Shown: positions 1 through 64,000 of the stretch, in pieces | How the letters are laid out: every line of letters begins with the position of its first letter | Numbering within the stretch: the stretch's first letter is position 1 | Source: Pseudoclavibacter soli DSM 23366 | Lineage (GTDB): Bacteria; Actinomycetota; Actinomycetes; Actinomycetales; Microbacteriaceae | Assembly (NCBI RefSeq): GCF_000423505.1 | Contig: NZ_AUIC01000004.1 | Coordinates: forward strand, 1-64,000 | Direction: 5' to 3' | Length of the DNA stretch: 64,000 nt | The notes under the pieces: generated by a model | What the model was told of the DNA's origin: nothing | Databases searched by the model: none | What the model saw: the letters and a program-made list of their open reading frames with translations, nothing else | Position numbers and translations under genes: made by a program

Positions 1-40
1 CCGCGAAACCCTCAGCCCTCATCTGGTCGATGAAACCCAT
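1..40 (-). CDS. IS3-family transposase OrfB, first 13 codons only (runs off edge)
   Basis: On the minus strand an ATG at 40 opens the frame MGFIDQMRAEGFA, the usual beginning of the DDE integrase subunit of IS3 elements. It lies in the -1 frame relative to OrfA and starts 3 nt after the OrfA stop. The -1 frame stays open back through the OrfA tail, so production by programmed frameshifting is possible. I see no AAAAAAG-type slippery heptamer near the stop. Only the N-terminus is in the window; the catalytic residues are not. Confidence 0.7.
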   Translation of the reverse strand, partial: MGFIDQMRAEGFA

Positions 41-42
41 GA

Positions 43-354
43 TCAACGGTTGCGGGGGTCGAGTTCCCCCACGAAGAAAGACGTCGCAGCCTTGAGGATC
101 GCGACGTCCTCCCGCAGACGCCGGTTCTCAGCCTTCAACGCCTTGATCTCGGCGGCCTCGTCACTAGTGACCCCTTCACGGGCACCAGCATCGATCTCGG
201 CCTGCACGACCCACCGGCGCAGCGACTCACGTCCCACGCCTTCCTGACGGGCGACCGCCGCTATCGCGGCCGCCCGAGACGGGTACTCACTCGCGTGCTC
301 CAGCACCAGACGCACCGCCCGGTCCTTCAACACCTGATCAGTTCTCTTCGGCAT
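43..354 (-). CDS. IS3-family transposase OrfA
   Basis: A small DNA-binding transposase subunit of about 103 residues. It starts with a helix-turn-helix of the IS3/IS911 type (RAVRLVLEH early, then VGRESLRRWV near residue 40) and ends with a leucine-zipper-like helix (EIKALKAENRRLREDVAILK) and the typical tail ATSFFVGELDP. OrfA alone binds the inverted repeats; the active enzyme is normally an OrfAB fusion made by -1 frameshifting. Start chosen at 354 (ATGCCGAAG) because GAGAGG lies 9 nt upstream. An ATG at 363 directly abuts that GAGAGG and is less likely. The stop is at 43-45 and OrfB continues in the -1 frame. Confidence 0.85.
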   Translation of the reverse strand: MPKRTDQVLKDRAVRLVLEHASEYPSRAAAIAAVARQEGVGRESLRRWVVQAEIDAGAREGVTSDEAAEIKALKAENRRLREDVAILKAATSFFVGELDPRNR

Positions 355-367
355 GGAAACCATCCTC

Positions 368-2221
368 TCAACTCAAAAGAGAACGGCACAAAACCCCAGG
401 CGCTTCACTCCACGCACTCACAGCGGTGCTGTAATCTTCTCCATCTACCCCACTGTTGAACATCGCATTCTCAAGGGAGGCTAGGGTCGCGGCATCCATG
501 TGGAAGCGTTTGAGCCAGGCGACCAAGTCGGGCTCGTCTGAGTCAAGCCCCTGCCTCGCGAAGCTGTGCACGTTCTCGGTGCTGCCGAGTGCACCCTTCG
601 GGTCGGTGAGGTCGCGGATGGGGAATGCGTCGTACGCCCAGTGCGGCCGCCACAGGGTCACGACAACGTTTCGCCCCGCATCCGTCGCGCTCTTGAGCTC
701 AGCGAGCATGGCAGCGGTCGACGACGCCGAGTACTGCAGGTTCTGCAGCCCATAGTCGGGAATGACCGCATCTGTCGTGATGCGGGTGAGCCCAGCGCCA
801 GGCTCGATGCCGATCAACCGGCTGTCGAAGTCGTCGGCGTGGACCGCCAACTCACTCAGCGATGTGATCGGAGCATCGTCGTTGACCGCAATGGTGAGCT
901 TCGCCTCGTCGTACCACGATCCCAGATCGAGCATGCGGTCGCCATACTGCGCAATGTAGTCGGCGTGCGTCTCGGGCAGCCAAGTGTCGAGCACCAAATC
1001 GTAGCTGCCAGAGCTGACCCCGACATAGGCAGCCGCGGCATCGACCGAGGTCAGCTCGACTGTGTACCCGCGTTTCTGCAGCTCCTGTTTCCAGAGCCAT
1101 GAGGCGGCGACGCCTTCATCCCAGCCGCTCATCACCGCAATGCGCAGCCGACGTTTCTCGGTAGAGAAGACGTCAAGGCCGCCATTGAGGGCACCAGCTG
1201 CGGCGAGCACCGCGACTCCCCCGCCGGCAATCAGCAGATTGCGACGGGTGTGGTTGACGGGTGCATTTGCCGACTTTTCGCGACGTGCCTGCGTCTCGGC
1301 GCCGCCACTCGCCGCAACGGCTGCCGCGTTTTCGGCCACGTCGACCGGTTTTTCCTCGGCCTCTTCGGTGTGGTGGCTGGGCCCTGCGGCAGCACGGGCG
1401 TTGAGTGCTGACGTGACGCGATCCAGGTAGATGGCGAGGATTACCACAGACAGCCCAGCCTCGAAGCCCAGAGAGACGTCTACACGGCTCAGGCTCTGCA
1501 CCACGGGTGCGCCCAACCCTGCCGCACCGACCATTGCGGCGATCACCACCATCGAAAGGCTCAGCATGATGACCTGGTTGATGCCGGCCATGATCGAGGG
1601 CAGCGCCAGGGGCAGCTGAATCTGACGCAGGATGCGCCAGCCAGACGCGCCGAACGACTCGCCGGCCTCGACCAGCTCGTTGTCGATCCCCCTAATGCCG
1701 AGCTCGGTGAGCCGCACTCCCGGGGCCAACGCGAAGATGATGGCCGCGAAGATGCCGGGCACCACACCGACCGAGAACAGAATGATCGCCGGAATCAGAT
1801 AGACGAATGCCGGCATGGTCTGCATGAAGTCGAGAATTGGACGAATGATCTTCGACGCTGTGTCCGATTTTGCGGCAAGGATGCCCAGCGGCACGGCGAT
1901 GACCACCGCAATGAGACTGGCGACGATTACGAGCGCCAAGGTGTCCATGGCGTTCTCCCACTGGTTCAGTGTGTAAATCAGCGAGAGACCGAATACCGCG
2001 AACACGGCGAGGCGCCAGCTGGCGACCCACCAGGCAAGTGCCGTGAGCACGGCGATCACGACCCAGAACGGAGGGCTCACGAACAGCCACGACAGTCCGT
2101 TGTACAGGCCACCAAATACCAGGGCGATGGCACTGAACAGCCAGCCGAAGGTCTGGGTGACCCAGTCGATGAATGCGGAGACCCAGTCTCCCAGTGGAAT
2201 ACGGAACAGTGGGGTGCTCAT
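368..2221 (-). CDS. Glycine betaine/proline ABC transporter, fused permease and substrate-binding protein, 3' end altered by an IS
   Basis: A 617-residue fusion resembling OpuABC of lactic acid bacteria. Residues 1-275 are a ProW-type permease with several membrane segments and the loop ELVEAGESFGASGWRILRQI that contacts the ATPase. A charged Ala/Glu-rich linker and another hydrophobic segment (LLIAGGGVAVLAAAGAL, about 330) tether an OpuAC-like binding domain outside the membrane. Its aromatic residues for quaternary amines appear in GWDEGVAASW, SWYDEAKL and WRPHWAYD. The start overlaps the proV stop (ATGA), so translation is coupled. The last residues (LCRSLLS) and the stop are encoded by the IS terminus, which replaces the native C-terminal helix. 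Import of osmoprotectants is likely; whether this allele still works is unknown. Confidence 0.88.
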   Translation of the reverse strand: MSTPLFRIPLGDWVSAFIDWVTQTFGWLFSAIALVFGGLYNGLSWLFVSPPFWVVIAVLTALAWWVASWRLAVFAVFGLSLIYTLNQWENAMDTLALVIVASLIAVVIAVPLGILAAKSDTASKIIRPILDFMQTMPAFVYLIPAIILFSVGVVPGIFAAIIFALAPGVRLTELGIRGIDNELVEAGESFGASGWRILRQIQLPLALPSIMAGINQVIMLSLSMVVIAAMVGAAGLGAPVVQSLSRVDVSLGFEAGLSVVILAIYLDRVTSALNARAAAGPSHHTEEAEEKPVDVAENAAAVAASGGAETQARREKSANAPVNHTRRNLLIAGGGVAVLAAAGALNGGLDVFSTEKRRLRIAVMSGWDEGVAASWLWKQELQKRGYTVELTSVDAAAAYVGVSSGSYDLVLDTWLPETHADYIAQYGDRMLDLGSWYDEAKLTIAVNDDAPITSLSELAVHADDFDSRLIGIEPGAGLTRITTDAVIPDYGLQNLQYSASSTAAMLAELKSATDAGRNVVVTLWRPHWAYDAFPIRDLTDPKGALGSTENVHSFARQGLDSDEPDLVAWLKRFHMDAATLASLENAMFNSGVDGEDYSTAVSAWSEAPGVLCRSLLS

Positions 2222-3522
2222 TTGCCGACCTCCTTGTCTTCAGCGTCGATCACTTCTTGCAGGGCGACCTGGGCTTCTTCGGTCAGGGTGTCGCTCTCAG
2301 CCAGTGCCTTCGCCTCGGGCGAGATCACGTCAAGCGCCTGAGTGTGCAGCGGAACGCTCGACAGCGACGCCAGCAGAGTGACACGCGGAATGCCCCCAAC
2401 TAAACGCCCATGATCGTCGACGACACCGAGCGGCAGTTTTGAGATGACGGATGGCTGCACCAAATCGGCGAGCACCTCGTCGGGGCGCACCGTGATCGAC
2501 GGCTGCAGAATCGAGGTGAGGTCGCTCGACCCCTCTTTGATGAGCCGCGTGACGTCGCGATCTGAGACCACGCCGAGGTAGCGGCGCCCACGATCGATGA
2601 CGAACACGAAGGGAATCTGCTGATCTCGCATCAGGCGCAGCGCGGTGCGCGGGCCGGCGTTGACCTGGATCTGGCCGATGATCGGCTCCATCACGCTCGA
2701 TGCGGTGAGCACTCGCGCCCGGTCGACGTCTTGGACGAACTGGGCGACATAGTCGTTGGCCGGGTCGGTCAGAATGTCTTCGGGCGTGCCCAGCTGCACG
2801 ATGCGGCCATCACGCATCACGGCAACTCGATCGCCCAGAAACATCGCCTCGTTGAGATCATGGGTGATGAACACGATGGTTTTGTGCAGCTCAGACTGCA
2901 GGTCAATCAGCTGCTCCTGCATCTCGCGACGAATCAGCGGGTCAAGGGCAGAGAATGCTTCGTCCATCAGCAGGATGTCGGTGTCGGCTGCCAGTGCACG
3001 GGCCAGTCCAACCCGCTGCTGCATGCCTCCAGAGAGCTGTGCTGGATAGCGGTCGACCCAGCCGTCGAGCCCAACGGTGTGCAAGACCTCGCGTGCACGT
3101 GCATGTCGCTCCTCGGGCTCTACGCCCTGCACCTCAAGGCCATAGGCAGCGTTCTCGAGAACTGTACGATTGGGCAGTAGGCCAAAGTGCTGAAACACCA
3201 TCGAGATGCGTTTGGAGCGCACTTCGCGCAGCCCCTTGGGCGAAAGCGCGCCGATGTCGTCACCAAACAGGCGAACAGTGCCCGCAGTCGGGGTGCTGAG
3301 CCCGTTGAGCATGCGGATCAGCGAGGATTTCCCCGAGCCGGAGAGCCCCATCACCACGAAGAACTCACCGGCTTCGACACTGAATGAGGCATCGATCACC
3401 GCGGCGGTGCCGAGCCCCGACAAGTCGCTGCGCTGGGTGCCAGCCTTGAGCCGGGAGACGACCTCTTGGGGTCGCCGGCCGAATACTTTGTAGAGGTGTT
3501 CAACCTCGATCACGGGTGCCAT
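2218..3522 (-). CDS. proV: Glycine betaine/proline ABC transporter ATP-binding protein ProV/OpuAA
   Basis: 434-residue ATPase that drives betaine import with the fused permease/binding protein downstream. Walker A GLSGSGKSS is at 59-67, signature LSGGMQQRV at about 163-171 and Walker B DILLMDEAFSALD near 182. The C-terminal third (about 280-400) contains two CBS-like repeats, which in OpuA sense ionic strength and gate transport. The N-terminus IEVEHLYKVFG is typical of the ProV/OpuAA family. Start chosen at 3522 (MAPVIEVEHL), preceded by GAGAGG at a good distance. A start at 3570 would add 16 residues unlike the family. It is the first gene of a two-gene operon. Confidence 0.93.
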   Translation of the reverse strand: MAPVIEVEHLYKVFGRRPQEVVSRLKAGTQRSDLSGLGTAAVIDASFSVEAGEFFVVMGLSGSGKSSLIRMLNGLSTPTAGTVRLFGDDIGALSPKGLREVRSKRISMVFQHFGLLPNRTVLENAAYGLEVQGVEPEERHARAREVLHTVGLDGWVDRYPAQLSGGMQQRVGLARALAADTDILLMDEAFSALDPLIRREMQEQLIDLQSELHKTIVFITHDLNEAMFLGDRVAVMRDGRIVQLGTPEDILTDPANDYVAQFVQDVDRARVLTASSVMEPIIGQIQVNAGPRTALRLMRDQQIPFVFVIDRGRRYLGVVSDRDVTRLIKEGSSDLTSILQPSITVRPDEVLADLVQPSVISKLPLGVVDDHGRLVGGIPRVTLLASLSSVPLHTQALDVISPEAKALAESDTLTEEAQVALQEVIDAEDKEVGK

Positions 3523-3889
3523 AGCATCCTCTCGCGGCGCGCTCGCCCACCTGCATGAGTACCGAGTCAATGCGCGCGGAGGCCGCAGTGCATCGACGGG
3601 AGCGGGTGTCGCCGAGTTGCGAACGGGTTGAGAAAGCGATCCTCCCGGGTCAAGCCTGATCCGTCACGGCGGCGACCTTCGGACGGCACGAGCGGTCTGC
3701 ACTCGTTCGCCTCACAACCATACGAATAACCGCAGACGCTCTGAGCATCGACACGATCACGCGCGTTCTGGTGTGTGTCCGGCCAGTATAGTCCTGTTGC
3801 AAAATGTGCCAAACGATAGCTGGCCCAAACCGTGCGGCGTGCATGAGCACACGCCAGCAGAAGCAGCGGGTTTGAGAGAACCTGCGGAG
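3523..3889. other. Non-coding interval upstream of proV
   Basis: No convincing gene. An open frame at 3567-3917 on the minus strand encodes a low-complexity Arg/Ala/His-rich sequence without recognisable family features. It lies between the candidate promoter and proV, so this is most simply a long 5' leader for the osmoprotectant operon. Confidence 0.5.
3785..3813 (-). promoter_or_regulatory. Candidate proV promoter
   Basis: Minus-strand TATACT (3785-3790) sits 17 nt after TTTGGC. Transcription would start near 3778 and leave a leader of about 255 nt before proV. The surrounding AT-richer stretch contrasts with the GC-rich genes on both sides. It is a sequence match only. Confidence 0.5.
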
Positions 3890-3949
3890 AAAAAGAATCG
3901 GTGACGTAGAATCGCACTCCCCCTAAGCATGGGATTCTGCAGTCACCGA
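3890..3949 (-). terminator. Rho-independent terminator after the tetR-type gene
   Basis: On the minus strand the arms TCGGTGAC (3942-3949 side) and GTCACCGA (3898-3905) pair and are extended by GCAGAATC against GATTCTAC with a small mismatch. They are followed by the T-rich run TTCTTTTTCT (3890-3899). It lies about 50 nt after the regulator stop at 4002 and separates it from proV. Confidence 0.75.
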
Positions 3950-4001
3950 CGGGTCGATCATAACAGACAAGAGCACTAAGTGTGCACTTGTTGTGAAAAA
4001 C

Positions 4002-4592
4002 TCAGATCTGTGCTCCGGCGTCAATGGCCGCCAGACGAGCCGACCATTCAGCATCCTGCTGGGTCAATGGTCGCGAACCTGGCAGCAGCACCGCCGGCAG
4101 CAACACCCCGAGCAGCACATCGCAGACGCGACCGACATCGGGCATTTCGCGCAGCTCACCGCGGGTAAGCGCCCTCTCGAAGACCGCTTGCACCCGTGCG
4201 CGACGCGGAGCCACGAACCCGGCACCCCAGGTACTCAATGCCTCTCCGCCGTCGGAAACCTGCTGCATGAGGTATGGGAAGACTTTGCGGAATAGCGGGT
4301 CATTGAGCATAGCGACTTCGGCCTGCTGCAGCGCGGTCAGATCACCAAGCATCGAGCCGGTGTCAACCTGTTCTGGCTCGCTGAACCGCCCGGTGAGCAC
4401 CTGACTGATGACCTCGTCGAGGCTGCTCCAGTGTCGATAGAACGTGGTGCGGGTAATGCCGGCACGGTCTACGAGAGCTACCACGCTCAAGTTGCCGGCG
4501 CCTACGGTGAGAATGAGCTCTTCGAGTGCGCGATGCACGTCTTCAATAACCGCCTGACGACGACGACGGATAGGAGCACCAGCAGGTCTGTT
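4002..4592 (-). CDS. TetR-family transcriptional regulator
   Basis: About 196 residues. The N-terminal helix-turn-helix is seen in RRRQAVIEDVHRALEELI followed by LSVVALVDRAGITRTTFYRHW, a clear TetR recognition helix (TTFYRHW) at roughly residues 45-60. The C-terminal part is the ligand-binding all-helical domain and matches no family I can name, so the inducer is unknown. Start taken as GTG at 4592 (VNRPAGAPIRRRR). Reading further upstream gives Cys/Arg-rich sequence that overlaps the def promoter. AGAAGGA lies about 15 nt upstream, a little far for a ribosome site, so the start is tentative. The gene is divergent from def and ends at a terminator. Confidence 0.8.
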   Translation of the reverse strand, partial: NRPAGAPIRRRRQAVIEDVHRALEELILTVGAGNLSVVALVDRAGITRTTFYRHWSSLDEVISQVLTGRFSEPEQVDTGSMLGDLTALQQAEVAMLNDPLFRKVFPYLMQQVSDGGEALSTWGAGFVAPRRARVQAVFERALTRGELREMPDVGRVCDVLLGVLLPAVLLPGSRPLTQQDAEWSARLAAIDAGAQI

Positions 4593-4719
4593 CACGGGGG
4601 AATCACCGCATCCTTCTGAATCTCTGTGCTGCACGGGGGGGTAGCAGCACTGAAGGTAAAATCGTACTCGACATTGCGCCGCTGCGCGAATGCGCAAGAC
4701 GGCGGTTCGTCTCGCGGAA

Positions 4720-4731
4720 TACCATGGGTGC
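4720..4731 (+). promoter_or_regulatory. def -10 box giving a leaderless mRNA
   Basis: TACCAT (4720-4725) followed by exactly 6 nt and then the def ATG at 4732. A -10 hexamer normally ends 6 nt before the transcription start, so the mRNA would begin at the start codon. No Shine-Dalgarno sequence is present. AAGACG upstream is a weak -35 candidate. Confidence 0.65.
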
Positions 4732-5298
4732 ATGAGCATTCTTCCCATTGTCATCACCGGCGAGCCCGTGCTGCATCGCATCGCCGCACCGGTCACCGAA
4801 TTCAACGACGAGCTGCGCGTACTGGTTGCCGACATGTTCGAGACCATGGATGCCGCCCCCGGCGTCGGTCTCGCGGCCCCGCAGGTGGGGCGCGACCTGC
4901 GGCTGTTCGTCTACGGCTGGACCGATGAGCAGGGTGTCGAGCACCGCGGAGTGGCGGCCAACCCAACGCTGTGGATCGCATCGTTGCCCATCGCCGACCT
5001 CGACGATGACGAAGACGCCGAGGGGTGCCTGTCAGCGCCGGGGCTGCGCTTCCCCACTCGTCGCTCGCAGCGTGCTGTGCTGCAGGCGCAAGACCAGCAC
5101 GGCACGGCATACGAGGTGCGCGCCGAGGGGTGGCTGGCCCGCATCTTTCAGCATGAGTATGACCATCTTGATGGCGTACTCTATGTTGATCGTCTCGAAG
5201 ACCCACATGCCTACGCGGCGCACAAGATCATCAAGAAGCGCAAGTGGGGCAAGCCCGGCCTGGCGTGGACGCCCGGCGTAGATGACATCGACGCCTGA
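4732..5298 (+). CDS. def: Peptide deformylase
   Basis: 188 residues. Removes the formyl group from the N-terminal methionine of new proteins, using a metal ion. All three family motifs are visible: GVGLAAPQVG near residue 44, EGCLSAPGLR near 98 (Cys is a metal ligand) and HEYDHLDGV near 140 (HExxH, two His ligands plus the catalytic Glu). Start at 4732 (MSILPIVITGEPVLH) is chosen because it matches the usual N-terminus and lies 6 nt after a -10 box. The frame opens earlier, at 4690, but with no family similarity. It is monocistronic and divergent from the TetR-type gene. Confidence 0.97.
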   Translation: MSILPIVITGEPVLHRIAAPVTEFNDELRVLVADMFETMDAAPGVGLAAPQVGRDLRLFVYGWTDEQGVEHRGVAANPTLWIASLPIADLDDDEDAEGCLSAPGLRFPTRRSQRAVLQAQDQHGTAYEVRAEGWLARIFQHEYDHLDGVLYVDRLEDPHAYAAHKIIKKRKWGKPGLAWTPGVDDIDA

Positions 5299-5322
5299 TT
5301 CTATGGCAGACGCATTGGCAGA

Positions 5323-5404
5323 CGCGGTGGCAGGATTCGAACCTGCGTTGGTATCGCACAGCGGGCTATGAGACCGCTTCCTTCGTCCACTTGGATACAC
5401 CGCG
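5323..5404 (-). tRNA. tRNA-Met-like gene (anticodon CAT) with a long variable region
   Basis: Minus-strand cloverleaf of about 82 nt. Acceptor arms CGCGGTG (5398-5404) and CACCGCG (5323-5329) pair perfectly. D stem is TCC/GGA with GG in the loop. T arm GCAGG-TTCGAAT-CCTGC is canonical. The anticodon loop contains CTCATAG, so CAT. The anticodon stem is imperfect: GCGGT/CCCGC has a T-C mismatch next to a 7-nt loop, or AGCGG/CCGCT pairs fully around a 9-nt loop. The variable region is about 13-14 nt without an obvious stem. The discriminator base would be T and no CCA is encoded. It may be an atypical or degenerate tRNA; functional identity is uncertain. Confidence 0.55.
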
Positions 5405-5493
5405 TGACGTGGTGCGAGCCTACTCGGCACCATCTTCGCGCGACACGCAGATGTCGCCGTGTGTCTCGATATGACGAATGCGTCAGAGTTTGC

Positions 5494-5499
5494 TAAGAT
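5494..5499 (+). promoter_or_regulatory. Candidate -10 box of tRNA-Asn
   Basis: TAAGAT with ATGACG 17 nt upstream. The expected start near 5506 lies 14 nt before the mature tRNA 5' end. Confidence 0.5.
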
Positions 5500-5519
5500 G
5501 AAGAGGTTGCAATACGCAA

Positions 5520-5592
5520 TCCCCTGTAGCTCAATTGGCAGAGCATTCGACTGTTAATCGAAGGGTTGTTGGTTCGAGTCCAACCGGGGGAG
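5520..5592 (+). tRNA. tRNA-Asn (GTT)
   Basis: Canonical 73-nt tRNA. Acceptor arms TCCCCTG (5520-5526) and CGGGGGA (5585-5591) pair with one G-U. The anticodon loop CTGTTAA gives anticodon GTT. The D loop TCAATTGGCAGA and the T arm GTTGG-TTCGAGT-CCAAC are standard. CCA is not encoded. It is followed by a terminator. Confidence 0.95.
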
Positions 5593-5598
5593 CTGAGG

Positions 5599-5637
5599 CC
5601 CTCGCCGGTTGAATCATCCTGGCGGGGGTTTTCTTTA
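5599..5637 (+). terminator. Terminator after tRNA-Asn
   Basis: Arms CCCTCGCC and GGCGGGGG (one T-G pair) are separated by about 14 nt and followed by TTTTCTTT. Position and T-run fit a rho-independent terminator for the tRNA. Confidence 0.75.
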
Positions 5638-5673
5638 CGCCTCTTTCATCACACAAGGCACCGCACACCGGAG

Positions 5674-5715
5674 CGCGCAATTTGGGGCTATAGACCGTAA
5701 TTTGCGCGTCGTTTT
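5674..5715. repeat. Inverted repeat between tRNA-Asn and thiE
   Basis: Arms CGCGCAATTT (5674-5683) and AATTTGCGCG (5699-5708) match with one mismatch around a 15-nt loop. On the plus strand TCGTTTTT follows. It lies 66 nt past the convergent thiE stop and may serve as a second terminator from the tRNA side. Confidence 0.5.
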
Positions 5716-5773
5716 TGCTCGCATATCGCCGCTTTGGGTGCGTCATCGACGCAGAAAACACAGCGCGGGCGGT

Positions 5774-6424
5774 TCAGGCGCCCCAGGCCTCGCGTAACTG
5801 TGCAGACGCCTGCTGTGGGTCGCTTGCGGCGCAGACCGCCGACACCACCGCAGCGCCCGCCAGACCACCGACGCGCAGCCCCGGCAGATCGTTGTGGTGC
5901 ACTCCCCCGATGGCCACTGCGGGCAGTGACGTGGCACGGGCAAGCTGCGCCACGCCGTCAACGCCAAGTGCCGCGGGGGCATCCTGCTTGGTCGAGGTAT
6001 CGTGCACCACGCCGATGCCAACATAGTCGACGCGTGCGGGTGACTGCTCGGCAGCAGCGATCTCGGCGATGGTGGATGCGCTGAGCCCGATCACGGCATC
6101 GTCACCCACCAGCGCGCGCACTGCGGCCACCGGCAGATCGGTTTGCCCCACGTGCACGCCGTGCACTCTGACACCGGACGCCCGTGCGGCCAGATACACG
6201 TCTACCCGATCGTTGACCAGCAGCGTCACTTCGGGCGGCAGCACCTGCGCGATGTCGGTGACCTGACGCAGAAACGGGCCACCATCAGTGTGCTTGGCGC
6301 GCACCTGTACAGTGGTGACTCCCCCGGCTACCGCTGCACTCACCACATCGACCACGCTGCGGCCAGCGCTGCGGCAGATCTGCTCATCGGTGACCAAGTA
6401 CACCGACAAGTCGAGGTGGGTCAT
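5774..6424 (-). CDS. thiE: Thiamine-phosphate synthase
   Basis: 216 residues. Joins HMP-diphosphate and thiazole phosphate to thiamine monophosphate; cytosolic TIM barrel. Family features are the opening LYLVTD-like strand (VYLVTDEQ), [11 protein letters not shown] near residue 40 (substrate phosphate binding), [13 protein letters not shown] near 88, [10 protein letters not shown] near 110, [15 protein letters not shown] near 150 and [10 protein letters not shown] near 185. The start overlaps the thiM stop as ATGA. It is the last gene of a run with a 2-hydroxyacid dehydrogenase and thiM. Confidence 0.94.
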
Positions 6425-7230
6425 GACAGCTGAGCCTTGCGGATGAGTCGCGCGGGGGTCAACGTGCTGAGAGCGTCAAGGAAAGCCGGCTGGAAGGTGC
6501 CGGGGTGGGCCGTGACTGCTGCAGCATCCTGCGCGGCGGCCTCATAGGCGGCACTGGCGGCGACCGTGGCAGTGAGCGCGTCATCGACGACCCCAAGATA
6601 GGCGGCCATCACTGCGCCCAGGGCGCAGCCACCTCCGGTGATGCGGGTCAGCAGCGGGTGCCCGTTGGCCACGCGCACAATCGACTCGTGGTGCACGATG
6701 TGGTCGACCGCGCCCGAGACTGCAACGACGGCACCGGTGCGATCGCTCAGGCGGCGGGCCGCATCGAGCGCCGCGTCGACGCTGTCGTGGGCGTCTACTC
6801 CACGGCCAGCGCTGCCCTGGCCAGCCAAGGCCAGAATCTCTGAGGCGTTGCCACGAATCACCGTGGGCGAAAACTCGAGCAGCTGCGCCGCGAGCTCGGT
6901 GCGTACTGGCAGGGCTCCGACTGCCACGGGGTCGAGCACCCACGGAGTGTGTATCGTGTGCGCTGAGGCAGCCGCTTCGAGCATGGCCTCGCGCTGCTCG
7001 GCATGCGGGGTGCCGAGGTTGATCAGCAGGCCGTCGGCGATGCCCGCGAACACACCGGCCTCAACCGGGATGTCGACCATGGCGATAGTGGCCCCATGCG
7101 CCAGCAGCACGTTTGCCGTGAAGTTGGTGACGACGTCGTTGGTGATCGCCTGCACCAACGGGGTATGTGCCCGAACCGCTCCAAGTGCCGCGCCCAGCGC
7201 TTCAGCTGACACCTGCTGATCAGCAGTCAT
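6421..7230 (-). CDS. thiM: Hydroxyethylthiazole kinase
   Basis: 269 residues. Phosphorylates hydroxyethylthiazole, salvaging the thiazole half of thiamine; ribokinase-like fold. Visible motifs are [20 protein letters not shown] near residue 25, [18 protein letters not shown] near 118, VIRGNASEI near 145 and the catalytic loop [15 protein letters not shown] near 214. The usual residues between TGxGC (here TGGGC) are kept. It sits 3 nt after the dehydrogenase gene and is translationally coupled to thiE, so the pair makes thiamine phosphate from salvaged thiazole. No TPP riboswitch is visible in front of it. Confidence 0.94.
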
Positions 7231-7233
7231 GGG

Positions 7234-8148
7234 TCAGTACCCGGCCTCGATGTCGACCACACCTTCGTATTCGCCTTCACCCTCGAATGCACGAACGTTG
7301 TTGGCGATGCGGCGAGAGAGCGGGCGCTCGGCCATCGCCCAAGTGTTGGCGGTGTGGGGGGTGATGAGAATGTTGCCCGCGCTCCACAGCGGGTGGTCTT
7401 CGGGCAGAGGCTCGGGGTCGGTGACATCGAGCCCGGCACCAGCGATCTGGCCGTCTCGCAGGGCGGCGACCAGGGCATCCGTATCGATGTGCGGGCCCCG
7501 AGCGATGTTGATCACCACAGCGTCATCGGGCAGCGCAGCGAACTCCCCGGCGCCCAGCAGCGACTTGGTGTCGGCGGTCAGCGCAGCGGCAAGAATCACC
7601 ACGTCGAAGGCCTGCAGCTGTGCTTTAAAACCCGCAACGTCGACGGTCTGGTCGGCGCCGACCACAGGCTCGGCCGCACGGCGGCGCACCACGGTGATAT
7701 GCGTGTCGAACGGCTGCAGCAGCCGCACGATCTCACGGCCGATGCCACCGGCGCCCACAACTGCCACACGCAGACCGAACAGCGATCGACCAGCCTGCTT
7801 CTGCCACTGCTGCGCGCGTGCGAAGTGTGGAAACTCACGCAGCACGGCGAGCGTGAGGGCCAGAGCGTGTTCAGCGACCGGCTGGTCATAGGCGCCTTTG
7901 GCCGAGGTGAAGCGAATCTGCGGGTAGCGGGCGAACAGCGGAATGAACGCGTCGACACCGGCAAAGGGCAGCTGCACCCATGTGACGGCAGGATGCTCGG
8001 CGAGCACCGCGTCGAGGGCATCGGCGCCCTTGGGGTCGAGCCAGACTACGGCAGTGGTGTCCTCGCTCAGCGGTTCGGCAGTCACTCCGCCCTCGGCGAC
8101 GGCTTTCACGAACGGCGTTTTGGGCTCAGGCAGCACGGCAATCGACAT
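7234..8148 (-). CDS. D-2-hydroxyacid dehydrogenase (NAD-dependent) family protein
   Basis: 304 residues, cytosolic. The nucleotide-binding motif VVGAGGIGREIV near residue 152, the conserved INIARGPHIDTDALVAAL near 228 (Arg in the active site) and DVTDPEPLPEDHPLW near 255 define the family that includes phosphoglycerate, glyoxylate and hydroxypyruvate reductases. The catalytic His is in NILITPHTAN. Substrate cannot be read from the sequence. It precedes thiM and thiE by 3 nt, so it is probably co-transcribed; a link to thiamine metabolism is only suggested by position. Preceded by AAGGAGT. Confidence 0.88.
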   Translation of the reverse strand: MSIAVLPEPKTPFVKAVAEGGVTAEPLSEDTTAVVWLDPKGADALDAVLAEHPAVTWVQLPFAGVDAFIPLFARYPQIRFTSAKGAYDQPVAEHALALTLAVLREFPHFARAQQWQKQAGRSLFGLRVAVVGAGGIGREIVRLLQPFDTHITVVRRRAAEPVVGADQTVDVAGFKAQLQAFDVVILAAALTADTKSLLGAGEFAALPDDAVVINIARGPHIDTDALVAALRDGQIAGAGLDVTDPEPLPEDHPLWSAGNILITPHTANTWAMAERPLSRRIANNVRAFEGEGEYEGVVDIEAGY

Positions 8149-8172
8149 GGGGACTCCTTCGTCTCGGTTGCG

Positions 8173-10053
8173 TCAGGCGATCGAGTCTTGCAGCGCCCGT
8201 CGCTCGGTCTCAAGTTCCACAAGCATACGCTGCACGTTGCGAACCTGTTCGGGCGGCGCGCTGGCGGATTCGCGCGACAGTCGCCCGAGCAGCTCACGGG
8301 CGCGCTGGGTGACTCGATCAATGACGTATCGGGTGAGCAGGTCGCGTGCATATGCCGCAGCCTCCGCTCCCGTGCCCACCGGCAGGTCGGTCATGGCCAG
8401 CTCCCCCGCCAGCGGACGCAGGTGGGCAGGCAGCTGCTCGATGACCCGTTCGATGCGATTGGTATCGCCGGCGTAGTCGGCGTCAGAGAACAGTGCGGTG
8501 AGCACTTCGCGCAGACGATGCTCGTTCACCGGCAGCTGCTGCACCCGTTCGCGCAAGGCAGGTTCGCACAGATCGGGTGACTGCAGCAGCACCTCAGCCA
8601 GTTGAATCTCGCGCAGCGCCTGAGCCGATCCGCGGGCGAGGTCGCGCACATGCACCTCCGGCTGGGCTGCGGGGGCTTGATCTTCGGCCGGTGGCTGCAG
8701 CTCGTGTGCGCGTTCTGGCTGCTGGGATGCCCGGCTACCGACCGCCCGAACCGCGCGCATGGCCTCGTCGGGGTCGACACCCACTAACCCGGCCAACACG
8801 CGCGCGTAGCCCGGCCGCAGCGAACGGTTGCGCATCTGGGCGACCATCGGCGCGGCTTGGTGCAGCGCCTGCACGCGGCCCTCGACCGTGTTGAGGTCGA
8901 ACCGTGCGATCACCTGACGCATCGCGAACTCGAACAGCGGCACCTTCGCATCGATCATGCTGCGCACCGCCTGATCGCCGCGTTTCATGCGCAGATCAGA
9001 GGGGTCGAGGCCGTCGGGTGCCAGTGCCACGTAGGTCTGCGCCACGAAGCGCTGTTCGTCGGCGAAGGCGCGCAGGGCTGCCTTTTGGCCAGCCTCGTCT
9101 GGGTCGAAGGTGAAGATCACCTCTGCCGGCTTTGAGGCATCGTCAGAAAGGATGCGGCGGATCACCTCGATGTGTCCGGCACCAAATGCTGTGCCACACG
9201 TGGCCACTGCGGTATCGAGCCCGGCCAGGTGACAGGCCATCACATCGGTGTAGCCCTCGACGATGACCACCTGCCGCTTCTTGGCGATCGCACGCTTGGC
9301 CAGATCGAGCCCATAGAGCACTTTGGCCTTGTGATACACCGGGGTCTCGGGCGTGTTGAGGTATTTGGGCCCCTGATCGTCGTCGAAGAGTCGTCGAGCG
9401 CCAAACCCTATGGTACGCGAGGTGACATCGACGATCGGCCAGATCAGTCGGCCGCGAAACCTGTCGTAGACCCCGCGCTGGCCCTGCGAGAGCAGCCCCG
9501 CCTCGATCAGCTCTTGGTCGGAGAAGCCTTGCTGCCGCAGATGATCGTGCAGTCCGCTCCACCCTTTAGGCGCATACCCGATGCTGAAGTGCGCAGCGGC
9601 CTCACGGTCGAAGTCTCGCCGGGTGAGCTCTGCACGGGCGATTTCTGCGTCTGGGGTGTTCAGCTGTGCGGCGAACCACGCCTGTGCGGCCTCATTGGCC
9701 TGCAGAATACGCACACGCTGCCCCTGCGCGCGGCGATCGGGCCCACCGTCTTCGTAGTGCAGGGTGTAGCCGATGCGCGCGGCCATCTGTTCCACGGCTT
9801 CGCTGAAGCTCACATGATCCATCTTCTGCAAGAAGGTGAAGACATCTCCGCCCTCGCCACAGCCGAAGCAGTGGTAGTACCCGAGCTGCGGCCGCACGTG
9901 AAACGACGGGCTGCGTTCGTCGTGAAAAGGGCACAACCCCTTCAGCGAGCCGATGCCAGCTGACTTCAGCGTGACATGCTGGCCGATGATGTCGGCGATG
10001 TTGGTTCGCTGACGCACCTCGTCGATGTCTGTGCGAGAGATGCGGCCGGCCAT
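8173..10053 (-). CDS. dnaG: DNA primase
   Basis: 626 residues. Makes RNA primers at the replication fork with DnaB. The N-terminal zinc-binding domain has the CHCC pattern in LCPFHDERSP and YHCFGCGEGGD (about 40-70). The RNA polymerase domain follows, with TOPRIM motifs VVIVEGYTDVMAC near 265 and the acidic FTFDPDEAGQKAA near 315. The C-terminal helicase-binding region is at about 480-626. The start MAGRISRTDIDEVRQRTNI is typical. The ATG lies exactly 6 nt after TAGAAT (10060-10065), so the mRNA is probably leaderless even though dgt is only 28 nt upstream. Confidence 0.96.
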   Translation of the reverse strand: MAGRISRTDIDEVRQRTNIADIIGQHVTLKSAGIGSLKGLCPFHDERSPSFHVRPQLGYYHCFGCGEGGDVFTFLQKMDHVSFSEAVEQMAARIGYTLHYEDGGPDRRAQGQRVRILQANEAAQAWFAAQLNTPDAEIARAELTRRDFDREAAAHFSIGYAPKGWSGLHDHLRQQGFSDQELIEAGLLSQGQRGVYDRFRGRLIWPIVDVTSRTIGFGARRLFDDDQGPKYLNTPETPVYHKAKVLYGLDLAKRAIAKKRQVVIVEGYTDVMACHLAGLDTAVATCGTAFGAGHIEVIRRILSDDASKPAEVIFTFDPDEAGQKAALRAFADEQRFVAQTYVALAPDGLDPSDLRMKRGDQAVRSMIDAKVPLFEFAMRQVIARFDLNTVEGRVQALHQAAPMVAQMRNRSLRPGYARVLAGLVGVDPDEAMRAVRAVGSRASQQPERAHELQPPAEDQAPAAQPEVHVRDLARGSAQALREIQLAEVLLQSPDLCEPALRERVQQLPVNEHRLREVLTALFSDADYAGDTNRIERVIEQLPAHLRPLAGELAMTDLPVGTGAEAAAYARDLLTRYVIDRVTQRARELLGRLSRESASAPPEQVRNVQRMLVELETERRALQDSIA

Positions 10054-10065
10054 GCAGCCATTCTA
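10054..10065 (-). promoter_or_regulatory. dnaG -10 box giving a leaderless mRNA
   Basis: Minus-strand TAGAAT at 10060-10065, then 6 nt, then ATG at 10053. No Shine-Dalgarno sequence intervenes. It gives dnaG its own promoter inside the dusB-dgt-dnaG gene run. Confidence 0.6.
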
Positions 10066-10081
10066 GTGAGCGCTCGAGTGC

Positions 10082-11383
10082 TTACCGCCCGAGCAGACGT
10101 TCGTGCCAGCGTTCGGCAGACAGATCGGTGAGCGCCGCCACTTGATCCACCACGACCCGCCGCCTCGCAGCGTCGTCGCCGGCCGCCTGCCACAGCTGCG
10201 CAAACAGGGGCTCGAGATGCGTGCCGCCGGTGGCCCACAGGTGATCGAGCAGTTCGCTGAGCATCTCGCGCTGCCGTTCGTAGACCGGTTGAAACTCGCC
10301 CGCAGACATGATGAACGTGCCCACAATGCCCTTGAGCACGGTGATTTCAGCCAGTGTCTCGCGCGGCACAATAACGTCAGCGTGATAGCGGATGAGCGAA
10401 CCAGTGGGATGCGCAGCTCGCGTTGCGCGGGTGATCGACTTGGCGAATCTGCCGATCAGCTCTGAAGTGAGATCTTTGAGCCTGGCCACATTGCCGCGGG
10501 TCTCTTGCCAGGTCTGCAGCCAGAGCGGCAGCTGGCGCAGCCGCTCAATTGCCGCATCGAGATCGTCGGCGCTCAGATGCGTGCCGGTCCAGACTTCGAT
10601 GCCTTTGATCACCGCAGCCCGCTGCATCGGATCATTGATCAGCGCCGGGTCGACATAGCGCTCGACGATGCCGTCTTCGAAGTCGTGCACCGAGTACGCG
10701 ATGTCATCGGAGATGTCCATCAGCTGCGCCTCGATGCAGCGTTTGCCTGCAGGGGCTCCGCTGCGCACCCAGTCGAACGCGGGCAGGTCGTCATGGTAAA
10801 CGCCGTATTTGAGCGGCGCACCGGTGGCATCGGCCCGACGCACACCCTCCTCGTACGTCCATGGGTACTTTGCCGTCGCATCCAACAATGCTCGGGTGAG
10901 GTTCAGCCCGTAGCTGACCCCGTCGACAATGCGCTTGGTCTCGAGTCGCGTGAGCAGCCGAAACGTCTGCGCATTGCCCTCGAACCCGCCGATGTGCACC
11001 GCCCACTCTGCCAAGGCGAGTTCGCCGTTGTGGCCGAAGGGAGGATGCCCGAAGTCGTGCGCGAGCCCGGCCGCCTCGACGAGATTGGGATTGAGCCCCA
11101 AGGCCTTCGCGAGCTCTCGTGCGACTTGTGCCACCTCGAGCGAGTGGGTCAGTCGGTTGCGCACGAAGTCGAGACCTGCCGTCGGCGAGAACACACCAGT
11201 TTTGGCCGAGAGACGACGCAGTGACGACGAGTGGATGATGCGGCCTCGATCACGCTCGAAGTCGCCGCGCCGGTTGGTGTGTACCTCAGGCCAGAGCCGG
11301 TCGCGGTCGAACGACGAGTATTTGAAGCGTTTGACCCGGCCGGTGCTCGAACTGTGCGGCTGGTGCGCTACGTCTTGAACCAT
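10082..11383 (-). CDS. dgt: Deoxyguanosinetriphosphate triphosphohydrolase-like HD protein
   Basis: 433 residues. HD-domain enzyme that cleaves dNTPs to nucleoside and triphosphate, adjusting dNTP pools. Metal-binding HD motifs are RNRLTHSLEVAQVA (about 75-88) and GLAHDFGHPPFGHNGE (about 107-122); the distal Asp is in DISDDIAYSVHDFEDG near 220. Length fits the Dgt type 2 family. In many actinobacteria dgt lies between dusB and dnaG, as here. The dusB stop is 6 nt upstream and the ribosome site is within the end of dusB. Confidence 0.93.
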   Translation of the reverse strand: MVQDVAHQPHSSSTGRVKRFKYSSFDRDRLWPEVHTNRRGDFERDRGRIIHSSSLRRLSAKTGVFSPTAGLDFVRNRLTHSLEVAQVARELAKALGLNPNLVEAAGLAHDFGHPPFGHNGELALAEWAVHIGGFEGNAQTFRLLTRLETKRIVDGVSYGLNLTRALLDATAKYPWTYEEGVRRADATGAPLKYGVYHDDLPAFDWVRSGAPAGKRCIEAQLMDISDDIAYSVHDFEDGIVERYVDPALINDPMQRAAVIKGIEVWTGTHLSADDLDAAIERLRQLPLWLQTWQETRGNVARLKDLTSELIGRFAKSITRATRAAHPTGSLIRYHADVIVPRETLAEITVLKGIVGTFIMSAGEFQPVYERQREMLSELLDHLWATGGTHLEPLFAQLWQAAGDDAARRRVVVDQVAALTDLSAERWHERLLGR

Positions 11384-11389
11384 CGCTGG

Positions 11390-12553
11390 TCAGCCTCCAC
11401 TCACGCTGAGCTCGGCCTCGCGCAGCAGCTCGGCCTGACGCTCGTTCAGATGATCACTGTCGAGCCACCCGTCGGGAAGGTGCGGCTGCTTGGGGGTGCC
11501 AGCGCGACCGCGCGGCCCCTCGACATCGGCACCCGGGTACCCCACGGTCGGGTCGAGCTGGCCCACCAGGTCTTCGAGTTCGGCGAAGCTCTCGACCAGT
11601 GCCATGCGGTGTCGCAGCTCGCCGCCGACCGGATAGCCCTTGAAATACCACGCGACGTGTTTGCGAATATCGCGGCAGGCGTGCTGCTCGTCGTCGAAGA
11701 ACTCGCCGAGCAGGCGGGCGTGCCGCACGAGGGCATCCCCCACTTCGCGCAGGCTCGGCTGCGCGGGCTGATAGTCGACGGATGGCCGGCTCGGGTCTGC
11801 GGCATAGGCTTCGAAGGCCTGTTGCAGGTCGTGGAACAGCCAAGGCCGACCCAAGCAGCCCCGACCGACGACCACGCCGTCGACGCCGGTCTCGCGCACC
11901 ATGCGAATGGCGTCTTCAGCCGACCAGATGTCGCCGTTGCCGAGTACGGGAATGTCGAGCAGCTGCTCGCGCAGTCGTGCGATCGCTGACCAGTCGGCCT
12001 GCCCCGAGTAGTGCTGAGCGGCAGTGCGCCCATGCAGTGCGACGGCTGAGACGCCTGCGTCGCGCGCGGTTTTGCCAGCCCACTCGTAGGTGAGGTGGTC
12101 ATCGTCGATGCCTTTGCGCATCTTGATGGTGACGGGCAGGTCTTCGGCACAGGCGACCGCAGTGCGCACGATCGAGGTGAACAGGTCTTTCTTCCAGGGC
12201 AGCGCAGAGCCGCCGCCCTTGCGGGTGACCTTGGGCACCGGGCAGCCGAAATTCAGATCGATGTGGTCGGCCAGATTTTCGGCGACGATCATGCGCACAG
12301 CTTCGCCGACCGTTTTGGGGTCGACGCCGTAGAGCTGCACCGACCTCGGCGACTCGTCGGGGTCGAAGGTGATCAGGCGCATGGTCTCGGCATTGCGCTC
12401 GACCAGGGCTCGAGTGGTGATCATCTCGCAGACGTAGAGCCCACCGCCGTATTCACGGGCGAGGTGGCGAAATGCCCGGTTGGTGATGCCAGCCATGGGC
12501 GCGAGCACCACTGGTGAGGCAGCCTCGATCGAACCGATCCTGAGCGGGGTCAA
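11390..12553 (-). CDS. dusB: tRNA-dihydrouridine synthase
   Basis: 387 residues. FMN enzyme reducing specific uridines in the tRNA D loop. MAGITNRAFRHLAREYG opens the TIM barrel near residue 21. The catalytic Cys is in LNFGCPVPKVTRKGGGSALP near 100. KMRKGIDDDH, ALHGRTAAQHYSG and VLGNGDIWSAEDA follow, and DGVVVGRGCLGRPWLF is near 230. It starts with TTG at 12553, overlapping the CPBP protease stop as TTGA, with a strong AGGAGG site upstream. Start chosen by that site and the family N-terminus TPLRIGSIEA. Confidence 0.94.
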   Translation of the reverse strand: MTPLRIGSIEAASPVVLAPMAGITNRAFRHLAREYGGGLYVCEMITTRALVERNAETMRLITFDPDESPRSVQLYGVDPKTVGEAVRMIVAENLADHIDLNFGCPVPKVTRKGGGSALPWKKDLFTSIVRTAVACAEDLPVTIKMRKGIDDDHLTYEWAGKTARDAGVSAVALHGRTAAQHYSGQADWSAIARLREQLLDIPVLGNGDIWSAEDAIRMVRETGVDGVVVGRGCLGRPWLFHDLQQAFEAYAADPSRPSVDYQPAQPSLREVGDALVRHARLLGEFFDDEQHACRDIRKHVAWYFKGYPVGGELRHRMALVESFAELEDLVGQLDPTVGYPGADVEGPRGRAGTPKQPHLPDGWLDSDHLNERQAELLREAELSVSGG

Positions 12554-13713
12554 CGATATCCTCCTGCGGTGATGACAGACGGCTGCCAGTATGCCACGGG
12601 TGCGAACTGCACGAGATCAGGCTGCGCGCGCAGCACGGTGATGCGTCGACGGCGAGCCATGGGCAGCACCCAGAGCAGATAGCCGCCGCAGATGAGCACC
12701 TCGGAGCCCAAGGTGACAAGTGCACCGAGCACCTCGGCCTGCGCCTGGCTGAGGCCGCTGCCGGCGGTCACCCCGAAACCAGCGCCTTGCAGCAGAAATG
12801 CGACCACATTATTGACCACATGCAGCGAGGTGGATGCTTCAATACCGCCGGTGCGCACGGTCAGCACCACGGTGGTCACTGCGAAGATCGCGATGGCGAC
12901 CTGCCCTGAGAACCCGTACCCATGCGAGATCACGAACAGTATGACGCCCGGAATGGCGGCCAGCCAGGTGATCGGAATCCATGCGGAGAACGACTGCAGC
13001 AGCAAACCTCGGAAGACGACCTCTTCGGCGAAGCTCTGCACCGGCACCAGCACGATGACAAGCAGTGCGATGACGGCGAAATCAGACCAGTCGAAGGTGC
13101 TGCTCGGCCCGATCCACTGGGCGGGGTGGGCCAGTGCGCCAAACCCCTCACTGCTCACCAGCATGACCAGCATGCTGAGCAGTTGCACACCAACCACCAA
13201 CACTGCGGCAGGCCCCAAAGTGACCGCCAGCCAGCGCCAGCGCAGACGGTATTCGACAGAGAGCAGATGTGTCCAGGGTCGCAGGCCGACGCTGAGGCAT
13301 CCCAACATTGCAGCGGGCAGAAAGACGATTACCGAGCCCAGCAACAACAGCAGCATGACCGGGCTAGTGGAAACGGCCTCCATCAGCACCTCTTGTGACT
13401 GATCGAAGACGGAGAGATCGACATCGCTGCCGCCAAAGGCCAGCACGATGCCCATCACGATGCCGAGCACAATGGCGAAGGCGAAGAGATAGACCCCGGT
13501 GAGCAGCATTGCCAGCAGCGGTCGCCACCACCGATAGCCGCGAAGCCCGCGCTGCAGTCGAGCGAAAGGCAGTGGGGGCTGCGGAATGCGAACGAATTGC
13601 GGTGCCGGCTGCACAGGCGGCAACGGTGTGCGAATGCGCGGGGGCATCGGCCCCCACGCAGACGGCTGTTCAGACTGCCACCCCGGCTGTGCGGAAGGTG
13701 GCGGCCAAGACAT
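12550..13713 (-). CDS. CPBP-family intramembrane metalloprotease (CAAX protease-like)
   Basis: 387 residues, integral membrane. The Pro-rich cytosolic N-terminus (1-45) precedes about eight hydrophobic segments. The family motifs are present: SFAEEVVFRGLLLQ near residue 230 (EExxxR), FVISHGYGF near 265 and SLHVVNNVVAFLL near 300 (HxxxN). In other bacteria such proteins cleave membrane substrates or bacteriocin-type peptides; the target here is unknown. The start overlaps the glyS stop by one base and its stop overlaps the dusB start, so it is translated within a glyS-CPBP-dusB-dgt run. Confidence 0.88.
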   Translation of the reverse strand: MSWPPPSAQPGWQSEQPSAWGPMPPRIRTPLPPVQPAPQFVRIPQPPLPFARLQRGLRGYRWWRPLLAMLLTGVYLFAFAIVLGIVMGIVLAFGGSDVDLSVFDQSQEVLMEAVSTSPVMLLLLLGSVIVFLPAAMLGCLSVGLRPWTHLLSVEYRLRWRWLAVTLGPAAVLVVGVQLLSMLVMLVSSEGFGALAHPAQWIGPSSTFDWSDFAVIALLVIVLVPVQSFAEEVVFRGLLLQSFSAWIPITWLAAIPGVILFVISHGYGFSGQVAIAIFAVTTVVLTVRTGGIEASTSLHVVNNVVAFLLQGAGFGVTAGSGLSQAQAEVLGALVTLGSEVLICGGYLLWVLPMARRRRITVLRAQPDLVQFAPVAYWQPSVITAGGYR

Positions 13714-15098
13714 CAGGCGCCGATCAGCCGCTGCGCCAGGTAGCCTTCGATCTCGGCGAGCGGCACGCGCTGCTGCGTCATGCTGTCGCGCTCACGAACG
13801 GTCACGGCGTGATCGTCGAGGGTGTCGAAGTCGACGGTGACGGCAAACGGGGTGCCGATCTCGTCTTGGCGGCGGTAGCGGCGGCCGATGGCGCCAGCGT
13901 CGTCGAACTGCACTGCCCAGTGGCGGCGCAGCGTGGCCGCCAGCTCTTGCGCGGCGGGGCTGAGCTTTTCGTTGCGCGACAGCGGCAGCACAGCCACCTT
14001 GACCGGAGCCAGCCGCGGGTCGAGGTGCAGCACAGTGCGCTTGTCGGTGCCGCCCTTGGCGTTGGGCACCTCTTCTTCGGCGTACGAGTCGACCAAGAAC
14101 GCCATAAGAGAGCGCGTCAGACCGAACGACGGCTCAATGACGTAGGGCGTGTAGCGCTCGCCCGAGGCCTGATCGAAGTAGCTGAGGTCGGTGCCTGAGG
14201 CTTTGGAGTGGTTCTGCAGGTCGAAGTCGGTGCGGTTGGCGATGCCCATGAGCTCGCCCCACTCGCCCCCCTGGAACCCGAAGCGGTATTCGATATCGAT
14301 GGTGCCCGCAGAGTAGTGGGCGCGATCAGCCTCAGGCACGTCGAAGCGACGCAGGTTTGCCGGGTCGATGCCGAGGCCGGTGAACCAGTTCCAGGAGTCT
14401 TCGACCCACTGGGTGAAGAAACGATCGGCATCTTCGGGCTTGGTGAAGAACTCGATCTCCATCTGCTCGAACTCGCGGGTGCGGAAGATGAAGTTACCCG
14501 GGGTGATCTCGTTGCGGAACGCCTTGCCGACCTGTCCGATGCCGAAAGGGGGCTTGCGGCGTGCGGTGGTGACCACCTGATTGAAGTTGACGAAGATGCC
14601 CTGTGCGGTCTCGGGGCGCAGGTAGGCGAGCCCCTCTTCGTTGTCGACGGCACCGAGGTAGGTCTTCATGAGGCCGGAGAACTGCTGCGGTTCGGTCCAG
14701 GAGCCGGGCTGGCCGGTCTCGGGGTCGTTGACGTCGGCCAGGCCGTTGACCGGCGGATGCCCGTGCTTGGCCTCGTAGGCCTCAATCAGGTGGTCGGCGC
14801 GATAGCGCTTGTGGGTGTGCAGTGACTCGACGAGCGGGTCGGTGAAGGTCTCGACGTGCCCCGATGCTTGCCATACCTTGGTCGGCAGAATGATCGACGA
14901 GTCGAGGCCGACCATGTCAGCGCGGCCGCGCACGAAGTCATTCCACCACTGCCGCTTGATGTTCTCTTTGAGCTCGACGCCCAGTGGCCCATAGTCCCAG
15001 GCGGAACGGGTGCCACCGTAGATCTCTCCAGACGGGAAGACGAACCCGCGGCGTTTGGCCAGCGAGATGACGGCATCGAGACGGGAAGACTGAGACAA
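13713..15098 (-). CDS. glyS: Glycyl-tRNA synthetase (alpha2 type)
   Basis: 461 residues. Class II synthetase charging tRNA-Gly. Visible features are [19 protein letters not shown] near residue 20, the motif 2 region [21 protein letters not shown] near 190, and motif 3 [16 protein letters not shown] near 320. The anticodon-binding domain begins about 365 ([20 protein letters not shown]). Start is TTG at 15098 with AGGAG 7 nt upstream; no in-frame ATG nearby fits the family N-terminus [20 protein letters not shown] -10-like TAAACT (15147-15152) overlaps the uppS stop. Confidence 0.96.
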
Positions 15099-15149
15099 GA
15101 CACACTCCTGATGGTCTGCGCACCCGGCTGGCGCGCACTGTGCACCAGT

Positions 15150-15989
15150 TTAGCGGTCAGATGCGCCCGGCGCGGCACTCTCGCGAGGCGAGCCGGCCAG
15201 CGTGCGTGGAGCATCCACCGCACCACCGAACCGCCGATCGCGATGCGCATACTCGAGCACGGCATCCCAGAGGTCGGCGCGGCGGAAGTCTGGCCAGAGT
15301 GTGTTCTGAAACACCAGCTCGGCGTAGGCCGACTGCCAGAGCAGAAAATTCGAGATGCGCTGCTCGCCCGAGGGGCGCAGAAAAAGGTCGACGTCGGGCA
15401 CTGGCCAAGTCGACAGATGCGTGGCGATGGTGTGCTCGGTGATGCCCCGGGGCTTGATGCGACCGGCCTGAGCATCGGCCGCGATGGCGCGTACGGCGTC
15501 GACGATCTCGGCCCGGCCGCCGTAGTTCACACACATGGTGAGATCCATCACAGTGTTGTGGCGGGTCAGGTCTTCGGCGATCTCGAGATCTTTGATCACG
15601 CTGCGCCAGAGCTTGGGGCGTCGGCCCGCCCAGCGCACCCGAACGCCCCAGGCGTGCAACTGGTCGCGCCGACGGTGCAGCACGTCGCGGTTGAAGCCCA
15701 TAAGAAAGCGCACCTCTTCGGGCGAGCGCTTCCAGTTCTCGGTGGAGAAGGCGTACACGCTCAGATGCTTGATGCCGATCTGAATGGCACCAGCCACCAC
15801 GTCGAGCAAAGACTGTTCGCCGGCACGATGCCCCTCGGTGCGGGTGAGCCCGCGCTGGTTGGCCCATCGTCCGTTGCCGTCCATCACGATGGCAACGTGT
15901 TTGGGCACGAACTTGGCATCGATTGCCGGGGGCTGCCCGCCGGCATAGTCGATGGGCAGCAGAGGAGCTGGGGTTTCGCGTGTGGCCAC
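15150..15989 (-). CDS. uppS: Isoprenyl transferase (undecaprenyl/decaprenyl diphosphate synthase)
   Basis: 279 residues. cis-Prenyltransferase that makes the polyprenyl carrier for cell-wall synthesis. [20 protein letters not shown] near residue 32 holds the catalytic Asp and the P-loop. Later motifs are [18 protein letters not shown] near 80, [16 protein letters not shown] near 155 and [19 protein letters not shown] near 208. Start is GTG at 15989, exactly 6 nt after TACAAT (15996-16001), so the mRNA is probably leaderless. It follows recO by 27 nt. Confidence 0.95.
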
Positions 15990-16001
15990 CTCTCGATTGT
16001 A
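15990..16001 (-). promoter_or_regulatory. uppS -10 box giving a leaderless mRNA
   Basis: Minus-strand TACAAT at 15996-16001, then CGAGAG, then the GTG start. The GAGAG could also act as a weak ribosome site on a longer transcript from recO. Confidence 0.6.
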
Positions 16002-16016
16002 CGTGGCCGCGCGGTC

Positions 16017-16748
16017 TCAGCGCTCGAGGTGGCGCAGCGACCGCACCCTGCGCTCCAAGTGATACTGCGTGTAGCCAGAGACGATCTCGTGGGCGTTGTC
16101 TCGAGCGGCGATGCTGGCTTCGTCGTCTCCTTCGACGAGGTTCCAAGTGGCTGAGAGCAGGCCTGCGAGCACTTCGAGGGTACGGTGATCGACTGGCATG
16201 CTGCCAGCCGGCGCATAGGCCTCAGCCACCATACCGCCGGCAGACGCCGAGAACAGGTGATGGGGGCCCGGCTCACCTGACCGCGCGCAGGCCCCGAGCG
16301 ACGGAGCCCACCCGGCCTGTGCGAGTGCGCGCAGCAGATAGGCATCGGCAACGGCCAGCGGTGGATGCTCGCGGCGAGCCAGCGAGCGAAGCGCCCCAAG
16401 AGTGAGCTGGTAGAGCCCAGGGTTCGGGGTTTCGGCGCTCAGCCGTTCAGCGGCCTCGAGAATGACTGTTCCTGCGGTGTAGCGGGTGTAGTCGTCGGCG
16501 ATTGCGGCGCCGAGCATCGCAACGCTCTCTGCCTGGGTGACGGTGTCGAGTGTGCGTCCTTCGAAGCACTGAATCTGCACGACGCTGAAGGGTTCGAGCC
16601 TGGCGCCGAAGCGTGAGAGTGTGCGACGCACACCCTTGGCCACAGCAGCCACTCGCCCACGACGTCGGGTCAGCATCGTGATGATGCGATCGGCCTCACC
16701 CAGGTCATGGGTGCGCAGCACGACCGCATCATCACGATAGAGCGGCAT
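16017..16748 (-). CDS. recO: DNA repair protein RecO
   Basis: 243 residues. Loads RecA at gaps together with RecR; N-terminal OB fold, C-terminal helical domain. MPLYRDDAVVLRTHDLGEADRI and GVRRTLSRFGARLEPF match actinobacterial RecO closely. Start at 16748 is chosen by this N-terminus; a start at 16817 would lie inside leuA and add unrelated Pro/Arg-rich sequence. In the usual four-cysteine zinc knuckle only the first Cys remains (LGACARSGEPGPHH, then GGMVAEAYAPAG). The gene follows the leuA stop by 7 nt, so it is probably co-transcribed with it. Confidence 0.92.
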   Translation of the reverse strand: MPLYRDDAVVLRTHDLGEADRIITMLTRRRGRVAAVAKGVRRTLSRFGARLEPFSVVQIQCFEGRTLDTVTQAESVAMLGAAIADDYTRYTAGTVILEAAERLSAETPNPGLYQLTLGALRSLARREHPPLAVADAYLLRALAQAGWAPSLGACARSGEPGPHHLFSASAGGMVAEAYAPAGSMPVDHRTLEVLAGLLSATWNLVEGDDEASIAARDNAHEIVSGYTQYHLERRVRSLRHLER

Positions 16749-16755
16749 CTTGGGG

Positions 16756-18625
<1,870 letters not shown>

Positions 18626-18641
<16 letters not shown>

Positions 18642-18670
18642 CGGCTAAGGAGAAGCTGCACCGAACGCAT
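18626..18670 (-). CDS. leuL: leuA leader peptide
   Basis: A 14-codon gene encoding MRSVQLLLSRRGES, ending in TAG. Three consecutive Leu codons (CTT CTC CTT) sit just ahead of the attenuator arm, the layout expected for ribosome-mediated attenuation of leucine genes; such leaders before leuA are known in actinobacteria. The ATG lies 6 nt after TACCAT, so it should be read from a leaderless mRNA. The leuA start is 85 nt downstream of the leader stop. The peptide itself probably has no function. Confidence 0.85.
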
Positions 18671-18682
18671 AGTCACATGGTA
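18671..18682 (-). promoter_or_regulatory. leuA leader promoter -10 box
   Basis: Minus-strand TACCAT (18677-18682) followed by GTGACT and then the leader ATG. This places the transcription start at the leader peptide start codon. No good -35 is visible. Confidence 0.6.
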
Positions 18683-18710
18683 GCACGCCTTACGGCCGCT
18701 CATGTGCGCC

Positions 18711-18781
18711 AGGGGTGAAAAGGTGCCGCAGGGGTGACTGTGCTTCACCCCCACCGCACATTTCGGGAAATCTTCACCCCT
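18711..18781. repeat. Four copies of a TTCACCCCT/AGGGGTGAA motif between era and leuA
   Basis: AGGGGTGAA (18711-18719), GGGGTGA (18731-18737), TCACCCC (18745-18751) and TTCACCCCT (18773-18781). The inner pair forms a perfect 7-bp hairpin with a 7-nt loop; the outer pair is also inverted. It could end era transcription, bind a regulator of leuA, or both. Confidence 0.55.
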
Positions 18782-18786
18782 ACGGG

Positions 18787-19689
18787 TCAGAAGCCGAGAC
18801 GATCGAGCAGCTTCGGGTCGCGTTGCCACTCCTTGGCCACTTTTACCCGCAGATCAAGATGCACTGGCTGTCCGAGCAGCTGCTCGATCTTGCCCCGCGC
18901 GCTGATGCCGGCAGCCTTCAGCCGCTGACCCTTGTGCCCGATCACGATGCCCTTCTGCGAGTCTCGCTCGACGAACACACTGGCGAACACCCGCACTTTG
19001 CGCTGCCCTTCTTCAGGCTGTTCGATATCGTCGACCACCACAGCCAGTGAGTGCGGCAGCTCGTCGCGGGTGCCGTCGAGCAGCGACTCGCGAATGAGCT
19101 CGGCAATGCGCTGCGAGCTGGTCTCTTCGGTGTGAGTCTCGGTGGCGTAGAGCTGCTCTGAGGGCGGCAGCAGCCGCAGCAGCTCGTCGATCACCACGTC
19201 GACCTGATCGTCGGTGACCGCCGACACCGGCACAATGGTCTGCCAGTCGTCGAGCTGGTCGATCTCGATCAGCCGCTGCGCGATCTCATCCCGCGACACC
19301 TTGTCGACCTTGGTCAACAGGGCGAGCCGCTTGGCCCGAGGGTGACGCGTGGCCTGCTCGATGATGCGCCGGTCGCCGGGGCCGATCTTCTCATCGGCGG
19401 GCAGACACACTGCGATCACGTCGACCCCGTCGAGCTCCGCGTCGACCACGTCGTTGAGGCGCTGCCCCAGCAGGGTGCGTGGGCGGTGCAGCCCCGGTGT
19501 GTCGACCACGATGATTTGGCCGGATGGCGTGGTGCGGATGCCCCGGATCGCGCGTCGCGTGGTCTGCGGCTTGTCACTGGTGATGGCGACCTTCTCGCCG
19601 ACCAGGGCGTTGGTGAGCGTCGACTTGCCCACATTCGGCCGCCCGATGAAGGCGACGAACCCGGCGTGGTACTCGGTGGGCTCGGTCAT
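18787..19689 (-). CDS. era: GTPase Era
   Basis: 300 residues. Ribosome-assembly GTPase that binds the 3' end of 16S rRNA. G1 GRPNVGKSTLTNALVG is near residue 16, G3 VVDTPGLHRPR near 61 and G4 LLTKVDKV near 124. The C-terminal KH domain contains IVIGHKGQRLKAAGISAR (about 248). The start overlaps the stop of the CNNM gene as ATGA, consistent with a ybeY-CNNM-era translational unit, a common order. Confidence 0.96.
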   Translation of the reverse strand: MTEPTEYHAGFVAFIGRPNVGKSTLTNALVGEKVAITSDKPQTTRRAIRGIRTTPSGQIIVVDTPGLHRPRTLLGQRLNDVVDAELDGVDVIAVCLPADEKIGPGDRRIIEQATRHPRAKRLALLTKVDKVSRDEIAQRLIEIDQLDDWQTIVPVSAVTDDQVDVVIDELLRLLPPSEQLYATETHTEETSSQRIAELIRESLLDGTRDELPHSLAVVVDDIEQPEEGQRKVRVFASVFVERDSQKGIVIGHKGQRLKAAGISARGKIEQLLGQPVHLDLRVKVAKEWQRDPKLLDRLGF

Positions 19690-20972
19690 GCGGACTCCTC
19701 TGAGGTTTCGGAGCGCGGGGCACGCTCGGCGATGAGCGTGAGCAGACGGCCAGATTTGGCGTCAATGCGGGCGGCTGTCAGCAGCAGACCGTGCACCCGA
19801 ACTCGCTCTTGCAGCGTGGGCAGATGGCCGAGCGTCTTTACGAACAGGCCACCGACGGTGTCGACTTCATCATCGTCGAGATCGAGGTCGAAGAGCTCCC
19901 CCAGCTCGTCGACGCCGAGACGCGCGCTCACCCGGTAGCGGCCCTTGCCGAGGTTGGTGAACTCTGGCGTGGATCGGTCGTGCTCATCGCTGATCTCGCC
20001 GACCAACTCTTCAATGACGTCCTCGAGGGTGACCAGCCCCGCAACCGATCCGTACTCGTCAACCACGATCCACATGTGGCGTCGCGTGCGGCGCATCAGC
20101 TGCAGCAGGTCGTCGATGGGCTTTGACTCGGGCACGAGGTTGGGGCGCTGAGCGAGTTGGGCCACGGTGGTGGCTGCGGCAGGCGCATCGTCTCGGCTCT
20201 CGCTCAGCAGTCGACCAGCGACATCTCGCAGATAGACGACCCCGGTGACGTCGTCGAGATGCTCGTCACGCACCGGCAGTCGAGAGAACCCGCTGTCGAG
20301 AAAGACCTGCATCGCCGCTTCGAGTGACGTCGTTGAGTCGATGGTGCGCATGTCGACTCGCGGCACCATGATCGATCTGGTGAGTGTGTCACCGAACTCG
20401 ACCACCTGGTGAATCAGGCGACGCTCCCCCTGCTCGAGCACCTCTTGCTCCACGGCTTTGTCGACCAGATGCAGCAGCCGCGTCTCTTCATCATGCTCGG
20501 TGGGCGCACCCGCCTGGCGCACCCGGCGGCCGAATGACGACAGCGACACAGCCAAGGGCCCGATGGTCACGCGGGCTGCGACAATCAGCCGGGCGCCCAG
20601 CGTGAGGATGCGCTCGGGCCGGTTGCGTCCAACGCTTCGTGGCGACGCACCGACAAGCACATACGAGGCGAGCGTCATGATGGCCACCGCGAGCAGCAGC
20701 GCCAGCCAGGGGTTGTCGAGCCAGCGCACCAGCAGAATGGCGACACAGACGGCAGCCGCAGTCTCCGAGAACACCCGCAGAAAACTCGCGGTGTTGGCAT
20801 GCTCCACCGGCTGCTCGGCGATGCGTCGCAGCGCCTTGGCGCGTTGAGGATGCCGTTCGGCCAAGCTCTGAATCTCGGCCACCGGCAGCACCGTGATGGC
20901 TGCCTCAATGGCGGCGTGCAGTCCACCGGCGCTGATCAGTGCGACGGCGATGATCGCCAAAGCCGCATTCAT
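19686..20972 (-). CDS. CNNM/CorC-HlyC family membrane protein with CBS pair
   Basis: 428 residues. N-terminal transmembrane domain (first about 130 residues with three or four hydrophobic segments), a linker, then a CBS pair beginning near 200 (RSIMVPRVDMRTIDSTTS and HMWIVVDEYGSVAGLVTLED near 300) and a C-terminal CorC/HlyC domain (RVSARLGVDELGELFDLDL and onward). Relatives are implicated in Mg2+ and other cation efflux; older annotation calls them hemolysins. The one-base overlap with ybeY and 4-base overlap with era indicate one operon. Confidence 0.9.
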   Translation of the reverse strand: MNAALAIIAVALISAGGLHAAIEAAITVLPVAEIQSLAERHPQRAKALRRIAEQPVEHANTASFLRVFSETAAAVCVAILLVRWLDNPWLALLLAVAIMTLASYVLVGASPRSVGRNRPERILTLGARLIVAARVTIGPLAVSLSSFGRRVRQAGAPTEHDEETRLLHLVDKAVEQEVLEQGERRLIHQVVEFGDTLTRSIMVPRVDMRTIDSTTSLEAAMQVFLDSGFSRLPVRDEHLDDVTGVVYLRDVAGRLLSESRDDAPAAATTVAQLAQRPNLVPESKPIDDLLQLMRRTRRHMWIVVDEYGSVAGLVTLEDVIEELVGEISDEHDRSTPEFTNLGKGRYRVSARLGVDELGELFDLDLDDDEVDTVGGLFVKTLGHLPTLQERVRVHGLLLTAARIDAKSGRLLTLIAERAPRSETSEESA

Positions 20973-21436
20973 CAGCTGGCTCGACTCTCGTTGTGCAGAA
21001 AGGTGGCCAGAATCTCGTTCTGCAGGCCGAACATCTCGCGCTCTTCATCGGGAGTTGCGTGGTCAAAGCCGAGCAGGTGCAGTAGACCGTGCGTGACCAA
21101 GAGCAGTTCTTCTTGCTCGGCGCTGTGACCGGCGGCCTGCGCCTGCTGCTCGGCCACTTGCGGGCACACCACAATGTCGCCGAGCAGCCCGGGATCGGTG
21201 ATGTGGTCGGCGTCGCCGGGGCGCAGTTCGTCCATCGGAAAGCTCAGCACGTCGGTGGGGCCCGGCTCGTCCATCCAGCGGATGTGCAGCTGCTCCATGG
21301 CAGCCACATCGATGAACAGCAGATTCAGCTCAGCATCGCGATGAACATGCAGTTCGTCGAGGGCATAGGCGATCAGACGGCGAAAGCGGTCTTCGTTGAG
21401 CTCAACCCCCGATTCGTTGGCGATCTCAACGCTCAT
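20972..21436 (-). CDS. ybeY: Endoribonuclease YbeY
   Basis: 154 residues. Zinc-dependent RNase for 16S rRNA 3'-end maturation and ribosome quality control. The signature [18 protein letters not shown] near residue 120 provides the three His ligands (HxxxHxxxxxH). [20 protein letters not shown] near 55 is the other conserved stretch. The start lies 11 nt inside the end of phoH, the usual partner gene. Confidence 0.95.
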
Positions 21437-22424
21437 GGTGTTCTCCTTCTTCTGCCCGAACTCTGCGGGCGGTGACGGTCACGGTCTGCTGTTCGTCGTG
21501 TTCTTCATAGGCTTCGATGATCGCGCTGACCAGACCGTGACGCACGACGTCGTCACTGTCAAGGTGCACGAAAGCAATGTCGGCCACATCGGCGAGCACC
21601 TGTTCGGCGTCGCGCAGGCCGCTGCGGCCGCCCGGCAGATCGACCTGGCTGGCGTCGCCGGTGACCACCATGCGCGAGCCGAAGCCCAGACGAGTCAGAA
21701 ACATCTTCATCTGCTCGGGCGTGGTGTTCTGGGCCTCATCGAGAATAACGAAGGCGTTGTTGAGCGTGCGCCCGCGCATATAGGCCAGCGGGGCAACCTC
21801 GATGACGCCGAGGTCGGTGAGTTTCTGCACTGCCTCAGGGCTCATCATCTCGGCCAAGGCATCGTAGAGCGGTCGCAGATAGGGATCGATCTTCTCGGCC
21901 AGCCCGCCTGGCAGAAAGCCAAGACGTTCGCCCGCCTCGACAGCAGGGCGAGTGAGCACAATTCGTGAGACCTCATTGCTGTGCAGCGCCGCGACTGCCT
22001 TGGCCATCGCCAAATACGTCTTGCCGGTGCCTGCCGGGCCAACGCCGAAGACGATCACGTTATCGTCGATGGCCTTCACGTAGCGGTTCTGCCCCACCGT
22101 CTTGGGGCGCACACTGGCTGAGCCCTCACCGATGATCGCCGGCGCAGTCGCAGGAATGGTGAGGCTGGCGATCAGCCGATTAACCGTGGCATCGCTGATG
22201 GTGCCCCCGCCAGATTCGGCATCGATCTGCCGAATCAGTGCGGCAGCCTCAGAGCGCTCAGGGTCGGGGCCTGCGATCGCGATAGAGCGCAGCGCGACGG
22301 AGAAACGAAGTGCGGGCCACTGCCGTTCAAGGCGTCTCAGATGGTGATCGCCCGGGCCCAGCACGCGTACGGCGTCGTGGGCCAGGTCGACCTGACTGGT
22401 CTCGTCAGGCAAGTCGCCCCTCAT
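21426..22424 (-). CDS. PhoH-family ATPase
   Basis: 332 residues. Predicted RNA-related ATPase of unknown exact role, nearly always next to ybeY. Walker [21 protein letters not shown] lies near residue 130 and Walker [21 protein letters not shown] near 230. [15 protein letters not shown] follows near 262. Start at 22424 ([19 protein letters not shown]) is chosen; upstream codons are out of family and overlap the HIT gene more deeply. The first 20 nt overlap the HIT gene end. Confidence 0.93.
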
Positions 22425-22755
22425 CAAGGGTCGCGCCAGCAAGCACGTGTGCGTGCACGTGGAACACTGACTGGCCGGCCTCGGCACCGGTGTTGAAGAC
22501 CAGCCGGAACTGGCCGTCGGCATATTGCTTGGCGAGGTCGGCGGCGAGGCGAACAACCTTGGCGAGCAACTCGGGGTCGTCGGCCAGTTCGGTCACGTCG
22601 CGGTAGGCGCCGGTCTTGGGAATCACCAGCAGATGCAGCTCGGCCTGCGGGTTGATGTCGCGAATGGCGATCAGATCGTCGGTCTCTGCGACGATGTCTG
22701 CGGGCAGCTCGCGATCGATGATGCGAGAGAAGATGCTGGGTGATTCGGCGGTCAT
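22405..22755 (-). CDS. HIT-family nucleotide-binding protein (HinT-like)
   Basis: 116 residues. Nucleotide phosphoramidase/hydrolase family. [19 protein letters not shown] opens the fold and the catalytic histidine triad is in [12 protein letters not shown] near residue 97 (HxHxH). Start [12 protein letters not shown] at 22755 fits the family; the frame continues upstream through rsmE without similarity. TAAGAT lies 7 nt before the ATG, so it may also be read from its own leaderless or near-leaderless transcript. Confidence 0.92.
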
Positions 22756-22786
22756 GCTGGCAATCTTAGTCGAGGGAGCATCGGGC

Positions 22787-23536
22787 TCACCAACGCCCCA
22801 GCGCAGCGTTGACCAGCGCGATGCCTGCCAGTCCGGCGTTGGAGGTGCGTAGCACGCTCGGCCCGAGCAGCACTCGTCGGGCACCTGCCGCATCAAGTGC
22901 GGCCAGCTCGGCATCGTCGATACCGCCCTCTGGGCCGACAATGAGCACCACGTCGTGCCCGGGCGACAACGGCACCGTCGACAGTGGCACCCCGGCAGTG
23001 GGTTCGAGCACCAACACGCTAGCCCCAGACGCGACCCAGGCAGCAACCGCCGCAAGCAGCCCCGGCGAATCGAGCAGGGCATCCACCGTGGGCGTGCGCG
23101 CCCGCAATGACTGCTTGGCTGCCTCGCGCGCGACGCTGCGCCAGCGGGCAATGCCCGAAAGCTGTTTCGCCTGCCCGGCCCAGACCGAGACGCTGCGACG
23201 AGCCTGCCAAGGGGTCACCGCGTCGACCCCGGCCTCGGTGGCCGCCTGCACCGCCAGCTCGTCGCGGCCGCCCTTGGCCAGCGCCTGCACCAGCCGAATC
23301 TGTTCGGTGGGCGCAGGATGCTCGATGCGGTCGGTGACGCGCAGACTCACCTGCTTGCGATCGGCTGTGGTGATCTCGCCAACGAGTTCGAGCCCGTAGC
23401 CATCTGCCAGGCTGATAATTTCACCGGGATGCAAACGGCGTACGGTCGCTGCGTGCCTGGCCTCATCGCCGCTGAAGCTGATTTCGGCTCCGACGGGTGT
23501 GGCCCAGTCGACGCCCTCTGGCAAAAACAGCGCCAT
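22787..23536 (-). CDS. rsmE: 16S rRNA (uracil1498-N3)-methyltransferase
   Basis: 249 residues. SPOUT-class enzyme methylating U1498 of 16S rRNA. GDEARHAATVRRLHPGEII is the N-terminal PUA-like region. LVQALAKGGRDELAVQAATEAG near 92, VVLIVGPEGGIDDAELAAL near 190 and LGPSVLRTSNAGLAGIALV near 225 form the knotted SAM site. Start at 23536 (MALFLPEG) is 1 nt after the dnaJ stop and gives a normal length. Confidence 0.94.
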   Translation of the reverse strand: MALFLPEGVDWATPVGAEISFSGDEARHAATVRRLHPGEIISLADGYGLELVGEITTADRKQVSLRVTDRIEHPAPTEQIRLVQALAKGGRDELAVQAATEAGVDAVTPWQARRSVSVWAGQAKQLSGIARWRSVAREAAKQSLRARTPTVDALLDSPGLLAAVAAWVASGASVLVLEPTAGVPLSTVPLSPGHDVVLIVGPEGGIDDAELAALDAAGARRVLLGPSVLRTSNAGLAGIALVNAALGRW

Positions 23537-23537
23537 T

Positions 23538-24638
23538 TCAGTGGCGGCCCATGAAACGATCGCGGAAGCGCTGGAAGCCTGACTTCGACACCGTTGCCAA
23601 GTGCGGTGCGTCATCGTGACGCAATTTGGCAAGCTGCTCGATCAGGCGTCGCTGCTCGGCGTTGAGATTGGTGGGGGTCTGCACACTGACGTTCAGGCGC
23701 AGGTCGCCGCGCGTGTTGCGACGCAGCCGCGTGACACCATGGCCGCCGAGAGTGATGACCGAGCCTGCCTGCACGCCCGGTTTGACTGATACTTGCAGGG
23801 GGCCGTCGAAGGTTTCGATGGTGGCCTCTGCACCGAGCACGGCATCAGCCATCGAGACCTCGAGTGAGGCAACCAAGTCGTCACCGTCACGGGTGAAGGT
23901 CTCGTCGGTCTCGACGTGCACCTCAAGGTAGAGATCGCCCCGCGGACCGCCACCGGGGCCGACTTCGCCACGGCCTGCCAAGTGCAGGCGCACGCCGTTG
24001 TCGATGCCCGCTGGCACCGGCACCTCTATGGTGTCGTGCTGGCGTACACGGCCCTGGCCGTCGCAATCAGGGCAGGGCTGCGGAATGGTGGTGCCGTAAC
24101 CGTGGCACATCGGGCACTCCATCTCGGTGAGCACGTTGCCGAGCAGCGAACGCACCTGTTGCTGTACGAACCCAGCGCCTTTGCAGTAGGAGCAGGTGAC
24201 TGGATCGCTGCCCGCAGCGGTGCCGGCACCATGGCAGGTGTCGCATACGCCAGCGGTGTCGACTTCGATGGTCTTGGTGACGCCGAACACCACGTCGCGA
24301 AGGGTGAGATCGAGTCGCACCAGAGCGTCGTCGCCCGGCTGCACGCGCGACTTGGGGCCGCGGTGACCACGCCCGCCCCCGCCGCCGAAGAAGGCGTCGA
24401 AGATATCGCCGAAGCCGCTGAACCCCTGACCACCCTGGTCGCCGCGATCGTAGCTGGCTCGTTTGGTCTCGTCAGAGAGCACCTCGTAGGCGAGGGTGAC
24501 CTGCTTGAACTGTTCGGCTGCCTCGGGTGCCGGGTTCACATCGGGGTGCAGCTTGCGCGCCAGTTTGCGGTAGGCCTTCTTGATCTCGTCGATCGAGGCA
24601 TCGCGGGCGACGCCCAAGGTCTCATAGTGATCGGTCAT
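23538..24638 (-). CDS. dnaJ: Chaperone DnaJ
   Basis: 366 residues. Hsp40 co-chaperone for DnaK. J domain 1-70 has the HPD motif in [16 protein letters not shown]; a Gly/Phe-rich stretch follows ([18 protein letters not shown]). Four zinc-knuckle repeats are [24 protein letters not shown] and CPDCDGQG (about 145-205). The gene follows hrcA by 43 nt and has GAGGAGAA ahead of the ATG. Linkage to hrcA and CIRCE marks it as the heat-inducible DnaJ paralogue seen in many actinobacteria. Confidence 0.96.
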
Positions 24639-24681
24639 CAGTGATTCTCCTCAGCACGCCCTCGAACGTGCGCTTCGTGGT

Positions 24682-25722
24682 TCAGTAGTCTCGCATGATG
24701 TGCGACAGATAGCTCGCCACCGCATGCACGGCGGCCATGTTCGCACGGTAGTCCATTCGGGTGGGCCCGACTATGCCCAAGCGGCCTTCGATGCCGGTGC
24801 TGCCCGAGCCATAGTCGCCAGACACGATTGCAGCTTCTTCAAGGCCGACATGAGCGGTCTCAGAGCCGATACGCACAGAGACGCCGGCGCCCTCGCGACT
24901 CATTTCGCCGAGCAGACGCAGCAGTGCCACCTGCTCTTCGATCGCCTCGAGCACGGGCACCAGGGTGTGGTCGAAGTCGGCCTCGGTACGCAGCAGATTG
25001 CCGGTGCCAGAGACGATCAAGCGCTCACCTCGTGACTGGTCGACATCGAGGCGCAACACGTCGACGACCAGTTCGGCCAGGCGCCGATCATCGGGAGCGA
25101 CGAGTTCGAACACCTGCTGAGCATGCACCTCGAAGTCTGCGAGGTCGGTGTCGCGCAGCTGGTCGTTGAGCATGGCCCGCACCCGAACCAGTGAAGCGCG
25201 CAATGAGTCGTTGACCAGCTCTGCGGGCAGGGCCAGATGGTGCTGCTGCACCGAACCGCGGCTGGTGATCAGCACGACGAGCAGTCGACCACCGTCGACA
25301 TCGACGATGTCGATCTTGCGCACCCGCGAGTTCGAGAAAGTTGGGTAGCGAATCACGGCGAGCTGGTGAGTGAGGTTCGACAGTAGTCGGGCGGTCTTCT
25401 CGACCGTCTGTTCGAGATCGTCTTCGGCCGGTGAGAGAAACTTCTCGATGGCGCGCCGCTGCGGGGCGGTGATGCCGCGCAGCTGCGAGAGGTTGTCGAC
25501 GAAGACTCGGTAGCCCTTCTCGGTGGGGATGCGCCCGGCCGAGGTGTGCGGAGCATGGATGAGCTCTTCTTCTTCGAGTGCTGACATGTCGTTGCGAATG
25601 GTGGCTGCCGACACGTCGAAGTTATAGCGACTGACGATAGCCGCCGAGCCGACGGGCTCGCGTGTGGCGACATAATCGTGCACGATCGCTCGGAGCACTT
25701 CAAGGCTGCGCGCTGTCGCCAT
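24682..25722 (-). CDS. hrcA: Heat-inducible transcription repressor HrcA
   Basis: 346 residues. Binds CIRCE and represses heat-shock genes until titrated by chaperones. The N-terminal winged helix includes REPVGSAAIVSRYNFDVSAA and TIRNDMSALEEEELIHAPHT; the GAF-like and dimerisation parts follow. Start ATG at 25722 has AGGAGG 6 nt upstream. A CIRCE operator lies directly upstream, so it autoregulates and controls dnaJ and probably the genes beyond. Confidence 0.96.
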   Translation of the reverse strand: MATARSLEVLRAIVHDYVATREPVGSAAIVSRYNFDVSAATIRNDMSALEEEELIHAPHTSAGRIPTEKGYRVFVDNLSQLRGITAPQRRAIEKFLSPAEDDLEQTVEKTARLLSNLTHQLAVIRYPTFSNSRVRKIDIVDVDGGRLLVVLITSRGSVQQHHLALPAELVNDSLRASLVRVRAMLNDQLRDTDLADFEVHAQQVFELVAPDDRRLAELVVDVLRLDVDQSRGERLIVSGTGNLLRTEADFDHTLVPVLEAIEEQVALLRLLGEMSREGAGVSVRIGSETAHVGLEEAAIVSGDYGSGSTGIEGRLGIVGPTRMDYRANMAAVHAVASYLSHIMRDY

Positions 25723-25734
25723 GGCATCCTCCTA

Positions 25735-25761
25735 TTTGCACTCACTCGGGTCGAGTGCTAA
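25735..25761 (-). promoter_or_regulatory. CIRCE operator for HrcA
   Basis: Minus strand reads TTAGCACTC, 9 nt, GAGTGCAAA: the CIRCE inverted repeat with one mismatch in the second arm. It lies 13 nt upstream of the hrcA start. Confidence 0.92.
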
Positions 25762-25766
25762 TTATA
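25761..25766 (-). promoter_or_regulatory. hrcA -10 box
   Basis: A perfect minus-strand TATAAT adjoins and shares a base with the CIRCE element, so the transcription start falls inside the operator. HrcA bound there would block initiation. Confidence 0.8.
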
Positions 25767-25805
25767 CGCCGCACTCCCCCGCATGCACAGCGCCGCGCAG
25801 AGCGC

Positions 25806-26969
25806 TCACACAAGCAGGTCGGCGACCACCCGATCGGCGAGCAGACGCCCACGCAGCGTGAGCACCAGTGCACCTGATCGCACGCTGGCGTCATCGATGA
25901 GCCCATCGTCGATCATCTGCTCAAGCAAGCCTCGTCGTTCTGGCGCGATGTCTTGCACAGGCAGCCCAGTACGCAGTCGACTGGCCAGCATCACCCGCTC
26001 TTCGTAGACGCTGGTGGCGTCAAGGGTCTCTCGCGCGGCCTCGGGCAGTCGACCAGCGCGTACCTGTTCGGCATAGGGCGCAGGATGCTTCAGATTGTGC
26101 CAGCGTTGGTCTCCGACGTGGCTATGCGCGCCGGGGCCCACGCCCCACCAGTCATCGCCCTGCCAGTAGTGCAGGTTGTGGCGGCAGCGGCGTTCGAGAC
26201 CATCGTCGGCCACGCGCGCCCAGTTGCTGAGTTCGTACCAGTCGAAGTCGGCCGCGCGCATGCGCTGATCAAGCCACTCGTATTTGTCGGCGGTCAGATC
26301 GTCGTCGGGCTCGGCGACCTCGCCGTGACGAATCTGGCGGGCGAGCTTGGTGCCCTGCTCGACGATCAGCGCATAGGCCGAAAGGTGGTCCGGCTCGCAG
26401 GCCAGCGCAGCTTCGACGCTGCTGCGCCAGTCTGCCATCGACTCGCCCGGGGTGCCGTAGATCAGATCAAGCGAGGTCTGCAGCCCGGCTGCCTTCGCCC
26501 ACTCGACCACTTGTGGCACGCGCTGCGGTGTGTGCGTGCGATCAAGTGTGGCGAGCACATGCGGCACGGCCGACTGCATACCGAACGACACCCGGGTGAA
26601 CCCGGCGTGAGCCAGCCGATCGAGTGCTGGGGCATCCACCGTGTCAGGATTGGCCTCAGTGGTGATCTCACAGCCCGGGGCCAGCCCCCACTCGTCGTCG
26701 ATGCGGCGCAGCATGGTGATCAGATCATCGACTGGCAGCTGGGTGGGGGTGCCGCCGCCGAAGAACACCGTGTCAACACGGCGCGGCTCGTCGCCGGTGC
26801 CAGCCAGCGTGGCCCGGGCCAGCGAGATTTCGGCGCAGGCAACCTCGGCATATTCGCTCTGGCTGAATCCGCGCAGCTGCTGACCGGTGTAGGTGTTGAA
26901 GTCGCAATATCCGCAGCGCACCCGGCAGAAGGGCACGTGCACATACACGCTGAACGCTCGGTTGGTCAC
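25806..26969 (-). CDS. hemW: Radical SAM protein HemW (coproporphyrinogen III oxidase-like)
   Basis: 387 residues. Binds heme and a 4Fe-4S cluster; thought to be a heme chaperone rather than HemN. The radical-SAM motif [16 protein letters not shown] (CxxxCxxC) is near residue 10. [14 protein letters not shown] near 68 and [10 protein letters not shown] near 125 are family blocks, and a HemN-like C-terminal domain is present. Starts with GTG at 26969, overlapping the lepA stop as GTGA, as often seen for lepA-hemW-hrcA order. Product identity is firm; symbol rests on lacking HemN-specific N-terminal extension. Confidence 0.9.
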
Positions 26970-28840
26970 CGGGACTTCTTGTCGGAGCCGCTCTTATCGG
27001 CGGCATCGCTCGAGAGCGCGGCGATGAATGCCTCTTGTGGCACTTCGACTCGCCCGATCGACTTCATGCGCTTCTTGCCCTCTTTCTGCTTCTCGAGCAG
27101 TTTGCGCTTACGAGAGATATCGCCGCCGTAGCATTTGGCGAGCACGTCTTTGCGCAGAGCGCGTATGTTCTCACGCGCGATGATGCGTGCACCGATGGCT
27201 GCCTGGATCGGCACCTCAAACTGCTGGCGCGGAATCAGCTCGCGCAGGCGCCCAGTCATGCGCACCCCATAGGCGTAGGCGGCGTCGCGGTGCACGATGG
27301 CACTGAACGCGTCGACCTGCTCGCCCTGCAGCAGAATGTCGACCTTGACCAGATCGGCGCTCTGCGTGCCGGTCTGTTCGTAGTCGAGCGAGGCGTAGCC
27401 CTGGGTGCGGCTCTTGAGCTGATCAAAGAAGTCGAAGACGATCTCACCGAGCGGCAGGGTGTAGCGCAGCTCGACACGGTCTTCGCTCAGGTAGTCCATG
27501 CCCTGCAGGCTGCCGCGCCGCGACTGACACAGCTCCATGACCGCCCCAACGTAGTCTTTGGGGGTGAGCACCGTGGCGCGCACCACGGGCTCTTGCACGT
27601 CGACGATCTTGCCCTCGGGAAACTCGCTGGGATTGGTCACGTGCACCTGTGAGCCGTCTTCGGCGGTGACGTCGTAGATCACGCTCGGTGCCGTGGCGAT
27701 CAGGTCGAGATTGAACTCGCGTCGCAGCCGCTCGGTGATGATCTCGAGGTGCAGCAGGCCGAGGAAGCCACAGCGAAAGCCGAAGCCGAGTGCTACCGAG
27801 GTCTCGGGTTCGTAGACGAGTGCGGCATCAGAGAGCTTGAGCTTGTCTAGTGCTTCGCGCAGATCGGGGTAGTCGCTACCGTCGAGCGGGTACAGGCCTG
27901 AGAAGACCATCGGTTTGGCCTCGTCATAGCCGGCCAACGCCTCGGTGGCTGGGTGCGCGGCAGAGGTGATGGTGTCGCCGACCTTCGACTGGCGCACGTC
28001 TTTGACACCGGTGATCAGGTACCCAACCTCGCCCACCGACAGCCCCTTGGACGGGGTTGGCTCAGGTGCACTCACCCCAATCTCAAGAATCTCGTGGGTG
28101 GTGCCGGTGCTGAGCATCTGCACCTTCTCACGCGGGTTCAGGCGGCCGTCGACGACGCGCACATAGGTGACCACACCTCGGTAGGAGTCGTAGACCGAGT
28201 CGAAAATCATGGCTCGGGCCGCCGCGTCGGCGTCGCCGGTGGGAGCGGGGATGCGATCGACGATTGCGTCGAGCAGCTCTTCGACACCGGCGCCGGTTTT
28301 GCCAGAGACCCGCAGCACGTCTTCGGGTTTGCCGCCGATCAGGTTTGCCAGTTCTAACGCGAACTTATCGGGGTCGGCCGAGGGCAGATCAATCTTGTTG
28401 AGCACGGGGATGATCGTGAGATCGTTCTCAAGTGCCAGGTAGAGGTTGGCGAGCGTCTGGGCTTCGATGCCCTGCGCCGCGTCGACCAACAGCAGTGCGC
28501 CCTCACAGGCGGCAAGTGATCGAGACACCTCGTAGGTGAAGTCGACGTGACCGGGAGTGTCGATCATGTTCAGGGCATAGCCTTGGCCGTCGTGGCCCCA
28601 TGGCATACGCACGGCTTGCGACTTGATCGTGATGCCGCGTTCGCGCTCGATGTCCATGCGATCGAGATACTGCGCGCGCATGTCGCGGTCGGCGACCACG
28701 CCGGTGATCTGCAGCATGCGATCGGCCAACGTCGACTTGCCATGATCGATGTGCGCGATGATGCAGAAGTTGCGAATGCGGTCGGGCGATGTGCTGGCCG
28801 GCACAATCGCCGCCGCCTGCCGGTCATCGACTCTGGGCAC
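26966..28840 (-). CDS. lepA: Elongation factor 4 (LepA)
   Basis: 624 residues. Ribosomal GTPase that back-translocates or remodels stalled ribosomes. G1 [15 protein letters not shown] near residue 29, G3 [16 protein letters not shown] near 95 and G4 [11 protein letters not shown] near 150. The LepA-specific C-terminal domain ends with [18 protein letters not shown] near 590. Start is GTG at 28840 with GGAGAG a few bases upstream. A terminator lies between rpsT and this gene. Confidence 0.96.
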
Positions 28841-28888
28841 CGGGCTCTCCGTTCTGCGGGGTCACCGCCACACTGGGTGGATGTGCGA

Positions 28889-28912
28889 AAGGCCCGCACG
28901 ATGGCGGGCCTT
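28889..28912 (-). terminator. Terminator between rpsT and lepA
   Basis: Perfect 9-bp arms AAGGCCCGC and GCGGGCCTT around a 6-nt loop. The minus-strand stem ends in CCTTTC. It is 24 nt past the rpsT stop. Confidence 0.75.
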
Positions 28913-28935
28913 CACACTGTGGGTTCGAGCCTCGC

Positions 28936-29196
28936 TCAGAGGGCTGCGACCTGCTTGCTCAGCTTGGACTTGCGGTTGGCAGCGGTGTTCTTGTGCAGCA
29001 CACCCTTGCTGACGGCCTTGTCGAGCTTCTTCGAAGCGGTCTGCAGCGCAGCCTGGGCGCGCTCTTTGTCACCAGCGGCGACAGCCTCACGAGTGGCGCG
29101 GGCGAGCGTGCGCAGCTCGCTCTTGTAGGCGCGGTTGCGTGCGGTCGCCTTCTCGTTGGTGAGGATTCGCTTCTTCTGGGACTTGATGTTCGCCAC
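28936..29196 (-). CDS. rpsT: 30S ribosomal protein S20
   Basis: 86 residues, strongly basic helical bundle that binds 16S r[23 protein letters not shown] is the family opening and [20 protein letters not shown] the conserved C-terminal helix. Start is GTG at 29196. It has its own promoter at 29280-29308 and a terminator after it, so it is probably monocistronic. Confidence 0.97.
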
Positions 29197-29279
29197 GATT
29201 GTCTTTCTGTCGATCTTCTGGGCCCGTCATGTGCTCACGACGAGCAGATCACACCTTTTGGTGTGCAAGCCAAGTCGAG

Positions 29280-29308
29280 AGTCTACCAAAACCGGCCAGG
29301 CGCCTCAA
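29280..29308 (-). promoter_or_regulatory. rpsT promoter
   Basis: Minus-strand TTGAGG (29303-29308), 17-nt spacer and TAGACT (29280-29285). The -35 box overlaps the holA stop codon. The expected mRNA has an 75-80 nt leader before rpsT. Confidence 0.65.
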
Positions 29309-30333
29309 GCGCGCGCGGCCGGCGTGTACGAGCCGACGGCGATACGGCGATTGGCCAGCTGCCGGATCAGTGACTCGACGGCGAACTCGGCATCGACCAC
29401 TCCCCCTTTGACCCCGGCATCGGTGTGTGCGACTGCACGCACGGCGCGAGCCAGCTCACGTTCGTGCCAGGCCGCGGCGTCACGACGGGCATTGCGCACC
29501 TGCCAGGGGGCAGCGCCGACGGCGCCAGCGAGTTGCTGATCGCTGCCTGTGGCACCGGCCACAGCTGCCATCAGCCGAATGCGGCTGGCCAAGGCAACCA
29601 TCAGCGGAACCATGCTCACGCCCTGCAGCGTGGCGTGTCGAAAGAGCACAAGGGCCTGGCGTTCACGCCCGGCGGCCACGGCATCGGCGATTTTGAAGCC
29701 AGTGGTCTCGACTCGGCCGCCGAAGTAGAGATCGATGTGCTGAGCGGTCACTGTGCCCGGTACGTCGGCGACTAACTGTTGACAGGCAGCGGCGAGCTCG
29801 GTCAGGTCTTCGTGGAAGGCTTCGACCAACTGACGTGCGGCATCTGGTGCGATGGCGGCGCCCGCTGCCTCAAACTCGGCGCGCACAAACCCCAAGCGCT
29901 CGTCATCGCGTTTCAGCTGAGGGCATTCGACCTCAACTGCGCCAGCTTTCATGGCACGAATCGCCGTGAGTAGCTTCTTGCCGCGCACACCTTTGCGGTG
30001 CCGCAGCACCAGGGTGACGTCGGGGTCGATCACGTCGAGGTAGCTCAGCGCGTCGGCCAGAAAGGCATCGTTCATCGTCTCGAGGTGATCGACCTCGATC
30101 AGGCGAGGCTGCGCGAACAGCGATGGCGAGGCGGCTGACAGCAGAGTGCCGCCGGTGTAGTCTGCGGCGTCGAGCGCAGACTGCTCAATGTCTGCTGCCG
30201 CGCCTAACGCAGCCTTGATGCGAGTGCGGGCGCGATCGGCGAGCACGTCTTCGGGGCCGCTAAGCAGCACGATCGGTGTCGGGGTGACCTGGTGCCAGCT
30301 CGGCGTCGGGATCGATGCACGTGCTGCGGCCAT
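29305..30333 (-). CDS. holA: DNA polymerase III subunit delta
   Basis: 342 residues. Clamp-loader subunit that opens the sliding clamp. IVLLSGPEDVLADRARTRI near residue 20 is the usual start of the ATPase-like domain (without a functional Walker A), and LIEVDHLETMNDAFLADAL and the C-terminal collar region fit HolA. Start at 30333 (MAAARASIPTPSW) is preferred over 30450, which would run into comEC. It lies 41 nt downstream of comEC, the usual comEA-comEC-holA order. Confidence 0.9.
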   Translation of the reverse strand: MAAARASIPTPSWHQVTPTPIVLLSGPEDVLADRARTRIKAALGAAADIEQSALDAADYTGGTLLSAASPSLFAQPRLIEVDHLETMNDAFLADALSYLDVIDPDVTLVLRHRKGVRGKKLLTAIRAMKAGAVEVECPQLKRDDERLGFVRAEFEAAGAAIAPDAARQLVEAFHEDLTELAAACQQLVADVPGTVTAQHIDLYFGGRVETTGFKIADAVAAGRERQALVLFRHATLQGVSMVPLMVALASRIRLMAAVAGATGSDQQLAGAVGAAPWQVRNARRDAAAWHERELARAVRAVAHTDAGVKGGVVDAEFAVESLIRQLANRRIAVGSYTPAARA

Positions 30334-30374
30334 TGACGATCTGCCCTTCGAGGTCTCGGTGATGTCTGCCCAGA

Positions 30375-32384
30375 CTAGCAGCGCCGACTGACAGCGATCT
30401 GCGGTGTGGGTTCGTCGTTGCTCCGTGCTGTGATGGCGATGGCACCGCACTGATCGGTGCGCAGGATGCGCAGACCAGCGGCCTCAAGGGTTGCGATCAG
30501 TTTCGGACTGGGATGCCCGTAACGATTGTCGGCACCCACCGAGATCAGTGCGACCTCGGCTGGTATTCGCTCATAGAGTGTCGCCGAGTGATCACCAGAC
30601 CCGTGGTGCGCCACTTTGACAACGTCGACTGCGGTGACGCCCATGCTGTTCAGGGTGCGCGATACACGCTCCTGCTCGGTTTCTCCGAGGTCGGCGAGAG
30701 CCAGCAGACGCAGCCCGGCCACGTCGAGCAGCATGGCCAGGCCACGCCCGTTCGCGTCTTCGGCGCGCCCATCGGCCTCAATGGGCTGCGCCGACGTAGC
30801 CGTCGGATTGAGCGCCTGCCAGCCAATCTGTCCGACTTTTCCCCGCATGCCGGCACTGAGGCCCACTCGTCGCGCCTGCAGCCGATCGGCGACAGCGGCT
30901 AACTCGGTGTCACGCACGTCGGGCACCAGCACGGAGTCGACGGGCACGTGACCGATCAAGGCATCTGCTGCGCCAATGTGATCGGCATCGGAGTGTGTGA
31001 GCACCAGGGCATTGAGTCTGGTCACGCCCTCGCGGCGCAGACAGTCGAGGAGTGCCTGATCGTGTTGCCCGGTATCGATGAGCACAGCTGCTGTTGCATC
31101 GCGCAGCAGCAATGCATCGCCCTGACCCACGTCGCACTGCACGATCGGTGCGTGCGAAGGCAACGCTGCGGCCTCGATCACCTGTTGGGTGCTGCGTACC
31201 CCAGATACCACCAGCGCAGACAGTGCGAGCCATGCCACTAGGTGAATACGCACTTGCCGATCGCGTGTCGTTGGCGCTGGGCGCCTCAGCCACGACCAGT
31301 CGATGCGCGCCACGGCCATGCCTGCCACCAGCGTGACTGCCAGAGCTTCGCCGGTGCCTTCAAGCGGCCACGGCACTTCGCCGATGTGCCGTTCGCTGAC
31401 GAAGGCTGCCACCAGCCCGACCCACACCGTCAGAGGCATCGCGATCGCCGCCAACCACATGGCCGGCAGCACAAAGACCCCCGCCACGAGGCAGGCGAGA
31501 ATGCCCACGACGGTGATCGCCGGAATAACCGGTGCCACCAAGAGATTGGCGATGACCTGCCCGAACGACAGCGGTTGGTCAGAGATCATCATGAGCACCG
31601 GCTGGCAGCCCAATAGAGCCGCCACCGTTGGCGCCAACACGTCGGCCACCCCTTGCGGCATCACTTTTGCGAAGGCTTCGGCGAATGCCGACGAGAACAC
31701 GATCAGTGAAGCTGTCGCGACCACCGAGAGCGCGAACCCGACGCTGTGCACAATAGCCGGCTCAATGCCGAGCAGCAGCATCGTGGCCAGACACAGCCCG
31801 GGCAGCCCCTGGCCACGTCGCCAGATACGCAACACCACAACCACGCTGAGCAGCATGACCGCCCGGATCACGGTGACTTCGAAACCAACCAGCACAACGA
31901 AGGCCCAGAGTGCCGACAGCTGCCCGATTCGGCGCGCCCAGCGAGGCATGGAGACCGCCGACATCACGGCCACCACGAGTGCAGCCACCACGGCGGCATT
32001 AGCCCCAGAGACCGCCGTGACATGTGCGAGGCCGGCCTGGCGCATCCGTTCTGCTGACGCCTCAGACAGCAGACTCGTCTCACCGATCGAAATGCCACCA
32101 ACGAGTGCTGCAGCCTCGTGGGGGCTCACGCCCCAATCGGGCAGCGACGAGAGCGCGTTGCTGAATCGCTCGCGCAGAGTCAGTGCCCACGGCTGCTGCA
32201 GGGCTGCAATACGCTCGGCCAAGTGCAGTCTGGCCTGCCAGACGTCTTGGTGCGTGGCCTGCCACCACCAGATGACGATCACCAGCGGCACCAGCGTGAA
32301 TTCGCGCAGTGCCAAGCGTGATCTGGGTTCGCGCTGTACGGCGTGCAGCTCGATGAGATCGATAGGTCGCAGCAGCTGCAGCAT
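30375..32384 (-). CDS. comEC: ComEC-family DNA uptake channel, lacking the usual N-terminal domain
   Basis: 669 residues. Forms the inner-membrane channel for transforming DNA. One hydrophobic segment (LVPLVIVIWWW) precedes the competence domain, which has LVGGISIGETSLL and HVTAVSGANAAVV near 100-135 and about eight membrane helices. The C-terminal metallo-beta-lactamase-like domain has VQCDVGQGDALLLRD near 430 and LVLTHSDADHIGAADALIG near 475. The N-terminal membrane/OB-fold (DUF4131-like) region found in many ComEC proteins is absent, and comEA lies 9 nt upstream so it cannot be restored by another start. Confidence 0.9.
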   Translation of the reverse strand: MLQLLRPIDLIELHAVQREPRSRLALREFTLVPLVIVIWWWQATHQDVWQARLHLAERIAALQQPWALTLRERFSNALSSLPDWGVSPHEAAALVGGISIGETSLLSEASAERMRQAGLAHVTAVSGANAAVVAALVVAVMSAVSMPRWARRIGQLSALWAFVVLVGFEVTVIRAVMLLSVVVVLRIWRRGQGLPGLCLATMLLLGIEPAIVHSVGFALSVVATASLIVFSSAFAEAFAKVMPQGVADVLAPTVAALLGCQPVLMMISDQPLSFGQVIANLLVAPVIPAITVVGILACLVAGVFVLPAMWLAAIAMPLTVWVGLVAAFVSERHIGEVPWPLEGTGEALAVTLVAGMAVARIDWSWLRRPAPTTRDRQVRIHLVAWLALSALVVSGVRSTQQVIEAAALPSHAPIVQCDVGQGDALLLRDATAAVLIDTGQHDQALLDCLRREGVTRLNALVLTHSDADHIGAADALIGHVPVDSVLVPDVRDTELAAVADRLQARRVGLSAGMRGKVGQIGWQALNPTATSAQPIEADGRAEDANGRGLAMLLDVAGLRLLALADLGETEQERVSRTLNSMGVTAVDVVKVAHHGSGDHSATLYERIPAEVALISVGADNRYGHPSPKLIATLEAAGLRILRTDQCGAIAITARSNDEPTPQIAVSRRC

Positions 32385-32393
32385 GAGCGAGCC

Positions 32394-33008
32394 TCACACG
32401 GTGATCTTGTCGCGCAGACGTTCGAGGGTCTTCTCGCCGATGCCCGGCACGCGGGTCAAGTCATCGACGCTGGCGAATGGGCCGTCTGCCGTGCGCGAAT
32501 CGATGATCTTCTGCGCTGTGGCCGGGCCGATGCCCGAAAGCGTCTGCAATTGCTCGGCTGTGGCCTGATTGATGTTGACCAGCCCTGAGGTGGCCGACCC
32601 TGAGCTGCTGCCTGAGGCGGCTGCCCCGGCTTGGGCCCCAGCGGCCATTTGCTCTTGGCTCGGCACCACGATCTGCTCGCCGTCTTGCACCACCCGAGCG
32701 AGATTGAGCGCATCGGGTGCCGCAGCTTGGGTGAGACCACCGGCAAGCTCGATGGCGTCGGCGACACGAGCACCGGCATCGAGCCGATATACCGCGGGCG
32801 CATTGACCTCGCCCGCAACGTGCACCGTGAGTGTGGCGACCTCGACTTCTACAGAGGCCGACGAGGCGCCATCATTAAACGATGCCCCACCGGAATCTGC
32901 GCGTTGACACGAAGTGAGCAGCACGGCAAGCGCCAGGAGAACCACTGTGAGCACAGCGAGTGCGCCGGTGTGCAGGCGTGCGGCGATCGCACGGAGGTAT
33001 GGAGTCAT
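32394..33008 (-). CDS. comEA: ComEA-like helix-hairpin-helix DNA-binding protein
   Basis: 204 residues. DNA receptor for transformation or an envelope-anchored relative. N-terminal hydrophobic segment (ALAVLTVVLLALAVLLTSC) may be a membrane anchor, or a lipoprotein signal given the Cys. An SLBB-like domain follows (VHVAGEVNAPAVYRLDAGAR near 65), then a Gly/Ser/Ala linker and two HhH motifs (LQTLSGIGPATAQKIIDSR and LTRVPGIGEKTLERLRDKI) at the C-terminus. The gene is directly upstream of comEC. Confidence 0.92.
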   Translation of the reverse strand: MTPYLRAIAARLHTGALAVLTVVLLALAVLLTSCQRADSGGASFNDGASSASVEVEVATLTVHVAGEVNAPAVYRLDAGARVADAIELAGGLTQAAAPDALNLARVVQDGEQIVVPSQEQMAAGAQAGAAASGSSSGSATSGLVNINQATAEQLQTLSGIGPATAQKIIDSRTADGPFASVDDLTRVPGIGEKTLERLRDKITV

Positions 33009-33056
33009 GCCTCCATGATCGGGGCCAAACGTGTACCGCGCTGGCTCGTCACCGTG

Positions 33057-33094
33057 CCTGTGTACAGATTCGGCTCAAAGCCGACCTGTGTACA
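33057..33094. repeat. Direct repeat CCTGTGTACA upstream of comEA
   Basis: Two identical 10-mers at 33057-33066 and 33085-33094 (28-bp period) flank a small hairpin CGGCT-CAA-AGCCG (33071-33083). The interval is between the leuS stop and the comEA start, 49-86 nt upstream of comEA. A regulator site is possible; no known consensus recognised. Confidence 0.5.
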
Positions 33095-33109
33095 AACAGT
33101 GGCTCAGAC

Positions 33110-35608
33110 TCAGCTGACCACGATGTTCACAAGTTTGGGCTCGCGCACGATCACCTTGCGCACGGTGGCCTCGCCGATCGAAGCGATGACATGTGCGTCG
33201 GCACGAGCAGCCTGCTCGAGGTCTGCAGCACTGATCTGTGGCGACACCGAAAGCCTGGCGCGCACCTTGCCGTTGACCTGCACCACTGCGGTGACTGAGT
33301 CTTCGACGAGCAGTGCCGCATCAGGCTCAGGCCACACTGCAAGGGCGACAGCATCGTCATGGCCGAGCAGTTGCCAGAGCTCTGCTGCAAGGTAGGGCGC
33401 GTACAGGTCGAGCACGAGCGCAAGCGTCTCGGCCGCCTCACGAACAGCTGGGTCAGCGGCACCTCGCCCATCGGGCCGGTCGATGGTTTTGCGGGCGACA
33501 TTGACGAGCTCCATGAGACGGGCGACGACGACGTTGAACTTGGTGGCTTCGATGAGCCCCGGCGCATCGGCCAGCAGACGATGGGTCTCGCGGCGCAGCG
33601 TGAGATCGCCGTCGGCCAGCGCGCCCTCGGTTTCGACCTGGCTGACATCGCGAGCTACGCGCCAGGCGCGGGCCAAGAACTTCGCCGAGCCCTGCACCGA
33701 AACATCGGCCCAGTCGATGTCGTCTTCAACTGGCCCGGCGAATGCTAGGGTCACGCGCAGCGCGTCGGCGCCGTGGTCGCGCAGCTCGCTGGCGAACTCG
33801 ACCAGGTTGCCCTTGGATTTTGACATCTTGGAGCCGTCGAGCAGCACCATGCCCTGATTGATCAGAGAGGTGAACGGCTCGTCGAAATCGACCCAGCCGA
33901 GATCATGCAGCACCTTGGTGATGAAGCGCGAGTAGAGCAGGTGCAGGATGGCGTGCTCGACACCACCCACGTAGACGTCGATCGGCGCCCACGTGCGTGC
34001 CTGCTCTTGAGAGAACGGCTGGCTGGCATCGTTGGGCGACAGAAAGCGCAGGTAGTACCACGAGCTGTCGACGAAGGTGTCCATCGTGTCGGGGTCGCGT
34101 TTGGCCGGAGCATCACTGCCCGGCAGCGTGGTGTTCACCCACTCAGTAGCCGCGCCCAGCGGCGATGAACCGCGGGGCTTGAGATCGAGGCCCTCGGTGT
34201 CAGGCAGCAGCACCGGCAGCTGGTCTTCGGGCACTGGCACCAGCGAGCCGTCTTCAGCGTGCAGAATCGGAATCGGCGTGCCCCAGTAACGCTGGCGCGA
34301 GATCAGCCAGTCGCGAATGCGGTAGGTCTTGGTGCCATGACCGGCGCCCTTGGCCTCAAGCACCTCGATGATCTTCTGAATTGCCTCACCCTTGTGCAGA
34401 CCGTCGAGCGGGCCGCTGTTAACCAGCACGCCGTCACCGGCCACTGCCTCGCCCGAGACAGCCGGGTCTGCGGCATCGCTGGCAACGACCACGCGGATCG
34501 GCAAATCGTATTTGCGGGCGAAGTCGAGGTCGCGCTGATCGTGTGCCGGCACAGCCATGACCGCGCCATGGCCGTAGTCGGCCAGCACGTAGTCAGCGGC
34601 CCAAATAGGCAGTCGCTCGCCGTTGACCGGGTTGATCGCCCAGCGATCGAGGAACACGCCCGTCTTGGGTCGTTCGGCTGACTGCCGCTCGATCTCACTG
34701 GCCTTCTGCGTCTGCTCGAGGTACGCCTGGAACGCCATGCGAGCCTCGGCAGAAGCGCCACTGACCAGTTCTGCGGCCAAGTCAGATTCAGGGGCCACCA
34801 CCAGGAAGGTCGCGCCATAAAGGGTGTCGGGCCGAGTACTGAATACCGTGATGGGCTGCTCACGGCCCTCGACTGCAAAGTCGATGTCGGCTCCGTATGA
34901 GCGACCAATCCAGTTGCGCTGCATCTGCAGCACCTTCGATGGCCAGCGCCCCTCGAGCTGGTCGAGGTCATCGAGCAGCCGGTCGGCGTAGTCGGTGATC
35001 TTCAGATACCACTGGGTGAGTTTCTTCTTCTCGACCACGGCACCAGTGCGCTCTGAGGTGCCGTCGGCGAGCACCTGCTCGTTGGCCAGCACTGTCTGGT
35101 CGACCGGATCCCAGTTGACCCAGGAGTCTTTGCGATAGGCCAGCCCCTTGTTGTACATCTGTAGAAACAGCCACTGGTTCCACCGGTAGTACTCGGGGTC
35201 TGAGGTATGCAGCTCGCGCGACCAATCGAAGCTCGGCGCATAGATCTCGAAGCTGTGCTTCTGCTGCGCGATGTTGTCGTAGGTCCAGGTGCGTGGGTTG
35301 ATGCCGCGTTTGATCGCCGCGTCTTCGGCGGGCAGGCCGAATGAATCCCAGCCGATTGGGTGCAGCACATTGAAGCCCCGGTGACGCCAGTAGCGCGCCT
35401 CGATGTCGCCATAGCAGAACGCCTCGGCGTGCCCCATGTGCAGGTCGCCCGAGGGATACGGGAACATGTCGAGAATGTACTTGTGCGGTCGCTCGGGGTG
35501 ACGTTCGCTGGCCGCGGCGGCGTCGAACAGCCGCTGCTCGGCCCAGATCGGAGCCCATTTGCTCTGCAGGGCGCGGAAGTCGTACTCAGGAACCTGGCTG
35601 TCTGCCAC
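33110..35608 (-). CDS. leuS: Leucyl-tRNA synthetase
   Basis: About 832 residues. Class I synthetase charging tRNA-Leu, with an editing domain. HIGH motif is in [20 protein letters not shown] near residue 52 and KMSKS in [15 protein letters not shown] near 592. Editing (CP1) domain spans roughly 225-415 ([20 protein letters not shown]). Start GTG at 35608 ([14 protein letters not shown]) is preferred because AAGGTG precedes it by 6 nt; GTG at 35629 would add seven residues. It precedes comEA by about 100 nt, a common order. Confidence 0.95.
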
Positions 35609-35743
35609 TCGTCTCACCTTTTCATGCACCGGTCGACCGCTGCACGGGTGACTGGCGATCAGCCGAGGTGGCGCGAACGCCCTGCCGTGAGCGGATGTGG
35701 CCGCACAGGCGGCCCAAGCGCCCAGTTTAGTCGATGGATGCCC

Positions 35744-37450
35744 CTACCGCGGCTGCAACGTGCCGTCGCGCAGCTGCCAGGCACGGTCGATCAGCTCGGC
35801 GGGCACGTGGTCGTGGCTCATCACGATGATCGCCGGTGCGTGGTCAGCGTCAGAGGCAGCGCTCAGCAGGTCGGTGAGCAGTCGCTGAGACATCTCTGGA
35901 TCGACGTTGGCGGTGGGCTCGTCGAAGACCACCACCGGAAAGCGTGCCAGCAGTGCACGTGCCAGCGCGATGCGCTGCACCTGACCGCCCGAGAGCAGCT
36001 CGCCGTGCTCACCGACCAGCGTGTCGAGCCCCTCTCTCTCGGTGAGCAGCTCACCCAGGCCGACCCGCTGCAGCGCAGCGACCAGCTCGTCGTCTTCGGC
36101 GGTGGGATGCGCCAGCAGCAGATTGGCTCGAATGGTCGAGGCGAACAGATGTGGCCGCTGCTCGCACAGACCGACCGTGCGTCGCACCCGGTCTCCCCCG
36201 AGGTCACGCACGTCGATGCCGTCGAGCAGATAGCTGCCCGCATGATGGTCGAGAAAACGCACGAGCGTGGCCGCGAGCGTGCTCTTGCCGGCACCACTGG
36301 CGCCGGTGACCAGCACCCGGTCGCCAGGGTGCAGCGTGAGGTTAATGTGGCTGGCCACCGGTTCGGCAGCAGACCACCCTATGCTGACATCACACAATTG
36401 CAGTGAGGTGAAACCGACGGCGTCGGCATCCGGCAAGGCACCGTCGGCCGCGGCACGTGGGGCATCAGGGGCGCCCACGCCCGAGTCGATCACCTCGCCA
36501 ATGCGCCGCGACGCCACCTGCACGTTCTCGAGGGCGCTCATCGCGGCCGGCACCTGGCCGAAGACATCGAAGATGCTGATCGGCACGAGCACCAGCACGG
36601 CCAGCATGGTGCCAGCGAATGCGCCCGCGGTGAGCTCGGTTCCGCCAGCCCACAGCGCACCGATCACCGCTACCCCGGTCAGCGCCAGCAGTACGAAGTC
36701 GGTGATGCCCTGCGACGACGCGCGTGAGGCGTCGACCTCGGCTGTGCGGTCGGCCAGGATGCCCGCCTCGGCCTGTGCGACTTCGGTCGCCTCATATGCG
36801 CTCAGCACGTCGAGGCCGGTGAGCGTCTCGAGCGTGTGCTGGTTCTGCTCGGCGCGCAGCCCGGCTGCGCCGCTGGTGATGCGCCGATGAGTGCGCTGTG
36901 GCAGCACGCCGCCAAGCACGAAGGCGGCGACCAGGCAGATCGCCACAATGACGGCTACGTGAACCGAGAAGCTGCCCAGCACCACAACCGTGGCGGCACT
37001 GACCAACACCGAGGTGAACAGCGGCTGCCAGAAGCGCAGTGGCAGATCCTGCAGATCATCGACGTCAGAGACGAAACGACTCATCATGTCGCCGCGGCTG
37101 ATGCGGCTGAGGCTGGCGGGCGCGCCGGGCACCAGGCGCTCGAAGATGCCCACGCGCAGGCGGCCGAGCATGCGGAACGCCGCGTCGTGCGATGCGAGTC
37201 GTTCGATGTAGCGAAAGAAGGCGCGACCCAGCGCGAAGAAGCGCACCGACACGATCACCCACATGAGTGTGAGAATGAGCGGCCGCAGCGATGAGGCGGC
37301 GATCAGGTAGCTGCTGGCCCACATCAGCCCGATCGCGCAGGCTGCGCTCAATGAGCCGAACAGTATGCCGCTCCAGAAGCGCTTGGGCTCTGGGGTGGCC
37401 AGATCACGCAGTCGGGCATCGACGCCCGGGGCGGGAAGACGCAGGCTCAC
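35744..37450 (-). CDS. cydC: Heterodimeric ABC exporter subunit CydC
   Basis: 568 residues. With CydD it exports cysteine/glutathione or otherwise supports heme delivery for cytochrome bd assembly. Six membrane helices fill residues 20-300 (GRAFFRYIERLASHDAAFRML is the CydC hallmark). The nucleotide domain has VTGASGAGKSTLAATLVRFL near 382, LSGGQVQRIALARALLARFP near 485 and VVVFDEPTANVDPEM. The start overlaps the cydD stop as ATGA. It is the last gene of the cytochrome bd operon. Confidence 0.92.
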   Translation of the reverse strand: MSLRLPAPGVDARLRDLATPEPKRFWSGILFGSLSAACAIGLMWASSYLIAASSLRPLILTLMWVIVSVRFFALGRAFFRYIERLASHDAAFRMLGRLRVGIFERLVPGAPASLSRISRGDMMSRFVSDVDDLQDLPLRFWQPLFTSVLVSAATVVVLGSFSVHVAVIVAICLVAAFVLGGVLPQRTHRRITSGAAGLRAEQNQHTLETLTGLDVLSAYEATEVAQAEAGILADRTAEVDASRASSQGITDFVLLALTGVAVIGALWAGGTELTAGAFAGTMLAVLVLVPISIFDVFGQVPAAMSALENVQVASRRIGEVIDSGVGAPDAPRAAADGALPDADAVGFTSLQLCDVSIGWSAAEPVASHINLTLHPGDRVLVTGASGAGKSTLAATLVRFLDHHAGSYLLDGIDVRDLGGDRVRRTVGLCEQRPHLFASTIRANLLLAHPTAEDDELVAALQRVGLGELLTEREGLDTLVGEHGELLSGGQVQRIALARALLARFPVVVFDEPTANVDPEMSQRLLTDLLSAASDADHAPAIIVMSHDHVPAELIDRAWQLRDGTLQPR

Positions 37451-39081
37451 GCTCGCACCTCCTCGGCATCGCGGCTGCCGATGGCGACCTGCACATCGGC
37501 GGCGTCGCGCACAGTGTCGCGGTGGCTGACCACCACGACGGCTCGCCCGGCGTCGGCCAGCTCTCGCATGCCGGCGATCATCTGCGCTTCGGTGACCTCG
37601 TCGAGGGCACTGGTGGGTTCGTCAAGCAGCACGATCGGGCAGTCATGCTCGAGTGTGCGGTAGAAGCAGCGTGCCACAGAGACGCGCTGGGCCTGCCCGC
37701 CGGAGACTCCTTCGCCCAAGGCATCCAAGTGCTGATCGGCTGAGAGTTCGTCGGCTCCGGCCAGATGCAGCGCGCGCTCGATGAGCTCGTCATCGGGTGT
37801 CGCAGAGCCGAGTGAGACGTTGCCGCCGATGGTGCCGGTGAACAGGCGCGCCTGCTGACCGCTCCAGGCGATGGCCGGCTGAGCGTTCTCACCAGCCGCG
37901 AAGTCGATCACTCGATCGCCGATACGCACCTGACCAGTGGCCGCGACGGTGCCGGTGAGCGCGCCGAGCAGGCTGCTCTTGCCCGCACCCGACGGGCCAT
38001 GCAGCACCGTGATCGCACCGAGCGGCGCGGTGAAGCTCACTGGAGCCAGCATGCGCTCGCCGCGTACGACAACAAGGTTGTCGACCTGCAGATCGCCAAC
38101 AGCATGCACCGGGCGCACCGGGCGCACCGGCTCGTCAAGAATGCTCAGCACGTCGTCGGCGGCCGAGATGCCCTCGGTGGCAGCGTGATAGTGCGAGCCC
38201 ACCAGGCGCAGCGGAGCGAACGCCTCAGGAGTGATCAGCAGCACGAACAGCCCGGTGTACAGGTCGAGTTCGCCGGCGATCATGCGAGTACCAATCGAGA
38301 CGGCGACCAGCGCCACCGACAGCGTGGCGCAGATCTCGAGTACGAAGCCCGACATGAACGAGACGCTGAGCACTTTCATTGTGCGACGGCGGTACTGATC
38401 GGTGACCTCGCTGATCACCTCTTGCTGGTGACCGGCGCGGCCGAAAATCTTCAGCGTCGACAGCCCTGTGACCACGTCGACGAAGTGACCGGCCAACCCG
38501 CGGCTGGCCTCCCACTCGGCGTCTTGCACACGCTGGGTATACCAGCCGATCAAGATCATGAAGATCGGGATCAGCGGAAGCGTCACCAAGACGATGACCG
38601 CAGAGGTCACGTCGTTGAGAAACAGCACCAGCACCAATGTGGGTGTGGCGAGTGCGGTGAGCACCAGCTGGGGTACGAACTTCGAGAAATAGCCGTCAAG
38701 AGCATCGAGGCCGCGACCATAGACCGTGGTGAGCTGGGCTGGGCTGCGCCCGGCCATCCATTGTGGGCCCAGCGCAACGAATTTGGCGAACAGGCGCTCA
38801 CGCAGCTGGCTCTTGACCTTGGCTGAGGCAAGCTGGGCGCTGGCATTGGCTGCGAAGCCGAGAGCAGCACGTGCGGCCTGAGCCACCGCAGCGATGAGCA
38901 CAAGGCGCAGGCTTTCGCCCCAAGTGGCGTGCAGCATCAGCATGTCGGCGATGGCCTGGCTCACCGCCCAAGAGAACGCGACGATCGCCACGACTTGGCC
39001 GGCACCGATGAGCGCGCTGATGGCGATGTACCATGCGGCGCCGCGGGCTTGGCGCAGCAGGCGCGGGTCGATGGGCTTGAT
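37447..39081 (-). CDS. cydD: Heterodimeric ABC exporter subunit CydD, apparent ATC start
   Basis: About 544 residues if read from 39081. ABC exporter partner of CydC. Membrane part: LAKFVALGPQ-like loop and LPLIPIFMILIGWYTQRVQD near 175 are typical of CydD; ATPase part: LHGPSGAGKSSLLGALTG near 365 and SGGQAQRVSVARCFY. The first canonical in-frame start is GTG at 38991, but the 30 codons before it (KPIDPRLLRQARGAAWYIA and onward) match the conserved CydD N-terminus. At the position where ATG is expected the codon is ATC (39079-39081), preceded by GAGGTG. Either a rare ATC start or a start-codon mutation. Confidence 0.85.
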   Translation of the reverse strand: MKPIDPRLLRQARGAAWYIAISALIGAGQVVAIVAFSWAVSQAIADMLMLHATWGESLRLVLIAAVAQAARAALGFAANASAQLASAKVKSQLRERLFAKFVALGPQWMAGRSPAQLTTVYGRGLDALDGYFSKFVPQLVLTALATPTLVLVLFLNDVTSAVIVLVTLPLIPIFMILIGWYTQRVQDAEWEASRGLAGHFVDVVTGLSTLKIFGRAGHQQEVISEVTDQYRRRTMKVLSVSFMSGFVLEICATLSVALVAVSIGTRMIAGELDLYTGLFVLLITPEAFAPLRLVGSHYHAATEGISAADDVLSILDEPVRPVRPVHAVGDLQVDNLVVVRGERMLAPVSFTAPLGAITVLHGPSGAGKSSLLGALTGTVAATGQVRIGDRVIDFAAGENAQPAIAWSGQQARLFTGTIGGNVSLGSATPDDELIERALHLAGADELSADQHLDALGEGVSGGQAQRVSVARCFYRTLEHDCPIVLLDEPTSALDEVTEAQMIAGMRELADAGRAVVVVSHRDTVRDAADVQVAIGSRDAEEVRA

Positions 39082-39116
39082 CGTGCACCTCGTGGTCGAA
39101 TTGGATGTGGGAAGAC

Positions 39117-39173
39117 GATGAGGGTCGTCTTCCGACTGCTGCTCACAACAGTGTACGGAAAACGACCCTCATC
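39117..39173. repeat. Long hairpin between cydB and cydD
   Basis: Arms 39117-39134 and 39156-39173 (18 bp, one mismatch) form GATGAGGGTCGTCTTCCG-type stem around a 21-nt loop. It lies between the cydB stop (39189) and the cydD start. No T-run follows. It could stabilise cydAB mRNA, attenuate cydDC, or reduce translation of cydD. Confidence 0.8.
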
Positions 39174-39188
39174 TGGTCAGGCGCTGCG

Positions 39189-40217
39189 TCAGTGCGCGGC
39201 CTGCTCGATGTGTTTGACAGTGACCCGCTTGCGGAACACCCAGTAGGTCCAGCCTTGGTAGACCAGCACGATCGGCAGGGCGATCACGGCCACCCAGGTC
39301 ATGAACTGCAGCGTGTTCTGCGAGCTCGAAGCGGTGGTCAACGTGAGGCTGTGCTCCAAGCCGAGCGTCGACGGCAGCACCATGTGAGCGTCATATGAGG
39401 TGAACAGCACCATCCACAGCGCCAGCACGGCGAACACCACGGTCAGCGCAGTGAAGGTGAAGGCCAGACCGTCACGCTTGACCCAGTTGAACCCGAAGCT
39501 GACGATCAGGGTGACCGCGGCCAGGGCCGAGAACAGCAGCACCACTGGCGAGAAATGGATGATGTTGGTCCAGAGTAAGAAGCTCGCCGCAACCACGATG
39601 GTCAGGATGCCCGCCTTGCGCCCCAGCGCATGTGCCCGGTCGCGCACCACACCATCGGTCTTCAGTGCCACGAACTGCACACCATGGGTGAAGAACAACA
39701 GCAGCGTGGTGAGACCGCCCAGCAGCGCGTAGGGGTTCAGCAGCGTGAACAGGGTGCCCTGGAAGACGTAGGAGTAGCCGATCTTCTCGATGGGCAGCCC
39801 GTTGATGATGTTCGCCACGGCAACGCCCCAGAGCAGAGCAGGCAGTGCTGAGCCGATCACGATGAAGGCATCGAACCAGTTCGACCAACGGCCGGCACGA
39901 CCCTGGTGCCGGTACTCGAACGAGACACCGCGCAGAATCAGTGCGACCAGAATCAGGAACAGGGCGAGATACGCACCGCTGAACAGCGTGGCGTACCACT
40001 CGGGGAAGGCCGCGAACAGCGAGGCGCCGGCGACGATCACCCAGGTCTCGTTCATATCCCAGACCGGGCCGATGGTGTTGATCACCTGGCGCCGCTCGTT
40101 GTTGGTCTTGCCGAGGAACGGCAGTGACATGCCGACGCCGAAGTCGAAGCCGTCAAGCACAAAGTAGCCGACGAACAGCACCCCGACGATGAGGAACCAG
40201 AGAATTTCGAGAGTCAT
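39189..40217 (-). CDS. cydB: Cytochrome bd ubiquinol/menaquinol oxidase subunit II
   Basis: 342 residues, integral membrane with about eight or nine helices. VLFVGYFVLDGFDFGVGMSLPFL opens the family fold, and VINTIGPVWDMNETWVIVAG near 47 is the conserved block. It pairs with CydA to reduce oxygen with quinol. 15 nt separate it from cydA. Confidence 0.96.
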   Translation of the reverse strand: MTLEILWFLIVGVLFVGYFVLDGFDFGVGMSLPFLGKTNNERRQVINTIGPVWDMNETWVIVAGASLFAAFPEWYATLFSGAYLALFLILVALILRGVSFEYRHQGRAGRWSNWFDAFIVIGSALPALLWGVAVANIINGLPIEKIGYSYVFQGTLFTLLNPYALLGGLTTLLLFFTHGVQFVALKTDGVVRDRAHALGRKAGILTIVVAASFLLWTNIIHFSPVVLLFSALAAVTLIVSFGFNWVKRDGLAFTFTALTVVFAVLALWMVLFTSYDAHMVLPSTLGLEHSLTLTTASSSQNTLQFMTWVAVIALPIVLVYQGWTYWVFRKRVTVKHIEQAAH

Positions 40218-40232
40218 TTTCTTCGTCCGTTC

Positions 40233-41720
40233 TTAGTAAGTGATCGCCAGTTTGTGCGGGTCGATCTCGGCCGTGCCATCGGAGTGGTCGTCGACATCGA
40301 ACTCAGGCGGCCCGGCTTGGGCAGCCTTCTTGATCAGGCGGAACTCTACGACAGCCAAGGCGCCGTAGATCACGGTGAACAGCAGCAGCGAAAGCCCGAC
40401 CGACCAAGCGGGCACGTTGGGCGATACCGCGCTCTCGGTGGTCATCAGGCCGAAGACGATCCACGGTTGACGCCCCATCTCGGCGAAGACCCAGCCGACC
40501 AGGTTGCCCAGCAGCGGCAGCGGCGCCGACCAGATGGCGACTCGCCACGCCCAGTCGGGCACGGCACGCGTAGCGGTGCGGCGGGTCAGCCACAGGCCCA
40601 CGATGGCCACCAGCAGGCTGAAAGCGCCGAGACCCATCATCCAACGGAACGACCAGTAGGTCACCCACAGCGTCGGAATGAAGCCGCCGTCAGACGGGCA
40701 GGTCAGCGCAGCATTCAGCGCATCTGCGCCGCAGAACTGCGAGGTGTACTGCGCCTGCAGATCATTCAGGCCTTCGACTGTACCGTCGAACGTGTGCGTC
40801 GACAGGAAGGACAGCAGGTAGGGCACACGCAGAGAGAACAGCTCGCTGTGACCGTCGGGGGTGCCCAGCGTGAAGATCGAGAATGAGGCGGCGGCGCCAG
40901 TCGAGGTGTTGTACATCGCCTCGGCGGCAGCCATCTTCATCGGCTGAGTTTTCACCATGGCCAGCCCCAGTTGATCACCGGTCAGGAACACCGCGGCGAA
41001 ACCGGCGATGACCGACCATGCACCGATCTTCAGACCGGTGCGCATGCTCTCAACGTGCTGGTTGCGGCGCAGGTGGTAGGCAGCCACAGAAATGATGACG
41101 GCACCAGCGAACAGTACGGCACCGGCGATGGCGTGCGGGAAGGCCGCCACTGCCACAGGGTTGGTGAGCACCGCACCGATGTCGTTGAGCTCAGCACGGC
41201 CGCGTTCGGCGTTGATCTCGTAGCCGACCGGGTTCTGCATGAACGAGTTGGCCACGATGATGAAGTACGCCGAGAGAATTGTGGCGATGGAAGTCAGCCA
41301 GGCCGAAGCCAAGTGCACACCGCGCGAGACACGGTTCCAGCCGAAGATCCAGACGCCAATGAAGGTCGCCTCCAGGAAGAAGGCGAACAGGCCCTCCATG
41401 GCCAGCGGTGCGCCGAAGATATCACCGACGAAGCGGGAGTACTCTGACCAGTTCATACCGAACTGGAACTCCTGCACGATACCGGTAACTACACCCATGG
41501 CGAAGTTGATCAGGAAGATCTTGCCGAAGAGCTTGGTGAGCTGCAGGTACTTCACCTTGCCAGTGCGCACCCACGCGGTCTGGATGATCGCGACGATGAG
41601 CATGAGCCCAATCGTCAGCGGCACGAAGAGATAGTGGTACAGCGTGGTGGCCCCGAACTGCAGTCGCGCCAAGGTCAGCGCGGTGGGATCACTCTGCAAC
41701 ACAGCCAATGTCTCGGTCAT
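40233..41720 (-). CDS. cydA: Cytochrome bd ubiquinol/menaquinol oxidase subunit I
   Basis: 495 residues. Carries hemes b558, b595 and d. The axial His is in ATTLYHYLFVPLTIGL near residue 25. EMGRQPWIVFGLMTTESAV near 405 is the GRQPW signature and includes the Met ligand. The quinol loop is short (no long Q-loop insertion). Start at 41720 (MTETLAVLQS) has AAGGAA upstream; the longer frame to 41801 would include the promoter region. First gene of cydABDC. Confidence 0.96.
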   Translation of the reverse strand: MTETLAVLQSDPTALTLARLQFGATTLYHYLFVPLTIGLMLIVAIIQTAWVRTGKVKYLQLTKLFGKIFLINFAMGVVTGIVQEFQFGMNWSEYSRFVGDIFGAPLAMEGLFAFFLEATFIGVWIFGWNRVSRGVHLASAWLTSIATILSAYFIIVANSFMQNPVGYEINAERGRAELNDIGAVLTNPVAVAAFPHAIAGAVLFAGAVIISVAAYHLRRNQHVESMRTGLKIGAWSVIAGFAAVFLTGDQLGLAMVKTQPMKMAAAEAMYNTSTGAAASFSIFTLGTPDGHSELFSLRVPYLLSFLSTHTFDGTVEGLNDLQAQYTSQFCGADALNAALTCPSDGGFIPTLWVTYWSFRWMMGLGAFSLLVAIVGLWLTRRTATRAVPDWAWRVAIWSAPLPLLGNLVGWVFAEMGRQPWIVFGLMTTESAVSPNVPAWSVGLSLLLFTVIYGALAVVEFRLIKKAAQAGPPEFDVDDHSDGTAEIDPHKLAITY

Positions 41721-41757
41721 GTGCGTTCCTTCACGGTCGTTCTGATGGCATCGAGCA

Positions 41758-41777
41758 TCTCCGACACCTGTTGGAGA
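41758..41777. promoter_or_regulatory. Palindromic operator candidate at the cydA transcription start
   Basis: TCTCCGACA (41758-41766) and TGTTGGAGA (41769-41777) form a near-perfect 20-bp palindrome with one mismatch. It covers the predicted start point just after the -10 box at 41777-41782. A repressor there could control cytochrome bd expression. It does not obviously match Rex (TTGTGA-type) or Fnr sites. Confidence 0.6.
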
Positions 41778-41805
41778 CGTTACTCCACGCCCAACGCCCA
41801 TGCAA
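41777..41805 (-). promoter_or_regulatory. cydA promoter
   Basis: Minus-strand TTGCAT (41800-41805), 17-nt spacer, TAACGT (41777-41782). The start would be near 41770, giving about 50 nt of leader. Confidence 0.65.
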
Positions 41806-41825
41806 AGTAGGCGACCCTGACTTGG

Positions 41826-43616
41826 TCAGCGCCCCTTGGCCATCCAGCTGCGCACCGTGCTGATGCGCTTCTCAAGTTGTGCTAAATCGGCCTGCGCCAC
41901 AGCGGGCCCGCCGCTGATTCGGCGAAGCCGAGCATGCACGCTGCCATGCGACTCGCCTGACATTTTTGCCCATACAGACACGGCACGGTTGAGTTCGCTG
42001 CGCTTGGCCTTCAGCTGGCGGTGCAGGGGCTCGGTGGATGCCGGAGCCGCCGCAGGTTGTTTGCTCGCGCTGCGCTGGCGTCGCTTGGCGATCTCGGCCT
42101 GATGAGACTGCAGCAGCGTGCGCACCTCGTCGGGCTCAAGCAGCCCCGGGAACCCCAGAAAGTCGAGCTCTTCGAGGCTGTCGGGCTCGACGGCAGAGCC
42201 GGAGCCGAACTCGTCGCCCTCGTAGAGCACGCGGTCGAAGGCGGCCTGCGCCTCAAGGGGTTCAAAGTCGGCGCCGTCAAGCAGCGCGTCGCTGGCCGCC
42301 TCTCGCTGATTGGCGCGTTCGAGCAGCTCGTCATCGAAGTCGTCGTCGGCTGCCTTGGGTGCACCCAGAATGTGATCGCGTTCGACTTCGAGTTCATGGG
42401 CCAGCCCCACGAGGCCAGGCACACTGGGCAGAAAGATGGTCGCCGTCTCGCCACGCCGCCGGGCTCGCACAAAGCGCCCAATGGCCTGAGCAAAGAACAA
42501 TGGCGTGCTGGCGCTGGTGGCATAGACGCCGACGGCAAGACGCGGCACATCGACGCCCTCAGACACCATGCGCACGGCGACCATCCAGCGTTGAGTGCCG
42601 GCCGAGAAGGCCTCGATGCGATCTGAGGCGCCGTCTTCGTCGGAGAGCACGATGGTCGCTGATTCGCCGCTGATCTCGTGCAGCAGCTTGGCATAGGCCC
42701 GAGCCTGAGTCTGGTCGGTGGCGATGACCAGCCCGCCAGCATCGGGCACACCTTTGCGCACCTGGGTGAGGCGGGCGTCGGCAGCTCGCAGCACCGAGGC
42801 GATCCACTCGCTGCGCGGGTCGAGTGCGGTGCGCCAGGCCTGGGCGATGATGTCCTTGGTGGCCGGGGCGCCGAGATCAGCGCTCATTTCATCGCCGCTG
42901 CGCGAACGCCACTTCATGTTGCCGGCGTAGGTGAGAAAGATGACTGGCCGCACCACGCCGTCGTGCAGGGCACGACCATAGCCATAGGTGTAGTCGGCCT
43001 TCGAGATCTTGGTGCCGTCGGGCTGCGGCTCATAGGTGACAAAGGGAATCTGCGCATCGTCTGAGCGGAACGGGGTGCCGGTGAGGCACACACGCCGAGC
43101 GGCCCGAGCATACGCCTGCCGGATGCCGTCGCCCCAGCTGAGTGCGTCGCCGCCGTGATGCACCTCGTCGAGGATGACCAAGGTGCGCGCGGCCTCGGTG
43201 AGCGCGCGGTGCACCTCAGGGTTGGCTGCGACCTGCGCATAGGTTGCGGTCACGCCCCGATAGTGGGCGCCGAATACGCGATCGGCGTTGCGGAAGTTGG
43301 GGTCGAGCGGAATATGTGCGCGTTCGGCGGCATCGGCCCACTGACGTTTGAGATGCTCGGTGGGCGCTACCACGAGCACGCGATCGACCTCACCACGGTC
43401 GAGCAGCGCAGCGGCCAGCTGCAGGGCGAAAGTTGTTTTGCCGGCACCAGGCGTGGCGGCGGCGAGAAAGTCGCGTGGGCTGCGCTCGAAATACAGCGAG
43501 AGCGCCTCGCTCTGCCAGGCGCGCAGCGACCCCGCCGTGCCACGAGCGGCGCGGCGCGGGTACGCCGGAGGCAGGTCGCGCGCAGACGCGTTGCCGAACT
43601 CGATTGGGGGGTGCAT
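41826..43616 (-). CDS. DEAD/DEAH-box (superfamily 2) helicase
   Basis: 596 residues, cytosolic. Motif I AAATPGAGKTTFALQLAAAL near residue 52, motif II LVILDEVHHGGDALSW near 125, motif III CLTGTPFRSDD, and motif VI QAIGRFVRARRRGETATIFL near 370. The last 170 residues are acidic then Lys/Arg/Ala-rich and match no domain I recognise. Similar proteins in actinobacteria are annotated only as ATP-dependent helicases, sometimes linked to repair. Start at 43616 (MHPPIEFGNASARDLP) lies 8 nt after TACAAT (43625-43630), so the mRNA is nearly leaderless. It ends about 100 nt before cydA. Confidence 0.88.
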   Translation of the reverse strand: MHPPIEFGNASARDLPPAYPRRAARGTAGSLRAWQSEALSLYFERSPRDFLAAATPGAGKTTFALQLAAALLDRGEVDRVLVVAPTEHLKRQWADAAERAHIPLDPNFRNADRVFGAHYRGVTATYAQVAANPEVHRALTEAARTLVILDEVHHGGDALSWGDGIRQAYARAARRVCLTGTPFRSDDAQIPFVTYEPQPDGTKISKADYTYGYGRALHDGVVRPVIFLTYAGNMKWRSRSGDEMSADLGAPATKDIIAQAWRTALDPRSEWIASVLRAADARLTQVRKGVPDAGGLVIATDQTQARAYAKLLHEISGESATIVLSDEDGASDRIEAFSAGTQRWMVAVRMVSEGVDVPRLAVGVYATSASTPLFFAQAIGRFVRARRRGETATIFLPSVPGLVGLAHELEVERDHILGAPKAADDDFDDELLERANQREAASDALLDGADFEPLEAQAAFDRVLYEGDEFGSGSAVEPDSLEELDFLGFPGLLEPDEVRTLLQSHQAEIAKRRQRSASKQPAAAPASTEPLHRQLKAKRSELNRAVSVWAKMSGESHGSVHARLRRISGGPAVAQADLAQLEKRISTVRSWMAKGR

Positions 43617-43724
43617 ATCGCAAGATTGTACCCGTGCCCACTGACACTCCCCTGTCGGCACGCTCGATCAGCCAGGCTGCAATAGGATGGCTGAGGCGCG
43701 GGTGCGCCACCGTCAGGAGGGATC

Positions 43725-44429
43725 ATGGCCGAGGATCAGGCGAACAGCAAGGCGCTGCAGGCACGAGATGCCATCAAGCGCTCAATCGCTGCCGGCAGAC
43801 TGCAGTCAGGCCACCGACTGGTGATCTCCCAACTCGCCCGAGAGCTGAAAATGTCACCGGTACCGGTTCGTGAGGCTATTCGACTGCTCGAGTCGGAGGG
43901 GCTGGTCACGTTCTCGCACAACATCGGTGCACAGGTCGCCGACTTCGACCCCGACGAATACCGTCACCTCATGTTCACACTTGCTGTGCTCGAGGGCGCC
44001 GCCGTCGCACAGACCATTGGGCATATGCGGCCGCAGACCATTGAAGAGGCCCGCTTCTACAACCAGCACCTCATTGAGTCGTTGAACCAGTCGCGCTTCG
44101 CCGAGGCCAACCGTTTCAGCACACTCTTTCATCGGGTGCTCTATCGCGACTGCCCCAACCGTTACCTGATGCAGACGCTCAACGAGGGGTGGGTCAAGGC
44201 AGCGGCCGTCAAGGGCGCAGTGTTCGGGCTGCTGCCGGGGCGCGTCGACGGCCTGGTCGAAGAGCACGAACACCTGCTGCAGATGATCGAGTCGGGCACC
44301 GCCCCAGATCAGGTCGAAAGCTACATTCGCGATCACCGGCAGCGCAACACCAATGCCTATCTGCGCTACGCCGAAAACACGCTCAATGACCGTGCTGCCG
44401 CAGCAGGGCCTGAGCCTGCCGCACCATAG
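43725..44429 (+). CDS. GntR-family regulator with FCD effector domain
   Basis: 234 residues. N-terminal winged helix: ALQARDAIKRSIAAGRLQSG, then VISQLARELKMSPVPVREAI and LLESEGLVTF (residues 8-70). The rest is an FCD-type helical domain that usually binds carboxylic acids with a metal; His residues in FHRVLYRDCP and VEEHEHLLQM near 130 and 180 and RDHRQRNTNAY near 212 fit. AGGAGGG lies 6 nt before ATG. It is divergent from the helicase gene and its 3' end overlaps the ackA 3' end by 47 nt, so the two convergent messages are complementary there. Target unknown. Confidence 0.9.
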   Translation: MAEDQANSKALQARDAIKRSIAAGRLQSGHRLVISQLARELKMSPVPVREAIRLLESEGLVTFSHNIGAQVADFDPDEYRHLMFTLAVLEGAAVAQTIGHMRPQTIEEARFYNQHLIESLNQSRFAEANRFSTLFHRVLYRDCPNRYLMQTLNEGWVKAAAVKGAVFGLLPGRVDGLVEEHEHLLQMIESGTAPDQVESYIRDHRQRNTNAYLRYAENTLNDRAAAAGPEPAAP

Positions 44430-45495
44430 TGATGTCTTCGCGCGTCTGCACGATGATGATTGCGGCGCTCGACCCCTTGGCCTGAATCTCCGAGCCCATT
44501 TCGTTGCGCAGGTTGAGGTCTTCGTCGAAGCGCAGACCGAGCGGGCGCAGCCGCTCGAGCACCATCGCACGCGCCACCGGGGAATTCTCTCCGATGCCGC
44601 CAGAGAAGACCAGCGCGTCGAGGCCGCCGGCCGAAACCACCATCTGCCCGATCATGCCTGCAGCGCGATGCGCCCAGACTCCCATGGCCAGCTGTGCCTC
44701 GGCCTCGGCCGCGTTGGCGCGATCGACGATGGCACCCATGTGCGTGTCGCCAGCCAGCCCGTAGAGGCCAGACTCACGCTCCAGCCGACGGATCACCTCG
44801 GTGACGCTCAAGCCGGTCTTAGAGACAAGCCAGGCCGAAATCGCCGGGTCGATTGTGCCTGATCTGGTAGACATCACGAGGCCCTCGAGCGGGGTGAAGC
44901 CCATCGTGGTGTCGACACTGTGCCCCTCGCGCACCGCAGCCAGCGAGGCACCCGACCCCAGATGCGCGCTCACCAGATGCAGCTCGTAGAGATCGCGATC
45001 GAGAATCTGTGCCGCCTCACGCACGTTGTACTCATGTGCCAGGCCATGGAAGCCGTAGCGGCGCACCCCGAGGTCTTCGCGCCAGTCGCGCGGAATCGCA
45101 TAGGTGTACGACTCGGCGGGCATCCGCGCGTGAAAGGCGGTGTCGAAGCACGCGATCTGCACCGCATCGGGCAACAGCTTGCGCAGTCGCTCAAGCACCG
45201 AGACCGACGGCGGCTGGTGCAGCGGAGCGAGATCGCTCAGCTGCTCGATGCCGGCCATCACATGATCATCGACAATGGCCGCCTCGCCGAAGCGGGGGCC
45301 GCCGTGAGCCACGCGGTGCACGACAACTTCGATCTGCCCACCGTGAGCGGTGAAGTCGTCGATCAGCTCACGCCATTCGTTGTCGGTGATCTGCAGCGGA
45401 GGCGTGGTGACGGTGCGGGTATAACCGACCTCGCCATCCTCTGCGACGCTGATCTTCAGGCTCGACGACCCGGCGTTGACAAGCAGCATGCTCAT
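44383..45495 (-). CDS. ackA: Acetate kinase
   Basis: 370 residues, a little shorter than the usual 400. Converts acetyl-phosphate and ADP to acetate and ATP. SMLLVNAGSSSLKISVAEDG opens the protein with the phosphate-binding NAGSSS; VVHRVAHGGPRF near residue 60, RRYGFHGLAHEYNV near 145 and VSAHLGSGASLAAVREG near 172 (HLG phosphate loop) are canonical. VFSGGIGENSPVARAMVLER is near 300. It follows pta by 57 nt with AAAGGGGA before the ATG. Its 3' end overlaps the convergent GntR gene. Confidence 0.95.
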   Translation of the reverse strand: MSMLLVNAGSSSLKISVAEDGEVGYTRTVTTPPLQITDNEWRELIDDFTAHGGQIEVVVHRVAHGGPRFGEAAIVDDHVMAGIEQLSDLAPLHQPPSVSVLERLRKLLPDAVQIACFDTAFHARMPAESYTYAIPRDWREDLGVRRYGFHGLAHEYNVREAAQILDRDLYELHLVSAHLGSGASLAAVREGHSVDTTMGFTPLEGLVMSTRSGTIDPAISAWLVSKTGLSVTEVIRRLERESGLYGLAGDTHMGAIVDRANAAEAEAQLAMGVWAHRAAGMIGQMVVSAGGLDALVFSGGIGENSPVARAMVLERLRPLGLRFDEDLNLRNEMGSEIQAKGSSAAIIIVQTREDITMVRQAQALLRQHGH

Positions 45496-45552
45496 TTTTT
45501 GCGTTCCCCTTTGAACTGTTGTGACGGAAGGATGTTGACGAGCGCCGGGCGC

Positions 45553-47613
45553 TCAGGCAATCGTCTGCGACTGAATCGCGGTGATGAGAATCGTGTTGAT
45601 CACGTCGTCGACCGTGCAGCCGCGCGACAGATCGTTAACCGGCTTGTTCAGCCCCTGCAACACGGGGCCGATCGCCAGTGCGCCACTGGCTTGCTGCACC
45701 GCCTTGTAGGTGTTGTTGCCCGTGTTGAGATCGGGGAACACAAATACCGTGGCCCGACCCGCGACATCAGAGTCGGGCAGTTTGCCGGCGGCAATGACCG
45801 CATTGCTCGCGGCGTCGTATTGAATCGGCCCTTCAATGGGCAGCTCGGGTGCCAGTTCGTGAGCGATTGCGGTGGCTTCGCGCACAGCGTCGACATCGGT
45901 GCCGTGCCCCGACTGCCCAGTCGAGTACGAGAGCAGCGCGACGCGGGGCTCGACACCGAAGGCCTTCGCCGTGCCCGCCGATGCTACCGCGATCTCGGCC
46001 AGCTGCTGAGGCGTGGGGTTGGGAATCACTGCACAGTCGCCGTAGACGAACACGCGATCGTCGAGACACATGAACAGCACCGACGACACCGTTGACACCC
46101 CGGGCCGGGTCTTGATGATCTCGAAAGCCGGGCGAATGGTGTCAGCGGTGGTGTGAGAGGCGCCCGAGACGAGACCGTCGGCGCGACCAGTGTGCACCAG
46201 CATGGTGGCGAAAGTGGTGGGCTGAGCGACCTTGGCTCGCGCCTGCTCGATGGTCACGCCCTTATGCGCGCGCAGTTTCTGGTATTCGGTGGCAAACTCC
46301 TCGAGCAACGGTGAGGCTGCCACATCGATGATCTCGATGTCGCCCAGTTGCACGCCGTGCTGTGCAGCCAAAGTACGCACGTCGTCTGGCCGACCAAGCA
46401 CGGTGACCCGAACCAAGCCGCGCCGCGTAACATCGGCTGCGGCGGTCAGGATGCGCGGATCCTCACCTTCAGGCAACACGATGCGTGCCTGAATGGAGCG
46501 AGCCCGACGGGCGAGCTCGTAGGTGAACCGCTCTGGTGTGGTGACGTCTTCAGTGCGCAGGTCGAGACGCGAGAGAATCTCACTGCCGTCAACATACTGC
46601 TGCCAGATCTTCTGCGCCAAGCGAACCCGGGTGGGGTTGCCCTCACCGATCTCGGCCCGCACATGGCTGGCGGCCTGAGCGGCGGCGAAGGTGTCGGTGT
46701 CGAGGGTGTAGATAGGAATGCTTGAGGCGGCTACGGCCTGCTGCCCTACCGGACCGAGTGCGAAGTCACCGCTGATCAGCACAGCTTCGGGGCTCAGGGG
46801 TGCACGCAGAATGGCGCTCAGCAGTTCGTCGCGGTCGGCTGGAACCACGACGAACGCCCCAGCGCCGATGACCTCGAGCGCGTGGTCTGGCTGCATCGCG
46901 GCCACCGTGATGCGACGCACCAGAGCGTCTTCGTCGCCAGTTTCGTTGATGCGAGTGGCACCAATGCGCCGGGCGATCTCACCGACACTGGGCCAGGTGA
47001 GTCCGTCGACGTTGGGAATCAGGTAGACCGGGCGGCCGAGTCGACCGACGGGCAGCAACCGAGCGGCTTCTTCGATCTGGTCGAGTGGTGCGCGATTGAC
47101 AATCACCGCGATCAGCGTGGAATGCGCATCGATCAGTTCACGGCGTGTGAGCGCCACCGCGGCCGCGATGCGTGCGGCACTGCGACCGCTGCCGTCGATC
47201 ACCCCAATGGTGGGCACACCCAAGTGCTTAGCGAGTTCAATGTTGAAGCCGACATCGCTCGGCAGACGCACACTGATGGAGTTGCTGCCTTCGACGATGA
47301 CCAGATCGGTGTCTGCCGCCAGTCGTTCATAGGCATCGAGACAGTCAGAGATGACGTCTTCTACGCGGCCGTCGGCGATTTTGCGTTCGGCCTCCGCAGC
47401 GGTCATCACGCTCGCGGCATGCAGCGTACCCTCGGGCAGTAGCTGTTCGGCCAGCGACACGATACGCGACCCCTCAGTGGAGTCAGAAGAGGTGATCGGG
47501 CGAAGAAACCCTATGCGAGCGAAGTGTTCGGCGGCATCGCGAAGCAGCCCAATGGTCACCAGTGATTTTCCTGCGCTCTCGCCGATACCGGTGATCAACA
47601 GCCCCTGGGACAT
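45553..47613 (-). CDS. pta: Phosphate acetyltransferase
   Basis: 686 residues. Exchanges acetyl-CoA and phosphate to acetyl-phosphate and CoA. The N-terminal part is a P-loop-like regulatory region (LLITGIGESAGKSLVTIGLL) plus a DRTGG domain (about 215-330). The catalytic PTA domain fills residues 370-686 with IVLPEGEDPRILTAAADVTR, ARAKVAQPTTFATMLVHTGR, DGLVSGASHTTADTIRPAF and ALLSYSTGQSGHGTD. AAGGAG lies 5 nt before the ATG. Forms the acetate overflow/activation pathway with ackA. Confidence 0.96.
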   Translation of the reverse strand: MSQGLLITGIGESAGKSLVTIGLLRDAAEHFARIGFLRPITSSDSTEGSRIVSLAEQLLPEGTLHAASVMTAAEAERKIADGRVEDVISDCLDAYERLAADTDLVIVEGSNSISVRLPSDVGFNIELAKHLGVPTIGVIDGSGRSAARIAAAVALTRRELIDAHSTLIAVIVNRAPLDQIEEAARLLPVGRLGRPVYLIPNVDGLTWPSVGEIARRIGATRINETGDEDALVRRITVAAMQPDHALEVIGAGAFVVVPADRDELLSAILRAPLSPEAVLISGDFALGPVGQQAVAASSIPIYTLDTDTFAAAQAASHVRAEIGEGNPTRVRLAQKIWQQYVDGSEILSRLDLRTEDVTTPERFTYELARRARSIQARIVLPEGEDPRILTAAADVTRRGLVRVTVLGRPDDVRTLAAQHGVQLGDIEIIDVAASPLLEEFATEYQKLRAHKGVTIEQARAKVAQPTTFATMLVHTGRADGLVSGASHTTADTIRPAFEIIKTRPGVSTVSSVLFMCLDDRVFVYGDCAVIPNPTPQQLAEIAVASAGTAKAFGVEPRVALLSYSTGQSGHGTDVDAVREATAIAHELAPELPIEGPIQYDAASNAVIAAGKLPDSDVAGRATVFVFPDLNTGNNTYKAVQQASGALAIGPVLQGLNKPVNDLSRGCTVDDVINTILITAIQSQTIA

Positions 47614-47678
47614 TCCACTCCTTGTTTTCGCGCCATTGCGGACCTGTTTACACTATCGCACCGGTGAGGCTACTCTGT

Positions 47679-48407
47679 TCAACCGCGCCCGAGTCGCGAA
47701 GACACTCCCCATGCGGTCACGCGACGCATCGCTTCTAGCACAATCGGCAGATCCATCTTCGACTTTCCTGCGGTGCGCTCGACGAAGGTGATGGGCACCT
47801 CCACCACCGAGTGGCCAGCTGCCACTATTCTGCGCAGCACGTCGATCTGAAAGCAGTACCCATGGCTCTCGACGTTCTCGAGTGAGATTTCTTCAAGCAG
47901 CGCGACAGGGATCACCCGATAGCCTGCGGTGATATCTCGGGTGCCGAGCCCGAGCAGCGTGCGCGAATACCAACTGGCCGAGCGAGAGAGCAGTTGTCGA
48001 TGCCACGGCCAGTCTTGTGTCGACCCGCCCGACACCCATCGGGAGCCCAGCACAAGCACATCTGGGGCAGCTGCATCGAGCAGTGCAGCCAGCTGCTCCG
48101 GCTGGTGCGACCCGTCGGCATCCATTTCAACCACGTAGTCGTAGCCGTGTTCGGCGGCCCAGTGAAAGCCGGCGATATAGGCCGGCCCGAGCCCCTCTTT
48201 GCCAGCGCGGTGCAGCACTACAAGGTGTGCATCGGCCGTGGCAAGTTGGTCTGCCAGCTCGCCAGTGCCGTCTGGAGAGGCGTCATCCACGACCAGCACG
48301 GGCAGGTCAGGGTGCACCGCGCGCAACCGTCGCAGCAGCACTGGCAACGACTCCACCTCGTTGTAGGTGGGCACGACGACCAGTGTGGTGGATGCTGGCG
48401 CGCTCAA
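47679..48407 (-). CDS. Polyprenol-phosphate mannosyltransferase-like glycosyltransferase (family 2)
   Basis: 242 residues, GT-A fold. LVVVPTYNEVESLPVLLRRL opens the domain, LVVDDASPDGTGELAD follows, and VVEMDADGSHQPEQLAALLD near 98 has the metal-binding DAD. GSRWVSGGSTQDWPWHRQLL near 130 and ITFVERTAGKSKMDLPIVLE near 205 are typical of dolichol/polyprenol-phosphate-mannose synthases (Ppm1-like). No C-terminal membrane domain, so a separate partner would be needed for anchoring. The start overlaps the acyl-CoA ligase stop as ATGA. Confidence 0.85.
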   Translation of the reverse strand: MSAPASTTLVVVPTYNEVESLPVLLRRLRAVHPDLPVLVVDDASPDGTGELADQLATADAHLVVLHRAGKEGLGPAYIAGFHWAAEHGYDYVVEMDADGSHQPEQLAALLDAAAPDVLVLGSRWVSGGSTQDWPWHRQLLSRSASWYSRTLLGLGTRDITAGYRVIPVALLEEISLENVESHGYCFQIDVLRRIVAAGHSVVEVPITFVERTAGKSKMDLPIVLEAMRRVTAWGVSSRLGRG

Positions 48408-50074
48408 TCGCGCAGCTCGCGGCGAATGACCTTGCCCACGTTCGATGTGGGCAGCTCGTCGCGAAACTCGATGTAGCGCGGCCGCTTGTAGCCGGTGAGA
48501 TAACGACGCGCATACTGACGCACCTCGTCTTCGGTGAGGGCGGCGTCAGCCGGCACGATGAAGGCCTTGACGACCTCGCCTGAGTGCGCGTCTGGCACAC
48601 CGATGACCCCAGCGGCTTTGATGCGCGGATGCCCCGCCAGCACGTCTTCGACCTCTGTCGGGTAGACGTTGAATCCGGAGACCGAGATCATGTCCTTTTT
48701 GCGATCGACGATGGTGAAATAGCCATCTTCGCGCAGCACGGCGATGTCGCCGGTGGCGAGCCACCCGTCTGCCGAGAGCACCTGGGCGGTTTCTTCGGGC
48801 TTGTGCCAATAGCCGGCCATCACCTGCGGGCCGCGCACGTAGAGATCGCCCGGTTCGCCGAACGGCGCTACCTGGCCGTCGGCGTCGAGCACCTTGATGT
48901 CGGTCGACGGCAGGGGAATGCCCACGGTGCCGATGATCGGCTCTGCCCACGTCGGGTTCACGCTGACCACTGGTGAGGCCTCGGTGAGCCCATAGCCTTC
49001 GAGCATGGGGCGCTGCGTGAGGTCTTGCCACTCGTAGGCGGTGGCCGGTCGCAGAGCCATGCCGCCTGCGACAGTGAGTTTCAAGAAGTCGAAGTCGGCT
49101 CGACGGAAGCGATTGTTGTCCAGCAGGGCTTGCGCGAGAGTGGAGACCAAGATGATGACCGAGGTGCGGTAGCGAATGATGGTCTTGGCCAGAGCGTCGA
49201 CCTCGCGCGGGTTGGTGACCAGCACGTTGTGCAGCCCGTAGGCAAAGAAGCACATGCAGTTCACGGTCATGCAGAACACGTGGTAGAGCGGCAGTGCAGC
49301 AAGCACGACCTCGCCGCCCTCGTCGAGCACGAGCTCCATCCAGGACATCATCATTTGACCGTTGGAGATCAGGTTGGCGTGCGTGAGCATGGCACCCTTG
49401 GGGGTGCCCGTTGTGCCGCCGGTGAATTGCAGCAGGGCGACGTCATCTGGGCCGGCTTCGGGGCGCACATGCTGCAAATCTGCGCCATGAGCCAGCGCAT
49501 CGCGCAGCCAGACCGCCTGCGGCAGCGAGTATTTGGGCACCATGCGCTTAACCGCAATGCCTGCATTAATCAGGTGACGCCGCGCACCATGGAACAGATC
49601 AGTGGGGCGAGTGACGATGACATGCTGCAGCGTGGTCTGATCGTAGATCTGCTCGATTTTGTCGGCAAACACATCGAGCACCACGATGGCCTTGGCCTCG
49701 GACTGGTTAATGACCTGTTTGGTCTCGTGTGCGGTGTACAGCGGGTTGGCGTTGACCACGATCAGGCCGGCCTTCAGCGCGCCGAACAACGCCACCGGAT
49801 ACTGCAGCAGATTGGGCATCTGCAGCACGATGTGATCACCGGGACGCAGCCCCAGCGCTACTTGCAAATATGCGGCGAAGTCATCGGAGAGCTGCCCCAC
49901 CTCGGTGAAACTCAGGGTCTGCCCGAGGTTGGTGAAGGCCGGGCGGTCGCCGAAACGCGCACAGGTCGCGTCGATGAGATCGGGGATGCTGCGGTGCTGC
50001 AGCGGGCCGATGGTTGTCGGCACATTGGCCGGGTACTGAGCCAGCCATGGCTGCGGGAAGTCGTTAGCGGACAT
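48404..50074 (-). CDS. Long-chain-fatty-acid-CoA ligase family protein
   Basis: 556 residues. Activates a carboxylic acid to acyl-AMP and then acyl-CoA. A3 motif LLQFTGGTTGTPKGAMLTHA near residue 215, A5-like GYGLTEASPVVSVNP near 350, A7/A8 LATGDIAVLREDGYFTIVDR near 435 and GFNVYPTEVEDVLAGHPRI, and the catalytic Lys in TGYKRPRYIEFRDELPTSNVGKVIRREL at the end (seen in shorter pieces as TSNVGKVIRR). Substrate chain length is not readable. AGGAGAG precedes the ATG. Divergent from the MntR-like gene; linked to the mannosyltransferase. Confidence 0.9.
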   Translation of the reverse strand: MSANDFPQPWLAQYPANVPTTIGPLQHRSIPDLIDATCARFGDRPAFTNLGQTLSFTEVGQLSDDFAAYLQVALGLRPGDHIVLQMPNLLQYPVALFGALKAGLIVVNANPLYTAHETKQVINQSEAKAIVVLDVFADKIEQIYDQTTLQHVIVTRPTDLFHGARRHLINAGIAVKRMVPKYSLPQAVWLRDALAHGADLQHVRPEAGPDDVALLQFTGGTTGTPKGAMLTHANLISNGQMMMSWMELVLDEGGEVVLAALPLYHVFCMTVNCMCFFAYGLHNVLVTNPREVDALAKTIIRYRTSVIILVSTLAQALLDNNRFRRADFDFLKLTVAGGMALRPATAYEWQDLTQRPMLEGYGLTEASPVVSVNPTWAEPIIGTVGIPLPSTDIKVLDADGQVAPFGEPGDLYVRGPQVMAGYWHKPEETAQVLSADGWLATGDIAVLREDGYFTIVDRKKDMISVSGFNVYPTEVEDVLAGHPRIKAAGVIGVPDAHSGEVVKAFIVPADAALTEDEVRQYARRYLTGYKRPRYIEFRDELPTSNVGKVIRRELRD

Positions 50075-50148
50075 CGTTGCTCTCCTGCCTGATCACCCGT
50101 CCCATTATGCCGCATGCCACTGGCAACGACGGGGAATCAGCAGCCCGC

Positions 50149-50160
50149 TACAATCGGCGT
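50149..50160 (+). promoter_or_regulatory. mntR-like gene -10 box giving a leaderless mRNA
   Basis: TACAAT (50149-50154), 6 nt, then ATG at 50161. No Shine-Dalgarno. On the opposite strand CATAAT (50104-50109) may serve the divergent ligase gene. Confidence 0.6.
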
Positions 50161-50835
50161 ATGCAATCTGCCGCCGATCTCTCGCAGTCGAACCAGGACT
50201 ATCTCAAAGCGATTTGGCAGCTCGGCGAATGGTCAGATGCACCGGCGACCACCGGGCAGATCGCCGAACGCCTCGGGCTCACCAGGTCGACGGTGTCAGA
50301 GGGGGTGCGCCGCCTTGGCGAACAGGGGTTCCTCGAACACGAGCGCTACGGCACCATCGTGCTAACGCCGGCCGGTGAGGCCGCAGCCGTGCAGGTGGTG
50401 CGACGGCACCGCATCATCGAGACCTTTCTGGTCAGCTACTTGGGCTATGACTGGGATGAAGTGCATGACGAGGCCGAGGTGCTCGAACACGCCGTGAGCG
50501 ACTTGATGGTGCAGCGACTCGACGCCCGTCTGAACCACCCCACCCGAGATCCCCATGGTGACCCGATCCCCCAGCCCGATGGCAGCATCCCGGTGCTCGA
50601 TGCCGGTCCGCTGAGCGAGGTGGCCGTCGGCACCACAGTGCGAGTGCGCCGGGTCTCTGACGAGAACCCCGAAATGCTGCGCTACCTGACCGGCATCGGT
50701 CTGGGCATCGACAGCGTGGTCACGGTGCAAGGTCGTGTCGAAGTGGCCGGCACCATGACGATCGAACTCAACGGCCGCTCGCTCGACATCGGGCTGCCCG
50801 CCGCCCGCGACATCCAGGTGGCTGATCAGGCCTGA
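50161..50835 (+). CDS. DtxR/MntR-family metal-dependent repressor, MntR-like ligands
   Basis: 224 residues. Winged helix QDYLKAIWQLGEW, TGQIAERLGLTRSTVSEGVR and RLGEQGFLEHERYG (1-65), dimerisation domain HRIIETFLVSYLGYDWDEVH (to about 140), C-terminal SH3-like domain. At the positions that decide metal choice it has Asp (in QDYLKA, where DtxR has Met) and Glu (VHDEAEVLEH, where DtxR has Cys), the pattern of manganese-sensing MntR. MntR's Glu11 position is Lys here. Start at 50161 is chosen by the -10 spacing; the frame opens at 50077 without similarity. No manganese transporter is in the window; its 3' end overlaps the convergent ABC gene by 10 nt. Confidence 0.88.
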   Translation: MQSAADLSQSNQDYLKAIWQLGEWSDAPATTGQIAERLGLTRSTVSEGVRRLGEQGFLEHERYGTIVLTPAGEAAAVQVVRRHRIIETFLVSYLGYDWDEVHDEAEVLEHAVSDLMVQRLDARLNHPTRDPHGDPIPQPDGSIPVLDAGPLSEVAVGTTVRVRRVSDENPEMLRYLTGIGLGIDSVVTVQGRVEVAGTMTIELNGRSLDIGLPAARDIQVADQA

Positions 50836-52559
50836 GCCGGTTCGACGCGCGCCAGCCCCTGCTCGTCGATGTGCACGACCGGCCCGGGCCACTTCGCAGC
50901 ATCGTCGGTATGCGACACCCACAGCACCGTGCCCCCTTGGCTGCCACCCAGCACCAGGGAGCGAATCTGACGCGCCGTTTCGGCATCGAGCTGTGAGGTG
51001 ATCTCATCGGCCAGCAGGATGGGCGCGTCGGTCAGCAGCGCACGCGCGACTGCCAGCCGCTGCAGTTGGCCACCAGACAGGCGAACTCTGCCGTGCCCAG
51101 CACCCAGCACGCTGTCGAGCCCCTTCGGCAGTCGCTCGATCAGCTCGCCCAGACGCACCTGCCGGCACACTTCAAGCAACTGAGCGTCGGTGGCGTCGGG
51201 CACACCGATGCGCAGGTTCTCGGCGATGCTGCGGGTAAACACGAAGGTGCGCTGGTCGATCACGGCCACGCGGCGCACGAGATCGGCTCGCCCCATGCTG
51301 CGCACGTCGACGCCGTCAATCGAGATGCTTCCAGCGTCGGCATCCCACACGCGGGCGATCAGATCGAGCAGCGTCGATTTGCCGCTGCCGCTCGGGCCGG
51401 TGATCAGCACCTGTGCGCCAGCAGCAATGCGCAGATCGGGCACCTGCAGCGCAGCGGCTGAGTCACCGTGCGAGAAGCGCAGATCGTGCACGCGAATCTC
51501 AGCCCCCGATGCATCTGTTGTCGAGGCCGATGCACGCGGTGCGATTTCAGCAGAAGGTTGCGTCTCAGGGGTCGGCTCCGGCACCGCTGGCGTGGCGTCA
51601 AGCACTGACTGCACTCGGGCAGCGGCCGCGCAGACCTGCCGCCATTCATTGACGAAGCCGACCACGGGCTCTGTGCTGGCGAACGCACCGAAGGTCAATG
51701 CCAACGCCACAGCAGCAGGGGCCAGGGTGAGTCTGCCCGCAGCCACGTCGAACGCTGCGAGCACCGATACAGCCACAAAGGTGGCCAGCCAGAGCATGTC
51801 GAATGCCAGCTGACGGCGACGCGCCAGCGCACCCAGTCGCGCTGCGGCACGGGTGCGGCGCTCCCCCAGCGCTGACCAGTCTGCGCCGCGCGCAGCAAAG
51901 GCATGCAGCCCACGCAGATCTTCACGTCCGGCGCACGTCTCAGAGATGTGCTGCGAGATGCCGCCGGTCACGGCAGCATCAGCTGCGGCAGCGCGGCGAC
52001 CGGCACCCGGGTACATCAGTGCGACCGATATCGACAGCAGCAGCCCGAGGGCCAACGCGGTGGCAATCGGCCATCCGGCGCACACCCCAGCCGCCACCGT
52101 GAAGCCAGCGCTCAGCAGCACGGCGCTGATGCTCGGCACAATGGTGTGCGCAAAGAACACCTCGAGCCGGTCGATGTCGCGCGTTGAGCGCGAGAGCAGG
52201 TCGCCGGTGCGCGCTCCCGTGGCCACTGCGGGCGCCTGCGGCACCAGCGCGGCGAAGAAGCGCACACGCAGCCTCGCGAGCACGGTGAAGGCGACGCGAT
52301 GCCCGAAGTACTGCTCGGCGTAACGGCTCAGCCCTTTGACCAAAGCGATGCCCACCATGATCAGCGCGGTCTGCCACAGGGGCACCGCGTCGGTCACCAC
52401 CAGCACCGCCCCGACCGTCAGCGCGGCCACACCGCTGGCCTGAGAGATCAGCCGGCACAGCAAAGAGATACTGAGTGAGCCGCGAAAGCCCCGCGTCATC
52501 GGCAGCAGGCGCCGAATCGTCTGAGGCGTCGATGCGTCAGGATGCTCGGCGCGCGTCAT
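50826..52559 (-). CDS. CydC-like ABC exporter half-transporter of unknown substrate
   Basis: 577 residues. About six membrane helices in residues 30-300 with the CydC-like RYAEQYFGHRVAFTVLARLR (near 78); nucleotide domain has ITGPSGSGKSTLLDLIARVW near 385, LSGGQLQRLAVARALLTDAP near 490 and ILLADEITSQLDAET. An Ala/Thr/Pro/Glu-rich linker of about 35 residues separates the halves. Start overlaps the stop of the next-upstream ABC gene as ATGA. Together they make a heterodimeric exporter. It is not the cytochrome bd CydC, which is present elsewhere in the window. No substrate clue in the sequence. Confidence 0.85.
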   Translation of the reverse strand: MTRAEHPDASTPQTIRRLLPMTRGFRGSLSISLLCRLISQASGVAALTVGAVLVVTDAVPLWQTALIMVGIALVKGLSRYAEQYFGHRVAFTVLARLRVRFFAALVPQAPAVATGARTGDLLSRSTRDIDRLEVFFAHTIVPSISAVLLSAGFTVAAGVCAGWPIATALALGLLLSISVALMYPGAGRRAAAADAAVTGGISQHISETCAGREDLRGLHAFAARGADWSALGERRTRAAARLGALARRRQLAFDMLWLATFVAVSVLAAFDVAAGRLTLAPAAVALALTFGAFASTEPVVGFVNEWRQVCAAAARVQSVLDATPAVPEPTPETQPSAEIAPRASASTTDASGAEIRVHDLRFSHGDSAAALQVPDLRIAAGAQVLITGPSGSGKSTLLDLIARVWDADAGSISIDGVDVRSMGRADLVRRVAVIDQRTFVFTRSIAENLRIGVPDATDAQLLEVCRQVRLGELIERLPKGLDSVLGAGHGRVRLSGGQLQRLAVARALLTDAPILLADEITSQLDAETARQIRSLVLGGSQGGTVLWVSHTDDAAKWPGPVVHIDEQGLARVEPAQA

Positions 52560-54208
52560 GATGCCTCCCCCGTGTCGTTGCCGGTTTGGCTGGTGATGCG
52601 CCCGTTGGTCAGTTTCAGCTCGCGACCGAACCCGCTGAACAGCTCGGGTTGGTGTGTGACCGCCACGATGGCCAGATCTGTCGGCAGCTGAGACAGCGAC
52701 TGCACCACCTGACGGGCGCGCTGCTGGTCGAGACCGCTGGTGGGCTCGTCGACGAGCAGCACGTCAGGGCTCGGCACCAAGGCCCGAGCAATGGCCAACC
52801 GCTGTTGCTGACCGCCGGAGAGCCCGGCGCCGAGCTCGCCGACCGGCGCATCGAGGCCGTCGGGAAGTTCGCGCACGGCATCGGCCAGGCCGGCTTCGCG
52901 CAGCGCCTGCCAGAGCCTGGCATCGTCGGCACTTGGCTCGCCCAGACGCAGGTTGCTGCGCACCGTGCCCGAGAAGATGCGGGGGTTCTGCACCACCGAG
53001 ACGATGGTGGCCCCGGCGCGGCGTCGCACGGCACCACCGGAAGCCGCCAGCGTGCCTTCGAGCAGGCGCAGCAGCGTGGTCTTGCCTGAGCCACTCTCGC
53101 CCACCATCACCAGACGATCACCCGGCGCCACCGTCAAGTCGACGTCGTGAAGCACCGTGCGGTCGCCATCGACGATCACTGTGGCACCCGCCAGCTGCAG
53201 CTGTGCATCGCCGGTGGGCGGTTCAGCTGCTCGCGCTGTGGCAGACGCCGCAGACGACTCGACTCCGAGCGCCCCCGCCAGGCTTGACTCGGCACGCTTG
53301 CCAGCGGCTCGCAGATAGAAGAATCGTCCCACTACATCGAGTGGTGCGCTCATCACCAGCGCGCAGAGCACCAACGCGGCGCCCACGCCTGCGGTCAGTG
53401 CACCAGTGTGCACCCGCAGCTGCGCGATCACCGTCGCCGACCCCACCACCGACGCATAGAACACGGCGTCGAGCGAAAGAATAATGGTCTGATTCACCCG
53501 CAGCAGCCGCATGATCTCGCGACGCTGGGCTTCGCTCGAGGCCGCGATGCGCTGCAGCGTGCGACCGCCGGCGCCATAGAGTGAGAGCGTGCGCAGACCC
53601 TGCAGCGATTCGAGAAACTCGACCGACAGCTGCCCGGCTCGGCGCCGGTAGCCCGCCATCGATTTGAGGGTCAGCCGCTGCAGCCCGCCGACCAGCACCG
53701 TAGCCACGATGGTCGCCGCCAGCAGCACCAGTGCTGCCGGCAGATCGACCGACACCGCGATCACCACAATCACCACAATCGGCGCAACGACAGCCGCAAC
53801 GATCGAGCCGTGGAACTGTGCCCGGAAGGTCGCGTAGTCGGTGATCGACGAGGTCGCCAGACGTGCGGCTGCACCGGGATCGATCTGCTGACCGTCTCGG
53901 GTCACCCCGGCATAGACCCGCTCGTGCAGATCGCCGACAATGGTGGTCGAGGCGGCGTCCTGCATCCAATCGGCCAACCAGCGAAGCGCAACGGTGAGCA
54001 CTGCCCAGACGATAAGCCACGAAACTGATGCGGCCAGTGATTCGCCAGCCAGGGCTCGATCGAGCAGTCGGCCGGCACTAATCGCCGTGGCTGCCAGCGC
54101 GGCGGTTGCGCCAAACCCCGCGATCAGGGATGCCCTGGTGCGCGAGTCTGCCTGCTTCGGCACGGTCAGGCGCGCCGCTGGTGTACTGCTGCCGGGATGA
54201 GCGCTCAT
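52556..54208 (-). CDS. CydD-like ABC exporter half-transporter of unknown substrate
   Basis: 550 residues. Membrane domain 30-310 with YRRRAGQLSVEFLESLQGLR near 190 (CydD-like coupling region); nucleotide domain VMVGESGSGKTTLLRLLEGT near 370, LSGGQQQRLAIARALVPSPD near 470 and VLLVDEPTSGLDQQ. Both nucleotide sites of the pair look catalytically intact. Two nt separate it from the UPF0114 gene upstream and it is coupled to its partner downstream. Likely function is export of a small molecule or peptide; unknown. Confidence 0.85.
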   Translation of the reverse strand: MSAHPGSSTPAARLTVPKQADSRTRASLIAGFGATAALAATAISAGRLLDRALAGESLAASVSWLIVWAVLTVALRWLADWMQDAASTTIVGDLHERVYAGVTRDGQQIDPGAAARLATSSITDYATFRAQFHGSIVAAVVAPIVVIVVIAVSVDLPAALVLLAATIVATVLVGGLQRLTLKSMAGYRRRAGQLSVEFLESLQGLRTLSLYGAGGRTLQRIAASSEAQRREIMRLLRVNQTIILSLDAVFYASVVGSATVIAQLRVHTGALTAGVGAALVLCALVMSAPLDVVGRFFYLRAAGKRAESSLAGALGVESSAASATARAAEPPTGDAQLQLAGATVIVDGDRTVLHDVDLTVAPGDRLVMVGESGSGKTTLLRLLEGTLAASGGAVRRRAGATIVSVVQNPRIFSGTVRSNLRLGEPSADDARLWQALREAGLADAVRELPDGLDAPVGELGAGLSGGQQQRLAIARALVPSPDVLLVDEPTSGLDQQRARQVVQSLSQLPTDLAIVAVTHQPELFSGFGRELKLTNGRITSQTGNDTGEAS

Positions 54209-54210
54209 GG

Positions 54211-54885
54211 TCAGTGTGTGCCCGCGGACACGTCCGCCTGCCCGCCGCGTTCGTGGATGTTCACCCGCTGGATGCGCTCGATCCAGGCCAGCGCCACGGC
54301 CGAGAGGATGAACACGCAGTGGATAACCACCTGCCAGAGCACGCCGTTGAAGGTGTACTGCTCACCGGTGAGGGTGTGCTCGTCGCCTGCGCCCATGTCG
54401 CCGACCTCGATGAACGTCTTGAGCAGGTGGATCGACGAGATGCTGATGATCGAGATGGCCAGCTTGACTTTGAGGATGTTGGCGTTGACGTGCGAGAGCC
54501 AGTCGGGCTCGTCGGGGTGCCCGTCGACGTTGACCTTCGATACGAAGGTCTCGTAGCCGCCGATGATGACCATGATCAGCAGGTTGGCGATCATCACCAC
54601 GTCGATCAGGCCGAGGACGGTCAGCATCACCGTGGTCTCGAAGCTCTCCACCTCAGTGGCGTCGGCCGTGCCCGTCCACACGTGGTACACATCGGTGAAC
54701 AGATGCCACAGGTCAACCCAGAAGACGCCGACGTAGATGAGCTGGGCGATGATCAGCCCGATGTAGAGGGGAGCCTGCACCCACCGGCTGGCGAAGATGA
54801 TCGCACCGAGGGCGTTTGCAGTGGTGCGGTATGCACGCCCGGAGTCGGCTGGCCGGTCGGCGGACTGGGGGGTCGGCTCCGTCAT
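54211..54885 (-). CDS. UPF0114 (YqhA/TIGR00645) family membrane protein
   Basis: 224 residues. Four hydrophobic segments (APLYIGLIIAQLIYVGVFWV near 38, VMLTVLGLIDVVMIANLLIM near 85, LAISIISISSIHLLKTFIEV near 140, VVIHCVFILSAVALAWIERI near 190). SRWVQAPLYIGL and VMIANLLIMVIIGGYETFVS are family blocks. Function unknown. AAAGGT precedes the ATG. It is 2 nt upstream of the CydD-like gene, so it is probably part of the exporter operon. Confidence 0.88.
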   Translation of the reverse strand: MTEPTPQSADRPADSGRAYRTTANALGAIIFASRWVQAPLYIGLIIAQLIYVGVFWVDLWHLFTDVYHVWTGTADATEVESFETTVMLTVLGLIDVVMIANLLIMVIIGGYETFVSKVNVDGHPDEPDWLSHVNANILKVKLAISIISISSIHLLKTFIEVGDMGAGDEHTLTGEQYTFNGVLWQVVIHCVFILSAVALAWIERIQRVNIHERGGQADVSAGTH

Positions 54886-54922
54886 GGATGACCTTTCTGG
54901 TCGGCGAGTGGTGCACCGACGC

Positions 54923-56002
54923 TCAGCGCCGGGTGAGTGTGGTGTCGATTGTATAGCCAGGGCTCATCGCTGCGATGAAGGCGAGCATGCGCTCGGTGGC
55001 GTCGACGGCCTCTGGATATTCGTCGAGCAGCATCTGGTATTCGTGAGGCAGCGCCGGCTCGTGGTCGTCGTCGTAGAACAACGCGTCGACCTCGACGCCG
55101 AGCTCTTCGAGCCGCTCGGCCAGCAGCTGTGACTGCTCGAGCAGCGGGTCGCCGTTGCCTGCCGAGATGAAGGTGGGCACGAAATCGGCGGTGGCGTTGT
55201 CGATGACCGAGCTGTCGGCCAGCGCGGTCGAGGAGCGCCAGTCTCGCTCACCGGTATATGCCCACAGCACCGCGTCGACGAACTGCTGGAAGTCTCCGGC
55301 GTCGCCCAGGCGCTCAGCGTCGTAGGCGCCGCAGAACAGGATGGCCCCACGCAGCTGTGATGCGGAGATGCTCGGGGTGAGCACCAGCCGGGCCGCGGAC
55401 GTGCTGGAGGTCACCGCGGTGACCCAGTCGGCGGCGATCTGCGAGCCGGCGGAGTCCCCGGCGACGTAGAGCTGATCGGGGTCGATGCCGAGTTCGGCGG
55501 CATGGGCGACGAGATATCCGACGGCGGCGTCGAGCTGGTGCACGGCCGTCGGGTAGGTGGCCTCCGGCGAGAGCGTGTAGTTGATCTCGACAACGGTCAC
55601 CCCGGCGCCGGCGAGGGTTCGGGCATGGTTCTCCCCCGCCGATTTGTCGCCGCCGACCCAGCCGCCGCCGTGCACCCACACGATCGTCGGCCGCGCGGCG
55701 CCGTCTTCACCGGTGTACACGTCGAGCTGTTCGTCGGCGCGGTCGCGGTAGGTGTATGACAGATCGGTGATGGCGCGCACGTCCTGCGCCGCCCAAGCGG
55801 CGAGCTGCTCGTTGGCGCTGGTACCCGAGGTATCGAAGGCGTGTCTGATCAGCAGTGCGTACGGCCAGGGGCTGACCGCGAAGGCGACCCGCCCGATGAC
55901 GGCCAACGCGATGAAAGCGGCTGCGAGCATCCATGCGGTGATGGCGGTGCGACGCGCGACCCGACGCAGATGCAGGCCGGGCCCGGGGGTGCGAGAAGGC
56001 AT
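54923..56002 (-). CDS. Membrane-anchored or secreted alpha/beta hydrolase (esterase)
   Basis: 359 residues. A Pro/Arg-rich N-terminus and one hydrophobic segment (ITAWMLAAAFIALAVIGRVA) act as anchor or signal. The BD-FAE/esterase fold has the oxyanion motif VWVHGGGWVGGDKS near residue 108, nucleophile elbow VAGDSAGSQIAADW near 180 and a likely catalytic Asp/His in ISAGNGDPLLEQS and DDDHEPALPHEYQ near 275-315. Substrate unknown. Ends 37 nt before the UPF0114 start; may be read with that operon. Confidence 0.85.
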   Translation of the reverse strand: MPSRTPGPGLHLRRVARRTAITAWMLAAAFIALAVIGRVAFAVSPWPYALLIRHAFDTSGTSANEQLAAWAAQDVRAITDLSYTYRDRADEQLDVYTGEDGAARPTIVWVHGGGWVGGDKSAGENHARTLAGAGVTVVEINYTLSPEATYPTAVHQLDAAVGYLVAHAAELGIDPDQLYVAGDSAGSQIAADWVTAVTSSTSAARLVLTPSISASQLRGAILFCGAYDAERLGDAGDFQQFVDAVLWAYTGERDWRSSTALADSSVIDNATADFVPTFISAGNGDPLLEQSQLLAERLEELGVEVDALFYDDDHEPALPHEYQMLLDEYPEAVDATERMLAFIAAMSPGYTIDTTLTRR

Positions 56003-56057
56003 GAACTGAGCATAACCATGGTGAGGGTTGCGTGGCGGGTGCCGCGCGGTTTCGGCG

Positions 56058-56069
56058 TACCATTGACGA
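56058..56069 (+). promoter_or_regulatory. ilvD -10 box giving a leaderless mRNA
   Basis: TACCAT (56058-56063), 6 nt, then ATG at 56070. No ribosome site present. Confidence 0.65.
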
Positions 56070-57926
56070 ATGGCCTATTTACGCTCACGCACAGTCACCC
56101 ACGGACGCAACATGGCCGGAGCACGCGCTCTGCTGCGCGCCGCCGGCGTCAACGGAAGCGACTTCGGCAAGCCCATTATTGCCGTCGCCAACAGCTTCAC
56201 CGAGTTCGTCCCCGGGCACACCCACCTTGCCCCGGTCGGGCGCCTGGTCTCCGAGGCGATCACCGAGGCCGGCGGCATTCCGCGTGAGTTCAACACGATC
56301 GCCGTCGACGACGGCATCGCCATGGGGCATTCGGGCATGCTCTATTCACTGCCGAGCCGCGATCTGATCGCCGACTCCGTCGAATACATGGTCAACGCGC
56401 ACCAGGCAGATGCCCTGGTCTGCATCTCGAACTGCGACAAGATCACCCCGGGCATGCTGTTGGCGGCCCTGCGTCTGAACATTCCCACCGTCTTCGTCTC
56501 GGGTGGGCCCATGGAGGGCGGCACCGCAGTGCTCGTCGACGGCACGGTGCGTAAGCGCGTCGAGCTCATCTCGGTGATGGCTGGCACCGCCGACCCCAAC
56601 CTCTCCGACGAGAACCTTGCCCGGCTGGAGGAAAACGCCTGCCCCACCTGTGGGTCGTGCTCGGGCATGTTCACCGCCAACTCGATGAACTGCCTCACCG
56701 AGGCGCTCGGCATCTCGCTGCCCGGCAATGGCACCACACTGGCCACGCACACCGCACGCCGCGCACTCTTCGAAGAGGCTGGTCGTCTCATCGTCTCACT
56801 CGCGCACCGGTTCTACGACGATGACGATGCAAGCATTCTGCCGCGCTCGATTGTGACCCGCGACGCCTTCGAGAACGCGATGGCCATGGACATCGCGATG
56901 GGCGGCTCGACCAACACGATTCTGCACCTGCTCGCCGCCGCCCAAGAGGCTGGCGTCGACTACACCATGCGCGATATCAATGAGCTGTCGCATCGCGTGC
57001 CCTGCCTGTGCAAGGTGGCCCCGAACGGCAGCTACCTGGTCGAGGATGTGCACCGCGCCGGGGGCATCCCCGCCATCTTGGGTGAGCTGCATCGCGGCGG
57101 GCTGCTCAACGAGAACGTGCACTCGGTACACTCCGACGATCTGGTCGGCTGGCTCGACGAGTGGGATGTGCGCGGCGGCAAGGCCAGCGACACGGCTGTG
57201 GAGCTGTTCCATGCCGCGCCGGGCTGCGTGCGCAGCGCCAAGGCGTTCTCGCAGTCGGAGCGCTGGGAGACCCTCGATTTAGATGCTGCTGGTGGCTGCA
57301 TCCACGACGTCGAGCACGCCTACTCGGCCGACGGCGGCCTGGCCGTGCTGTACGGCAACCTCGCCGAAGACGGCTGCGTGGTCAAGACCGCAGGTGTCGA
57401 TGACTCAATTCTCAAGTTCTCTGGCCCTGCAGTGGTGGTCGAGTCTCAAGAAGATGCGGTGAGTGTAATCCTCGACAAGACAGTCAAGGCCGGCGACGTG
57501 GTGGTGGTTCGCTACGAGGGCCCCAAGGGCGGCCCCGGCATGCAGGAGATGCTCTACCCCACCTCGTTTTTGAAGGGGCGCGGCCTCGGCAAACAGTGCG
57601 CGCTGATCACCGACGGGCGCTTCTCCGGCGGCACGTCGGGGCTGTCGATCGGGCATGTCTCACCTGAGGCGGCCTCCGGCGGCACCATCGCGCTGGTCGA
57701 AAGCGGTGACCAGATCACCATCGACATCCCCAACCGCACCATCACCCTCGACGTACCCGACGAGGTGCTGGCGCAGCGCCGTGCCGCGCTCGAGGCGTCT
57801 CAGGGCTATCACCCCGTCGACCGCCAGCGCGAGGTGTCTACGGCGCTCAAGGTCTACGGTGCACTGGCGACTTCGGCAGACAAGGGTGCGGTGCGCGACA
57901 AGGCCAAGATCGACGCCATCTTCTGA
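56070..57926 (+). CDS. ilvD: Dihydroxy-acid dehydratase
   Basis: 618 residues. Fe-S enzyme of branched-chain amino acid synthesis. Cluster Cys are in [16 protein letters not shown] near residue 125 and [18 protein letters not shown] near 190. [20 protein letters not shown] and [17 protein letters not shown] near 520 are conserved. A leaderless start at 56070 fits the family N-terminus [19 protein letters not shown]. It supplies 2-oxoisovalerate, the LeuA substrate, but is not in the leuA operon. Confidence 0.97.
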
Positions 57927-57940
57927 TGTGCGACCGATAG

Positions 57941-59389
<1,449 letters not shown>

Positions 59390-59401
59390 CACCTCTCATA
59401 C

Positions 59402-59453
59402 ACGCACGATGGCGGCGGATGCCCGAGAGGGTTCCGGCGCCATCGTGCGTTTC
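59402..59453 (+). terminator. Terminator-like hairpin after gdhA
   Basis: Perfect 13-bp arms ACGCACGATGGCG (59402-59414) and CGCCATCGTGCGT (59438-59450), 23-nt loop, then TTTC. Confidence 0.7.
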
Positions 59454-59493
59454 AGCGCTGGGTGCACGCTCACTCGTCACCGCGTGCGACCGC

Positions 59494-59521
59494 TGGTCAC
59501 CACAGCACCTGTTGGTGACCA
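59494..59521. repeat. Inverted repeat between gdhA and thiY
   Basis: Perfect 9-bp arms TGGTCACCA (59494-59502) and TGGTGACCA (59513-59521), 10-nt loop. Lies 43 nt past the thiY stop on the minus strand. Probably the terminator region of the thiamine transport operon; no T-run. Confidence 0.5.
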
Positions 59522-59563
59522 ACGAGCACGCATCCTGACCAACGAACTCGCAGAAGCAGCCGA

Positions 59564-60574
59564 TCAGCCAGCGCTCGGCACGTACTCCGTGGTTACCGCT
59601 GTCGCGCCGTCAACGTCAGTCGACAGCAGGTCGTTCTCGCGCATCCATGTGGCGTAGGTCTGCCACTGCTCGGGTGACTGCTGACCGAACGACCAGTCTT
59701 CGGGCACCGCGGCCAGAGTGGCGTCGACCATCCGAGCGAGCAGATCTTCGCTGTAGACCCCATCGGTGACCTCAGCAAGCCCGGCCACCGCCTGGCTGGC
59801 ATCTTCACGCGCAGCCTGCTGTCCTTTGGCAGTGGCACTCAGAAAGTCACGCACTCGCTGCGCGTAGTCGGGGTCAGACTCGAGCCGCGACTTCTGCGCG
59901 ATGATCACCAGCTCATCGTAGTCGGGCACCCCCAGCTCGGTCACCGGCACGCTGGTGAAGTCGCCCGAATCGGCCAGCTCAACCCCATCGATATTCACAA
60001 ACGCCCCGAACGTGGCGGGCACGGTGCCGGCAATCAACGCCTGGTTGATGCCCTGTTGCAGGTTCACTGTCTCGATGCTCGACGGGTCGATGCCAGCCTG
60101 CCGTGCAATGTAGTCGATGGTCGGCTGTTGCGACGCAAGCCCCGAGATGCCGAGCTGCTTGCCGGCCAGATCGGCCACACCGCTGATGCCGGCATCGTCG
60201 CGATAGGTCAGTGACGTCAGCGCCGTGGGCACCAGCGCGGCCACCGACACCACGTCGAGGCCCTCTCCCGCCGCAATCAGGGTGTCTGGCTCATACGAGA
60301 CGGCCAGATCCACCTGCCCCAGCGACACCTGTTTTGCCGCATCTGCCGTGTTGCCCGGCGTCTGCAGATCAACGGCCAGCCCGGCCTCGTCATATGCGCC
60401 GATGTGCTGCGCCGTATAGAGCGCCAGGTGGTCGGGGTTTGGCGTCCAGTCGAGCAGCACGCTGACCTGGGTCTTCTCGTTGGCCTGCTGCTCACCTGCC
60501 CCGGTGCACCCGCTCAATGCCAGTGTACCGACTGCGATCATGGCGGCTCCGGCCAGCAGTCCTCGTCTTCTCAT
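59564..60574 (-). CDS. thiY: Thiamine-precursor ABC transporter substrate-binding lipoprotein (ThiY/NMT1-like)
   Basis: 336 residues. Signal peptide RRRGLLAGAAMIAVGTLALS with lipobox LSGC. The NMT1/THI5-like domain starts QVSVLLDWTPNPDHLALYTA near 35 and GAYDEAGLAVDLQTPGNTAD; this family binds HMP/formylaminopyrimidine. Start at 60574 overlaps the permease stop as ATGA. A much longer frame upstream overlaps the permease and lacks signal. Third gene under the TPP riboswitch. Confidence 0.9.
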   Translation of the reverse strand: MRRRGLLAGAAMIAVGTLALSGCTGAGEQQANEKTQVSVLLDWTPNPDHLALYTAQHIGAYDEAGLAVDLQTPGNTADAAKQVSLGQVDLAVSYEPDTLIAAGEGLDVVSVAALVPTALTSLTYRDDAGISGVADLAGKQLGISGLASQQPTIDYIARQAGIDPSSIETVNLQQGINQALIAGTVPATFGAFVNIDGVELADSGDFTSVPVTELGVPDYDELVIIAQKSRLESDPDYAQRVRDFLSATAKGQQAAREDASQAVAGLAEVTDGVYSEDLLARMVDATLAAVPEDWSFGQQSPEQWQTYATWMRENDLLSTDVDGATAVTTEYVPSAG

Positions 60575-61362
60575 AGTGTCTCTCCTCTCGTCTCCGTCTT
60601 CGGGAGTCTGCGGCGGCGACCAGTCGGGCGCAGCGCGAACCTTGGCACGCAGGCGTGCAGCACGGCGCTCATCACCGTCAGCAGAATCACGACGGCGAAC
60701 ACCACATCTGTGCGCAGCCGCGGAATGGCCTGCATGAGCACGAACCCCAAGCCGTCGGTCGACCCGGAATACTCGGCAAACACAGCGGCGACCGGTGCGA
60801 ACATCACGGCGACCCTGAGGCCATCCATCGCCTGAGGCGCGGCCCAACGCATGCGCACCTGCCAGCGCAACCGCGACGAGCCCAGCAGCCGGAGTTCTTC
60901 AAGCAGCGCCGGCGGCACAGTCTGCAGGCCGCTCAGGGCGTTCACCGTCACCGGCACAAAGCACAGCAGCGCCACCACAATGATCTTGGGGGCGGCACCA
61001 TAGCCCAGTGCGATAGTCAGCAGTGGGCCGATCACCACGACCGGAATGCTCTGCGAGGCCAGAATCAGCGAGCCAAGTGCCCGTCGCAACAGCGCCGAGG
61101 CATCGATCACCACGACGAGCACTGCTGCGGCAACGAGCCCGAGAGCCAGGCCGCCAAGCACTTCAATCGCGGTGACCCAGGCAGCGGGGCCGAGCAGTTC
61201 GGGCCACTGCGAAATCAGCGCATGGATGACCGCCGACGGACTCGGCAGCACATACGCTGGCACACCTCCCGGGCGCGTGGCCCATGCCCAAGCCGCGAAC
61301 ACGAGCACGACCACCAGGGTTGGCGGCATGATGGGGCGCGCCCAGTGTCTCAGGCCGCGCAT
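60571..61362 (-). CDS. thiX: Thiamine-precursor ABC transporter permease
   Basis: 263 residues, six membrane segments. ALGYGAAPKIIVVALLCFVP and the EAA-type loop LLEELRLLGSSRLRWQVRMR near 150 identify an SsuC/TauC-like permease. Its start overlaps the ATPase stop by 13 nt. Imports pyrimidine precursor or its analogue with ThiZ and ThiY. Confidence 0.9.
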   Translation of the reverse strand: MRGLRHWARPIMPPTLVVVLVFAAWAWATRPGGVPAYVLPSPSAVIHALISQWPELLGPAAWVTAIEVLGGLALGLVAAAVLVVVIDASALLRRALGSLILASQSIPVVVIGPLLTIALGYGAAPKIIVVALLCFVPVTVNALSGLQTVPPALLEELRLLGSSRLRWQVRMRWAAPQAMDGLRVAVMFAPVAAVFAEYSGSTDGLGFVLMQAIPRLRTDVVFAVVILLTVMSAVLHACVPRFALRPTGRRRRLPKTETRGETL

Positions 61363-62150
61363 GCGGAATCCTCGGCGATAGCGGCAATCAGGTCTCGACG
61401 CGCACGCACAAAGCTCGGCTCGGCAATCAGATCGTCGTCATCGACCCCGGCGCGCCCCCAACCGTCGCGTTCGAGCACAATCTGTGCGGGGGCTCCGCCG
61501 AGCACGAGCACCCGGTCGCCCATCAACAGCGCCTCTTCGATGTCGTGGGTCACCAGCACCAGGGTGGTGCCGAGGTCATCGAGCACCTCGCGCATCCAGC
61601 GCCGAGCTGCACTGCGTGTGATGGCGTCGAGCGCCCCGAATGGCTCATCGGCCAGCAGCACCGGGCGCTCGCTGAGCAGAGCACGCATCAGTTGCGCACG
61701 CTGTCGCATGCCACCGCTGAGCTCATCGGGCCGGGCAGAGCGTCGGCCGCCCAGCCCCCATCGATCAAGGGCTGCTGCCGCTTGGCGACGGGCTGCCGCG
61801 CGGGAGGCCCCCGCCGCTCGCAGGCCCAGCCCCACGTTGTCGTCGAGGCGAGCCCAAGGCAGCAGCGTGTCGGTTTGTGAGGCCAGGGCACATTGCGCTG
61901 CTCTGCGCTGATCGATTTCGGCCATGCCGATCGCGATGCTGCCCTGCGACTGTGGCAGCAGACCGGCGATCAGCCGCAGCAGGGTGGTTTTGCCGCAGCC
62001 CGAGCGGCCGACCAGGCTGAGACGCTCACCGGCGTTGAGAGTGAGCGACACTCCAGCGAGTACGTCAGCGGCCGAGCCCATCGGGCGCCAGGCGACCTCA
62101 CTCAGGTGCACTGGCGCAGCTGCAGGCGCGCGCGACGAATCGTGCCTCAT
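61350..62150 (-). CDS. thiZ: Thiamine-precursor ABC transporter ATP-binding protein
   Basis: 266 residues. Walker A SLVGRSGCGKTTLLRLIAGL near residue 45, signature LSGGMRQRAQLMRALLSERP near 145 and Walker B VLLADEPFGALDAITRS. NrtD/SsuB-like family. First gene after the TPP riboswitch, whose end lies 6 nt before its ATG, so the riboswitch probably hides or exposes the ribosome site. Confidence 0.9.
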   Translation of the reverse strand: MRHDSSRAPAAAPVHLSEVAWRPMGSAADVLAGVSLTLNAGERLSLVGRSGCGKTTLLRLIAGLLPQSQGSIAIGMAEIDQRRAAQCALASQTDTLLPWARLDDNVGLGLRAAGASRAAARRQAAAALDRWGLGGRRSARPDELSGGMRQRAQLMRALLSERPVLLADEPFGALDAITRSAARRWMREVLDDLGTTLVLVTHDIEEALLMGDRVLVLGGAPAQIVLERDGWGRAGVDDDDLIAEPSFVRARRDLIAAIAEDSACAA

Positions 62151-62155
62151 TCGAC

Positions 62156-62231
62156 AATCCCTCCGCCCGGGTCAACGGGATCAGGTTCGACGGGTGTGAT
62201 CTCAGCCCGCCTGCTGCGGGCACCCCGTGTC
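62156..62231 (-). promoter_or_regulatory. TPP (THI-box) riboswitch
   Basis: Minus strand contains ACGGGGTGCCC near the 5' end, GGGCTGAGATCACACCC and GAACCTGATC in the middle, and GGCGGAGGGA at the 3' end, the conserved TPP aptamer blocks in order. A -10-like TAGGCT (62240-62245) would start transcription at about its first base. The element ends next to the thiZ start, suggesting translational control by thiamine diphosphate. Confidence 0.93.
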
Positions 62232-62254
62232 GATGCACCAGCCTAGCGCACGAA

Positions 62255-62282
62255 AGGGCGTCCGGGTCTGCCCGGACGCCCT
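62255..62282 (-). terminator. Terminator after the HtrA-like gene
   Basis: Perfect 12-bp arms AGGGCGTCCGGG and CCCGGACGCCCT with a 4-nt loop, followed on the minus strand by TTCG. Lies 22 nt past the protease stop and before the riboswitch. Confidence 0.8.
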
Positions 62283-62303
62283 CGATGTGCACTGTCGATC
62301 GGC

Positions 62304-63713
62304 TCAGCCCACTGGGCCAGCAATCAACGTGACTGTGACCGTATGGCTGCTGCCGGCCGTATCGGTGTAGGTGATGCGCACCTGCTCACCGGGTTCGCGC
62401 TGCGCAAGATCTTCGCTCAGCTCGGTGCCACTGGTGACCGTGGTGCCGTTGACTGCGGTGATCACGTCACCGGCAACCAGCCCCGCTTGGGCGGCCGGGG
62501 TGTTGTCGATCACGCCGCCGACTGTTGCGCCCTGCACTGTCGTGGTGCTCTGCTGGCGACCACGCCCGGTCGAGCTGCTGCCGCTCTGAGACGATGAGAT
62601 CTCAACCCCCAAGAACGCGTTCTCGCCGATGTGCAGAGTCGTTGACTCTTCGCCGGCCTGAATCGCCTCAACCACAGCGGTGACGGTCTCGATCGGAATG
62701 GCGTAGCCGGTGACATCGGTGCTGCCGCTGCTGGCAGCTACCGTCATGGCGACCACCTCACCGTTGGCATCGATAACCGGGCCGCCCGAGTCGCCCGAGA
62801 CCACATCGGCATCAAGCTCGATCAGCCCGCTCAGTGACTCGGAGTCGCCCGAGTCACCCTGCGTGGTGATCGACTGATCCGTTGCTATGACGGTGCCATC
62901 TGCCGCGACCAGAATGCCCCGCCCTTCGGCATTGCCGATCGCGGTGACTGCCTCGGCCTGTGTCACGCCGTCATCGTCCAGCTGCGCAGTCTCGAGACCG
63001 CTCGCGCCCTGCAGTTGCAGCAATGCTACGTCTTTCGCATCGTCATAGCCCACCACACTGGCTTGGTATGCCTTGCCGGTGGATGCGATGGTCACCTGAA
63101 TTTCAGTGGCGCTTTCGATCACATGGTGATTGGTCAGCACAAGACCGTCGCTGCTCAGCACGATGCCGGTGCCGGCCGCCTCAGCGTCTTCATACCCGAG
63201 CGTGGTCTCGATCAGAACAACACCGCGCTCCTGCTCGTCAGTTGCGGTCTGCACCTGCTGTGAGGTGCCCTGCGCCGAAAACCCGCCTTGCGAGTTCTGC
63301 GAGTTCTGACCGCTCTGGCCCTGCGAGCTTGAGCCGGAGGGCGTGCGCCCGGTAGTCGTCGACGTCGAGAACGCGTTCACGCTGAACACCACGACTGCGG
63401 CAATGGCCAGCCCCACAAGCACGCCCACTACGAGCATCAGCCACGAGTTGGATCGCCGAGCGGGCGGCTGTGGCGCGTACGGTGCCCATCCTGCCGAACC
63501 GCCTGCACCGTACCCGCCGAAAGATGGAACCGGGTAGGGCTGCTGACTCCTCTGCGCAGGCGCGCCAAAGCCGACTGCTGCCGACGGTTGTGCACCGGAG
63601 GGCGGAGCCGGAGGCGTGGGCGGCACCTGTGGTGCGCTGGCCTGCGGGTATACCTGTTCGTTTGCCGTTGCCGTCGGCTGGGTCGTCGACGTGCTCTGCT
63701 CGCGCTGCTCCAT
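62304..63713 (-). CDS. HtrA/DegP-like trypsin-fold serine protease with PDZ domain
   Basis: 469 residues. A long Pro/Gln/Ser-rich cytosolic N-terminus, a single membrane segment (WLMLVVGVLVGLAIAAVVVF near 95), then a Ser/Gln/Gly-rich linker. Protease domain: His in VLTNHHVIES, Asp in DDAKDVALLQL, Ser in VVSGDSGGPVIDANG. PDZ domain at the C-terminus (GGVIDNTPAAQAGLVAGDV). Envelope quality control is likely. Start at 63713 with AAGGAG 6 nt upstream; a GTG 6 nt further upstream adds two residues. Confidence 0.92.
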   Translation of the reverse strand: MEQREQSTSTTQPTATANEQVYPQASAPQVPPTPPAPPSGAQPSAAVGFGAPAQRSQQPYPVPSFGGYGAGGSAGWAPYAPQPPARRSNSWLMLVVGVLVGLAIAAVVVFSVNAFSTSTTTGRTPSGSSSQGQSGQNSQNSQGGFSAQGTSQQVQTATDEQERGVVLIETTLGYEDAEAAGTGIVLSSDGLVLTNHHVIESATEIQVTIASTGKAYQASVVGYDDAKDVALLQLQGASGLETAQLDDDGVTQAEAVTAIGNAEGRGILVAADGTVIATDQSITTQGDSGDSESLSGLIELDADVVSGDSGGPVIDANGEVVAMTVAASSGSTDVTGYAIPIETVTAVVEAIQAGEESTTLHIGENAFLGVEISSSQSGSSSTGRGRQQSTTTVQGATVGGVIDNTPAAQAGLVAGDVITAVNGTTVTSGTELSEDLAQREPGEQVRITYTDTAGSSHTVTVTLIAGPVG

Positions 63714-63734
63714 GACCACTCCTTGAGAAATCAG

Positions 63735-63750
63735 GCCCTCAGTTGAGGGC
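63735..63750. promoter_or_regulatory. Palindrome upstream of the HtrA-like gene
   Basis: GCCCTCA and TGAGGGC separated by 2 nt, 22-37 nt upstream of the start. It overlaps the expected start point of a weak -10 box TAGAGT (63755-63760). Possible operator or small leader hairpin. Confidence 0.4.
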
Positions 63751-63854
63751 GATGACTCTATTGCAGCGGTCGTGCCTTTGCCTCGAGTGATGTGGGCCGA
63801 TCAAGTGCCTGTGCCAAACCTGTGCGCCACCTGAGCGGCCTGGGCGTGACAAGG

Positions 63855-64000
63855 TCAATAACGGTCAGACACCACAATCACGATGAGCGTGCGGGGGCCG
63901 TGAACGCCTTCCACTCGCTGCAGCTCGATGTCAGAGGTCGCCGACGGGCCGGCGATCATCGTGATCGGCGCTTCGGGCCTCAGCCGACGGATGGCCGCAG
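63855..64000 (-). CDS. lutC: LutC/YkgG-family lactate utilisation protein, C-terminal 48 codons
   Basis: Only the 3' end is inside the window. The reading gives [20 protein letters not shown] and then [20 protein letters not shown], ending VSDRY-stop. SATSDIEL and GVHGPRTL are the conserved C-terminal blocks of LUD-domain LutC, part of the LutABC lactate oxidation complex. lutA and lutB would lie outside, to the right. The HtrA-like gene starts about 140 nt downstream. Confidence 0.85.

Follow-up and report, generated by a model that had tools for sequence, protein, structure and literature searches.

The window analysed here, a stretch of 64,000 nucleotides from Pseudoclavibacter soli DSM 23366, carries a cyd operon on its minus strand, with the following features in the order of transcription:

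40233..41801, minus strand: cydA (Cyt_bd_oxida_I, 527.8 bits)
39189..40217, minus strand: cydB, ATG start (TIGR00203 cydB, 294 bits)
39117..39173, minus strand: inverted repeat/hairpin in the cydB-cydD gap, with 18-nt arms at 39117-39134 and 39156-39173
39086..39091, minus strand: Shine-Dalgarno sequence GAGGTG of cydD, kept in four of four genus species, predicted pairing -9.6 kcal/mol
39079..39081, minus strand: cydD start codon ATC, read directly, ATC in four of four genus species, with no canonical in-frame alternative
37447..39081, minus strand: cydD coding sequence from the ATC, 544 aa (TIGR02857 CydD, 501.6 bits, cut-off 435; ABC_membrane and ABC_tran)
38989..38991, minus strand: GTG, the first canonical in-frame cydD codon (codon 31) and the pick of a caller limited to ATG/GTG/TTG, from the ORF list and a frame scan
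35744..37450, minus strand: cydC, GTG start overlapping the cydD stop (GTGA) (TIGR02868 CydC, 510 bits, cut-off 329)

The identity of CydD follows from a TIGR02857 score above the curated cut-off and from the adjoining cydC and cydAB genes. Between the cydB stop (39191-39189) and the cydD ATC lies a gap of 107 nt. Elsewhere in the window a TPP riboswitch lies at 62140-62237 on the minus strand (RF00059, 64.1 bits), and two tRNA genes separated by about 115 bases occupy opposite strands, at 5322-5404 (minus) and 5520-5592 (plus).

The initial annotation had read an ATC start for cydD with GAGGTG 4 nt before it, and direct reading of the minus strand agrees: ccacGAGGTGcacg ATC AAG CCC ATC GAC CCG CGC CTG CTG CGC, with the conserved CydD N-terminus KPIDPRLLR directly after the ATC. 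Its observation that the frame is free of ATG, GTG and TTG back to a stop and that the first usable GTG is downstream also held, as the 29 codons from the ATC back to a TGA contain no ATG, GTG, TTG or CTG in the cydD frame and the next canonical codon is the GTG at 38991. An ORF opened at that GTG has 514 aa, against 544 aa when read from the ATC. Another GTG, at 39088, lies inside GAGGTG in a frame different from that of cydD. The site has the properties of the AUH class of starts: at the position homologous to the relatives' start its codon departs from AUG in the third base alone, its Shine-Dalgarno sequence stands at normal spacing, its codon class is conserved among relatives, and its conserved N-terminus comes without a usable in-frame ATG, GTG or TTG, the exception among relatives being one congener, G002.

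Comparison within the genus covered four species, the window's genome (G000, 2.2 Mb, 9 contigs) and the congeners G001, G002 and G003, whose CydD proteins are 58-60% identical to that of the window over the best segments. All four start cydD with ATC, directly preceded by GAGGTG(A/C)AC(G/C). Because independent genomes share the ATC, a sequencing error is ruled out. Two other non-canonical starts were considered and rejected: the upstream ACG, since the codon before the ATC is ACC in G001, and the downstream CTG codons 8 and 9, before which no purine-rich Shine-Dalgarno sequence is visible by eye and the preceding residues are conserved.

The hairpin in the cydB-cydD gap is likewise shared, folding strongly in all four genus species (z -6.9, -5.1, -5.8 and -7.0) in gaps of 107-143 nt. 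By eye, its arm sequences differ among G000, G002 and the G001/G003 pair, and every species has TACACT in the loop or close to it (gaps of the window, L061, L062 and L063); within G000 the hairpin sequence matches at its own place only. We do not call it a terminator, as by eye no T-run follows it. It may act as an mRNA stabiliser for cydAB, or may bring the cydD Shine-Dalgarno sequence near the cydB stop.

Across the family, a CydD N-terminal match was found in 211 of 398 genomes, and the start was read by script as the codon before [KR]P-x-D at 138 cydD loci, one per genome, of which 119 were readable. These gave GTG 65, ATG 27, ATC 12, ATT 5, CTG 4, TTG 4, GTC 1 and GCG 1, counts that are not family frequencies because the sample leans to the window's close relatives and to genus g11; ATA was seen at 0 of the 119 loci. 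At the loci read as GTC and GCG, the frame contains an ATG or GTG further 5'. Nineteen loci were dropped, namely 14 without the anchor, four with A for K/R, and L227, which was read separately as ATC; among the 14, nine have ATG 2-4 codons before the P, one has GTG, one has TTG and three have no anchor. The expectation in the initial annotation that relatives carry ATG at this position was thus wrong, as GTG is the commonest start (65/119) and the nearest relatives have ATC.

AUH starts recur outside the window's genus. In genus g11, which includes a Rhodoluna MAG, cydD was present in 13 of the 60 genomes sampled, a set with many incomplete genomes, and every one of the 13 starts with ATC (8) or ATT (5). 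The Rhodoluna MAG locus L043 and that of Microbacteriaceae bacterium L056 share their CydD with the g11 loci L225 and L229, and both have ATC. The single locus from a third genus (G088, g84) also starts with ATC. Other codons occur nearby: G227, a g11 genome outside the 60-genome sample, has TTG, and G181 (g14) has ATG though it falls in the same CydD clade as g11. The comparison of relatives proposed in the initial annotation returned ATC in four of four genus species, and in the g11 sample all 13 genes had either ATC or ATT.

A pattern search extended the survey to the class. ATH followed by KP-x-D, a pattern that misses cydD genes with other N-termini, matched one of 296 class genomes, G000 itself, with all genomes counted whether or not they have cydD. 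A looser pattern had matches in 62 of the 398 family genomes, and seven of these matches are cydD by position (G000-G003, G088, G178 and G418). The majority of the remaining matches fall outside the genome's cydD match or in genomes that have none, and none of 12 further matches that were translated was CydD-like. By eye, cydD of L146, L148, L162 and L170 (g31, g89, g95) has an apparent CTG start overlapping the cydB stop (CACTGA), which is a different device from the AUH start. Also by eye, the cydD ATT of L233 and L235 overlaps the cydB stop (CATTAAG, read as CAT TAA and ATT AAG).

We asked whether cydD is exceptional among its neighbours. Forty-eight ORFs of the window had matches in two or more of the three congeners, and 46 were examined, o17 and o22 being left out for opposite-strand overlap. 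Six of the 46 showed at least 60% identity in the translated sequence 5' of the first canonical start. Three of them overlap a neighbouring ORF: o271 with o323 and o296 with o194, from their coordinates, and o318 with an upstream ORF in another frame, which we take to be HIT-like. Another of the six, presumably S20-like, has a GTG start and 8-9 leader residues, and cydA has 5-8 residues before its first ATG. Only cydD has 31-48 aligned residues 5' of any canonical start without overlap by a neighbouring gene. At the 18 AUH loci, cydB starts with ATG in 13, the other five being unreadable by script. Together with the window control, the canonical cydB start indicates that the odd codon is specific to cydD and appears to be no general habit of these operons.

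The initial annotation had left two options, that the ATC is used or that the start was lost, and the evidence favours the first. A start lost by mutation or misread, with CydD made from the codon-31 GTG or not made, is compatible with the window taken alone, in which the frame from that GTG is open to the stop, but is very improbable given the ATC and ATT codons in the genus and in g11. In addition, codons 2-30 show pN < pS in six of six genus species pairs when matched by position in an ungapped comparison, a constraint consistent with translation that begins at the ATC but not with a start at codon 31, and the first canonical codon downstream shifts between species (codons 31, 40, 40 and 23). 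We give hardly any credence to a start upstream or out of frame, at GTG 39088 or the G002 ATG, with the cydD frame reached by frameshift or fusion: the GTG within GAGGTG is kept across the genus and G002 has an in-frame ATG 11 codons 5' of its ATC, absent from the other three genus species, but that GTG is the Shine-Dalgarno sequence itself and is missing from g11 loci such as L225 and L228. The cydD frame of G001 and G003 reads TGA ACC ATC or TGA ACG ATC at the start, a stop two codons before the ATC that leaves almost no room for another cydD start. The frame correction joining GTG 39088, which the initial annotation had allowed for, fails on this TGA and on the absence of the GTG in g11 loci, L225 among them.

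Predicted initiation signals before the AUH codons are stronger than those before GTG or ATG. Shine-Dalgarno pairing was predicted from the 20 upstream nt against a general 16S tail, from which those of these genomes may differ, and ranges from -9.6 to -12.1 kcal/mol in the window's genus. Median pairing is -7.6 kcal/mol for AUH loci (n=17), -5.8 for GTG (n=65) and -5.7 for ATG (n=27). AUH loci exceed the 92 pooled GTG/ATG loci with a Mann-Whitney p of 0.006, a value not to be taken strictly as the rows are related. Two AUH loci, L233 (-4.1) and L235 (-5.7), have weak Shine-Dalgarno sequences.

On a 46-row CydD tree, g84, g87 (G091, GTG start) and the window's genus form one clade (98/97), and the g11/g14 rows form a separate clade (100/99). 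Changes between AUH and other starts number five on this tree, with the third base of AUH rows switching between C and T at least three times, and an 86-row quick tree needs four changes. AU tests rejected neither a joint clade of the window's group and the g11 group (p 0.21) nor a clade of g84 and the window's genus without the GTG row (p 0.127). As the joint clade is left standing, we do not claim independent AUH origins. With one origin or several, AUH has persisted across large CydD divergence with ATG one mutation away.

Natural AUH starts are already known, and cydD resembles several of them. Like infC (AUU/AUC/AUA, with IF3 autoregulation), cydD combines an AUH start with a preceding Shine-Dalgarno sequence and interchanges AUC and AUU between relatives; unlike infC, which encodes the factor that judges the codon, it encodes a membrane transporter. 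In the genomes analysed here, infC starts with ATT (8) or ATC (10) in 18 of 20, the other two being unread, and in G000 (L178, G000:C2:395039-395248) ATT stands at the usual start with AAGGAG before it; these readings rest on the known infC start and Shine-Dalgarno position, and some genomes, G000 included, have an in-frame TTG, CTG or ATG further upstream. E. coli pcnB, a gene outside translation, is reportedly limited by an inefficient AUU start; cydD is likewise a non-translation gene with an AUH start, and differs in codon, gene and phylum.

Published measurements suggest how such a start might behave. According to the available portion of one in vitro study, IF3 requires codon positions one and two to pair, lets non-Watson-Crick pairs pass at position three and excludes weak ones there; with a CAU anticodon AUU was tested, and at high IF3 no product formed from AUC with other, mismatched anticodons (PMC10158994), a result that speaks against AUC being used efficiently. 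Work in living cells is more favourable. Excerpts from work on Staphylococcus put AUU/AUA starts at ~10% of AUG, one of them reaching as much as 30% in rich medium, and describe an extended Shine-Dalgarno sequence at each (PMC13009471). For Listeria, the accessible text ranks start strength as ATG > ATA > ATT and gives rnhC an ATC start (PMC13068326), and in B. subtilis a lacZ fusion whose start was mutated to AUC, in the part of the report at hand, was still expressed at a far lower level (PMC10303841). The cydD start is thus like those of Listeria rnhC (ATC) and Staphylococcus cvfC1 (AUU) and ccpN (AUA), which are fixed AUH starts, those of cvfC1 and ccpN having an extended Shine-Dalgarno sequence and being called conserved in the portions available (PMC13068326, PMC13009471). 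Those starts, in other genes and another phylum, have experimental support, unlike that of cydD, which is known from its sequence. In the partly accessible literature searched for cydD/CydDC start codons and Microbacteriaceae ATC starts, we found no cydD AUH start, and as far as that search goes the cydD genes of this family are an addition to the class.

Our favoured reading, in which we have considerable confidence, is that AUC is a real, retained and weak start that limits CydD and, via the GTGA overlap, CydC relative to cytochrome bd. The computed basis comprises a conserved codon without a canonical alternative, the N-terminal constraint, the stronger Shine-Dalgarno pairing and a canonical cydB start where readable; we infer actual initiation at AUC, lower output and a stoichiometric purpose. 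Ordinary initiator tRNA would start cydD at AUC, positioned by the strong Shine-Dalgarno sequence, with the first two codon bases pairing normally and the third mismatched, as in infC and pcnB (AUU). By analogy with the published measurements in living cells, the AUC should give low CydD and, through the overlap, low CydC. Selection would then keep the poor codon in order to hold both below the CydAB oxidase. CydDC is the transporter that matures the oxidase, and the cell plausibly requires less of it than of CydAB.

Two rivals of this account keep the ATC start and differ on what it is for. One holds that cydD starts with its ATC codon and that the codon is tolerated, near-neutral in a low-demand gene, and not a selected brake. 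The TTG (G227), ATG (G181) and GTG (G091) starts of close relatives, inside or beside the AUH clades, mean that the AUH codon is not absolutely required, and the presence of cydD in just 13 of the 60 g11 genomes, many incomplete, suggests that demand may be low. With ATG one mutation off, near-neutrality sits poorly with 13 of 13 g11 genes staying at ATC or ATT while the third base switches, and with stronger Shine-Dalgarno sequences accompanying AUH, as if level mattered; we regard it as unlikely, though worth keeping in view. The other, which we find rather doubtful, is that AUH makes cydD responsive to IF3 like infC, with CydDC rising when free IF3 is low. The ATT/ATC starts of infC in the same genomes favour it, as does the in vitro exclusion of weak third-base pairs by IF3 in the available text of PMC10158994. 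On the other side, the CydD transporter is not known to be linked to IF3, and we know of no reason for it to follow that factor. An extension that we offer as speculation is that cydD and infC form an IF3-gated group, in which a low ratio of free IF3 to 30S subunits would let CydDC rise, the genus hairpin adding a second control layer.

Returning to the favoured reading of a retained weak start, one practical consequence is that, in the window's species, ORF callers limited to ATG/GTG/TTG cut 30 residues from CydD. Apart from infC, the partly available literature searched names few natural AUC/AUU starts. If the IF3-gated group were real, cytochrome bd maturation, and with it respiratory assembly, would be tied to translation state. 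The same weak start has been kept in one gene across two or three actinobacterial lineages, and the natural ATC, ATT, TTG, GTG, CTG and ATG versions of that gene make selection on start strength testable within one operon.
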